A program made the position numbers and the translations under genes. From positions 11,849,598 through 11,913,597 of the forward strand of contig NC_049993.1 of assembly GCF_000003815.2 (NCBI RefSeq): DNA of 64,000 nt, given 5' to 3'. The notes beneath the pieces were generated by a model, which saw nothing but the letters and a program-made list of their open reading frames with translations, was not told where the DNA came from and ran no database searches. Shown here piece by piece: positions 1-64,000 of this stretch. Positions within the stretch are counted from its first letter, which is position 1, and each line of letters opens with the position of its first letter. This DNA comes from Branchiostoma floridae (taxonomy: Eukaryota; Chordata; Leptocardii; Amphioxiformes; Branchiostomatidae).

Positions 1-3000
1 AGCCGCAAGTTCTAGGTAAGTACTAGTACTCATGTCGACTTTCCAGATTTCAATACATGTATTTCCATTGATTATAGATTTCTTACGAGACTGTCACTTA
101 AAGCTTCTTTGAATAGAATCTTCAAGCAGGCTGCAACAGAAGGAACCACCGACAAAAATTAAGGCCTTTTCCGGAATAAAACAATCGGCACTTGCAGCAA
201 AATCACAAGAAAGCTCAGTTTGCCATAACAGTTAATTGCATCATGCATGCAACCATCGCACGTCGGTACGTGCCCGGGCCCTTAGTCTTAAAGTACATTT
301 AATATAGCGCTAGCTTTTCATCAGCCTGTCTTTATCGTTTCTGGTATTCCTTACAGAGATCAAGCATTTTTTGACGGATGAGGAGTGTGATCACGTGGTC
401 CGGCTAGCTAAGAAGGACGGGATGTTCGACAGTGTGACCAACACTCCCACCAAGTCTGGCAGCGTCAAAGTCATGGACATGAACCAGGACACGGCTCTCA
501 GTCTCAGGGAGGTGAGCGGCTGACGAAACTTCCTTAACCAGCAAAAACTGAAATGAAATCGATTTATTTGAATGTTGATTTGATTATATGCATGACCAAA
601 CAGAACATATTGTGGATCTGAATAAAGTCAAGTCAATCCTCTGGGAACCCCCAAACTGATGTGAGCGTGCGAATAAAAAATAAGTTTGGCAAAACAAGTT
701 GCTTTCAGTATGAAATCTAAGTGGTCAGAAGGGTTGAACAAATGACTTGACACACTGAGTGAGGTATACAAAACACTAGATTTTCAATTTTGCTCTTTCA
801 CGTTTTCTATGACATTGGAATCTACTTTGGCATTTATTTAATGACATAAGTATCCGCTTCGGCATATAACTGCTCATTTTACAGCTGTTTGCAATTGGTA
901 CGATTTACAGTGTGTTTGAATTTTTTTTTCTATTTTTCGAAACGGCCGAAAATTGATGCGCGCGCGGATGTCATCCATATGATACTATCAACATGGCCTT
1001 AACAGTCGTTGCCTATTGTATGAGAATATGTGGACCAAATATCGTTCATATGCTTACTAATAAAAGATGTCATTTTCTTTTCAATTCAGTTTATTCTGAC
1101 GATCGAGAACTCATTTGACATCTATTTGGATGAGGACGACATGCTGAAGATGTGAGTTGTTTACACATTCTGAAAGTTCCGGGAAAGTGCATTCAATCGA
1201 ATGGTGTTCAGCACCAAGGACAGGTCCACTTACTCCACTACACACTAGTGTGTGGACGTCACTGATTACGTTAACAACATTGGACCGGCCCGGACGCGCA
1301 ACTAGTAGAGAGAAACAAAACTCGTGTATTTGAATTTTTGCTATATCTTTATGCATTATGATTCTCCTCTTTTACCGACATGCACCAAAGCAATATCTAA
1401 AGTCTACCACGGTTTTCTGTTGCAGGTATTCCGAATTAGGCATGGATCGCAATGGTGACAGTGAGTCAAAGGCATTCCTTATCACTTAAACAAAGTTGTT
1501 TCCAAATCTTTGAAATTTCAACTTCCGCCGTTTTTTTCAGGACTTTCCGTTCTTGTTGTAGGTCATATGGTAACTCTTTATCTTTGCTATTTCCATCGTC
1601 CATATCTCAGCGGAGATATCAAGGGAAGAGCTTCATGGGCAAGATCCAAAGTCCGTCATTGATTGGTTGACGGACTACGTTGACAAACGGCCGTACAAAA
1701 AGTCCCGGATGAGCCGACAGGCCTGGTTGTACCCCAGCAAAATTCACGACAAGATTCTGGACGAGATACAAGAGAGGTGGATTTACACGGCTTTATCATA
1801 GCATACATCGCATATTTTTTCATTTGTGTTGGTAGTAATCATAGTACAATGCTGAACTTTCTTCACAAGATCAATACGGATGACTAAGGACGTTAAAAAA
1901 GGAATATTTTTTCAACCTCCTTGGGATGGCCAATCACTTCAGTCTTCAGAACGTAAACTCACTCGTAACACGCTTATGGGTCTGTAACTCTCGCGTTCTG
2001 AAGTGACTGGTCATCAGTATTGATCCTGAAGAATGCTACAGTGGTCGATTAAATTTTGATCCGTGTATACCTTTGTGTCGGAAGAAAGTTTAGCACTATA
2101 GCATCTGTCTTTCCTTCAAGTGATTGAAATGGACGTACATGTATGTCGGGGGATAATGCAATTGTACTAAAATTTTAGTACACCTTGATGGCTAGTTTGC
2201 CTCCATACGGAATCTTAAAGATCATGTACTGAGACATATCTTTTATCGTATAAATTTTTCCTCATCTAAATTGTTTGGATTTGCTTTCCCAGGGTGGTTA
2301 GCCTTGTGGGTTTGCCTCGCATTCTAATAGACAAGAACGACGAGTTCCAGGTGGTACAGTACGGGCCGAAGGGGCACTACCACGCGCACTGGGACTCCGG
2401 CAGCTGGGCCGAGAAGTACCCGTGCTGTCATCACGTCAAGAGCGGGGCGCGATGTAAGTCCTGCAGGTAAGGATAGAACATGCGCCGCGACATTTTGCGC
2501 GATAGTCTCTACCAGGCTGACTACGCTAGCTATTGTAGGGAGAATAATTTGCCAGGAGAGTTTTGCTACCCGGAGCTGTCGGCCAACCGCGCAACGGAGG
2601 GGAAACTTGAACCTTAGTGTGGACTGACTCCCCTGGCCAATTTCCAGACTTTTTGCCGAATTCTACGATCCCCGCACCCCCATAGGAATGCCTGGTGGAG
2701 GCTAGCGCCGAGGTAAGATTACATCTGCAAAACCCTTTTCAAAGGAGGGGGAAAGGAGGAATACTTATTTGGGTATGTATTTGATCGAATGGTGTTCAGC
2801 ACCAAGGACAGGTCCAGCTTACTCCACTACCGTACTGTACTGTACTGCACTAGTATGTGGACGTCACTGATATACGTTAGCAACACCGGACCGGACGCGC
2901 GACTTGGATTTGTTCAGCTCACTTCTTCAGATTATCTAACATTGTCTCCATAAGTACAAATTGATATTGACAGAAGATTGCGACACCTCAATTTTCTCTA

Positions 3001-4261
3001 TCTCTTCCTCCCTCTGTTTCTCTGGTCATATTACAGAGGCCGGTGAACCGTTAACCAAATGTCTGAAAGTGCTACTTATCGATTTTTTGTATAAAAAAAT
3101 TCATTCATGCCTTTCCTTTCCTTTTCTCCTACCGTAGGTTCATGACCGTGCTCCTGTACCTGAATGAAGTGGAGGGAGGCGGCGCTACTGCCTTTCCTAT
3201 CGCGAACAACGAGACATTCAACGAAAATGTGAGAACCTTCTTTTAATTCACATTAGGGATTAGACCATCCTAGTATCTCACTGAAGCTGCGGTACGTTAG
3301 CGGCGTCGCTGTGGCCGAACGATTTGACAGATCTCTCAACGATTTTTATCGATGAAAACGAACCATTTCATGAAGTTTGTTGTCTTCCAGTTATGATTTT
3401 CCATTGTAAAGTCAAGGGTAACACAAATCCATTTTAGGTGTACGGCTGCCAACGTTCAGTGAGATGCCCGGCCCGCTTTAGTAGCAAGAATATCTAAAAG
3501 GTCTTGCCCAAAGTCGTTATGCTTTGACTCTCCTCTGTCCATGATGTTGATCTTATGATCTATATATTAATCCTTATTCATCTCTGATGTGTTTTCGTCA
3601 TATTTTGCTCTAGTCATTCCGGATGAGCGGTAAGATTAACCTCCATCGGCACTGTGAAGACGCCAACTTAGTCGTCCCGGCGGAGAAGGGGAAGGCTATC
3701 ATCTGGTACAACCACCACCTGGATCCTACAACGGGTAAGAACTAATAAACTATTCCTACAATATTGATATCATATTTATACCATATTCAGCATCTCTCTG
3801 TCTTAGATTTCTGCGTACAGTGCTGAAATGATACTGCACTCGTACCCAATGCGTATAAGTGAGGGTGACACCAAAATGATGTTATGGAGAGATTCTAAAT
3901 TTATATACAGGTCAATATGGCCATATCCATGATAATCAAGTTTGGTAATCTTTTGAGTGACTGTTATGTCGATTGGGACTTTCGTAAAGGCTCATAGTTT
4001 ATAAAACACCATTGTCAATGAGTTTTCTTGCTGTTCGACATACATGTATGCCATTGATAGGGTAGCATACGTGTAAATTAAAGAAATGCCAACGTCACAA
4101 TTCCTGTCCTTACAGGGTGGGTGGGAGAAATGGACAGTTTCACTCTGCACGGGGGGTGTGGCGTCACCAGTGGACACAAGTGGATCGCTAACAAGTGGAT
4201 ACTGGTCAGCGACAAGCGAGACAAGGACCTGGACCCTAACTTCAAACCCAACAGAGCATAA
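1..4261 (+). CDS. P4HTM: Transmembrane prolyl 4-hydroxylase (P4HTM), 3' part
   Basis: Iron/2-oxoglutarate-dependent dioxygenase of the ER-membrane P4H-TM type, which in vertebrates hydroxylates prolines and affects HIF-alpha. Exons read: 1-15, 357-511, 1090-1151, 1426-1460, 1611-1776, 2293-2466, 3138-3228, 3614-3734, 4116-4261, all GT/AG with matching phases, giving 320 residues and TAA at 4259. The N-terminus and membrane anchor lie outside the window. Seen in order: a short FLTDEECDHVV segment; one complete EF-hand loop (DRNGDTEISREE) split across 1426-1460 and 1611-; then the catalytic jelly roll with HYHAHWDSG (HxD iron ligands), CCHHVKSGARCKSC insert, GGGATAFP, AIIWYNHH, and LHGGCGVTSGHKWIANKW, which supplies the distal His and the 2-oxoglutarate-binding Lys. 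EF-hand plus P4Hc distinguishes it from collagen P4H. Only one of the family's two EF-hands has a canonical loop here. Identity is sure; substrate is not shown. Confidence 0.92.
1195..1302. repeat. Dispersed repeat, copy 1 of 2 in P4HTM introns
   Basis: About 108 bp sharing GAATGGTGTTCAGCACCAAG, CAGGTCCA, TACTCCACTAC, GTGTGGACGTCACTGAT and CGGACGCGC with a second copy at 2784-2905. No target-site duplication was recognised, so the class is unknown. Confidence 0.6.
2784..2905. repeat. Dispersed repeat, copy 2 of 2 in P4HTM introns
   Basis: Same orientation as the copy at 1195-1302. It carries a small internal expansion of GTACT units (around 2830-2846). Both copies are intronic. Confidence 0.6.
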
Positions 4262-5275
4262 GCTGTACGGTCAAAGATGTCCTACGTACAGTGTACACCA
4301 TCTAAAACATTTCTGGAAGTGTCCTCATGACTTTTTCCTAAAACACGGACATTGTGTAGATGTATCGAACTTTCAAAGCAAAAGGGTTTGTCATTACTGG
4401 AGAGCAACAAAATAGAAATATTTTGTCAACAGCTATTGTTTAGTTGTAAGCTAAGTTTAAATGTATTTTTGTATGAAAAGAACATTGTTATGACGTACGC
4501 CTTTCTGCTTCTTCCCGTGGTTACCTTTGAAAGTACTTTCAGTCAGCACAAATTCAGCCTGTGTATGAAACTATGAATTATCAAGTTACGGCTGCAGTAG
4601 CTCTATGTACTTTTATATACAATGCAGATTTGTTACACCCTTACAAATCTTGCAACGTTTTTTTTTTACACATTGAATGTTTTTTTTTGCAAATTTGATG
4701 TAGTGATGGTAACTGGTTAAATGTGTGCAATACTTCTGTGGTGCGGAGCTGGTGTGATGTTAACATGCATTTATGGTTGGGAGAAATACCGAAAGATTAG
4801 AACTTTAATCACTGATTTGTATGATGTCATGTGCTTCCTTAATGTTGATTGTTATCATTGTGATACAGCATCAATGGCTGACTAGGCTGGATGAAGAGTT
4901 CACAAGTTTGATATCTGGCAATGGCATTCTTGGCTAGATGTTGTGTCCATGGGAATGGCACAAACCTATTAAAGATAGTCATCACGGCTAGATTTTCAGG
5001 CTCCAAAGTCTTTGGTTCCTTTATTCAATTCTTCTATCAAAGATACTGAAAAAGGCAGTATGTAGCCTGGAAATGGCACTTTTTCTGAGAGACTTTAAAG
5101 TCATTTAATACCTCAGTAGGGTTTGTACAACTCAGTCCACATATTTTCAATTGTACAATTATACAAACAAATTCTAGAAAATATAATTCTACTGTTTAAA
5201 GCAAGTTGAAACATTCAACCTTTTGTTTTTCATCGTGGTTGACTCTAATAAAGCAACAAGTTTTCAAGTGTTCAT
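4262..5275 (+). other. P4HTM: P4HTM 3' untranslated region
   Basis: AT-rich noncoding stretch after the P4HTM stop, without a convincing reading frame. It ends at a canonical AATAAA (5247-5252). The next gene's 3' end on the opposite strand begins a few tens of bases on. Confidence 0.6.
5247..5252 (+). terminator. Polyadenylation signal of P4HTM
   Basis: Canonical AATAAA about 1 kb after the stop, the most plausible one seen in the 3' region. Confidence 0.55.
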
Positions 5276-5312
5276 CATAGTGTAATCTTTATGTATCTAC
5301 ATATTAATTTGT

Positions 5313-5318
5313 TTTATT
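5313..5318 (-). terminator. Candidate polyadenylation signal of the ZIP gene
   Basis: TTTATT on the plus strand, hence AATAAA on the minus strand, about 1.8 kb beyond the ZIP stop codon. Closer alternative signals were not checked exhaustively. Confidence 0.4.
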
Positions 5319-6777
5319 TTGTCAAGAGCACATGACATCAAAGTTGGCCAACTAGGACAAAATATATATAACAGCATAATATAGAAATTGTTGAGAAAAT
5401 ACACACAGAAAACAATGTGAAATGACATAAAAGAAGCTCCAAATATCAAACTGAAATGCTCTATTTAAAGTACTCTTGAATATAATAGCTATTCATCTGA
5501 ATATTACATACACCTCCAGAAAACAAAAACTACAAAATATATACACATTTCCACATGCAACACAAGGGACTTACAGGAAAATACTGACAAAAAAGTACAT
5601 CATTGAGTTTCTTAAAAGCCTCTAGGCTGAGCTTATGATATCAGAGGTGAAATTTGATAGAAACACACCTCTTGGTTTGATGAGCCTATAGACCAATTTT
5701 CATTACTATATATGCGCAGCATTTTTGATTATTCTGAACAGAAGAACATCAGGATTTCTGCAGTTCCAGGAGAAATTTGGAACAGTTTTGATATTTTTAT
5801 CCAAGACTAGCATTGCATACTGAAATTTTGGCCCATCAGCAATCTGCAAATTAGTTCAAACTAAAAAATGTCAGTATCAATTACAAAGAATCACAGTAGT
5901 TGTATGTCCTGATATTCGGGTTGTGGGGACTGTTTCATCATCCAAACATCTGCCAGAAAACATTCTGCAGCATTGTGTTATCAAAATGATTTTCTCTGTA
6001 CTTATAAGGGTACAGTAAAGATTCTATACATGTGTACAGAAACCCTACCAACCTTCCTATTTTAACCTCCTTGACCAAATAAGTCAACATGATGTTTGCC
6101 TGGGCTTTTAGATCATTCTGAGATGGATCATTTCTGAAAACAAAATCGCCCTTTTTCTCATTCCTACAAAATCTCTATATAATGTGTTTATCTCCCACAA
6201 GAACTACATATACTATCAATAATGAAATTTAAACAATTGAATATGAGTGGCATTTCAGGCACTTTTCAACCTCTCCACATTGTAGCTGAATATGGCACAA
6301 TGTTTTATACACATTAGAAAAGTCCTTTATATTTGCTTTTGAATGGGAAGCAAGAATTCACAAGAAGACACCAGTTGATATTACAGTACATTCAAATTGT
6401 GCATTTCCAACTAGTGTTTCCTTCACATACTTACAAAACTATTGGCACATGGTTGACACCATCTTGTCATCATCAATGGCACTTCAATACTAGTACACTT
6501 AGTCTAGTAATCTAGTAATCTAATCTGTACAAATATACATGAACAATAGAATTGCTTTGTAACAAATAAACCTACCAGCAGTACTGGCACTTACTGTGTG
6601 CTTTTAAAAGTGGCATGTTTCTGTCTTGCACATTATGACGGATGCAGAATTTCATAATGTTATGTGCTTGTGCTCTGTTTGTAGCAGATGGAATGTTGGA
6701 ATGTTTTTCAACCCTAATTTTCAACCCTAATTTGATAAAAATAATTTTCAAGACAAAGGCGATGCCAGGATCTTCAC

Positions 6778-6866
6778 TACAGGTGTAGCAGGGTATAAAA
6801 CAGCCCTGGAAAGAATGCACTTGGCCAATTAATGCCAGGGGTGTTGTTTAGCCTGCTACACCTGTA
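6778..6866. mobile_element. Small hairpin MITE-like element
   Basis: Perfect 15-bp inverted arms, TACAGGTGTAGCAGG (6778-6792) and its reverse complement (6852-6866), enclose a 59-bp loop that is itself partly self-complementary. Similar ends occur around 20986-21070 and 46735-46795, suggesting a small dispersed family. Confidence 0.5.
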
Positions 6867-7104
6867 ACTATGTTGATCAGGATAGCATGTTAACTTAGCA
6901 TTTCCTACTGTGGTAAAAACTTGCCAGAAAGTTGCAAATTGCACGGAAAACAGGCACTGATATCCAGCATTTTGTCCATCATCGGTATCATTGCAACATG
7001 CAAGCTGGTTAACCTCGGGCATCCCAAGTTCCCAGGAGTCCAGCAGAAATCCAGTGCTGTATGGTATCCATGGAATACTGAGGGTTACTACAGTCTAATG
7101 TATT

Positions 7105-10100
7105 CTACCTCTGCAGTACAAATGACAGTGTAGCCAGGATACTGAACCCTACAGTCAGACACAGCACCTTGAGAAGTCTGTCCCCGTCCTTTTCCAGCTC
7201 ACGCCCGAGGATCTCGAAGAACGTGACATGGATGAACGTGCCCGCGGCGAGCCCCTGGAGGATTGCACTGATCACTGCTGTCACAAACCCTGGCTGGGTC
7301 TGCGGAAACACAGTTCAATTGGTTAAAAACATGACAACCACATCAGCTATCAAAGGCACATAGCTTAAAAGTTGATATATAGAAATGTATCAGTGGAAGA
7401 AACCATCCCAATAGTGTGCAAAAGAAACAAGGAAACCAGTCTACTTCTTTCTTCCTTATGTTCTTAATTCACTTTCCTACGTGCTAGCATTTATGCTTAT
7501 TACACTTTATACTACATACGTCTGCTGATGATGTACATAGATGTACCTTGTTGGTCTGTTTATCATCACTTTGTCTGTCACTTTTATATCATCACATGTA
7601 ACTTTTTGCAAACATCTATGGCCATACTAAACTGTGATGTCTTTCACCCACACATGCAGTTAGACACTTATGTCATTGTAGTATGTAACAAAAGGCATCC
7701 ACAGTATGTGTACAGCACAATGTATGCCTCTTTTTTTTAACAACCCACCTGGATGCCCATCCCAGCGCCCATGCCGGCCGGTACCATGACACAGAACAGT
7801 AGTGCCAGTTTCACCACGGTGGGCGTCTTCATGTTAGCGGAGACCAGGTTCACGCCCAGCGCGAAGGCTGCCAGACACTCGTGGATCATCACTCCTATGT
7901 ACAGGTTCACAAATACTCCCATGTCCTCCTGGAGGCCTAGACAGAAGAGAAAAATACATTTAGTACCTTGCTTTTTTAAACATAACCTAGCCTTTTCACA
8001 ATATTAATGCTACAGAAAGATGAATGAACTATGATTCAAATTATACATATCATATTCAAAATTTACATAATGTCATAGGCATGCATGAACCAGAAAGAAG
8101 ACATGTAAGACTGATAAAATTGTTAATTTTATGGCACAGTTACATGGACTCCAAAATAAATGATTCAGTTCTAATGTTAATGTATTATCTATTGTGAAAG
8201 TAAACTGTATGAAAAATTGAGTGCCACTGCCTCTGAGTTACAAAAACACAAAAAATTTCCTCTTTACTAATAAATAAGATACTATATCTTTTTACATGGA
8301 CTAGGACTAGGTTATACAAACTACCTACTCTCTTAGCAGAGATTGTTAGGAAATGGTGCTAGCAGAAAAAAACAGGGCATATAAAAAGACAGTCACTATC
8401 TTCCCCGCCAATTGCTCAGAGACTACTCACCCATGGCCAGCCCCTCGAACACAGAGTGCACAGACAGCGCCAAAAGCAGCACATAGGAGCGGAACGAACT
8501 CAGCTCTCCCACACCCTCAAAATGGTCGTGGTGCAGGTGGCCGTTGTGCGTGCTGTAACGTAAACTCTGCTGTTCTGCATCTGATGAGGATTCGCTGTCC
8601 GAGTCCGACTCGCTACTTCTGCCCAGCCGACTGGTTTGTTTACTGACAGGAAAGAAAAACAGCATGTCAGGTGTGGCATCTGGATTGTTCCTTTCAAACA
8701 AGATATGATGGCAACAAACATTCTGCACTTTGTATAGTTTCTTCTTTGACAATTCACAATGTGCGTCTATCAGACTGAATACCTCTAGCTAAAATTTTGT
8801 AATCATATCAACAGGGCAAAGTGGTATTGTTCGACATACATTCCTAACATTTGGTCTTGTATGAAGAATAATTTGATCAAGTACTAGAAGCTTAGATTTC
8901 TCCCCACTGCCTAACCTACATATTTGGTACCAATAGGCTAAATGTACTTTAGAAGGAGAAGGGTTAAAACTGTTGACCTGCTGAGATTTTTTTTAGCCAA
9001 TTTAACCCCCCCCCCCCCCCCCCCTGAGCTGTGTGATTGATCAGATCAGTAAAATTGGACCTATTCTGTGCTGCTGCTGCAGATATACAGTACCTCCCGA
9101 ATAGATGTGGTTTGCTGCGGTATGCCGCATTTAAGTGAGAAATGCCCCAAACCCAAGATACTCGACCAACATACAGGCATTATATACGTTCATATATACT
9201 TGGGTATAGCAGGACAAGGGTTAACTTAGAAATAAACCAACCACTGCAGTAGTGTAGTTAGGAAAAGCCTTACCTGCTGCCTAGTGTCTCCATCTTCAGT
9301 AAGCCTGTTCTCTGGGGTTTCTTCTGACAGGAGTGAACCACCTGTTCTACAAACACTGACAGGAGCAGACCAACCTGGACAGGGGGAGGGGGGTGATGGG
9401 CATAGGTTACAGGAAATTAGCCTGGTATCTAAATACTATCTATTTATATTAGCTTCACTTCAATGTTCACTTCAACCTTCACTTCAACTGAGGTAGCTGC
9501 ATAGTCTTTGTAATGTACACATCACAGGGCTGTAACTATCCCCTCGCGGCAATGTGGCATGGGCTGCTATAAGCACAATTTAATCAGGCTACTGTGCAGG
9601 GAAGTGACCATTGAATGGAATTAGAGTTAAGATGGGGATGGATACTATGGACTTCAGGAAAATCAGACTACTACTAAAGATCAAGGTACTGAAATTTAAT
9701 TGATATATGAGCTGGCTTTGCTTACCTCCCAATGCAGGCAAGCAAATTTCCTTCACTGCCTGGGAAGACTAATGTTTTGAATTTTGGAGATTTAGAATTA
9801 CATTTTTAAGCATGTACGATGTAGGTTGGGATTATCTGTAATCATTATGTGGAGGCAAATAACATCAACTTACAATAGTGACTGTCTCGGCTAGCGGGTA
9901 GTTAACTTTAATGTCCTTCATGGTCAGGGCATTCTCCACTTTCTCCCTGACCGTTGGCAACAGGCCCAGAAAACACGTGGCCAGGAATACTCCGCCAGCG
10001 AAACACGACATCAGGCCCAGCGCACGCGACGTCCGCCGCTGTCTCTGTCCGAAGTCTGTCTGTGGCCGAGCGACACACTTGAGTGGAATGATAGTCATAA

Positions 10101-10158
10101 TGAAGAGGCCGATGAACGTGCCTCCCAGGCACAGGCCCTTTACTACCAACAGCTCCAT
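7105..10158 (-). CDS. ZIP family zinc transporter (SLC39A1/SLC39A3-like)
   Basis: Membrane importer of zinc (ZIP family, subfamily II). Minus-strand coding exons: 9874-10158 (ATG at 10158), 9274-9374, 8431-8642, 7749-7936, 7105-7299 (TAG at 7105-7107). Phases agree and give 326 aa, close to human ZIP1 (324 from memory). Seen: hydrophobic TM1 after MELLVVKGLCLGGTF; ALGLMSCFAGGVFLATCFLG (TM2, family signature); a third hydrophobic stretch VGLLLSVFVEQVV; a cytoplasmic loop with Ser/Asp-rich SESDSDSESSSD and a His cluster HNGHLHHDH; then TM4 HSVFEGLAMG and TM5 HECLAAFALG, whose His/Glu form the metal path; and TM7 GLAAGTFIHVTFFEIL. The splice acceptor at 10188/10189 shows that the 5' UTR begins in an upstream exon. 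Lies head-to-head with TTC26. The assignment between ZIP1, ZIP2 and ZIP3 is not resolved. Confidence 0.92.
9007..9025. repeat. Poly-C homopolymer tract
   Basis: Run of about 19 C in a ZIP intron. Its length is likely unreliable in the assembly. Confidence 0.8.
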
Positions 10159-11030
10159 GGTTTTAGTCTTCCTCCAGTTACACAGATCCTGTGAAAAAGA
10201 AATTGAGTGTTGTCAGAATGTTTGGTAACAGATAAGTAAGTAACAGATTCAAATTATGTCATGTAGTGTTTGCATATTCCTTTCACATTCTAGATGTTCA
10301 GTATCATTATCATTATTACATACATCCTCAGTACTGGCAAGGATCCTTTACAATGTAATAATGGGGGAGAATTTGCACTGGGGTGTACTTAATGATATTT
10401 TCTGTGTACTCAGCTTGTGAAAACACCAGATAATACCATGATAAGGGTACTGTGATGGAAAAATTTTGAATGGAAAAATTGTGTAATTGCTAGTAATGGG
10501 AGAGTCAATGTTTATGATACAGTGTGGTCCGTCTGCCTTGCTTCTATATATATCATATATTGATTTCTCATTAGTACATGTACGTGTACATGATGATATC
10601 TTTTGATAAATGAGAGTAAATCTAACACATTGACTCTAAATACTAATGGCTGATAAATACTAAATACTTGTAGCAACAAAGAAATATCTTCCATAACGAT
10701 AAAATTTCCATTACTACAAAGGAGTATCTCTGATTCCACTGAAAACTGCGCATGTATGCTGTAATGTCATGTTAACAGTGGACGTTATCACCACCATGTA
10801 AGTGTTGTATCAATAAACACCTTGACTACACACTAAACAACACGGCATGTGATTTAATCTCAACGTTTGACGTCAACTTCAACAGTCAAACTTCTGCACC
10901 AAATGCGAGATAATCTCACCAGCAAATGATGTGAAAGACCACAAATGTTAGCATAGGAAAACAAAAAACAAATTGAGATTTTATTGCAGAAGGAGATATG
11001 AATGACTTCCCTGGTATCCAGACCTATATA

Positions 11031-11247
11031 ACGCTAGTTCACCTTTATCCATGGGGTGACCTTTATCCGTTGTTTTTAAAAACAGTACATTTAGGGGTAT
11101 TAAGTCTAAGGACTGTGATTTCAAATTTGCAATATTTTAAAAATGTTCCAATTTGAAACGACCGTCCATCCACTTCATATCCCTAAATATGCTTTTTTTT
11201 TACAAACAACGGATATAGGTTACCCTTGGATAAAGGTGAACCAGCGT
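11031..11247. mobile_element. MITE with TA target-site duplication (Tc1/mariner-like)
   Basis: Ends are inverted: ACGCTAGTTCACCTTTATCC at the left, and the reverse complement of the right end reads ACGCTGGTTCACCTTTATCC. Similarity continues inwards through GTGACCTTTATCCGTTGTTT. TA flanks both sides (11029-11030, 11248-11249). Non-autonomous, with no reading frame. Confidence 0.7.
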
Positions 11248-12950
11248 TACTGATTATATTTGCTTCCTAACTACTTTTTCTACAGTTGAGAAATGTACGT
11301 GAGCTGTACATGACTGGAGACCAGGTAAATACATGACTGCTGACTGTGCTATAAGTGTAACTTCCATATAGTAACTGCTTTGTGCTATCAGCCACCTGGC
11401 TATTGTGCTGTGGTTGCTAGAAATTATCAGCTCTCAATAATTGGGATTTGTCAAAAACCACAAAGTATAGAGGCTATAATCATGTGATAACCATGATTAC
11501 AATGCTCATAATGAGTACCTACCAGTATATAGTGGTACTACCTGGCCATATGATGTTAATTATACCAAGAACTTCTATGTAATGTTCTTGATTCTACATG
11601 TACCTGTTGCACAATACTCTCTCTCTAGTATTGCACAAATATCCTGTTCCATTGACAGCCCTGTATGACTTTGAGTCTATTTGGACTGCAACAACACAAT
11701 GCACAATGGACTTCCAGGCATGAAAAAGGGATCTTAAACAATGAACATATTCAGCAGTATGTGACACATAATTTTGACACCTTTAGCCTACTAGGGACTT
11801 GATCTGTTTGGTTTTTAATAGTACATGTACCAGGGCTGTTTCAAGCTTAAGTTTCTTTCCATCTCACTCACTATTTGGGAGCCCATGTTGTTCAATTTGT
11901 TATCAAATCTCCAATTTTAATTTATGTCATTCCATGTCATAGAAGTTCAGATATTTAAATGGTAGGGAGAAATTTATGTCAATCCCAGGACGGAGGGACG
12001 GATCCTCTGGAATCAGCTTCTGATTGGTTCCCATGTTTGGTAGCGGAGTCAGAGAGATGGTTAGGAGTTGAACTGGCCATTTACATGTGACGTCACTGCT
12101 GTCACACCTGTCACTTGAAGCTGAGTCAATTTGAACACTTGTGTATAATGTGTTTACTACGTGACTGTTATTACAAATCCAATCCAAATTTACCTGGCAA
12201 CTTCCACGTTCAATCATCAAGCATGGCATGGTACTAAAATCCCCATTGTAACAGTTATAAACAGGTATGCTATATACTCAGTGTTTTCAGTGAAACAGGC
12301 AGGTGGTTACTAACATGTTGATGTCCTTGGTTTAGTTTACACACCAGTGAATTGCAGCTTAAGCATTCAAAACTTTTTGTGTTTTAATGGCAAGTTTTCT
12401 TCTGACAATAGTTGCTTCACTGCGCGATTATCAATATCATGCACTTAATAACAGTTCTTTGTGGGGGTCAGAAGATGATACTGTAGATGTCCAAAAATGC
12501 TTGATCCACTCAAGGAGCTTTCATCACAAATAAACCTTGATTCAATGCAATGCAAGCAGCTGCGTCCATCTCCATTTTAATTTGGTGTCCCTATGATGTC
12601 ACCAGAAAATCTTTGCCATGTACAAACATGTCCCAAACAACTCTGCTAGTAACATTTTTATCATGGCTCCTTCCCTGTAGTCGAGGATGTGAGGGAAGTT
12701 CTGGAAGATTTACAATGTAAGACTTTTATAATGTTAGATGGTTTGATGATGACTGTGTTGGAAAGTGACATAGGCAAGTTGCTATTAAACCTGGATGAAC
12801 ATGAAATTGACACCTTTGCAGTGTTTATTTAGTCTGCTACTGTGGCTCTTTTGTTGTAATATGACTCTGGTTGTTGAAAATCACCTTGATTGAATCAATG
12901 TCTAATCACAGTCATAACATACCGTTTGGGCAATTTCACAATCTGCCGTG

Positions 12951-13457
12951 AGATCGTCTGGCGCAGCGGCGGGATTTGTGCCTCGTGACCGAGAGGTGGC
13001 GAGTTCGAATCCCGCTGCGTGTCACCGATCTTGTGCCCTTGGGAAAGGCACTTTACACGTATTTCCTCACTATACTCAGGTGAAAAATGAGTACCTAGCT
13101 TCGGCTAGGGCCGTCCCTCGGATAGGACGTTAAATGGAGGTCCCGTGTATGGGGAGAGTCACACCCTATGCACGTTAAAGAACCCCCACACGTGCGATGG
13201 TGCGGTGTGAGATGGAACAAACCCCTCTGTCTGGAGTTGGTGATTCACTTCAAATCACCCGGTTGGAGGCCTGGCGAACCTCCATACCGTATCAGCCAGC
13301 GAAAGGGTATATCACCCCGTAAGGGGCGGTGTAACCCCGCCGCGTGTAGACATGTGCGAACATGTGCACATGTGTGTATGGCGGCTTTGAAAAGGTGTTC
13401 TTAACACCTGTTTCGCCATACCCTCCAAATGGAGAATCCTAATAAATAAATAAAAAC
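12951..13457 (+). mobile_element. tRNA-derived SINE
   Basis: Pol III promoter boxes: A box TGGCGCAGCGG (12959-12969) and B box GAGTTCGAATCCC (13001-13013), spaced as in tRNA genes. These are followed by a body containing CTTGGGAAAGGCACTTTACA, a module I recall from many marine-invertebrate SINEs, and by an A/T-rich tail of AATAAATAAATAAA type near 13440-13455. Orientation plus. About 500 bp, apparently full length. Target-site duplications were not identified. Confidence 0.75.
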
Positions 13458-13707
13458 AATCAACATCTTATGGCTATATTAAACATGTACACCCTTGTGT
13501 ACACAAACACTTTCTACATGGAGTCGATGGACATAATCTGCATGAAACACAACAAAGAAGGTAAAGACAAACACCTTGCTGATGGGCTCCGCTGTCTGCC
13601 TGGCTGCGCCTGAAAACTCCTGCTCTCAGAACCACACGCCGGAAAATCATCAACCACAACAAAAGCTTTTATACAGTTCAGCTGGAGCCTGCTGAGTGCT
13701 GTGGTAC

Positions 13708-14644
13708 ACCTGAAAAGAAAATGGCCGTCTAAAACTCCTGAAATACCAGGTCTTTCCTTTCCTTTGTAACGTTGTCGTTTTCCTCAGTAGCTAGGTTTCC
13801 GACATAGGTCCGGGTTCTCTAAATAAGTCTTTGCACTTCGCACTCAAGTGCTCCATCTGTTGGCGCAAGTCCTCGTGCTAGAACCGCGGTCAATTTGTCC
13901 ATATGTACGTGTCCCAATAATCCACACTACTACATCGACCTGCAGCCGGATTTCACTGACGTAACCCGGAAGTTTACGGTGATGTTGGAGACCGAGCAGA
14001 AGCGCCGCCTAGTGATGCAATGATGTAACACAGTATGTAAGTTCTGAGCGGTGTATGAGTGTGTTCTGTCCATTTGATACGTCGATTTAACTTGCTTTCA
14101 CATGACAAGCAAGTTAATTAAGTCCCCGTAAAAGGAAATTGTAGACAATGAAAAAAACGGAATGCAAAAGTGATATTAAGTAGAAAACAATAATATTTTG
14201 TGGAAATATTGCCTCTTGTTGCTGCTTGCCATGCTCTGTACGTGTATTACACATTACTGATAATTTTGCAAGGTTGCCTGTTACTGATCTAGATGTTATT
14301 TTCCTTGTTATTATTGTTTTCCTTGTTTTAAAAGAATTATTGTGTTAGATTTTGTCACTGTGCAAAAGCGACATCTAGGCGGAATTTATGAAAAGTGCAG
14401 TACCAAACTCGCGCGAGACTCCACGAGATCCGTAACCAAGACGAGGCTGGGCGGCATTCCTCACCAGGTAACAAACCAGCCACAGGTAGAAAATGTGCTT
14501 CTCACAAACTGCGGCGTTTCTAGGATAACAGCAACGATTAGAGTGAAGTAAATCAGCCAGACAGCGGACTGAAAAACCAGGGAAGAACTAGAAGCGAAAG
14601 AAATTTTCTACGTGCAATAGAACGGCAGAAAACCACCTGCCAAG
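13708..14644. promoter_or_regulatory. Head-to-head promoter region of ZIP (-) and TTC26 (+), with TTC26 5' UTR
   Basis: Noncoding interval between divergent genes. It has an ETS-type CCGGAAGT (13966-13973) next to a TGACGTAA half-CRE (13958-13965), typical of TATA-less housekeeping promoters. A degenerate RFX X-box candidate, GTTTCTAGGATAAC, lies at 14516-14529. The transcription start is not determinable; the TTC26 leader runs to the ATG at 14645. Confidence 0.5.
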
Positions 14645-17600
14645 ATGGTGAGTATAAGATCTGTTTCTTGTGGCTCTAGTTTAGAACTGCAAGTTTGATA
14701 ATTTTGCTTCTTGTTCTCGATTTTCAGGTTGTTAGTAGCTTATTTACAAGGTTTCTTGATATACCACAATATCACAGTTTTCACCAGAACTTGTAGAAAT
14801 AGAAAATGGCACTTTTAATCAATCAGTAAAGTTGTATCAATCTATAGCTCTGTAGGCTGTTATACAGCAAGAAAACGACTGTACTGGTCAAATCAGTTGC
14901 AGTGTAAGAAATCCGCCCAATCGGATCCACAAGCCACGGTGTAGAAAATGAAGATGCATTTCTGATGATGAGAGAGGACTTGATTTTACAAAGAAATGAC
15001 GGGCGAGATCTGAAGCTTTATTGGGGAATACATTGCATATTAAGCTGTTATCAATAATATTAGTGATTTAATTTCTAAAGTCTCTCCCCTTTTCAAATTT
15101 TGAAGAAAAAAAAAAACTCCTTTGCCTGTTCTAGATGCTCTCACGAGCCAAGCCGGCCACTGGACCAGCGGCCTCCAGTCCTGCTAAGGAGTCCAGCAAG
15201 AAGAAGAAGAAACTGCCCAAACTGGAGGACTACCTGACCAACAGGGACTACACTGGGGCCATCACACTTCTCGAGGTAGAGGACAAAATGTCATTTGAAG
15301 AGCATGATTTAATTCTCTCATTTCCAAATACCTTCGAATTCGTACACTGTAAGACTGTAGCTATATTGATTTTGTATGTCGATATTGTTTTATGTTATTT
15401 TTTATTTATGTTTGATAATCAAACCGAGTAATGTTGTTTCTCTTGCCCCACCAGTTTAACAGATCGAGTGGTAAGGGAAGTGAAGAGGTGGACATGTGGA
15501 TAGCCTACTGTGCCTTTCACCTGGGAGAGTACAAAAGAGCCATGGAAGTAAGTTACCCTTATTTCTCCAACCCAATTTGGCAAATGATCCTGTTTATCAG
15601 TACAACAAAATCTGCAAGCTTAACAGTTTTTAAGGGGATTTTCAAGAATTAGATTTGTTGATTTGGATTGGTCCACAGTAGTTATAAGGCTAAACCTTGG
15701 GATCTTTTTCTTTTACACTACCAGTTAATCTCACCTGCTGATGTTTCGATGCCTCTCAGACATCTTCCTCAAAGCTTCTTATTGGAGTTCAACTCTATAT
15801 ATAGCAAACATAGGTAGCACTTCATTGGTTGTGTAAAAGAAAACCCTACTATCCTATGACCTACTAGTACCAACGTTAACCTGATGAAATTATTTTCGTA
15901 TGGTTAAACCATGTTGCTAAAACTGATACCCGTCCATCCCCAGGAGTACCAGTCCATGACGAAGCGAGACGGGTGCCACCCTGACGTCTGGGTGAACCTG
16001 GCCTGCTGTGACTTCTTCCTGGGCATGTACAAGGAGGCAGACGAGGCCGCGCAGAAATGTGAGTCCTGAGGGCTGGGTGGGCGTGGGTTTCCATGGCAAC
16101 GGGAAAAGTCCTTACATAGAGGATGACTCATTAGAAAATAACATTGGACAATATTCATGCATGATGTCTTTGATTTATAGAATTATATTTCTCAGCTAAA
16201 CTGTAGCAAACTTGTGAAATTTTGTTTTGAACAGTACTAACATAGCATCAATGATTGTTTGCAGTCACTTTTCCGCTATGTCTTAGATTGTTTAATCACA
16301 AACCCATAGAAAAATCTGACATTAACTTCTTTGAGAGAAAAGATTGCAGTATCTGAAATCATTGCATGACCTTATTTTGTTATAATATTTCAATTTCAAA
16401 CAATGGACAGTCAAAATGGAATTATACAAAGCCTGATAGTTTAATTTGCACATGGTCATAAGACTATCTGCTATCCATTGTTAACCAACTACTAACCAGT
16501 GTTAACCACCCGCTAACCAATGTTTACCAAATGTTACCACCTGTTGGCCATTGTTAACCACCTGCTAATGATTGTTAACCAGTTACTAACCATTGTTAAC
16601 CACCCGCTAACCATAATTGTTAATCAAATGTAACTGCTAACCATTAACTTACTGATAATAGTAACTAGCTGCTCATTATTGTTAACCACCTGCTAATGAT
16701 TGTAAACCAGTTACTAACCATTGTTAACCACCTGCTAACCAGTGTTAACTACCAGTAACCATTATTTACCACATGTAACAACCTGCTTACCACTAACCAC
16801 CTGCTAACCATTGTTACCAAGTGTTAATTATTGTTAAACAAACGTTAACCACCTGCTAACCAGTGTTAACTACCAGTAACCATTATTTACCAAATGTAAC
16901 CACCTGCTAACCACCTGTTTCCACATCTAGCCCCCAAAAGCCGCCTGCAGAACCGCCTGCTCTTCCATCTCTCACACAAGGTGAGCCAGAATTCCGACGT
17001 AAGCCAAACATTTGTTTTTGCCAGTTCCCTCTCACAACTGGCTTGTACCTCATGCACCTCTGCATGGCTGACATAAAGGCTGGGACTACAAGGTCTCCCT
17101 CCCTCTGCAAGCATGCATCTACATGTATAAGCATGAGGCAATGTCTGGTACTTTTTAGGAACTGCCTGTTACAGAAGATCTTGCATGGTGCTTGAATTTT
17201 GTGACACCAAAATACGATATTTTCTTGTTATCTATACCAAGAATAGTATCATTCAATTAGCATACCGTCAAATGTTTACACCAAATACAAGCCCTACTAA
17301 TGTTATTGAACCTTGCGACAATATCTTCAAGTCTGAAGAACAATTTTTTTGATGGCGCAATTTTCAATAACTCAAGGGTTTATGTATGTATTTGGTGCAC
17401 ACACATACGTGTATGTTGAATGAATAATACTATAATTATAATTGTTGTGGAATATAAAAAGAAAATGGTTTCATGCCGTCCTTAAGTGAAGCTTTCATTA
17501 ATTTTTGGGACAGAAACAGATGTCCTATATGTAGTGGAGGGTTTCATATCCAAACAGAATTGTTAAAAACTGAAGCCCTGCTGAAATGCTAGGAAGGAAG

Positions 17601-20600
17601 AAGTTACTATAAACAAAGAGAGGAATCTATATAAAGCCTTTGACAATGATAGTAAAACTTGCCATGTTGTGCATCATGAAGCCACACTGTGTTCATGTGT
17701 GCAGCTATCCTGTCATCACCCAACTTTTCAGTCTTTGCAACAAGCATGTGACAGCTGTGTAAAGCTCACCGCTCAAAGAAGCATGGCATTCTTCATTGTG
17801 CACTGTGATGTTTTGTGTGGTTGCACGTGAAAGCCCCATGTCATCAAACTGCATGGATCATTCGAGCTGTGCTGTAGTATACTAGTAGTAGAATTGTGTT
17901 ATTTTGTAGAAGTTGTATGGGACATCACAAGAAAAAGTAGTGAATCAAGAGCTAAGAGTTTTGCATTTTTTTTAAACGTTGGTCTTTTTTAGTATCTTAG
18001 TATCTTTTAGTATTGATTTGATGACTTTTAATGAGATACTAAGAAAGATCCCACATCAAATATAAATGTGGAGTTTCAAAATAACTGAATATTTTTTTAT
18101 CATACATTGTATGTGTGCAGATTGTACCAGCATACTAAACACTGATATGCAATACGCATTTTGGACTCATGATATCATTTTCATAATGGAGTGCATGTTG
18201 CGTAAACTGGGAATACAAAAGTGCCCATACAAATTGTATATGTACGAGTATATGCACTTAGTAATGTGTGGCTTGTTCAAATTTGCTTGATTTGTCTCTT
18301 CTGCATGTTTTGCTGCTTGATATCTTGTCTGTACTGTGACTATTGTGAAACGTGTCCATGTTTTATGTGTCTATACGTGTGGCTTGTGTTCCAGTTTAAT
18401 GATGAGAAGAGACTGATGCAGTACCACCAGAACCTGCAGGATATCATCGAGGACCAGCTCAGTCTGGCCTCCATCCACTACCTCCGCTCACACTACCAGG
18501 AGGCGATAGACATCTACAAGAGGATTCTCCTAGATAACAGGTCACTTAAGATTATCACACATCTACCCAGAAATGTGATTTTCTACTGATTGAAATCTTT
18601 TCACTTGTAGCAAAAGAGATACATGATTTTGATATGGCAGTGGGAGTCAGATACTAGAAAATTGGACTATTGTTTTGAGTATCCCCCATTCACAAGTTTT
18701 CGCAAAGAAAGAGAGAGTCTGGATTGTGGCCTGATCATCTGGACTTGAACCAGATCCTCCTTGATAACAAGTCGCTATCAATTACTAGACATTTACATAC
18801 AAATGTGAGGGGAAATCTTCTCACTAGTTTACATTTATCTATCGACAAAAAACTTTTCAGTTGTAGCAAAAGAGTTACGGGGTATCATATAGGAGCTGCA
18901 TTTTTTTACTACCCTGACTCAATGTACAAAGTGTATTTTGATGAATCTAAAGCTGTAGAGAGGGATGTTGCAGTTTTGTTTCAAAGGTTATGATAAAACT
19001 CCTTCTAGGATGGGTGTAGCCGTATGTTGTACAGGGAGCTCAGCTATAAAAACATGACAACATGAGCACATATTAGATGATATCTAGGATTTCATTGTAC
19101 AAAATCTATTTCTATTTGCAGTGATTTGTGAACATACCGTAATATGTTTTTTTGTTTAAGTCTAGTATTAGGTTGAAGTCAGAACATACAATGTACTTTG
19201 TTTAAAGAGTCACTGCTGATCTTTTCTGTTGTCTAATGCTACCATTATCTGCCCTACCTAACAGAGACTACCTGGCCCTGAATGTGTATGTGGCCCTGTG
19301 TTACTACAAGCTGAACATACAATGTACTTTGTTTTAAGAGTCACTGCAGATCTTTTCTGTTGTCTAATGCTACCATTATCTGCCCTACCTAACAGGGACT
19401 ACCTGGCCCTGAATGTGTATGTGGCCCTGTGTTACTACAAGTTGGACTACTATGACGTATCCCAGGAGGTGTTAGCTGTGTACCTACAGCACTACCCTGA
19501 CAGCGCCATCGCTATCAACCTCAAGGCCTGCAACCACTTCAGACTCTACAACGGCAAGGCTGCTGAGGTCAAACATTTCTCTTCAACTTGTTGTCGCAAG
19601 TTTTTCTGGAAAAGCTAAAATGAGCATGTACAATGTGTAAGGTAGAGGGAAGTCATAATGACTGTGTTTTAGTGAATGCTCTATTTACCTAGTTAAAGAT
19701 GGCTAAACTCTTAGGGATTTTCTCTTTCAAAAAACGGAAAAAGTAGAAGGAATGTTTAAAACTCTTCCCCCAGCCTTTCAAATGTAGTACAGTCAAACCT
19801 GTACAGGTAGCCACCATTTTATAACAATACTAACAAAGTTCTGCTAACTGTGTATTCTCTGTTGAGCATCACATCAGTTACCTCTTTACCAGGTAGACCA
19901 GTTTCAGATTCAACAAGTTTCATATGGACATTTTGGCACAAGCATTAAGAATCCTTTCTATAGTGACCGCCGCCTGTCCACACAGACCAGATTTTATCTG
20001 TCCCATGAGTGGTCTTCTTGCACAGTTTTGACTGAAGATTTTCCTGTATCCCACAGCAAGAGCTGAAGACCCTCTAGGAGATGGCCTCCCCCTCCTTCAC
20101 CTTTGTTGCCCTTTCTGGTCTTCTTGCGCAGTTTGACTATGGCTTTAAGATTTTCCTGTATCCCACAGCAAGAGCTGAAGACCCTGCAGGAGATGGCCTC
20201 CCCCTCCTTCACCTTTGCTAAGGAGTTGATCAAGCACAACCTGGTGGTGTTCCGGGGCGGGGAGGGGGCCCTGCAGGTCCTCCCGCCCCTGATAGATGTC
20301 ATCCCTGAGGCACGACTCAACCTCGTCATCTACTATCTCAGACAAGGTGAGATTTTGATATTTACGACTGAAGTTGTACCAGAACTAAACTTAAAGTTGT
20401 ACCAGAACAGCACTTGAAGAACTCACAGTGTTCCAGTTTTCTGCAATAGGTAAGAATTCATATCTCCACATTTTTTGGTGGTCTAAAAATAGTTGCTTGA
20501 TCAATTTACTTAACAAACTTGCAGAAAAAACACAAAAATGCTATAGTGTAAGATTGAGCTATGACCATTGAAATGCAAATAGAGACACCAATATGGCACC

Positions 20601-23600
20601 TGCCTGCTTCATTGACATGGAATGTAAGGGAAGTAGTTGTTTGTTATGTACAATGCTTTTAAGCAGTGTCTTATTTCTGTCATCTCTCCCTCCCCAGATG
20701 ACGTATCTGAAGCCTATAACCTGATCAAGGACCTGGAGCCAACCACGCCGCAGGAGTACATCCTGAAGGGCGTGGTTAACGCCGCCCTCGGACAGGAGAC
20801 GGGATCGCGGGAACACCTGAAGATCGCCCAGCAGTACTTCCAGCTGGTGGGAGGGTCTGCCAGCGAGTGTGGTGAGTCTTACAGAGATGTTTAGGTTGAT
20901 GCTGTTTTTCTGATATGGAAGTTCTTGTGTAATGGTACAAAATGGTATGTTTTATTGACATTTACCTTTAAGTTTATAAGTACCAATGTAGCAGGCTGAA
21001 CTATACTCCCAGCCAGAATATATACCCAGGTATATTTTGGCCAGGGGTGTATTATGACATGCTGCACTGGTAACAGACCAGTGCAAAGAAAGTACCATAA
21101 GAAATTAAGAATGATATAAACTTATAAAAGAACAAAAGAGACTGTGATGAAAGCTTGCTTTAAAGGGTTTTATGTTTTTGCTGATTTTTGAGATGTTGCT
21201 TATTAAAAGATCTTATTGGTCCTTAGTGTTCTTTGTTGCATGTTAAAATCACCTAGGAGAAAAGATGGTTTGCTAAGAGTGAGAAAGATAAAGAACAGTG
21301 TACCATTGACTGTATGTGTACCTTAATGCCTGTTCCTGTTCTTGCAGACACCATCCCTGGCAGGCAGTGCATGGCGTCATGTTTCTTCCTACTCAAACAG
21401 TTTGAGGATGTGCTGATCTATTTTAACTCAATCAAGGTAGATGGTAATTTCTGTCTTGTTCCTAATAGTATGGTCTTTTTGATTCTAACAAAAATCAGTT
21501 TTGGTTGCTCCTAGAATCTTAGGTTGAATGCTTGGAATGTTTGCCATAGACCCCGCATTTGTAATTATCATATTTTTCTTACATATATTTCTCTACATAT
21601 ATGTCTGAAGAATCCTGAGAGTTTATTTAATTCTTCTGATTGTGACAGATCTTAGGAAATGTTGAGGAAGAGAGGAAAAACTTCTTGGCCTTTAAGGGTA
21701 ATGTCTTTTCAGTGCCATGTTTCATTGAAGTTGTGTTGTGCCTTTTGCAGAGCTACTTCTACAACGACGACACGTTCAACTTCAACTACACGCAGGCGAA
21801 GGCCGCCGTGGGAAACTTCAAGGAGGCAGAAGAGGTGGCCCTGCTTGTGCAGAACGAGAAGCTGAAGAATGACTACACCTATCTCAGCTGGCTGGCTCGC
21901 ATCTGTAAGTTACACTGAAGTGTCTGTAGGGATTTTCTACTGGGGCTCTGTTAGAATTAATTCAGAATCCTTTGTAAACAAAAGATAGCAGTTCTTTGGA
22001 TCTTAGCAGGTTAAAGAAAAGAGCACTTTAGAGAGGAATAGTACTTTAAGTATGATGTTCTTCCCCCACAGACATCATGAACAACAAGGCCCGGCTTGCC
22101 TGGGAGTTGTACCTGAAGATGGAGACTTCAGGAGAATCCTTCAGTCTCCTGCAGCTGATAGCTAATGACTGTTACAAGGTATGGAGTCTTATGGAGAGGA
22201 ATAAGAATCAGATATGTAAGAACTTACAAGCACTGGATACATTTTCCATGATGAAAACAGAAGTTGTCTTAAAGAGATGTATTGACCATGGAAACGTAAT
22301 GGAGAAGTACCTTGTCATTTTTTTGTGTGGATATAGAAAGTAATAAACAGGTTGACACTTTGTCTTGTACTGTTGTAGATGGGTTAGGTGCAAAAATTTA
22401 ATGTATTACCATGCTTGCCACAGATGGGACAGTTCTACTACGCAGCAAAGGCGTTTGATGTACTGGAGCGACTGGACCCGAACCCTGAGTACTGGGAAGG
22501 CAAGCGTGGCGCCTGTGTTGGTGTCTTTCAGCAAATCATCGCCGGGCGGGAACCAAGGTGAGTCAGAGTTCCCACCAGAGCTTCCACGCTTCATGTAAAT
22601 TCTACAATCAGCTTGTATAGAGCTTTCTGTAAGTTACAAATGGCTAGAAGTAGGGGTGGGTACCGGTACAGAAAATACAGGTATGGTCCAGACCTGAATC
22701 TGGGCCTAATTATCTGTCAAAACTTGTGAATGGGCGATACTCTAAACAACGGTCCATTTTGCTACAAAAGATTCTGTTTGGTGCAGCATCCAACATCCAC
22801 TGGCATTTTAAAATCTTATCTTATGTAAACTTAATGTTTTAGACCAAGTTTGAGTGTAAAACTTGAGTAAACGACTATCAACTCTCCTCTACTTCCCTCG
22901 TTATTTATTTTGATCTGTAAGCCCCCAAACACCTGAACGCCTACCAGTATAATCTGTTCAGTTTTGAATTGGTCCAAAACCAGGTCCACTGATATTTCTA
23001 GAAAAACTGGACCGTTCTCTCTCTCTCTGTTTGACCGGTTTAGCGTCCGTTCTTCCCTGTAGCAGGGGTTGGACGTAGAAAAACTGGTATTGTACCGGTA
23101 CATCTTACCAGTACCCACCCCTAGCTAGAGGCCCTTTCTTTAAGACATGTGCAATGTTAAGACATGTGCAATGGCCAGAGACACTGCTGATGGCTGGCGT
23201 GTGTTTACTGCTTCACTTCAGCACCAGAAGAAACACCCTGCAGCTGGTGGAGTAATGTTAACATATCGTTTCTCAGTCTTCAAAGACAGACATGTGCAAT
23301 AAAGTTTCCCTTGCGTTTTTAGGGAAACGTTGCGGGACATCATCCAATTGCTCCACAATACGTCTAATATGCAAGTGGAGTATATAGTGCGGACCATGAA
23401 GAAGTGGGCAAAGGACAACAGGCTGGGCATTCCATGATGGTTAGCACAACACGTTTCCACACAAGTCGTCCTGTCACGTTGTAGGGCTATAGTCTGAGTG
23501 GTTTGTACTACAGTGTGCTTTACCAGGTCACTGATGTTTGTGGACCCAGAGCTGTGGTGTGTGGCCTACTGTATTTACCCCAATAATTGCACTCTCTCCA

Positions 23601-24757
23601 TATAAATAATACTGTACTACTTACTATTACTACAGTAACACAAATGATAATTTATTCTAACTTCAGCATGCACAGAACAGAGCTAGAAAAGATCATATCG
23701 GGTGCATAGTTTTTTTTAACAATGATTTGATGTGTGCATTATTGGAGTAGGTATGGTAGATGTAACACAAAAGAGTCTAACTCTGTCTTCTGGTTCTAAA
23801 AGACCTGTCCAAATGAGTAGTCCTGTCCAGTTTTTCAACATTTCTGCAGCAATTGTCAGGTAAAAGGTGGCAGCTGATCAGCCAGTGCAGCCCTGAGCAC
23901 AAAGAAGGCAGCTGGTTTGAATCCTCTTTTTTCCGCAGAACCTCACGAGTCTTCCTGACTTCTCCTGTTGTAGTGTGGTGTCCTGGTCCCCCTGTGTCAT
24001 CCTGATCCTCAGGTTCAGCACAGCATGGCACACTGGGATCACCAGCACTCAGAGTCACTTCTCTCACTGCCATCTTTTCTTCTTCATTTGTTCTTTTAAA
24101 ATTGGCAGTGCCTATGACTTCATGTACATTACATAGAGGAACATAAATGCCTTTGGGAGCATTCTCCTGCACAAAACCTACTTAACCAGGTGGAGGTTTC
24201 TACTTTAGTGGGCATGGCCTCTGACCAGGTAAAATTGATTCTCTGACAGCTGACAGCCACACCCACAAAAGTGGAAATCTCAGCCCAGTTTATCAAAATC
24301 TCCCCAAGGTAGATTGTATAGGCTGTGGGCAAGGCTTTGCATGGGAGAATGCTCTTATGTGTGTTCCTTTACACATGGCAGAATGTATAGGAGCCACGCT
24401 GTCTTTTCTGTTGATGTGTGCTTGCATTTGCATTGGCAACAAAAGTACATGTAATAGCCTGGTATGCAGCCTTGTTCAGCTAAGACCTACTTCCCAATGG
24501 TTGTTACTGTTGGGAAGCAGATGAAAGCTGGCCTGCATACCTAGGCTATGATATGGTCCTAGTGGTAAAGGTGTTGCAGAATCTATTTGATTGACAGAGC
24601 CCAGTTTAACCTGCAGCATATGTTGTTCTCTCCATGCTGCAGGGACAGTGTGCGAGAGATAGTCCAGCTGCTGAGGAACACCAGTAACCCACAAGTAGAG
24701 TACATCACCAGAACCATCAAGAAATGGGCAAAGGACAACAGAGTCTCACTCAGCTAG
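14645..24757 (+). CDS. TTC26: Intraflagellar transport protein 56 (TTC26/DYF-13), two alternative 3' exons
   Basis: TPR-repeat subunit of the IFT-B complex, which moves cargo in cilia. Exons: 14645-14647 (ATG only), 15135-15275, 15455-15547, 15944-16058, 16931-16980, 18395-18540, 19396-19567, 20169-20346, 20698-20871, 21348-21436, 21751-21904, 22072-22178, 22424-22557, then either 23323-23437 (TGA) or 24643-24757 (TAG). All phases join; 556 aa with either end, against about 554 in human. Near-identical landmark blocks: [134 protein letters not shown] and KKWAKDN. TPRs fill residues ~60-520. Three exon boundaries have local duplicated copies (see findings). Lies head-to-head with ZIP and tail-to-tail with IDO. 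Confidence 0.96.
16087..16100. promoter_or_regulatory. RFX X-box-like motif in TTC26 intron 4
   Basis: GTTTCCATGGCAAC differs by one base from the symmetric X-box GTTGCCATGGCAAC; the right half-site GGCAAC is perfect. It lies 28 bp after the donor of exon 4. RFX factors drive ciliary genes including IFT subunits, usually from promoter-proximal sites; intronic function here is inferred. Confidence 0.45.
16470..16925. repeat. Degenerate minisatellite in TTC26 intron 4
   Basis: Some twenty variants of a 17-21 bp unit around GTTAACCACCTGCTAACCA, with drifted copies. It runs up to the acceptor of the next exon (16931), so its last copies form the region upstream of that splice site. Confidence 0.85.
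18524..18877 (+). repeat. Local duplication of the exon 6 donor region of TTC26
   Basis: The end of exon 6 plus about 80 bp of intron (18524-18620) reappears diverged at 18754-18877. ATTCTCCTAGATAACAG corresponds to ATCCTCCTTGATAACAA, and both blocks end with GTAGCAAAAGAG. The second copy has lost the donor AG/GT context and is therefore not an exon. Confidence 0.7.
19182..19443 (+). repeat. 131-bp tandem duplication across the exon 7 acceptor of TTC26
   Basis: Copies 19182-19312 and 19313-19443 differ at only a few positions. Each has the intron end, a CCTACCTAACAG acceptor, and the first ~48 bp of the exon. Only the second copy continues into the full exon (19396-19567). Confidence 0.9.
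20010..20218 (+). repeat. Tandem duplication across the exon 8 acceptor of TTC26
   Basis: Copies 20010-20106 and 20116-20218 are offset by about 112 bp. Both have TCCTGTATCCCACAG followed by the start of exon 8. The first copy has TAG at 20075-20077 where the second has CAG, so the upstream exon start is closed by a stop. Confidence 0.88.
20986..21070. mobile_element. Imperfect hairpin element in TTC26 intron
   Basis: Weak inverted ends (ATGTAGCAGG against CATGCTGCAC) enclose a stronger inner palindrome around ATATACCCAGGTATATT. Resembles the hairpin at 6778-6866. Boundaries are approximate. Confidence 0.35.
22651..23123. mobile_element. hAT-like MITE, copy 1 (473 bp)
   Basis: Left end TAGGGGTGGGTACCGGTAC; the right end is its imperfect reverse complement, ACCAGTACCCACCCCTA. 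Flanked by 8-bp direct repeats GCTAGAAG (22643-22650) and GCTAGAGG (23124-23131), one mismatch. An 8-bp target-site duplication with this TIR style points to the hAT superfamily. No transposase. Lies in the last constitutive intron of TTC26. Related to the copy at 48467-48641. Confidence 0.85.
24455..24548. mobile_element. Hairpin MITE-like element between the two TTC26 terminal exons
   Basis: TAGCCTGGTATGCAGCC at the left is matched by GGCCTGCATACCTAGGCTA at the right. The inner arms CTTCCCAA and TTGGGAAG continue the hairpin. Ends 94 bp before exon 14b. Confidence 0.55.
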
Positions 24758-25410
24758 AACATACACCAATCTGCTGACCAGCTTCTACTATGTTTCAATT
24801 ATATTATAGAAAGAAAGGAAATACATTTTTATCATAGGGTATCAAGACATTGGGACTTTCTGTTCATTTTAGAAAAGAAAATTTATTAGAATCTGATATC
24901 CAAGTAAATTTTGTAACTTCTATGGCTCATTCCCTGACATATTGGAGAACAATATGAGCATTGTACATGTATATATTTGCATATAAAATATTGTATATGA
25001 TGTAGGTTGTCATCATCTCTTCTTCTCATAACTATTATTGGCAATCTAGAAACTATTTGGGGATTGATATTCTCATAACTTAAAAAAGTGGACAGTCTAC
25101 CTGAAGGTATCAAAATTGTGTGTTTTTTATTTCTTTCTTGGTCAGATTGACAAATAGGAGTTTTTGTGGGGTGAATTCACAACATTTTCAACAGTTGTAG
25201 TTGAATCCACAATGTATAAAGCATTGTATTGCAGATATAAGAACAAATTAATTGATGTAAGGTACAATGTATGGATGTTCCCTTCCATAGATTTGTTGAA
25301 TGTTCTGTATAATTTACTTCAAGGATTTGATGCTATCAGTCATGCTGTAAATAAAATGTTCTGTACAGCAGTTTGAAACTTTGTAATAAAGATAGAACAC
25401 ATTTTTCTTC
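24758..25410 (+). other. TTC26: TTC26 3' untranslated region
   Basis: AT-rich noncoding stretch after the second terminal exon. AATAAA occurs at 25350-25355 and 25385-25390, so cleavage near 25400-25410 is likely. By contrast, no AATAAA or ATTAAA was seen between the first terminal exon's stop and exon 14b. Confidence 0.6.
25385..25390 (+). terminator. Polyadenylation signal of TTC26
   Basis: AATAAA in the context TTGTAATAAAGATAG, following an earlier one at 25350. It sits some 400 bp from the oppositely oriented IDO stop. Confidence 0.55.
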
Positions 25411-25790
25411 AACAGTTGTCTTGAGCAAATGAATCTCGTTATGTTGCTAATTGAAATTAGAGCAGCAGTCTACACATAGAAATTTAAAAGTTTAAAAACA
25501 TCACATTAAAGATCAAGTCAAAATAATCTCTTCATTGATAATTTATCTCTTCATTTTATGAAAATATACATGTACATTCTATTTGTAAAAAGATCTGGCC
25601 TTACAGTTCATTTGTAATCTGAGGTAGGAACTACCAACATATGACGGGATAATTAGTTCCTTCCCCACTGTTGGTAGCCTCTTTGGCACAATCCCTTTCT
25701 GCCGGGGGCTTATCGGGTCCTTCTAGAGGCCTGATCGGTCAAAGGGCTGCTAGAAGCTTGATTTAGTCAGGCTACAATGTCGGTGACCAA
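25411..25790 (-). other. Probable IDO 3' untranslated region
   Basis: Noncoding stretch between the TTC26 polyadenylation site and the IDO stop. No canonical reverse-strand AATAAA was noticed, so the true 3' end is unknown and may overlap TTC26. Confidence 0.35.
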
Positions 25791-28688
25791 TCAGGTGCCA
25801 GACACATCCGGCAGGAGAGCAGCAGTTGTGGTGTCTCGTACACTCTTCAGGAACGTCATGATACCTGTTTGGTACAGATAAACAGCTCAGTCATTTCCAC
25901 AAACACAGTACTAGTCTATGTAATTCTTCATCCTGTTCAGTTAATCTGTAAATTTCTTGACAATTTGTATCTGTATAAGGTTTGAGGCATAGTACCTGTT
26001 CCACCCGTGCCAACATTTGCTAATCCTTCAACCTTGTGCCCCTTGGCTCTCTTGGAAGGGATGACAATGTAGCTGTAGGCCAACACATTTAATTGTTAAG
26101 AATTAATGGAAAGAAATTTTCAAAGAAGCGTCTATAGAGACACAACAGAGAAAGGTAACATTTGCAAGCAAATACTTGCAACTTTCCTTTAACCTTCACT
26201 TGGTCTAGCCTAACAAACTACAGCTATGTTTATTCTTACTCAAACACATTGATCATATATATGGTGACCAGCCACTCTGGCTCCATCCTGCCACTTGCTA
26301 CATACCAGTAATGTATTGAACACCACAGTGTGCCGCTACTTTACAACTAACCATTTGCATGGTCATTGACCTTATTTGTTTGAAGAAGAAGAAACATAAG
26401 CTATGCAAATTAAATAACATACATGTAGCAACAACTATGAAAACTCATAAATATGATAAGATACCTTGCAATGATACTAATATGCAGTGAGCGGAAGTCT
26501 CTGAGTGTGGACACGCAGGTATTATATGCAGTCCTCAACTCCTGATCATCAGTGTTTGACACAAAGTTGCGTACGGACGGACCCTTGCCCACATCAGCTA
26601 TGAAGTTCCTGTGAGCCGGTAGCATGTGGTCCCTCATCCTCATCAGGAAGGCACCTACAGGTGGAGGTTAATTGTTAGTCATTGGCCACATTCTTGGCTA
26701 GGAGAAACCTGTAAAATGTCATTTGTGGCAGCAGTACATGTATTTGTACTACTTACCTTCTCTGCCATTATGTTTGATTCCGAGAAACTCATCCAGGCAT
26801 TGTATTGTTGCGACTTGGGCAGCACTTCCCCCAGAAAGCTGGAACGGTTCGTCCCTAACACCCTCGTAGATCAACCCACGGGGGAGGGCGGGGTTGTCCT
26901 TCCAGCCTGACAGGAAGTACCGCAGCTGGTTGTAGAACACTTCCGTGTCACACTGCTCCTTCATTCTACCTAACGTCTGCTTCATTTTCTTCAGTACAGG
27001 TATAATGGCAGTGAGAGCATCTCTGGTTGACTTGGAATTGCCTTCAAGTACCCCTTTCTGTGCCTGATCAGGTATAAACACAGAAGACTATTCAAGTTAC
27101 AATGTAGTAGAATGGGGTAAATAGATAAACTCCAAGCAGATCTTGTGATGGCATAAGATAGTATCATAAGCTGGGGATGGAGTTTAGCCAGCAAAGGAGT
27201 TCTTTAGCAACTGCTTAACTCCTTCCACAGCTTATGATACTATCTTATGCCATCGCAAGATCTGCTTGGAGACTAGTCAATAGATCTACTACATAGCAGA
27301 ATATAGAAATAAATGAGATGAACTCATAATACTTAGAAATGTACCACCACATGATACACTGTTTATAAATTTGCTGTAAAGATGAAATGCCCTTTTTTTC
27401 AAAAGAAACATAGTCTTGTGAATGACTGTCTATATATTTGCATTTGTCACAAGTAAGACCATTGCAAAGGGCAAACAAACCTACCTCTAAAACCAGAGGT
27501 AAAGCTGCGATAAAGTCAATCTCTATTTGAAGGGGTATCAAGGCAAACCAGGAGAAGTCTCGAGGACAGGTGATGCAGAAGAGTAATTGAAGATTGTCCA
27601 GCTCTAGCGGCCCCTTGGGATCCTTCTTCTTCCAATTGGCCAGGCTGACACAATGGTGAGAGATGATTGGTGGAACCCCGAGGTGCTCCGACACATGGTA
27701 CCAGGGAACAGCGACGCTGCGGGGCAGGAAGTCTGGTACACCTGCCTCCCCCGCCTGCCACACGTAGGCGTGGCCGATGGTGCTGAGCAACAGGTGGGCC
27801 AGGTGCCACTCCAGGGGACCCTGTAGCCGGGTGTGGTCAAGGAGAGGGAGCTGTAATAGAACAGAGGCAATATGGTAATAATGACAGTCAGGAGAAAGAT
27901 TGTATATTGTACAGCAGGTATTGAGATAGGGCAGTATGTAACAAAAGTTACAAGTTGCTGAAATTTTATGGCACTTCATCATTAGATAGAAAAGTTTACA
28001 ATGGACTACCTCAACAGACTAAAAAGTTTTCCTTGTTTTGTGACGAATCAAATGTCTGAGACAAATGGCAGAGACAAGGCCTGTTTTCTTCTTCAAGGCC
28101 TTTACCTTTGACATATTACCTGTCGGCGCACCTGCATTCTGATCTCTGTGAAAACTGGCACCTTTGGGAGCAAGTTTGCAAATAGACTACGGTGGTTTAT
28201 CTTTCTCACCTTGTGTACACACTCTCTCAGCTGTTGTTGTTGGAGTAACTTGGGTGAATCCCTGGCCAGCTCCACCCATGGGCTGAAGTAAGGAGGAAGG
28301 GACTCCTGCAGCATTGGGGTTGTAAACATATTTATTACAATTTATGTAGGTTATACAGTGATGACAAAGAAAATGAGCTGTAATATCTTCACATGTGTGA
28401 CGCCCATATTACTCTTGCCCGTTACCTCCGCGTAACTTTTATCAAGCTCCGTGGTGTAACCCGTTAGTATGTAACGTTAACGGTCATATTATCTCCAAGC
28501 AGATGTTGGGATGAAAAAATTATTAAAATTCCCAAATCTTCATTGAACTGCCTGCATAGGATGCTTGTCTGTATATATCAGAAGAGCAATGTTTAGACCA
28601 AACTTACCAGTGGGTCTTCTGCAGGCAAGAATCCCCGTTCCTCAGACAGGTAGAAGTCTGACAGTGTTGGAATTATGCCGCTCTCCAT
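25791..28688 (-). CDS. Indoleamine 2,3-dioxygenase (IDO)
   Basis: Haem dioxygenase opening the indole ring of tryptophan to N-formylkynurenine, first step of the kynurenine pathway; cytosolic. Minus-strand exons: 28608-28688 (ATG 28688), 28210-28305, 27485-27850, 26757-27063, 26465-26654, 25996-26072, 25791-25864 (TGA). Phases agree; 396 aa, like vertebrate IDOs (~403). Seen: WYHVSEHLGVPPI, LANWKKKDP (identical to the human block as I recall it), FYNQLRYFLSGWKDNP with the Phe and Arg matching human F226/R231, LSGGSAAQ, HMLPAHRNFIADVGKGPSVR, and DFRSLHISII with the proximal haem His (human H346), then VGTGGTG and FLKSVRDTT. By ungapped alignment the position of human S167 is Pro (in FALIPLQIE). 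The upstream ATG sits head-to-head with CNPY3 566 bp away. IDO1/IDO2 orthology cannot be settled. Confidence 0.93.
27130..27271. mobile_element. 142-bp near-palindromic MITE in IDO intron
   Basis: The left arm starting CTCCAAGCAGATCTTG is repeated inverted at the right end, with one mismatch over more than 40 bp. Similarity then continues through GGAGTTTAGCC/GGAGTTAAGC, so almost the whole element folds back on itself. Lies between exons 3 and 4 of IDO. Target-site duplication not clear. Confidence 0.75.
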
Positions 28689-29254
28689 GACCCATCAATG
28701 CCCCGACGGAGGGTGACTTGTTATGAGATAATTTGGCACTTGTACTCTTCAGAGATATGCTCTTGTGGCACATAAAAAGAACTGTGATTTGCATCTGGTA
28801 TTTTTACAGTTTCTGTTTTATAGCTATTTTGTGTCGGCCTTGTGTTTGCAAACCCGGGTTTGTAGCCACATCTGGCTGACCCACTTTTGACCCTAGAAAT
28901 GAAAGAGGATGACGGGATAGACGAAACCATTCGTTTTGTCACAATTTTTAAGATAATAAGGCGACCCTTTCTTTTAATAAAGAAATTTAAAAAAACAGAA
29001 AGTATTGTAATTAATCACAATAAACTTCTTTTGTGAAATATAGATTGTTTTTGATGTCGCAGTCAGACTTTATATTATCATATTTGGACCCTAAAGTTTG
29101 CAATGGACTATTCGGAGAACCCTCCAGACTCCAGCTTTGGGGAACACTTCCTGATTCGATGTGAGAACAATACCTCTGGAGCATTTCACCCGACTTCTGC
29201 TCCGATTTTGGCTATTTTTTCATAAAAAGGTGCAATATCAGAGGCGTAAGACGC
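28689..29254. promoter_or_regulatory. Head-to-head intergenic region of IDO (-) and CNPY3 (+)
   Basis: 566 bp between the two start codons, which must hold both promoters and 5' leaders. No TATA box placed sensibly for either gene, and no convincing ER-stress element for CNPY3 or interferon-type element for IDO was seen by eye. Confidence 0.5.
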
Positions 29255-32200
29255 ATGGCACGTCACCAGAGGAGTATCGAGGCGTTGCTGTTTGTCCTTT
29301 CGGCGCTGGTGGTGCTGACCCACCGAGGGACGGAGGTGACAGCGCACGGTCCCCTGGACGGGCCCGATAGACTGCCCACCAAATGTGAAGGTGAGCAGAT
29401 TATTATCATATTTCCGCGGATCTGGTGTACTTCTTAATGACTAAGATCCACTCCTGTAGTTTAGCTCTCTATGTTTGCTATGCACAATGCCATATCGGCG
29501 TCTGGCTTTGAACTACGATCGCAATTATCTTGCATTCGATCGGCGATACTTCAATACGATGCTTTATTTTATTTCTCCATTGTTCTTCCCGTTTTTGTTT
29601 TTTTTGAGAAAATAATCAACGAGGAAGTGGTGTGTAGACGGACCGATTAGGCTGACAACATGTACAGACCTTTCGGTTTTCCCTTGGGGTGTTCATGGGA
29701 GTCGCCTTGGGGTTTGTGATCAGTACGAGACTGAGGCCTTTATGTGGAGAGCTGTGATTGGCTCCCTTCTTAAGGTCCTACCAAGTCACACGTGTTTTAC
29801 CCGCAGTTGATAGAAATCTAAAGAGACTTCACTGTCAAATGCGACATCCAGATGTGCTGTTAGACCATAACCATAATCATTCCCAATGTTTTTGACCAAT
29901 TAAACAATTACAATATCCCATGAGATTTTCACACTTTCAGCACTTTCACTAATCCCTATAACATTATATATTGTAAGGCATTCTTAATGGAACTTTGTAG
30001 TTTTAGGTTAACTTTGTATATGTCATCCAAAGCTGTATGTCATTTTCATAATATTTCAGATAGTGATACAATGCATCCACCCACAATAGAAACTTTTCAT
30101 TAATCCGTAACCATCTGTTTTACTAGACTTCCAAATGTACAGAGGCCAATACGTCATCAGTCTGGACTCATTCAAGACATCAGATCTTAGTGCTACAGGC
30201 TACAGTCAGCTGTGGCAACCCATGATTGGTCTACCTTCTAATTTTTAAAACAAAACTCTAGCCAACACAGCAATATGGATACCCAACCCTTTATTTCAAA
30301 GTAGATATTAGCATAGACAATTTTGATTGTACTGTCACACCCTTATTTTAGTGGTTCTGTGATGTTAAAAATCTGTTTTATGTTTGTACATTTCAAAAAG
30401 TTAATTTATTGTGATTGTATCTTCACTATTACATGTACATCTATGGCATATGGCCCAGACTAATTTCTCTTCTATGCATAACCATAGGACTGCACTGCAC
30501 AGACTTGAAAAACAAAACCAAAAGAGGCATCTCTTTTTTCCCTTAGAAGAGCCAGTGGCAGAAATGCATCAGACAGAATCAGCAAGAAATTCAGAATAAC
30601 AATTAAAACTAGAAATTCACTAAAATTAAGCATATTTCAGATAGGTATGAGATATTTGATTTCTTGTTTTTGAATGGCAAACACATTGTTTTGTCCTCCT
30701 AGTCCTAGGACTTACATTGCCAGGGACACTTAATAATAAAATAACACAGTCTTTGATGAATGTTTCCACAGTTTGCAAGTATCTGTCAGTTGAGTTGGAA
30801 CACAGGCTGGATGAGACAGGGAGGTCTAAGGAACAGATTGAACTGGGCCATGTACTGGACAGGGGAGAAAGGAAGAGAAAAATCAACTACCACACCTCGT
30901 ATGTGTCTTGTTTCATAATTCATGTACCTTTGTGTACCTTCAATAAGTCTGTTCATGCGGTTCCAAATGCACATGTACAACTTGGGAGTAATACATGTAT
31001 GTCAAACTTGACTCACATTAAGCTTCCAAATTCATCAATCAGGGCAAAAAGTTAGAATCAGAAAATTTAAAATTAACGTGTTTACCTTCCATGGACTACA
31101 GATGCCATTTGATACATTATTCACAGATACTCTTTCTTAGAACCTTTTGGCACAACAGTATTATACTAGAAAGGCAATGAAGCTAGGTACATGGAAAAGT
31201 TTAATTACTCATCACTGTTAACTGATCTAGTTTTTGATGTTCTTGTGATGATTTTACATACAGAGAGCTGCGTCTGGTGGAGGCGATGGATGACATTTGT
31301 GAGAGGATCCTGGAGTACAACGTGCACGCTGAGCGAGACGGAAGCAACCGTTACGCCAAGGGTATGAGCGAAACCTTCCAAACGCTGCACGGACTGGTCA
31401 ACAAAGGGGTCAAGGTTTGTTTCACTCTTACCTTATTGTTTTGTTTTATAAGCAAAAAACATGTTGCATTTGTAATTCCTAATTATATTATTATCAAAAA
31501 TTTTTCTTTAATTTCTCTTCTACTTCTAGATGTATCCAAGATTATACTGTTGTCTGATTTTTTGTGAATCTTTTCTTTCACTTGTACAGGTTGAACTTGG
31601 AATTCCCTACGACATGTGGGACACGCCTTCAGCTGAAGTAACTGTCATGAAAAAACAGGTCAGATTCTAATTCTGAGAATTAGACTTGTATGTTTTGGAG
31701 TTTAGCACCATTTTGTGTATAAATTTATGATTTATTGTTGATGTGGTTCATCATTATGTAAAGGCTAGCTTAAAACTAATTACTTGTCAAACCTATCTAC
31801 AGTGACTATGCAATGAACACAGACACAGTAGACAGGTGACTACCACAGACTGCTTGCACCAGTAAGCATTAACATGTAAGGGATCACCAAAAGCCATTGA
31901 CTTTGTCTAACATTCACTGGCTATTACACTGGCTGGCTGTATGGAAAAGATAGTGGCTGCATTGGCCAGGTACATTGTAGTCCCTATGCAGTGGTGGTCA
32001 CAGATCAGTTTTAACAATTAAACTGTAACACGTTTTATCAGGTTATGCTATTATTACTCAATATTTCAAATGTGTTTCAAAAGGGGTTGGCGGAAAAGCC
32101 TGGGCCAGCAGGCTAGCCTGCAAAAGAATCATCTTATTAAGGGTTGTTCCTCCCTTTGTTCTCAGTGTGAGTCGATGCTGGAGAGCCATGAGGATGAGAT

Positions 32201-33409
32201 AGAGAACTGGTACTACAACTTACAGGGGGAGAAATCTCTACTCCAGCACTTCTGTGCCGACACTGTTCTAGGGAAAAGGGAAACTGGTAAGTTTGGCTTC
32301 ACAGAGCAGTAATTGAAAAGAAACAAAAGGCAGGGAATATATCATTCTAACATCACAAAACGCACACATACATGTAATAGAAAAGGTGGGATCTTTTGTC
32401 TTCCACTGTCTTCATAAAAGGAGTCAAACCCAATAAATAACCCAGGATCTAGAGTTAGCTTTTACTAGTTTTAGACTAAATTAGACACTTGTGATGTTAT
32501 TTTTTTACACTGTTTGAATTTCTCATATTACCTGCAATTAGCCCACGGGCAAGAATTTGAATAAACTTTGTAATTATTGGGAGTTTAGACTCTAGTGCAG
32601 TAGAGGTACTTTTAAGATCGGAGTGGTTTGTTGCGTCTCATCCAAAATATGAAGTTAACAATATACATCCAGTATGAATGATATTACATATTGTATTAGT
32701 AAAGCATAAAAGTCAGCACAGTTGCATAGTACTGTAAATGCATTTAAGTTCGCGGGGACTTAATTTCGCGGTAGCGGGAGAAGGGTAACACCATAGACTA
32801 CAGTATAATACCATAATAGAAAAATGTTCGCGGTGGTTTTAAGTTCGCGGTAAAGTGATCACCGCAAAAACCACGAACATTAATCCACTGCGAACATTTC
32901 TGCATTTACAGTATTTGATTTCCTTAATGAACTGATTTTAAAACACTGCTGAACTTTTAAAATACATGTGTTACTTGAAAATAGGCATAGGAATCATATA
33001 TCTATTTTTTTAAAATACCTAACCCGTTTTTCAAGACTTAAAGGCCGGAGGAGGTCAGAGGTATTTCCTTCCTAATAATACACACAGTTATTGGTGTCTA
33101 GGTATGAGAGAGTGGAACTGTATTTAGCACTCTTGTTCCCTGGGTTGTTTGACCATTACTTAAATCTCCTTCCCAGAGTGTCTTTCTGAGACTTGGAAGG
33201 GGAAGAAAGGCGATACGGGAGATCCCGACGACCCTGATGGATCCAAGAAGAAGAAGAAGAAGAAAGGCAAGAAGAAGAACAAGAAAAACAAGGAGTCAGA
33301 GACGCAAAATGCTACTGCCGACTCAAAGGCCGAAGACGATAAACCAGAGACAAGTGACACAAACCCAAGTATGGAGGAGGGGCTGAAACATGATTCTGGA
33401 GAGTTATGA
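29255..33409 (+). CDS. CNPY3: Protein canopy homolog 3 (CNPY3/PRAT4A)
   Basis: ER-resident saposin-like chaperone; in mammals it works with GRP94 to fold Toll-like receptors. Exons: 29255-29390, 30772-30898, 31264-31414, 31590-31658, 32166-32286, 33177-33409 (TGA 33407). 278 aa, the same length as human CNPY3 as I recall it. Seen: signal peptide with hydrophobic core [28 protein letters not shown]; six cysteines in saposin spacing (KCEVC, DDIC, KKQC, HFC, ECL); [20 protein letters not shown] and [13 protein letters not shown] blocks; then a lysine-rich tail ([16 protein letters not shown]) and an acidic end finishing DSGEL. The final GEL is a degenerate KDEL-like retention tail; the human protein ends in DEL. 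CNPY4 is the alternative, but the Lys-rich tail favours CNPY3. Close to IDO, but a functional link is not implied. Confidence 0.92.
31800..31995. repeat. Possible dispersed repeat with GGTCACC-type motifs
   Basis: Contains CATTGGCCAGGT and GTGGTGGTCAC motifs that recur near 45640-45745 (CATTGGCCAGGTGGTCC) and, weakly, near 19790-20000. It resembles old interspersed repeats built of gated GGTCACC units; identity uncertain. Confidence 0.3.
32732..32911. mobile_element. 180-bp MITE with TA target-site duplication
   Basis: Inverted ends CTGTAAATGCATTTAAG and, reversed, CTGTAAATGCAGAAATG, both followed by TTCGCGG-type sequence. TA on both flanks (32730-32731, 32912-32913). Rich in TTCGCGG repeats. 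Lies in the last intron of CNPY3. Confidence 0.75.
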
Positions 33410-34460
33410 GACCAGCTTGAGAGCTGTATTTAAAAGGCCACTTGATTCAAAGAAATACCAAAGACACAACCATTTGAAATGCAGTGAAGAAAAAAACTTA
33501 CTTTTTTGGTACCTGTAATTGTCCATTTAAGGAAAAGAAAAGAGGATGGGTTAATTGTACTGATCTTCTGGTAGTGACTAACAGTTTCTTCTTTTTGGTT
33601 TGTAAAAAAATGCCAAACAGAATCAAGTAAACAGTGTTTTTCTGTAGGAATTCTGTGGTTTTCACTTTTAATGGTTTAACTCAGCTCCCTGCTTAAGTCA
33701 CCAACAATATTTTGCTTGTTTATAGCAGTAGGAAAAATGTTAGAAACACTAAAGCAGCTTTATCACAAGATTTCACTAAAGATTTATAAACCTCACAGTT
33801 TCAGGCAATAATTTCTGCCCATTTGTACTGATTTGCAGATGCCTGATGCAATTTGACACAGTCCATTGAGACACCTATATATGTGTTAGTGTCACTGACG
33901 AAAGACACCATCTGTTTCAAAAATCATATCCAGTAGCTTGAGTAACTGCTTTTTGGTGTATCTTATTACCTGGATATCTAACCGTCATCAACACACCCAT
34001 ATAGAAATATGTTGACATCTGTTTGGACTGTAAGTTACTTTTACTGGTGAATGAATAGACCAGTGGATCACGAATTGTGGAAAGTTTTAAATTTGTACAG
34101 AAGAAAGCTACAATGTACATGTATTATCACACTAATTGTATTGTGATATTGAGATTATAGTATTTATATAGCCTACACAATTCAAAGCATTTTCAGACTT
34201 GAATATGTGTAATGCAAACAGTGTATACAGACTACAGCAGCAAGTAATAGTGGTATGTAAACTTGTTCCCACCTAAACATTGGCAGTAAGGCCTTGTTTT
34301 AGAGAAATTATAGGGGAAAAAATAGCAGTAGAATAGGTCGTTGATGGCCTCTACAGTATACTAGTACACTGTTGTGCTGTTGTTGCTGTCTAGATGTAGA
34401 AATCATTATGTTATTTCAGTGAAGATTTTAAAGTTAATAATAACATGCTGAGATGTGAAA
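33410..34460. other. CNPY3 3' untranslated region and tail-to-tail junction
   Basis: AT-rich noncoding DNA. No canonical AATAAA for CNPY3 was noticed here. It includes a LINE/SINE-tail-like fragment at about 33885-33995. Confidence 0.4.
33885..33995 (+). repeat. Retroelement-tail-like fragment
   Basis: Contains AGTAACTGCTTTTTGGTGTA followed by TCTTATTACCTGGATATCTA. The same blocks recur at 49690-49850, where the first is inverted relative to the second. Likely the 3' end of an interspersed retroelement. Confidence 0.5.
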
Positions 34461-34474
34461 GAAAGACAGCTGCT

Positions 34475-34480
34475 TTTATT
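34475..34480 (-). terminator. Candidate polyadenylation signal of ERI3
   Basis: Reverse-strand AATAAA (GCAATAAAAGC) about 475 bp after the ERI3 stop. Confidence 0.45.
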
Positions 34481-34954
34481 GCAATGTGACATTATCTTGG
34501 ATACAAGCCAGTCTAAACTTTATAGGAAATATAGTAACAAAGTGACTGGAAGGTACATGTACATGTATATGCCATTGCCAACATTTAGTATCTTCTGTGT
34601 TCATTTCTATATTTAGATTGTTGCATATGTGTAACCATGGTTCTGGATTTTTGCTGGTACTAACGTGAGATCCTTGGAGAACAAATTGAAGAATCTTCAG
34701 ACTTGTAACAAAGACTTCAACGTTACTAGATGACATTGTATGATAATTTGCTTGTAACATTTAAAAAGATGCATGGCAAGAATGATCAATATAATGATAA
34801 GAAATACAAAGGCTGAACTTTTGCGTACATGTCAACTCTTAAAGTGATTAGAAGAATATACTTTCAATTCATTTATATGTATCTTGCTTTTACATGTTTA
34901 GTAGATTGTGAAAGTGCATGCACTTATTTAGAACTGTCGGCTTCTGCATCTTTT

Positions 34955-37900
34955 TTATCTCCAACTCGTAACTTGAAAATATGCTCCTCTTCTTGCCAGT
35001 TCTCCAAGTATTCTTGCAATATTCCTGCAGTCATCTGGAAATAAAACAGCATCATACTATTTATACCCAACTTTCTTCTAGACTTTTTAGTAAGTACATA
35101 TACATGTACATGTGTATCAGTAAATGTCAATATCAGATAAACATCTTGAAATTTATACTAAATATGCTGAGGTCATTCTGATTATTGTGCTTTAGAGTCC
35201 ATTCCAAGACACCATGCGGATGTTTGTTGCCATTCTTTAGAATTGATTTTAAAGTTTTGTAATTATATATCTAGGACATTTGATACTTCAGAAATATTTT
35301 TAACACAGTTTCAACTTTATAAATATTTCCTTGGTCCTGTAAAACTTTGGAAATATTCATGGTGTGAAATTGGATACTTCTAACGGTTTCTAAATAATGA
35401 TAACAGCATTCTACCATTATTTACCATTTTATACCATTTTTTGTAAATGGTTCAGTGGTCTGGTAAGATAGCAATTCACACATTCTTGCAAAGTATGGTT
35501 GGGTGCCATGCAACAATGGCCCACCACAAAGGATCCACCAGTGCCAGGCAGTGAAATCTAAAAATATACAGATGCAACAATAGGGCTTACTTTTATGGGG
35601 GCAATAAACCAATTTTACCATTTGGTTAAGTTTACAAATATTTGTAAATATTTCTAAATGTGAAATAATCGCACAGAGGTTTCATAATTATTCTAAACAA
35701 AGATATTTTTGTACAGTTACTTTCAAAATGTTTCTAAGATATTCAAAGGAATTCAAATAGATGAGTATTTTCTTAGTCAATTTTTTGAAAAGAATTTAAT
35801 TATTGTGGCTCAGATATTCTTTTATTGAAAATAATTCAGACTAATTATAAATATCGCCTAAAAATCCTCACGGTGTCTTGGAATGGACTCTAATGTTGCA
35901 CTCCCCTGTTATATAGGTATAATTTCTTACCTATGCCACTGTGGTGTCTGCCCTGATGTTCTAGCTTCAGATTTCTCAACATCATCATCATGCTTTTCCC
36001 CCAGTGACCTGTTACTTGACTGTAGGACTGGAAGAATCAAATCAAAAACAATTAGAATCCAAAAATCATACTGCAATTTCAGGCACTATTTATTTACAAA
36101 TGGAGATTTCTTTTAAAATTTTCATCACAAAATAGTTGGTGAGATTCAGTCAGTGGATTGATTTTATAATATATGATTACAACTTTCTGCAAGTGATGCA
36201 ACATTCTCACTCAAACATTGTATAAGTTCTGAATCACCTTTTTTATGTTGATCCATTGTTTGAAGTGGGAGGGAACAGGAATGTTGAGATAGCTGCACTG
36301 TGATGGAAGCCTGGGGCAGGAAAGAGAAAGTGCGGATATTTGTTTTAAACAAGAAACAGGTAAATGCAAAAGCACATCAAATACTGAACTAATGAAGACA
36401 CTTGAAGCCGAGCCGAACTAATAACAAGATCGTCCCATTTTGCAGAACTGACTTTCTGTACTTAGCTTAATGTGTAAACGGTCCTACAGCAACTTAATTT
36501 AGCGTTTTTAGGTCCCATGTATGCCTTCTTGAAAATATCTACTGCTAGAATTATCTACAAGGTTTTCATCAGTATAACCTACATTTTTCTGAGGTCCCAG
36601 TCACCACAAGTCACAAACACTGATGAGACTCCAGGTGTCAGCAGGCCCTGCTCAACCATCCAGGTGTCAAAATCCTGCAGGGGAGGGTTTAACAAACATT
36701 ACGACATGACAACAATAAAAAAACGTTTTCACATACATTTTGTACATCCACTCAACCCCAATCCTTTTCTGTAAGATAAGCCACTTCCATAATTCACATT
36801 GATTAAGCAAAATAGCCCTTCCTGAATTTAGCCTATTTAGGTCTCGACAGAGGGACTCTCAACCATGCAGAGACGGTAATACCACTAATAGCATGTTTCC
36901 AGAATGTTTACAACTGAGAGTGGATGCTACCGGAAACATCTAACCATTTCCAACTTTATTTCATTATCCTTAACTACCTGCATGTCTAACCTCCATGGAC
37001 ATTTAGGCCCCGTTCATGATGCAAAAATTCATGCGGATGCATCCGCATGTACTAACATCCTACAATGTTCCGAATGCCAACGGTTTTCATTTTGCTTCCA
37101 GGATGCCCACGTGCAATCCGTTTCAGATCCAGATGATTTTGCATTTCTCATTTAAAGGTCAGAGGTTGAGGTCAAGGAACAGTGCTTAAGATGGCGGGAA
37201 TTTCCCTTTCCCGCTCTTCTGGGTGTTTTTCGTCGAGAAAATAGTGTGTAACCGCGGAAGGGAACGCAATCGGCCATAACAAGATTTCACGATGACAGTA
37301 ACGGCTAAAACATTCCAATTCCCCGCGCTATGACCACGCGGTACCCGGATGTAATGCGGATTCACGCCGCATTTGCGTTCATGATGACAATTCGCAAATG
37401 CGGATTTCAAAAATCCGTTTCAAATCCACCTCCCGAGGTGGTCCCAAAATATCCGCATCAAATCCGTTTCGGAGCATTCATGATGAGAAATTTATCCGCA
37501 TCGGCCAAAAATGCGGATGCATCCGCATAAATTTTTGCATCATGAACGGGGCCTATTATATATATATATATTAAAGTTCTCTCTAAGCCTTGATAGAGGT
37601 ACAAATATTGCTGTAGACTTGCATAATACCAGTCACTTTCATGCAGGTCTGTCTCCAGGACCCATCAGTCTGTCCTGAGATGGAATTTTGCTTCTTTAGG
37701 ATGGAACAAAATTGACTTTCAATTGACATTTTAGGCTGGAGACTGCCCTGCTTTCATCCCAAATTATATACATGATCTTAATTTCCAAGCAGGCCTATCA
37801 GTACAGTATTCATAGGTCAAACCAGCCTGTTGGATACTGGTTGGGCCCTTTGGATACTGCCTTGCCATAGATAGATCTACATGGAGATTAATATGACCAG

Positions 37901-38701
37901 ACCTTAAGTGTCTGTGTGAGAGAAGGTTGTCCATCCACCATGTCCTGTATGATCCCTGTCAGCTCTGTACAGAAGGGAGTCAGCTGTGGGTGTACATCAG
38001 GTGTAACGTAGGTGTGAAATGTCGCTTCTGTTTCAAACGTCCTTCCAGAAACCTTCAGCACTGGGAACTCAATAATTTCCTGAAAAGCAAAACAAAAACA
38101 AAACCATTATTTCTTAAAGTGACAATGACTGATGATCTTAGTTTATCATCATTATGAAAATAAAAGGATTGTTAACTGTAAATGCCAATACAAAGAATAA
38201 TGGAATATACAGCAATTGTGTTAACAATGCAGTCAACTAACAAGTCTGTCAATAATCATAGGTAATAATCTTCTGTACTTCCTTTTTAAGAAAGAAGAAG
38301 AAGAACAGGGGTTTCCATACAGGTAAACTTTCAAGATGAAATTGTAAACTTTCTATTCATCAAATTTGCCAAAAGGCAATAGTTCCACTCACCTGGGGTC
38401 TGGGATCATTTTTGTTATCACATGTTGCTTCAAAATCTAATACCAGAAAGTAGTCAAATCCATGAGGTGGGTCCCCCACCCCTTTGCTCCCGTGGGTGGG
38501 GGTGTTTGCACTGGGTGCGTGTCTTTGAGCTTGAGCCATGTAGCGACAGAAAGACAGACGTCTCAACGTTGTGGTCAGGAGAAGTTTTGATACTGAACGG
38601 AAACACGTTTCCATGTGATGTCTTGTTGCGTAATGTTGACGCAATGATACGTGTAATACGTGTTCTTGAACAGATGACAGGTTAACTTGAAAGCCTGTCA
38701 C
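34955..38701 (-). CDS. ERI3: ERI3-type 3'-5' exoribonuclease (DEDDh)
   Basis: DEDDh exonuclease of the ERI1 family, trimming RNA 3' ends. Minus-strand exons: 38393-38701 (ATG 38701), 37903-38079, 36583-36674, 36238-36310, 35931-36027, 34955-35034 (TAA 34955-34957). Phases agree; 275 aa. All catalytic signatures are present: ExoI FLVLDFEATCD (Asp, Glu), LTPFCTELTGIIQDMVDGQP, ExoII FVTCGDWDLRKM (Asp), and ExoIII HHSGIDDCRNIARIL (His, Asp). SHFKQWINIKK and the short C-terminus after ARRGAYFQV agree with ERI3 rather than ERI1 (no SAP domain) or ERI2 (longer, zinc finger). The N-terminal ~75 residues are basic and rich in Arg, His and Leu; the start used is the first in-frame Met, and a downstream Met (MAQAQRHAPS) is possible. 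Residues SMMMML come from an ATG run and replace a conserved block, a local divergence. Confidence 0.92.
37006..37553. mobile_element. 548-bp DNA element with ~40-bp terminal inverted repeats
   Basis: Ends GGCCCCGTTCATGATGCAAA and its reverse complement, continuing inwards through ATGCGGATGCATCCGCAT. Flanked by TA on both sides (37004-37005, 37554-37555). The body is full of short direct and inverted GCGGAT/ATCCGC words. No transposase. Lies in an ERI3 intron. Superfamily not resolved (Harbinger/ISL2EU-like or mariner-like). Confidence 0.85.
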
Positions 38702-39066
38702 AGGACTTTAATATTGGAAGCAACCATTACATCATAGGGAACTGTACTAAATATTTTCCTATCGAAATAATTTGTTTTGAGAACAACTCGACATACTTTG
38801 TTCTACAGAATTCTAATAAACTTTTGATACTAAGGCATAAGTCTTTTTATGTAATTTCAAAAGAAATATAGAACGATTTAGGATGAAGAGATACAGTATT
38901 TTACCTGATTTGTAAATGAGCTAATTTGTCAGGTCAAAGGCCGCGGTGCCTGGTACATGTTACGCGCATGCTCCATTCAAATAAGGATAAAGATGGCGAC
39001 GACGATTTCCGAAGCTGACAGTTTCTTCCTGGTTTGACAAATTTGGCGACAAAAACAAGAAATCGG
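38702..39066. promoter_or_regulatory. Head-to-head promoter region of ERI3 (-) and SARA (+)
   Basis: CpG-containing stretch with an NRF1-like ACGCGCATGC (38962-38971) and a YY1-like AAGATGGCG (38990-38998), both usual in TATA-less bidirectional promoters. A noncoding first exon of SARA probably ends at 39066, followed by GTAAGT. Confidence 0.5.
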
Positions 39067-41122
39067 GTAAGTTTCGCCACTTCTGAAAGTATTCTCAGAT
39101 GAAAAGGAACGTTTTGGATCAAATTCATGGTCAAAATTGTGGATATGAAGGATATAAACATTATCTATGAGCAAGGCAAAAAAGTTGAGCAGGTGGATAT
39201 GTTGGGTTCATGTTCACGACGTTTTTCCATTTGGATGATTCATGATGATTGAATGTTTATAAGATCCACAGTGTATCATTTCCTAACGGTGTTTTATGCC
39301 TGTAATTTTTATATCCAGTTTAAAAACGTGTAACTTATAAGGACTTCTCTGGGTGAATAATATTGTTAGTTACGTGGCTGGGTACGGTGTATGCAGGACC
39401 CAAAATTAGTTACAACGCAGGCAAGTGGATCTAAACAGTATACGTGAAAGTGAAATGCAGAAATCTGGGAACAAAAGAGTTCTGCACTTATCATCACGTA
39501 TTGGTCATAATTATTATAATCCACTGTGCTTCCTTTTAATAATCTGCAACATAAGAGTAGAGTAGAGTAGAGATCTTAGTCTGAACAAAATTGGAGGTCA
39601 GAATGCAATTTTATGTATTCAGTTGATAGCTATTTCATATATAGTATCAGTATGATATACTATTTTTAAGGAAAACTAGAAACAGATATGACTACTAGTA
39701 TATACTGATATGATAACTCAACGGAGAGCTAAAGAAATTTGCTCAAATTGATTTGATCACGAGTTTTTGTACCAGGTCAATAGGCCATGCTTGGTGGTAA
39801 ATAGGAGAGCAAACGTTACCACAAAATCAATATGGTGGCATTTCTATCATGTCTATGCATTATTATGGTAGGTAGTCAAAGTCTCCATTATTGAAGCAGA
39901 TGTAAGGTCTGGCGCAGTGTTTCACACATTTTTGTTGTGTTTTATGCGTCTTTCTATTGGTTCATGTTTTAAAATTCTATGCCAGAGCTAAAACCGATCA
40001 CTAAAAGTATGGTATTACTATTAGTAATACAAAGATGTGCCAAATCAAATATCACAAAAACATGTTCAAAAACACTGAACATTTGCTAAATTTTGCTTGG
40101 AGATCAACAGTCACCCAACTGGTCAAAGTAGGCTTTGGCCATCAACAGTTGTTTTTTAATTTCACATTTGTAGATTCCATCAGTGTGAAGGATTCCTTTG
40201 TATGCATCATTTGACAATTCTCATGGATTGTTCTGGTAAGCTTTGTTGTCATTGCATGCATTAGGTGGGAAAATCACAATTAGGGCACAAAATCTTCACT
40301 ATAGTACCAAGAGAATATGACATAGTGTGTTCCATATGACCCAAGGTACTGCATGTTGTATTCTTTATGTCATTCCCAATAAAAATATGCATATTTCAAT
40401 CAAAATGTGCTGGAAGTTGGGGAAATTTGGTGTCCTAAGATCAGAAATGGTTAAGAATATAGATTCCAACATAGGAATCTGGTATTCACATTTCTAGCAG
40501 TGGTGCACTTGGTACATGCGAATTGTGTTAAAATGATTGAGTTGTTGCCAACAAATTCATTTGATACTCAGGTAAGACTAAGAAGACTCCAACTGTAATT
40601 TTTGCAAATTCAGCTATTTTTACGTTTACGTAGTGTTTTAAGTTTACCTGTGAAACAAATCTGTAGTACAGTATGGAAACACATATTCATGACCTGTCAT
40701 GAAGTTGTGGTGGAGATGTGACCCCAAAAACTGCAAAGATGGAACCACCCCAAATATTTTAAGAGTTACAGTAGCTTGCGCTCATTGGAATATGTGAACC
40801 CTGGCAAATCAATCACCAGTATTGTAAGATCATGTTTTCTTCCTGCTGAGATAGTGGAGTCAATGACTGCTGAAACTTGGCAAGAGTTCTCGGCCACATC
40901 TTTATTCCTGTAATGTACAAATCTGGTACAAATGTGTATGATGCACACAAGTTGGGTATAAATGGTGTTACCAGCTGTTGTATTTTGTGTACACTGCATA
41001 TTTACCATGTAATTGTGTATTTGCTTTGGATAGTTCAGGCTCATTTACATGTTCCTCCAGATTTGTTCAGACTGGTTTTAATTTAGCCTTTTCATGAAAA
41101 CACTTGTGCTGATTATTTCCAG
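39067..41122 (+). other. Probable first intron of SARA
   Basis: From the GTAAGT at 39067 to the acceptor TTATTTCCAG at 41122. AT-rich; no coding segment, structured repeat or other element recognised. Confidence 0.45.
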
Positions 41123-41165
41123 ATTGCAGTCTTCAGCCAAGTGAGTGCAAGAGGAGCCCTGGAAA

Positions 41166-44100
41166 ATGGAACAGTCATTCTTTGCTGCAGCTAATGATTT
41201 GGACAATGTCCTTGATGAGTTTGAAAGAAATGAAGGTATGGGTGGTCAAGGAGGTTATTGGTGTTTCAGGGAATCAGAAGTTATTAATATGTTGTAATTT
41301 TAATTTGTTTGAACATAGAAGTACAGTAGAAGCCATTTAATCGCACACCCCATTTGCCAGCATATTCATGCATTTATATATATACCATCCAGGTGGTGCA
41401 ACATATGAAGTTATCCAGCTGGGCTGCACCGGTTTGGGATTCCGTGCAATGTACAGAAGTGTGCGGTAATCTGTTGTGCAATTAACTGGCTTCTACTGTT
41501 CCATATGTTACTGTTATGGTTCATATATACTATATTACTGTGGGTGTGCTGGTGCACCAAAATATTGGTGGTTGGGTTTTGCTCACACTTTATTTTATGT
41601 TGTGCACCCCAAATGTTTTCGGTGCATCAACATTTTTAGGTTAGGCGCACCAGTGTATCTATTGCCAAAAATGAATTTGTAGCTCTGCATTTAGTGATTA
41701 ATCATTCACCGCGAAGTCAATCAATTTACTATGTGGCAAAATGCCTGAAATTCTTTTGAATCATGTCATCAATTAGTTCATACTAAAAGAGTGCTGGCTC
41801 CCAGAGCTTATTTAATGTGACAGACTGTCCCCACCAACCTATATCTCTACAGATTTCCAGCTTGGGCAGAGTGTAGACTTTGCTACAGCCAAGCCAACTA
41901 CACCGGCTCAAACTCCACAAACCTCATCAGCACCCGGCCATCGGGGCCCCAACAGCAGCCTGGCAGGCTTCTACCCTGTCACAACAGGAGATGGGGCAAG
42001 GGCTAGTCCCCAGTACCACCCTGCTGCAATGCTACAGCATCCCACAGGGGGCGCTGTGTACAATGGTGGGAACTACAGTGGTGTGGACGGTGGGATGGCA
42101 AGCATTGGTGCTCAGAGCCAAGTGAAAGGATATCCGGGTCAGTCAAATTTGAATGGCCCAACAGGACAGCTTTTGGGGACATCCAGTAACTACCAAACAC
42201 AAGCAGGACTTGTGAACTATCAGGCAGGCACCTTCCATGGGTACCAAGGACAGCCAGTAATGAACACACATCAAGGTCAAGTAGCTGTGAATAATCTTCA
42301 GCAACAGCAAGCTTTGAGCAGCTACCAAACAGTGACAGGACAGAACAGCTATTCCGTACAGAGAGGGGTGACTAGCTTTCCAACACAGCCACCAATGGGC
42401 ACTTACCAACAACATGTCGCAAACAGCAGTTTCCAGTCCCAAGCAGGGTTGAACAGCTATCCAGCAGCTGTAGGTCTTGCCTCTCACCCTGTACCAGTTG
42501 TGTCACAACATCAGACAGTTGGACAACCAAACCTTCAGCTGCCTGGATCAATCCAAGACANNNNNNNNNNNNNNNNNNNNNNNNNNNNNNNNNNNNNNNN
42601 NNNNNNNNNNNNNNNNNNNNNNNNNNNNNNNNNNNNNNNNNNNNNNNNNNNNNNNNNNNNCGATCCTCATAAAATACCCAATCATCACAGCGCCCGGTCC
42701 ACTGATTTTTCCATCTAACTGCAACAGTTCTTTTTTGTGCCATATACAGATCATCAGACGATCATAAGACTTCAAAAAGGTTTGCTGTTTTTTTCTTATC
42801 ATGCTTTAATTTCTCCCTTCTACAGTTCTGCCGTCAGATATCGGCTGGGAGGCCCCCGTGTGGGTCCCCGACGAGGACGCCCCAAACTGCATGAAGTGCG
42901 AGTCCAAGTTCACGTTCACCAAGCGGCGACACCACTGCAGGGCGTGCGGGAAGGTGCTGTGTTCGGCCTGCTGTAGTCAGAAGGCACGGCTGGCGTACAT
43001 GGACAACAAGTCAGCCCGTGTCTGCTCAACTTGCTACAACATTCTACAGAGAGGTACCAAGATATACATTGGACATGCCATATAAACCATGAGCATTTAT
43101 ATTCATTGTCTACAGATGTTCATCAAATAATGATTTAGCCATTTTGTGTACACGTTTTTTTCCTATTCACCCATTAGACCACTTGTGGTCATTTGTGTAT
43201 TTAGCTTACTGGCATAAACATGTAATAAAAGATTATTATTATTATTGATTCCAGGCAAGTGCTGTTCAATACCTTTAAAGCATACAAAGACATTTTCCTG
43301 TTTGAGATCCTTAAAGAAATGAAAATATAATGCATTCTACATAATGCATTACATAGAAGTTCTTGTGCTCTCTCAACTGCTGTTTGCAACTCAGGAGGAT
43401 TTTTACATTTTGCATTATATATATCACATAATAGCATGTGCTGTTACCGGTATTGGAATATAAAAATTGTGATGTTCTTAAAATGCTTCATGTTATCCCC
43501 AGCCCAGGCCAGAGGTCAGATTGCAGGCATCAGCCAGGTCACCCCATCTTCAGGTCAGGCTTCCCCCAACCCTAACAACCCCATGGAGTACTGCTCCACT
43601 CTGCCACCTATGCAGCAGGCACAGGAAGCACTGCAGAGGCCACCCCCTAGTGTGCTGGTCCCTGTAGGTGGAAGGCCCCAAGGTGCTTTGGGTGTGTAGA
43701 AACTGCTGTAAATCTTGAAACTTCTGTGCTGATTTTCATGATAGGAACTCAATCACGAAGTTAAAGCACTCTTCGCTCGCTATCCGATGTATCGTCTGTT
43801 GTTCCCTGTCTTGTGAGCATGAGACATGCTTGCTTATAAATGCAAGCTTGATGGCAAACCTGTGGTCAACCACAAACAAGTCCTCTTCCTACAAAAATAA
43901 GTCCCAGCAAACTTAAAAGGATAGCTAATAATATTTCCTAAAATAGTATATGTATGACAAGTTTTATCCTCTCCATTTCTTTTAAAACAAGAACCCACTA
44001 ACCAGATGCATTCCCATGTGTACAAACGTGTGCCTTTTTCTTCTTTAATCTTTAATATTTTGCTTTGCTGTGAAATCCTCATACAGGTGTTGCCCAGAGA

Positions 44101-47100
44101 GAGGGACGGCACGTGAGATTTTCTGACGGAAGCATCCCCGGTGGGGATGGGACCTCCGACTCCTCTACCCCCTCCACCCCCTCCCACCCTATCACCACCC
44201 CCCAGGGGGCTGCAGCAGTGAGACCCAGGGCTGCACCAAACACATCTCCTCAACATAAGGGGTCCCCCAGTAAAACATCTGAGACCAGGGGTAGACTCAG
44301 TCCATCCAAGAACAGGGGGCAACACTCAGAGGTAAGAATTTTCAAACAGCTCACAACGATAGTCACATTTATGCCCTTTTTTTATATCCTCTTTCAAAGC
44401 TATTCCAAAATAGGGAAGGTTTGCTTTTATTGTCAGAAACGCTTCTGGGAGAAATCACTATAAATATCATGAAAGAAAATATCAACTGCATTTAGATGAA
44501 TTTTTTCTGCCTTTTCTTGCTTTGATTCTTAGGTGCAAAAGGAGATACTGTTTTATCTGTATTTGTAATGTGGTTTGACATCAAATTTAACCATACAGAG
44601 CTTTTCAGGCAAAAGGACCTTTTTAAGGTATCAGTTGTCTATTTTTACCTCTTCGTAAACTTAAGGTACAGCTGGATTTTGTTCTCACCGTTACTTTGAA
44701 TGTTTTCTACAGAGGCAATCGGGAAGTCCCCGCCAAGGAGGAAGTCCAAGGAAAACAGGGAGTCAAAGGTCACCGCCAAGGTCACGTCAGTCGTCAAGGA
44801 CAAAGAGTCTGATTCCTGAGGAGGAAGACAGGCTGCCTCCAGTCATTTTGTCCATAGGAGACAAAGGAGGTTAGTACTGCTACATCCCCTCTTGCCATGT
44901 ATTCGAAAAGTAGAAAAAATGCTTTGGTAGATTCATTTTATGTGTTTCATAATAAATTGTGTTTACATACTGTAGTGCATCAACAGAAAATGTTCTAATA
45001 TACATGACATTTTCAGGCATGTTTTTTTTTGTAAAATTTAGAATGCTACTAGAAAACGAATTTATAGTTAGATATACTGAGGTGGAAATTATTTGATTCA
45101 TTGCTGGGGTACTTTTTGCATTGTTTAACAATGCAAATCTAGATACTGTTTTCTTTTTCATAAGTCACATGTTATGCATTCTCTTGCTACTTTCAACAAA
45201 TTTTAAACAGTTATAGTCAGTTAAACAGTTACTAGATCTTTGGAAATACTTTGAAAATCTGCCTTGTTCTGCTCCAGACTACGAGGTTGACTCGGAGCCA
45301 GACCCAGACAGAACCCTGTCAGAGATAAAGAGGGAGGAGACGGACCCTGTCATGTTCCTGGCAAACCCCAACCTGGTGGTGCTGGTCAAGGTCATCAACT
45401 GTGAGTAAAGCACTTTTTCCCCAAGATCTATCCTTAGTAAAGCCTTTACCTTTATATGCCCAGGCCCAGACACCAAGTACAGTAATACAACAGAACTTGA
45501 CATGATTTGGATTTCTACCTAGATTTTGTGTGTTTGTCTGAGGCCTACTTTACTAGTACTACTATTAATATAAATGCCTCACCAAAAGAGGTATATGTAA
45601 CTCGACAAAGTATAATCAGCTCAACACAGTGAAAACTACCCAAGAAGATCACTCAGGAGACCAATGAATTCCAGGCTGTATGGACAGGTGGTCCACATTG
45701 GCCAGGTGGTCCTTATGTAGAGGTGGTCTTTTGTACATGCAGGTTTGTTAATATCTGCCAGAAAATCAAAAACAGAATAGATACATAGTAAATAGATTTT
45801 CATAACGCTTGTGATCCTTTTTCATGTGTCCTTTACATATTGTTTCCCCAGTGTCATGCTGTGTGAACAGGCTGTGCTGGTGTTTCTCCACACGAGGGAT
45901 GCACACGGTCAGCCAGGATGAGGTGGTCATCCTGCTGGAGGCCATGCCTGACGATGATGTCATCCCCAGGGACATCTTTGCCCACCTGCAAATGGTGTAT
46001 GAGGAGGCAGGCAAAGGTGGGATTGGAGAAGATCATTCAGAGGCAAACATCTGGGTTCTACCCAGCAATCGTTTGGAAAACCCATTCTTATGCAGCCTGA
46101 CGTAATTTCAGTTTTTCTCACTGTCGAAATGGTCATTATCTTTGTATGTCATTGGCAACAGGATTCCAAGAGATGACGGAATGATGGATCCTGGACAAAA
46201 CCTTGTAAACATCTCTTAAGCAATAAGAAAAAAAATTATATTTAAGAGATGTAGAACATGAGAGCATTCTAGGATTATTCTGTGTACTTACTTTCTTGCA
46301 TACATCAAATTCACAGATATATTCCTGTGCATTGTATGTTTAAAAGTTGTTAAAGTTTCATCATTTTCTTGGAAAGTCCTGCAGTTTCCTTTAGTTTGTG
46401 TCTTCGGATAAAAGTGAATTTCCTGTAACTGAGGTATATTCCTCCTATGTCTACAGGTAACACAGTGGGAGACCTTGGTCATACCATCTTCAACCAGCCG
46501 TTCTTGGGCAGCCGTGAGCATGGAGGTTTCCTGTACATCCAGCCCACCTTCCAGTGCACCCAGCGCCTCATCCTGCCCGACCCCCCCTACGTGGTGGGGG
46601 TACTGCTGCAGAAGTGGGAGACACCCTGGGCAAAGGTCTTCCCCATACGCCTCATGCTTAGGCTGGGGGCTGAGTTCAGATGTGAGTTAGAGGCCCTTTG
46701 TATTATGTTTGTAAAGTTGTGTTAGTTCAGAAAACATCCCTGGCCAGGATAGTATAACCTGGCAAGGGATTTATCATAGTCTGCTTCACCTGTAGCTCTG
46801 TATAAACTTTGTATAACTTCCAACACAAAAATTGGACTTACCCAAATTTTCGACTGTTGAACTCCAGTCTTTGTTAATGAAAAGGGAGATGACTACACCT
46901 GGTGGTGGGAATGAAATAGCATCCAAAATTATGTAAAAAGATCATTTTGCAGAAATAGGATTTACCTATGCAAAGACACAGAAAGATTCATTGATTTCTT
47001 TGTCCAAGTTTGTCTAATGCAAATGTTTCTTTTCTGCCCACAGACTACCCCTGTCCACTGTTCAGCGTGCGGTTTCGCAAGCCGGTGTACTGTGAGATAG

Positions 47101-50100
47101 GACACACCATCATGAACCTACTGGCTGTGAGTTACTAGTTTACACTTTTAATCAAGCAGTACCATTTTTTACTTGCAACCTTGCCAATCCATTGTCTTAA
47201 TGGTGACTTTTAATAGGCACTGATCATGTTATAGAAATCAAGGTAGAATCTGACTCCCTATTCTTGCTGTAGCCTTAGCCACAGTATAATATTATAAGAA
47301 ATGCATTAGGAATTTGATGTACATTTGTATATCAATATGATAAAGATATCATTGGTCTGTTATATGCAGTATCTATCAAGGAAATGTTGACATTTTGTAC
47401 TTCAATTAAACAGAATCATTTATTCTTACATGTACACAAAAAAGTAAGTACAGTCCCTTGAAGTTGTACCCCTTTTTTCATTTGCAGGATTTCCGTAACT
47501 ACCAGTACATGTTGGGGCAGGTGAGAGGAGTGGTCATACTGCTGGAAGACAAGAGAACTCTGGTCAGGATACCCAGCAACAGATATGATGATGTAAGTGC
47601 CTTACTCCACTGTAACCACTCAAGCGAAGCAGTAACATTTCTTCCTTGTATCGTTAGCCCAGGGCTGTCTCCCAGATCCATCCTTCCATCTCAGGTTGGA
47701 AATTTGCTTGTTGAGACAGAAAAAATTTCTCTTAATCCATCAAAAAAATCTTAACTTTATGACACAAAATATATGAGATGAGACCCCAAGCATTGAGAGC
47801 TAGAGACAGCCCAGCACTGCTTTCTTTGCTTGTAGATCCATTATTTTAACCAGACAGGTTGTAAAAGTGAACCTTTGGCTTCTTTTTTTCTATGCTCAAA
47901 TGTGAACATAAGTATCAAACTACAAGTTTTATGACCATCTAAGTTCCTTGCCTTCAATGTTTTGGGAGTCCTTCTACCTTTCATAATACATTTGTGACAG
48001 GTTCTACTCCTCATGATTCATGACTTGAGCAGATTTTCTGATCCATACAGCCTCCTTAACTATGACTTTGGCCTCTGCCAGTCTATTACACAATTATTTT
48101 CTATCTCTTTTTCCAGATGATGAAAGTGCTGAACAACTGTAATGAGCACGTACTCTCCTGGGGCTCTAACTTCAGCGAGGAGGCGGACTCCCATCTAGTG
48201 TGTATACAGAATGACGAGGGAGCGTACCAGACCCAGGCTATCAGTATCCAGAACCGCCAACGGAAGGTCACCGGAGCCAGCTTTATCGTGTTTAATGGGT
48301 CGCTGAAGACAACGGCTGGGCTCAGGGGAAAGTCTAGCATTGTGGAGGGTAAGATTGACACTGAATGGATTTTGAAAGATTACATTCAGAATGTTAAGAG
48401 TTTGGCCATCATGAAATTTTTATGACAAATACAGTGAACAGTCGACCAGGGCTCAATATCCTGTCCTAGGGGTGGGTACCGGTACAAAAAATTCAGGTCC
48501 AGGTACGGTCCAGGTCCAAAGGACCAGGTCCAGATCCGGACCTAAACCTGGACATGATTGTATGTGAGAGATTGTGAATGGGCGATACTCCAAACAACGG
48601 TCCATTTGCTACAAAGGATTATGTACCAGTACCCACCCCTATCCTGTCCTAAGGACTGCAGCCCTTTCCAGTAGCATGCATGTCAGATGAGCAACATTAG
48701 TTGGCATTCCACCTTCGAGCCTTTTGACCCAGGGACAGAATTATTAAACACTTAACTATGAACTAAATAAACCACACTATGCATATTCCTTTCTCACTAT
48801 AGTTTTCCTTGTTGTGCCCTACAGATGGAGTGATGGTACAGATCCTGCCTGAGACGATGTCGGAGCTTCGCCAGGCGCTGCGGAACATGAAGGACTACAC
48901 CATTGGCTGTGGGAGCACGGCCTCCGAGGAACCCGACGAGACGGTGGAGGTCCGCTGGGTAGAGGACGACCGCAAAATGAACATTGGGTATGTTATACTA
49001 TGAAACCTTGCTTTTTCTATGGTAGTTTAAAATCTTAAAGAGCCAAATGATGCTTCCAATTCTCCAAGTATGATATTACACCACTTGTGCCAGCATCCTG
49101 CAATTTTACATATCTTCAGACACCCACCATTGTCACAGAGGTGATAGTCATTTATTTGGTGCTTTTGTTTTTCTACACTTCCAGTTTCTGTTCATCAACT
49201 TTAAACCAACTACTACTGTAACAGTAAACTACATGTCTATTCATTCAAAATCTGATATACTGATTTTGTTTTGTAGTGTCACTAGTCCAATTGATGGCCA
49301 GTCCATGGAGGGCTTGACCAATATCCATGTGCACAGTGGCATGGACTTTGCTGGGGAACAGAGGACCATTCGCTGGACCGAAGTCTTCTTCCTGCAAACT
49401 GAGGTAGATAGAAATGAAAATGATGCATACGGCTAAATTACCTTTTGCAACATATCACTTTTTTTTTTACAAAGCAGCAAATATGCATAACGTTCTGTAC
49501 ATGGACCATTGCTTATGCTGCGTATTGCTTTGTTATGGAGAAATGTCCACTAAAGAATCAGCTTTTAAAGATTTTTCTGACTGTAGATCAGCACACTCCC
49601 ATTATTATTCAACTATTAAACTAGCTTTGCATAGATTTGAATATTGATCCCTGCAATGTTCACTCTTTAGGCAATATAGAAAGAGATGATTACACAACTG
49701 AAAGACGAAATAGCTAACATACGCCAAAAAGCAGTTACTCAATCAACTGGATATCATTTTGGAAACAGTCAATTGTTTCCAAAATCATGACCGTCTCCCA
49801 AATCATATTGTTGGCGTATCTTATTACCTGGATGTCTAACCTTCATTGACGTAGCTAACATTATTTCCAACCCCTCCCCAGGACTCTATGCCCCAGTGTG
49901 AGCCCATGGAACTCAGCAGGCTGGCGGAGTCCATCGCCACGGCAACCTGCGTGGCGCTGGTGCAGCACCTGGACTCTTTGAGGGAGGCTGGGATGAACAA
50001 GCTGGGACTGAGGGTCAACATAGACAGGGACGAGGTCAGATGGGTGAAATGTTATATATTTCTGTTTTCTTTATACAGGGTTAAAAGTACTCATTGCTTA

Positions 50101-50823
50101 GCACACTGCTTTCCAGGAGTTCCCTGTACAAAAGGTTTAAATTGTTTCATGTTCCCATACTGTACCTTAACCTTGCAACTGCTGCCTTACCTCCTAACCA
50201 TTAGAGATTTGTTATTTGAACAGTGGCTTCAGTAGGCTAAAGGTTAACTACACTGTGGCCATGATATAAGTCTGTATACATGTCACATTAGTCCTTTGTA
50301 GATTAGTTAGCATCATGTAACACTCTCACTCTTTCTCTAGTTTCTCAATACTTTTCTTTTCCTTATTCTTATATTTTCACTTTGACTTTGACTTTACTTA
50401 ACCTATAGGTATGCAATGCATAGTTTCCCATCATTGATGGCATGTTCTAAGTATTACCCTCCTGATAGGGCAATTCCTGTCCTATATAGCAATTCCAGTT
50501 GTAGGATCATCATTACAAATAGATGGAAAAGGCTCTGCCCCAGAGGCATTGCCAAGAAATACTGTATCAGGTAATTCAATAGATGTACCACCATGCATCA
50601 CCATGTACCACCATGTATCACCATAGACCTTGACCATTGTGTTTTGATGTCCCATTTTCAGGTTGGGTACGTAGCAGGTTCCAAGTGTCAGTTTCTGCCA
50701 CCCCTGTACATGACCGACCTTGACAATGAACTCATCCCCGTCATCCACAACGCAGCAGCGTCCAATCAGGACACACCCATCAGACTGGAGCTCATCTTCC
50801 ATATCCTCCACAATGTGGACTGA
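41166..50823 (+). CDS. ZFYVE9: SARA / ZFYVE9: Smad anchor for receptor activation
   Basis: Early-endosome FYVE protein presenting Smad2/3 to the TGF-beta receptor. Exons: 41166-41235, 41853-42560 (into gap), [unsized gap], 42826-43053, 43503-43691, 44087-44331, 44713-44869, 45278-45400, 45852-46016, 46457-46681, 47044-47126, 47488-47592, 48117-48348, 48825-48987, 49277-49403, 49882-50034, 50662-50823 (TGA). Phases all join. N-terminus [20 protein letters not shown], then a Gln/Gly/Tyr-rich region. [31 protein letters not shown] and paired Cys for two zincs. Smad-binding domain: [20 protein letters not shown] then [12 protein letters not shown]1-docking-like HVRFSDG follows. The C-terminal domain has [51 protein letters not shown] and [11 protein letters not shown]. 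The Smad-binding domain favours SARA over ZFYVE16; they may be co-orthologous. Visible total ~1,044 aa against ~1,425 in human. Confidence 0.94.
42561..42660. other. Assembly gap (100 N)
   Basis: Exactly 100 N, a conventional unsized gap. It interrupts the large N-terminal coding exon of SARA after SIQD; sequence on the far side (42661-42825) reads as intron. Confidence 0.98.
43225..43245. repeat. ATT microsatellite
   Basis: Short (ATT)n run within a SARA intron. Confidence 0.7.
45630..45750. repeat. Possible dispersed repeat (GGTGGTCC-type)
   Basis: GACAGGTGGTCCACATTGG, then CCAGGTGGTCC and GAGGTGGTC in series. Resembles the stretch at 31800-31995. Intronic in SARA. Confidence 0.35.
46735..46795. 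mobile_element. Fragment related to the 6778-6866 hairpin family
   Basis: Reversed, it begins CTACAGGTGAAGCAG and contains CTTGCCAGG/CCTGGCCAGG pairs like those in the 6778-6866 element. Fragmentary. Confidence 0.3.
48467..48641. mobile_element. hAT-like MITE, copy 2 (175 bp)
   Basis: Starts TAGGGGTGGGTACCGGTAC, ends ACCAGTACCCACCCCTA, and is flanked by perfect 8-bp direct repeats TCCTGTCC (48459-48466 and 48642-48649). Shares TGTGAATGGGCGATACT and CAAACAACGGTCCATTT with the longer copy at 22651-23123. Lies in a SARA intron. Confidence 0.92.
49690..49855. repeat. Retroelement-tail-like fragment with internal inversion
   Basis: GCCAAAAAGCAGTTACTCAA is the inverse of the block seen at 33885-33995, while GGCGTATCTTATTACCTGGA is in the same sense as there. 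Also contains the inverted pair TTTGGAAACA/TGTTTCCAAA. Confidence 0.5.
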
Positions 50824-53610
50824 TCTTGTATATACTTAAACTTACAAGGAATCTCCAAATATAGCATCAGTGTTATAAATACATTATCCCACCATCTTTA
50901 TCTACATAAAGTCAGAATGAAGTTGAGGTAAGATGTAAATTATGTTATATAATATATATATAAACATGTCAATAACAAATTTGTGGTGATGAGAAGGATG
51001 TACTCTGAATAATGTAAAACTTGATGTTCTTGAATTTCCTATCATTGTAACTTGTCAAATATAAGATTTCTAGTAGTTGAATGTAAAGTAGGAAAGAGGT
51101 ATTGCTGAATATCGTCCAAACTTTGACAAAAGGAGTGTTGACTTCGCAAAAGATATAGGGAATGGTGACAGTACTTTCCCCTCAGTAGTCTGAGTAAATT
51201 TTATTTCTCCCCTAAAATGACAGATGTACATAGCATTAGACCTTAGAGTCTTGTACCATGTACAAACTATTACTTGGTTTGATTCTTACTTCAACGAAAG
51301 TAAATGTTAGTATGTTGTGTAATATGAACAGTATATATATAAGGTCTTTCAGCGCATGATGGGCAATATAGTGGGGGCTATTTGTGATTTAGTTGTTAAT
51401 TTTGCTGTTGACGGATACTTCAACGTACATGTATTTGAGGTATAAAATGATGAAAGAAAGTTTTTCCATCGATCAGGCAGGACTTGCTAGTGAAAGGGCC
51501 ATTTGACTGTCTTTGTCAGTGAAAACTACAGCAAAGCTAGAAAACAACTTGCGCATGTGTGCATGCATTGTAAGCTATTTGTATAATATACTAGATGACA
51601 TGGTGATAGTAGTCATAGCAAGCCAACATTAAAGAGCAAATTATGGTATCATACTTATGTTGAGTGCTAAGATTAAAGATGTGATGCTACCATATGTGAT
51701 GTTGATACAGAAAATGTAATTATGAGTAGAAAGTAGTAGACATGCAGATTGAATTGAAGCACATTTGTTCTGCACTGTCCAACACGCCAATGATGTCTTC
51801 TAATTTAGTTGTTTTCTGTTTTTCGATCACCCATTTAAGATGGTGTTTGAGAAGATCATTTCTACCTTTTGAAATAAAAGAAATGAAAGTTGTTGGTACC
51901 AATGAATAGTGAAGGATTAATGACCCGCCCTGAGGTGTATACGGTGCCATAATTCATGGTCAGTTCATTTAACACCGAATGAACGACCGAACGTATATTT
52001 TGTCCTCCCCCCTGCAAAGTTTCCAGTGCTACACATTCCTTGTCTATGCAACATAAATGTACAATGAATACCACCGATGTTAACCATTACCAGTAATAGC
52101 ACAACTCTCTATTATGTAAGCTTGGATTTTGTAGAATGATTATCAAATATATTAATTTTGGAAATTTTCCACTCTGTTTTGCTCCAAAAGATATCCTTCC
52201 ATCCCTTCACCTGTAATTGAGTTCCAATACATAAACGGTTGTATTTTTTTTTTACTAAATGGCTCTATATTTCTATGCACACAGCTGTACCTGGTCTTTG
52301 AATACTTTTATTGTAAAAAGAACTACTGAAATCTATAGTGCTATTCCCTCTTCAAGGGCTTCTTGTGTATTTTCTTACATTAACCATGTGTATCTGCATC
52401 TCTCAAAAAGGTATTGAGCATTTGCATGTACACATGTATCAGTATAACAGTATTATGTTCCCACCTTGCCTCAGACTGGCAATATTCGCTGCATTAGTTT
52501 GTCATTATGTGTACTTGTAAGTAAACATGTTTTAATAATATTGATTGAGTCAGAGTGGAATGTCTGTAAATTGATCAATGTCATGCATTTAACAACTGGA
52601 TGCTGATGTATATTGGTCATAGTATAGTCTTTCCATAATTTCTGTTGATTGAAGGAGATTTAGCATGTTTCAGAGTTTGAGTTATCATGTTTGCAATATA
52701 GAAGAAGTATTGTGCTTTATTACATTGTTTGGTACAAAACATAATTGTAATATGTCTAAATTTTCAGTATAGACTTACACACATAGATTTATGCCTACCA
52801 ACATTTTACACCTAGCAACAAGCACATGTTATCATCACTAGTGCTGTCACATTATGTTTTTTTCTTATCTTTGTTATAGTGAAAAGGATGCTATATTTTG
52901 TCATCTCTTGCATACATATATCTTAAGACATTTGCTCTTGCTGGTAAAATAAGGCAGTTATTTTTTCTATTCTTTCTTGTAAAGTAGGAAAAATGCCAGC
53001 AAAAAGTTATTACCAGCTTTATTCCAAACTTGTAATTTACATTTTTTGGAAGGAGGAGGCTGTTATCACAAGACTAAAGATTTTGAAATTGTGATGATCG
53101 GTTGATATAATTTCTACATTGTTTCTTGTTGATTCATATTTGTTTAGGGAAAAAGATCATGGTGATGTGATGGAATGTAGAAAGTGTGGGACGTAAGAAA
53201 AGTAAGATTAATGCAGTACATGATCATATATACATAGTGATGTAAAATTTACCAAAGTATCATTGAACTAGCAACATCGCTTGGACCTTATTAGCTCTGT
53301 GATTTGTCATTTTCTTTGGAGTATTTTAATGTAGTTTCTTTCTTCACAAATAATGTCAAAGTTTTAACAGGATTTTGTCATGTTTAATTTATGTTTGTGT
53401 GATTTTCTCAGCTGGGAGTATGCTTGCTAAAGGAAAAAACAACCTTAATGTTTCAGAAGCTGCAATGCATTGGATATCCATGTACCAGTATTGTAACTAC
53501 AGTTGGATGTATGATTTGAATATGCTTCAAAGATGTCATCTTTAGACATATCGAAATTATTACAAGAGTGGCATCGTTACTGAAAATGTACAGACAATAA
53601 ATAAAATTTT
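50824..53610 (+). other. ZFYVE9: SARA 3' untranslated region
   Basis: About 2.8 kb of AT-rich noncoding DNA after the SARA stop, with no credible gene. Candidate polyadenylation signals: AATAAA at 51873-51878 and an overlapping pair AATAAATAAA at 53596-53605. The last is taken as the distal end. Confidence 0.45.
53596..53605 (+). terminator. Distal polyadenylation signal of SARA
   Basis: Overlapping AATAAATAAA, 2.8 kb after the stop. A proximal AATAAA at 51873 may be used instead. Confidence 0.4.
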
Positions 53611-53987
53611 TACTCCAATAATGTCAAAAATGGTTTGCATGAACTGTTTGAGTCCATGACTTTGTAGTTCCATGGCACTTTGTGTCTATATTTGATGTAT
53701 TTGAGTGTTGGATCATGTAACTGTTCAATCAACCCTATGATATATCAAGACATGCACAGTGAAACCAACCACGTTCTAGATACATGTATATAGTCAACGT
53801 TAACGTCCTTGCCAATCGTGCGACACCTATCGAAATATGTTAGTAGTGTCCTATACTCGACAACACAGTCAGTGAAGTTTGAGTTTCAAACCGGCAAATG
53901 AAAACCACAGATTCAAGCATGGCATATGTCACATGTTATAAAGGTTTGTCAAAAGAATCCGAATGAAACTAGAGTTCGGCGACCTCA

Positions 53988-54982
53988 TACCTCCATGAAA
54001 ATTTAGAGCTTTTGTAAATTTCATGCAATTGACTAACACATTAACATAATTTATGCATGGTATTGTTCATCATTGACTAACGTACACATGTCACAATTAT
54101 AAAATTCCCATTATTAATCATAAAGCAGTTTTGAAATTTTTACATAAATTATGCAAATAAGTTCCTAATTACCATATTTGGTATCTGCTTATATTCCACC
54201 TATCATAATTAACATGTGTTACATTTATTGAAGTCCAGTTATTGAAAACAATGGAGTTATACAATTTCCTAATTAATTATGCAAATTAAGTCCTCATTTG
54301 CATAACAGGTATATCATTATAAACATCTTTGCCTAAGGTACCCGCATGCCTAATATTTTGCCAATCCATCAATCCATTCTGCAGTTATCCTCTTTAGAAT
54401 GTCTTGACAAAAACGCCCCTGCTGTTCCGAAATTAAATGTTAGGGGGCTGAAACCTGCCCCACTTTGTCATGACACTGCAAGCTATCTACCAGCCAAATG
54501 TCAAGACCATATCACATCCAGGACAAGAGATACATTGAAAAAACTGCCATGATATAATATCCTAATTAATTATGCAAATGTACTCCTATTTTGCATAATT
54601 TGTATTTAATCTTGTACAACATTGTCTAAGGTACCTACATACCAAAAATCATGAAAATCTGTTGTTCCCTTCTTGAGTTATCCTCGTCAGAAGTTTTTGA
54701 CAAAAATGCCCCTGCTATCCCCAAACTAGACGCTAGGGGGCCCAAAGTTACGTCATTTTTTCCTGAGCACAAGAGCTATCTAATACTTAAAAACCTTGAC
54801 CATAGCATCTTCAGAACACCGAGATAGCAAAACCGGAAGTTGCGCTGCAGTACCAAGGTCACACACCAGGGGGCCCAAAATTGACCTTGACCTTCGTCTT
54901 CCCAACCCCTACCTACATACCAAATGTCATCGTAGTCCATCAAGAGGTTCTCAAGTTATGATGACCACAAATATGCGGACAC

Positions 54983-55013
<31 letters not shown>

Positions 55014-55050
55014 CACTCAAAACTATACCTCCATTTTTTTCATGGAGGTA
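53988..55050. mobile_element. 1.06-kb element with terminal inverted repeats and internal tandem units
   Basis: Starts TACCTCCATGAAAA and ends with the inverse TTTTTTCATGGAGGTA. Inside, a unit of about 293 bp is repeated: CCTAATTAATTATGCAAA at 54268 and 54561, each followed by CTAAGGTACC, GACAAAAA(C/T)GCCCCTGCT and TTAGGGGGC/CTAGGGGGC. A third partial unit with CAGGGGGCCCAAA is near 54870. A (CA)n run lies near the right end. Confidence 0.65.
54979..55015. repeat. CA microsatellite
   Basis: (AC)n-rich stretch at the right end of the element above. Confidence 0.85.
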
Positions 55051-57995
55051 ATTACTATCCAAGTAGGGTTTTGGCTCCGGCTGTATTCGACGCGTTTTAG
55101 GCGTTTTTTTATCAGGTTTTCTATTTTGTGCTGTTTTCAAAGTTTGGCTGTCAGACAACAACAAAAAAACAGCACAGAATAGAAATCCCGGTTAAAACGC
55201 TTGAAAAAAACAACAGCCAGAGCAGAACTTCTGCTTGGAGGGTGGAATGAAACCCATCTGTCCTGACAAATTGTTTGTTTACATTCTAATTTTACGGTCG
55301 ATTAACAACGGGGAGGGGCAGTGGCTGAAGTAATCTCTACCCCGCAGGAGGGCAGCTTACTGGCTAGATCCTCTCGAAGCCGGGGTTCATTAAAAAGTGA
55401 TAAGCGCGGACGGGAAGAGTTTAAACTTGGTTTCGTGTGTGCCTATAAATATATGTATTTGCATTGCTTGCAAATGTTACCCTTCTAGGACTTCCTAATT
55501 TCTTTGTCAACGCGTTTACTTAGTCAGTTTTTTTCCGAGAAATAATAGAACAAAAGTCGATAAAATGCCTAAAATGACGTCCACGCAAGTCGGATCCTAG
55601 ACTCTGGTTGGAGAGTAGCTCATCACCGCACCCGAATAGTTAACGGTCCCTCCCCTGTATCCTTCTTGCCCTGACCTGACGTAACGTCATACACGCACTG
55701 TCCCGCGCGGAGTCCGACGGGAAGGAAAATGTCAGGGAAATTTGATTGGATTTATTTGTGACGAGCTCTATACTGCATACTGCACGACAAGCTCGTGTAG
55801 ACTGGTGTATCTATATTGCATCAACATGTACCTAGTCTGCTACTTTTTCAGGACAAAGCTGGTGATGTTTGGAGCCGTACCAGGTACCGATATCGACGGT
55901 GCACGGTGGTGTCTCTGAGTCCTTGCTCTGACGGAGCCTGAAACACTTTGAGCTTCAGGGGGAGGGGGGCGGAGCCGTACGTAGTCTGCTAAGTACGTTG
56001 CCAAATATGTATACATCCAAATTGTTTTATCTCTGCACAGGTACTAGTAAGGGCTATATCAGCGTTTTCAAAAGTATGTAAAAAAAGTTGGCAATTTCAT
56101 GGAAATCGCTACGATCTAACGTTATCACGTAACGTTACGCTCCCCGTATCTGCTTGTAGGTGAAAATTCACATATCAGTGACCTAATGTCAATTACTCAT
56201 GCATTACGTTACATGTGTGTTGTTTTCTGTCTTGCCACATAATTTTCATTTGGAGACACTCCACGCGACATATTACATAATGCAGGTTGATTTAGACATC
56301 AATAGCCAATTCAATAGCTGTTTTTTTCCTTCAGTTTACTCCACATTTAACGTTGACATCATATTGCACAATTTTACTTCAAGTCCTTTCAAACTTGTGT
56401 TGTAATGTACAATCTGTATAGTTGTGCGTGTCTGTCTGTCTGTCTTTCTGTCAGTGAATATCTTTTAAGAATGGAAGAAACTTTGACACGATGCAGGAGG
56501 ATATCGAAGTAAAAACCTGTTTCCTCGGGGACATATCAAAGGGAAGTTGAGATCGACAGAAACAACAACAAAAGAAAGAAGAGAAAAACGTAAACAAACC
56601 TTAAAAGAAAAAAAACTATATTAAATTATCGCGAATTAGCACTGGTCTGCCCTACTATCCGTTCATGTCTGTTTAACGCCGCCCGTGTATACAAGGAATG
56701 TAAGATTAACTTAGAAGACTGGAATGACGGACCGTGAGTCTTTTTAATGTGTAACTTAGAACAAAGTGCGACTTTAAAAGACACGGAAGTCTGACTAAAT
56801 ATTTTAGATTGATAAACACATCATAAACGGAACTAGATTTCCACAACCGAACCGAAAATATAAACCATAGTCATTCTGGCAAAGGTAATGATCTTTTCCT
56901 GCTGCTAGCCCGGGTATCATTTATTTACAATAAATAATCATATAATCATCATCTTTTAATATTGGGGGGTCTGTACCGTACGCTCAATGTCTCGACTTAT
57001 ATCAACGATTATAAACGTTTATTTCCTTTCTATGCATTGTAACAGTTATTCCAAGTTTTCGAGTTACTCCGTGAGCTTCTAATTGTATCGCTTGCATGCA
57101 AACGGAGTTTGACATTTCCCATCGTATCGTACCTGCTGTTTTCGGCTTTCTTTTTCTCACCTTTCCCCCTTTATCACAACAAACCCCTGCGGTCCACATT
57201 CCCCGCGCTACGCGCCAAGCAATGAAAATATTTGCTTTGTTGGACCAAAGGGCGGACGGGAACGCAGGACGTGACAACGCCCGCCCCTGGTTACCGTCAT
57301 GGTGATATTCAAACACTGGTCCCGGCAATGACGTAGCGTGATCAGAGTTCGTTTTAACTGTCCAAAAATCACTTTCTCTACCGCGCTTTCAGATGCTAAT
57401 AGTTTAGATTATTCTGTGGTGCGAGACAATCCGAGTGCGATAGTCCCCGGAGGCCCGTTACCCTGCAGAGTTGCACGTCTCACGCAAACACTCAGCAGCC
57501 AAGGGCCGGGATTAGCGAACCATAGTCGGCCCGGGGGCAAAACGTCACGCTCCAATTTTCGTCTCCCGTTTCGCCCCTCAGGAAATACGAGCACGTTTTA
57601 AGTTCTAGGACTTGAGGAGGCCGAAGACGTTCCTTAAGGATTATCCGTGACGGCGAACTCAAGAAGGAGCCTGGCGGCCGGTTCTTAAGGGTAACCTGGA
57701 AACGTGTTCTTATTTCCAAATTTACGCTTATTTGTCAGACCTAAACCTTTTACAGCTAACCCGATTTGTTTGGAAATCCTGCATAATTTCTGTTGAACAC
57801 GGCGCCTAAAATACAACTAAATGCATAGCCCAGCACGTTGTTCAAAGTTGTAAAAAGACCGGAGGGTGCCAAGAAAAACACAGCTCATTCAATGATTCCG
57901 TCAATCACACAATAACATCGGTGATTTTACAGCACGAGACTAGAGGTTACCAGGGTTCCTTCAAACATCGTACGGCCTGGTGAGGGTGTCCAGCC
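55051..57995. other. Intergenic region and upstream region of the CCDC17-like gene
   Basis: No recognised coding gene. A 13-bp palindrome TGACGTAACGTCA (55677-55689) looks like overlapping CRE half-sites. A purine-rich stretch covers 56560-56615. A CpG-richer patch at about 57100-57690 keeps several frames open on both strands, without homology I recognise; it may be a CpG-type promoter or noncoding exon. Confidence 0.4.
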
Positions 57996-60900
57996 ATGGC
58001 TGCCCTGGTAGCCAGCCCTCTACTGACGTGTAGCGACTGTAAGATGACTTTCAAGTCACCAGCGCTACTCCAGAAGCACAAGGAGAAGTTCTGTGTAGGG
58101 AGTGGGATCGGAGACCCGAACAGACTAGCCAGGGACGCAGAGAGGCTGAGACAAGCGGCCTACAAGCCGGCAGAACCCGCGGTAAGATTTAGCCTTTCTG
58201 GTAGAGCAGGTAAAAACCACCTGTTAATCACTTAATGTTACGCTAAGCACATGGGCTGTTCCACAAAATGAAATATTTATCAATATTCAATCAATTATTA
58301 ACAAAAGAGCAGCTCAAGATTTATTTTAACAGAAGTTATTCTTTCATATAGTCCCAAAGAATGTTTTTGAAATGTGTATAGTGTGAAAAATTGGAGGTTC
58401 TATTATAGCAATATTTAGGTCTATTATAGCAATAATTAGGTCTACTATGGCAATAATCAGTTGTTTGTCATATGTTTGACCCAAATAGAAGGTGTATTTA
58501 CTACATTTCATGCATAACTTCAATGGTACAGCATAGTTTAAAGTAGTGGAACAGTTCTTCTTTTTCCTTAGTTGGCTAAATCAGGATCTCAGAATTCTAA
58601 CTTGTCTTAACCTTATCAATAGGGTTGCCACTTTTATTGTAAAGCAAAACTTCTCTTTACTGTTGTATGTGAATTCATATTGTCATTTACAAGTTATTTA
58701 CTTGTATTGGTAAGTGTCCAAAAACAATTATTAAGTAAAGGGGTTTGGCCGAGTTTTGTGTTGGTTATATAGTTTTTTAGTATAATGCAGCTTGGAGCTT
58801 GATTTGATACTAGAAAGAAATTTTGATAAAGACGACAATATCAAACATAAAAATTGCACTGCTGAGTAACATGACCTGATTGGACGATAGTTTTTGAGTG
58901 AAAATAACTGTCAGGATACTGGGTACAATTATCAAGGGAGCCCAAAATGTCTCGATAGATTGTGATATTCAATTTGTTAAGTCTACCTGTGACATTTCAT
59001 CATAGCTTACTGTATACCCACACATAGTTCTCAAAGAAAAGGAAAGCACCTTTCCATTTTGTGAACTCCCCAATTGAAATTAAACTGTTAGAGGGTCTAA
59101 CAAACAATCTTGTTTGTAAGATGTTGACTCGGCAAGCCATAGCTCCCCTATACCACATATTGAACAGCCCAGCTGGCTCTAAGCACTGCTCAAGAGGCAG
59201 GTGGAAACATGTAATCAATATCCTGCTTCCTCCATGGTTACATGTCACCACTGGTTCCTCTGTGACCTGTAGCACACAAACATGTCTGGTACTGACTGCA
59301 TTCTTGTCAAAATGTTCAACAAATTTGCATTTCAGTAAAGAAACCTACTAAAGACTGAATTGCGCCAAATTTTGTGTTGTTCACCATGCTGTGTTATGGT
59401 TGTTTCATTGTTTTCATGCAGGAATAACTCCAAAGAAAGTAGAACATGTAACAGCAAAGCCAAACATTACCAGTAGCTTTTTTGCCATATTTTTCAGCCA
59501 TTTTAACTGAACTTCTGAGTAAAAGAGGGTATCCAGAAACTACACTACTACAAAAATGTGGGAGATAGGTTATTCAATCAGAAAAAAAGCAAAACAAGAA
59601 AGGAAGATAAAGTTAAGAATATACTTATCTTTCAATTTATGTAGACTAATATTTGGCACAAAAATGTCAGTGAAGATCATGATTCCACAGAAAGCACACT
59701 TTGTATACCAATATTCATGTTAGGAGAATGTATTTTATGAGACTGGTGCAACAGAGACTGAGATAGCAAATTGATACATATTCTGATTGGCTAAACTTCC
59801 ATACCAGTAGGGCAAGTTACTTACAATTTTTGGGCTATCAGAAATTATGCAATTTTGACATGTATTAAGTACTAGAACTCATAGTCTTCTAATTTGGGAC
59901 ACAAAGGGACCGTCCACTGAAATGCGATACTGGCCTTTTTAACATTCTCTTTGAGTGAGGTCGTGTACAATGGCACTTTGCTCATACAAAAACATGACCT
60001 GTCCATTGAGAGGACAGGCATTTGTAAGTGCCCCTGTTGTCAATTGAAACCTAACCCCATGTAAAAACAAGGTTGAACATGATTGTGTAACATGTGGTTG
60101 ATTAGTGTGAAAATCCACCGCAGGTGTTTCTGGTGTGACTGCAGATTAGGTGGATTATTACATAGCAGGTGGTAAAGTAGCTAAGTATACAAAGACAGAA
60201 CAAAGCACAGACCTTTAAAGTTACAAATAAAGCATTGTTGAACCAAGGCCATATGATAAACCAGTAAATACGTGTCTTAACCTTCTTGGTGCCATCTATA
60301 TTAAGAAAGGTCTTCTAAGGTGAAACTTGGCATTGACAGAATCAAAAGTAGAAAAATCCTAAAGTTTGATGTGTTCATTGATCGCTGGAAATCCTATAGG
60401 TCCAGGTGTTTTAGCTAGTTTCCTCAACCATTAGGCCATTCACTGTAACCTTAGGAAAACAGAATAAATGGTGCATATACAGGTGTCATCTTCCAAACTA
60501 CTAGCAAGTACCAAGATGGGCAATTCTGAGTGTATACGATGACTGTATCTAATCACTGAAACGGTTGTACTGATTTTATTGATAGCTTAAATGATAACAT
60601 CACAGAACAGGTATAATCCTTAAGCCATTAAGTACATTTTACATAACTTAATTGCACAACAATTGTACAATAAGATATATGTAACCTATGCTATTCTATT
60701 ACTTAACAACAATACTAAGATAATCTCCTTGGCAAGAGGTTCTTGTTTGGGATAGGACTGGTACAGTCTTTAATGTAATTTTCAACTCTTGGATAATCTT
60801 ACGCACTAGTCATATCTAATTATACAATGCAGGGATATAAACTTCTGCTGCTTTTCATGTTAATCAGAAGTAATAAACCGTGGATTAGAATTAGCTGACA

Positions 60901-63721
60901 CAATCATTTTCAGTATTAAAAAGTACATTTCTTTTCAGGCTTTTCACCTCACCCATCTCATTATAGATAACTACAGGGTACTACATGGATATGCTAATTG
61001 CTTGACAGACTTGTCAGTGAATGCGACTGAAACAGTTTCTAATTAATGACTTAACGATATGCAGTCAAGAATAATATGCGTATACAATGTTACTAAGGAA
61101 TGATAGAATTGTGTTAACAAGTGTTGAGGTCCTGTCACCTAATTGTAGAATAAGTAGCTTGTTAATGAAGTGGCATTCTCTTCATAATGTCAGCAGGTCA
61201 TGACAGTTAACGTTTAACACCTATAAATTCAAGCATGTTTTGAAATACTGACGTAGGCAAATAATGCAGGCCTACCATTTGTTCATTTTGTTTTTTGAAC
61301 TACACAGGCATTTGTAAGCCTGAAAATGAAAAACTGAATTACTGTAACCTCTTGGTCTACTTTCTCACTAGAAATGCTGAGGTCTTCACTTTTTGACAGT
61401 TTGAAATTCAGATAAATCTTAACCACTGTAAACATCAATAACAACTCACATATTGTTTGCTTTTATTGCCCAATACTGATTCACATCATAAAAGATCTTG
61501 AAAGCAATCTTTGCTCTGCTGAAATAATTCCTGCAGTTTTAGTCACCTTGTAATGATGGACTTTTATCAACCTTACAATTTGCAACTATTGTATCTAATT
61601 AGGTCCATTAATTGAATTTTAATGCCTAAGTTTTGAAACCTTATCATTGCTTTTAATCATTACCTTTTTACTTTAAGTTAATGGGTTTAGCTAATTAATA
61701 ACCTTCACAAGTGGACGTCATTACCCAATGTCTTTAGGAATAACTATTCTACTATAAAACTTGGAATCGATTAACAGATGTTGCCACATGCAAACCTGTT
61801 TGTTGTTACGGCAACAGCTCTGATGTCGCAGGGGTCGGCGACCTTATCAGATGGAAGTGTTTTCAGCCAGCAGGGTTGCCTAGCTAAACTAATTAAGCAC
61901 TATGCCATGCTCCTTAACAGCTTTGGAATTGTTGACTTCTTGCCTGAACATATTTGATCACACAGGTCATATTTGCCACAGCATGCCAACAATCAATTCT
62001 TGTGGGGATAGTGGCCGTCATACTGTAAATTCACTTAGATTTGAGGGGGTTACATTTTGTGGTAGGGAAGAAAAGAAGCTTTTGCAGTGTTAAGAGTTTG
62101 CATTTGGGTTACTGACAGAAAATCTGTGATGGCCATATTTTATTAGATTTTTGGACATCAATGTTGCACTTTGGACAAACACTTCTAACCCTTTACAGCT
62201 AATGCTTACAAATTTGATACGTTGTGAAAATCTTCCGCATCACACGCTGTTGAAAATTGAAAAATCTGGAGATTTTATAGATAAATCTCCAGATTTTCTG
62301 GGAAATCTGGAGATTTTTGGTTACAGTGCAATGATTTTTGTAGTGGTCACTTTGAAAATAAAACCACAGTTAATATTGAAAGACTTACAGTACAAATGTA
62401 TTTGATCTGTGTCCTAGCCAAAATGCCATTTTATTTATTCAGTAGGTTTTGGGGGGCGAGTCTCCCATGGAGCTAAATCCATGAACATACAAATCTATTA
62501 GAGGCATTCTTTGCAACACTGCAAGCTTCATTAAAAGTTTGAAGCTGTGTTTGCAGTTCAAAGTCAGGACTTTGGATCAACAAAGAAGTGTAGAAGTGGA
62601 CCAAACATTAATAATAGAATTCTTTAGACCAGGCGGCAGCTACATGTATTCAGAAGTAAACCATTATTATAGAAGTGTCTGATAAGTTATTTATGATTTG
62701 TGCAAAAGGCAAATAATTGCCCCATTTATCACAATTAGTTCACTCTAAGTGACAAGCAACTGTGCAATAGTTTTAGCTGTCACAGTGGTAAAATTATGTA
62801 TAGAGACATGCCAATTTAGTTTCTTGTTTCTGTAATTTGCTGCATCAATTCTTCTGATTATAAATATCAGATTAAAAAAATCACAGTGTCATGTACAATT
62901 TAAGATTACGAATTCCAATCCCCAAATGATTTTGGCACCAACAGTCAAAAGTTGTCCTTTTTTTGCATTAAAAGTTTAACTGATTCATTATTTAAATGGA
63001 ATTCATTGCTGCTGTTGCAAGAACCAAAAATCAAATTGGTTTGGCCAGAATAAATACATTCATTGCATTCATTCCTTTGAACAACCGCCCCTTCAAAAAG
63101 CAATGAATTCCAGCTTCCAGACAGCCAGTCATGTCCAAAGTGCCATGTGCTTGTAATGATTAATTCAAATCCTCCCTCCAAAATTACCTGCTTTTAACTT
63201 CTGACAATGATGTATGTCGCCTCCAAGAAACATGACATTTATTTGTGACATTTTCTGCCTCTTTGCACTCCAATGGATACCCAGAGCTAACTGCACAGGA
63301 GGAATGTGATATGGAAACATTAGCTCTTAGGGTAGCAAATATTTTTGCTATTAGCTCAGTCTTTGTAAGACAAAGTTCTGTTGTAATAGGGGGCCAATCA
63401 GTGAGTTCTCTATGTCTGCATTCTAATCTTACTAAAGTACAGTATGGTCTCAATGGATTATCTGAAAGATACTGATATAAAGGATCATTCATTGAGAATT
63501 AAGGATTGTTCTCATGATATTCAAGATTAAAAACTATTATCTTTAGTGGGCAATTAAGTGGAAAACACTGGTTGTCAATGGTTGATCCTGTGTTTACCTG
63601 CCGCACCTGTTGTTTGTAGAACAAACAGACGATGGAGACAGGGTCGACACACATCCTGAATAAACCCTCCTCTTTTCTACTATTGCAGCCACCGTCGCCT
63701 GACCCCAACCTGACGACCAAG
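57996..63721 (+). CDS. CCDC17-like protein, first two exons (partial)
   Basis: Start of a gene running past the right edge. Exon 57996-58181 encodes 62 residues; the ATG has a good context (CAGCCATGGCT). The intron is about 5.5 kb, and exon 63689-63721 (PPSPDPNLTTK) follows in phase 0 with clean AG and GT sites. The N-terminus carries a compact zinc-finger-like motif, CX2CX12HX4C: Cys12, Cys15, His28, Cys33 in LTCSDCKMTFKSPALLQKHK, followed by VGSGIGDPNR and a helical, basic DAERLRQAAY. Vertebrate CCDC17 begins, as I recall, with a very similar CxxC...H...FCIG module before its coiled coils. The coiled coil itself is outside the window, so the name is provisional; another C2HC-finger protein is possible. 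Confidence 0.55.
58396..58460. repeat. Three tandem ~21-bp units
   Basis: GGTCTATTATAGCAATAATT in three slightly different copies. Confidence 0.6.
62261..62297. repeat. Perfect 15-bp hairpin plus a third arm copy
   Basis: AAAATCTGGAGATTT (62261-62275) and its exact reverse complement (62283-62297) are separated by 7 bp. A further direct copy, AAATCTGGAGATTT, begins at 62303. Confidence 0.7.
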
Positions 63722-64000
63722 GTAGGAATCATGGGAAGGTTCTGTAACTACGGCAACATAAAAACACTTCTCCGTGCTTGGATTGTTATTAGAATTTCTG
63801 TCGTGTGAATCCTTCATCATGTCAATGTATGGCCGTCTAAGTGCTCGTGAGTGCTACGATTTCTGTTGAGTGTTACCTTTTGAAAATCTTTACTACTCGT
63901 CTTGCCTTTGGTTTTGAGTTCTGTTATGCCTCATTTTGTTCTATGAATGCACCATACTTGTCTTTGCATGACCACTGCACTTTGTATACAAGCATTTGGT

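Follow-up and report, generated by a model that had tools for sequence, protein, structure and literature searches.

The TTC26/IFT56 gene of Branchiostoma floridae has two similar terminal exons, and the question is whether both of them serve as its end. It was addressed in a window of 64,000 nucleotides (positions 11,849,598 to 11,913,597 of contig NC_049993.1), the whole stretch of DNA that was analysed, in which the two exons are here called 13a and 13b. The sequence argues strongly for both being functional alternative last exons, and TTC26/IFT56 is probably made with either of two C-termini. The pair very probably goes back to an old tandem duplication, after which purifying selection has preserved both copies as alternative last exons that exclude each other in use.

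The body common to both forms (15135..22557, plus strand) includes 12 coding exons, located at 15135-15275, 15455-15547, 15944-16058, 16931-16980, 18395-18540, 19396-19567, 20169-20346, 20698-20871, 21348-21436, 21751-21904, 22072-22178 and 22424-22557, with AG/GT borders and phases consistent at 12 of the 12. Spliced to either last exon it encodes 555 amino acids with no internal stops. Residues 5-551 of the form ending in 13a match residues 6-552 of Chlamydomonas IFT56 (8bd7_E) with an E value of 1e-224. Of the 14 chains listed for this form, the remaining 13 are much weaker matches (E 4e-12 and above). The form ending in 13b matched ten Pfam families (E up to 0.01), nearly all of them TPR families and the best ANAPC3 and TPR_19. 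By its full-length match the gene appears to be a complete orthologue of IFT56/TTC26.

The last common coding exon, exon 12 (22424..22557, plus strand), ends in phase 2 with the donor AAG/gtgagt, which scored 10.4, the highest of the 12 donors in leave-one-out scoring. The earlier note had placed this donor correctly after 22557 and in phase 2, but it numbered the exon 13, which it is not when coding exons are counted. The higher count presumably includes a 5' non-coding exon, since an AG stands immediately upstream of the ATG at 15135.

Several repeats were observed in the gene. At 19182-19443, an apparently recent 131-base tandem duplication (97% identical) copies the acceptor and the 5' part of coding exon 6, and use of the upstream acceptor in the right phase would give an early stop. 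Similarly, a repeat of 71 bases (97%, 20035-20217, starts 112 bases apart) copies the acceptor and the start of coding exon 7, with an in-frame TAG after six codons in the upstream copy. The intron after coding exon 3 contains a minisatellite-like array of TTAACCA-rich units (16439-16914), and the intron before 13a two inverted repeats of 18 bases (94% identical) separated by 437 bases (22651-23123), MITE-like by eye. Elsewhere in the window, exon-like frames at 300-4300 presumably resemble a transmembrane prolyl 4-hydroxylase, and a search of Pfam up to E 0.01 with one 57-residue piece of them gave no match. A long open frame on the plus strand (41816-42715) contains a run of 100 N (42561-42660), which is either masked sequence or a gap in the assembly.

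Exon 13a (23323..23437) and exon 13b (24643..24757) lie on the plus strand with their starts 1,320 bases apart, and both are in phase 2. Each begins with a G after an AG acceptor, completing the Arg codon split by the donor after 22557, and continues with 37 whole-codon residues before a stop, TGA at 23435-23437 in 13a and TAG at 24755-24757 in 13b; the acceptors, phase, shared Arg, length of 38 residues and coordinates described in the earlier note were thus all recovered. The whole-codon residues are identical at 24 of 37 positions, which with the split Arg gives the 25 of 38 reported before. Most of the differences had been called conservative and many codons silently different, and indeed 8 of the 13 replacements are BLOSUM62-positive and 15 of the 24 identical residues are encoded by different codons. 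The core motif described as strictly shared is present in both exons, but I and R are separated in it by a single variable residue instead of two. The extreme C-termini differ, LGIP in 13a and VSLS in 13b. Vertebrate TTC26 is known with a single C-terminus, which ends near NRVSI.

When both peptides were searched with tblastn against the whole window, 13a and 13b matched each other with an E value of 2e-15, and no third copy of the exon was seen in the window, the next matches having E values of 0.2 (13a as query) and 0.53 (13b as query). A minus-strand frame of 134 amino acids between the two exons matched no Pfam family at E values up to 0.01. As homologous neighbours on the same strand and in the same phase, 13a and 13b have the features of a tandem exon duplication. 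Because each has a stop of its own, one transcript can give only one ending, and their use is mutually exclusive.

The two exons differ at 43 of the 111 aligned bases, 12, 7 and 24 of these at the first, second and third codon positions, respectively. The NG86 method gave a pS of 0.862, which is beyond saturation, and a dN of 0.306; the ML estimate of dS by Biopython (8.6) has no quantitative meaning. The similarity is confined to the exons, stopping sharply at acceptor and stop codon. The 60-base flanks are 28-32% identical in ungapped comparison, and when the 100- and 300-base flanks were aligned locally, their scores were matched by 59, 275, 259 and 162 of 300 shuffles, i.e. the flank alignments fall inside the shuffled range, also when compared block by block. 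A recent duplication is ruled out by the saturated silent sites and the unrelated flanks. The same observations bear on the suspicion that two alleles were placed in series by the assembly: the two 97% local duplications at exons 6 and 7 could be of such a kind, but 13a and 13b, with 43 of 111 bases different, silent sites saturated and flanks unrelated, are unlike alleles, and an assembly or haplotype artefact is barely conceivable as the source of the pair.

Simulations were used for evaluating the selection on the two copies. With 43 base differences accumulated neutrally, none of 10,000 runs (5,000 from each copy) kept an identity of 24 of 37 residues, the maxima being 19 and 21, and about 73% of the runs gained a stop. 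The proportion of BLOSUM62-positive replacements was 26% in the neutral simulation as against the 8 of 13 observed. The observed state was then defined as an intact copy pair with at least 24 of 37 residues identical and at least 24 third-position differences. With one copy neutral and the other constrained, and equal time for both copies, only 1 of 18,000 simulated pairs (12 settings of 1,500 runs each) reached this state, and neutrality of one copy since the duplication is thereby essentially excluded. When constraint acted on both copies (omega 0.05-0.1), the observed state was reached in 0 to 16.6% of the runs per setting, depending on time, and with one copy at omega 0.3 in 0 to 2.1% of the runs per setting. 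A partial relaxation of one copy (omega 0.3) lies within what the simulations allow. Both copies are intact and appear to be under protein constraint. Saturated silent sites, a dN of about 0.3, unlike flanks and the simulations all agree with the earlier reading of the pair as an old duplication under protein-level selection and not a recent one.

Comparison with the C-terminus of Chlamydomonas IFT56 gave nearly equal results for the two exons, 18 of 37 aligned positions being identical in 13a and 17 of 37 in 13b. At the 13 positions at which the exons differ, the Chlamydomonas residue is found in 13a alone at five, in 13b alone at four and in neither at four, one of the last being the final residue, where Chlamydomonas has none. 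Such symmetric retention is expected of two functional copies, as a decaying copy would have lost more, and it supports that reading without being decisive because several of the changes easily revert (I/V, D/E). By this comparison neither 13a nor 13b would be callable as ancestral.

The splice sites of the two exons are of unequal strength. Scored with a small matrix built from the gene's own 12 acceptors, the acceptor of 13a reached 3.7, tying for the weakest, against 3.7-12.5 (leave-one-out) for the 12 other exons and 9.2 for 13b. Between 22600 and 24759, 151 AG sites were scored. Exon 13b ranks third among them, and 13a is absent from the top ten, whose other nine members are decoys scoring up to 10.6, some of them upstream of 13a. 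Since decoys outscore 13a, the matrix only ranks the sites; it does not predict their use and does not favour 13a. No yTnAy branch-point motif was found in the 50 bases before 13a, two of the 12 other exons likewise lacking one there, and a TTAAC branch-point-like site is present at -37 of 13b. Given the weak acceptor, the missing motif and the better-scoring decoys, the use of 13a could be rare. The same features would fit a relic, that is, one exon dead or never spliced in after a role lost only recently. Both exons are nevertheless open and preceded by AG acceptors, and the simulations speak against a copy neutral since the duplication, though not against a recent loss; altogether a relic seems very unlikely. 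Under the reading of two working exons, exon 12 would be spliced either to 13a, with the nearer and weaker acceptor, or to 13b, with the farther and stronger one.

The polyadenylation signals do not appear to provide each last exon with a site of its own, and the pair is not assigned to the alternative last exons that have separate poly(A) sites. Between 22500 and 25400, AATAAA or ATTAAA occurs at 23298, 25 bases before 13a, and at 25350 and 25385. The latter two, both AATAAA (25350..25390, plus strand), likely mark the end of the 3' UTR. No AATAAA or ATTAAA was found between 23438 and 25349, leaving no canonical signal specific to 13a, and of 11 other hexamers scanned between the two exons only TATAAA (23601), TTTAAA (24095) and CATAAA (24142) occurred. 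Exon 13a may therefore be a long terminal exon reaching the common signals at 25350 and 25385, which would be the simplest reading, or it may end at a weak variant such as the TATAAA at 23601.

This arrangement bears on two further explanations. In the first, 13a would act as a switch for unproductive splicing: a second splicing event would join a donor in the 3' UTR of a transcript containing 13a, for example at 24308 or 23859, to the acceptor of 13b, the 13a stop would then lie upstream of a junction and lead to nonsense-mediated decay, and choosing 13a would lower the amount of IFT56. Donor-like sites for this are available, as among the 91 GT sites scored between the exons the best reached 7.7 (24308) and that at 23859 reached 6.2, the gene's 12 real donors scoring 1.9-10.4, and the weak acceptor of 13a would also suit such a switch. 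A decay switch, however, needs no 37 codons held at protein level, and selection on the residues of 13a implies that the protein is made; this explanation is very unlikely. The second accepts both exons as functional and concerns only what the choice between them does: the duplication would have been kept for expression control, the C-termini being interchangeable and the choice of 3' UTR being what matters. The choice between 13a and 13b would change the 3' UTR from about 1.9 kb to about 0.6 kb, measured to the common signals, and the UTR of 13a, lacking AATAAA/ATTAAA of its own, would take in the region of 13b. The mostly conservative replacements fit interchangeable C-termini; the differing extreme ends (LGIP against VSLS) and the differing peptide models described below do not, and expression control is rather unlikely as the whole reason for the pair.

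If instead the two C-termini matter as protein, the difference between the forms would be limited to the final helical segment and the very C-terminal end. AF2 models of the isolated 37-mers, which as single-sequence predictions are weak evidence, gave one long helix for 13a (pLDDT 87.1, pTM 0.48) and a hairpin with helices at 2-10 and 16-31 for 13b (pLDDT 88.6, pTM 0.58). IFT56 is described as a peripheral component of IFT-B1 that forms a TPR spiral and has a link to inner dynein arm cargo (PMC10191852). Flagella that lack IFT56 are depleted of motility proteins (PMC3936282). The Ttc26 of the hop mouse has a stop 125 residues before the C-terminus, and in two-hybrid and pull-down assays its binding of IFT46 is abolished or severely impaired (PMC4207615). 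Because of this loss of binding, the exchange of C-termini might tune how IFT56 sits on IFT46 and IFT-B1, and with it the motility cargo carried, by tissue or stage; this step is tentative, being based on a truncation of 125 residues and not on the 38-residue segment. It is improbable that there are two kinds of IFT-B train, set apart by the IFT56 C-terminus and serving different cilia, such as motile epithelial as against sensory or left-right organiser cilia, through an isoform switch in a core IFT subunit. The locus is of interest because IFT56, a subunit of IFT-B, is connected with motility cargo and needs its C-terminal region for binding IFT46 (PMC3936282, PMC4207615). A natural duplicate of this C-terminus, conserved separately, would be an evolutionary experiment on the IFT46 interface and would offer an easy way of asking whether the trains in use differ between cilia.

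Judged by titles and the opening lines of abstracts, the papers listed that connect TTC26 with amphioxus, IFT56 with Branchiostoma, or TTC26 with isoforms, alternative splicing and cilia name no duplication of the TTC26/IFT56 last exon, no paper was listed that treats alternative last exons together with tandem exon duplication, and the portions seen of the papers on Chlamydomonas IFT56 and mouse Ttc26 mention none (PMC3936282, PMC4207615). None of five C-terminal peptide strings occurred in the papers searched. With the peptide of exon 12 and 13b, none of 14 pattern matches in viral contigs and 50 in prokaryote contigs was confirmed by tblastn, and a relative is hardly expected there. To the extent of these sources the TTC26/IFT56 pair is new, while duplicated C-terminal exons as such are already known, also from cephalochordates (PMC5896119).

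The orthologous Chlamydomonas IFT56/DYF13 (8bd7_E) and mouse Ttc26 are among the nearest systems for comparison; the C-terminal segment of the Chlamydomonas protein aligns with both 13a and 13b, but its listed chain has one C-terminus as against the two exons here. In GNAO, exons 7 and 8 are the last coding exons. The final two exons of cephalochordate preGNAS are duplicated in B. floridae and B. belcheri, diverged and partly conserved, and several such G-alpha exon duplications are reported in the lancelet lineage (PMC5896119). Like 13a and 13b, the preGNAS final exons and the vertebrate GNAO exons 7.1-8.1 and 7.2-8.2 combine local duplication with mutually exclusive use (PMC5896119). They differ in belonging to another gene family and in being exon pairs instead of single exons, and the preGNAS duplicates are documented in two lancelets whereas 13a and 13b are known from this one genome. 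The C-terminal exons 9a, 9c and 9d of tropomyosin likewise provide alternative C-termini for a helical protein, and they alter both its end-to-end contacts and its affinity for partners (PMC8152229). Unlike IFT56, tropomyosin has more than two alternatives, its isoforms have been studied as proteins, and it is a coiled coil and not a TPR protein.
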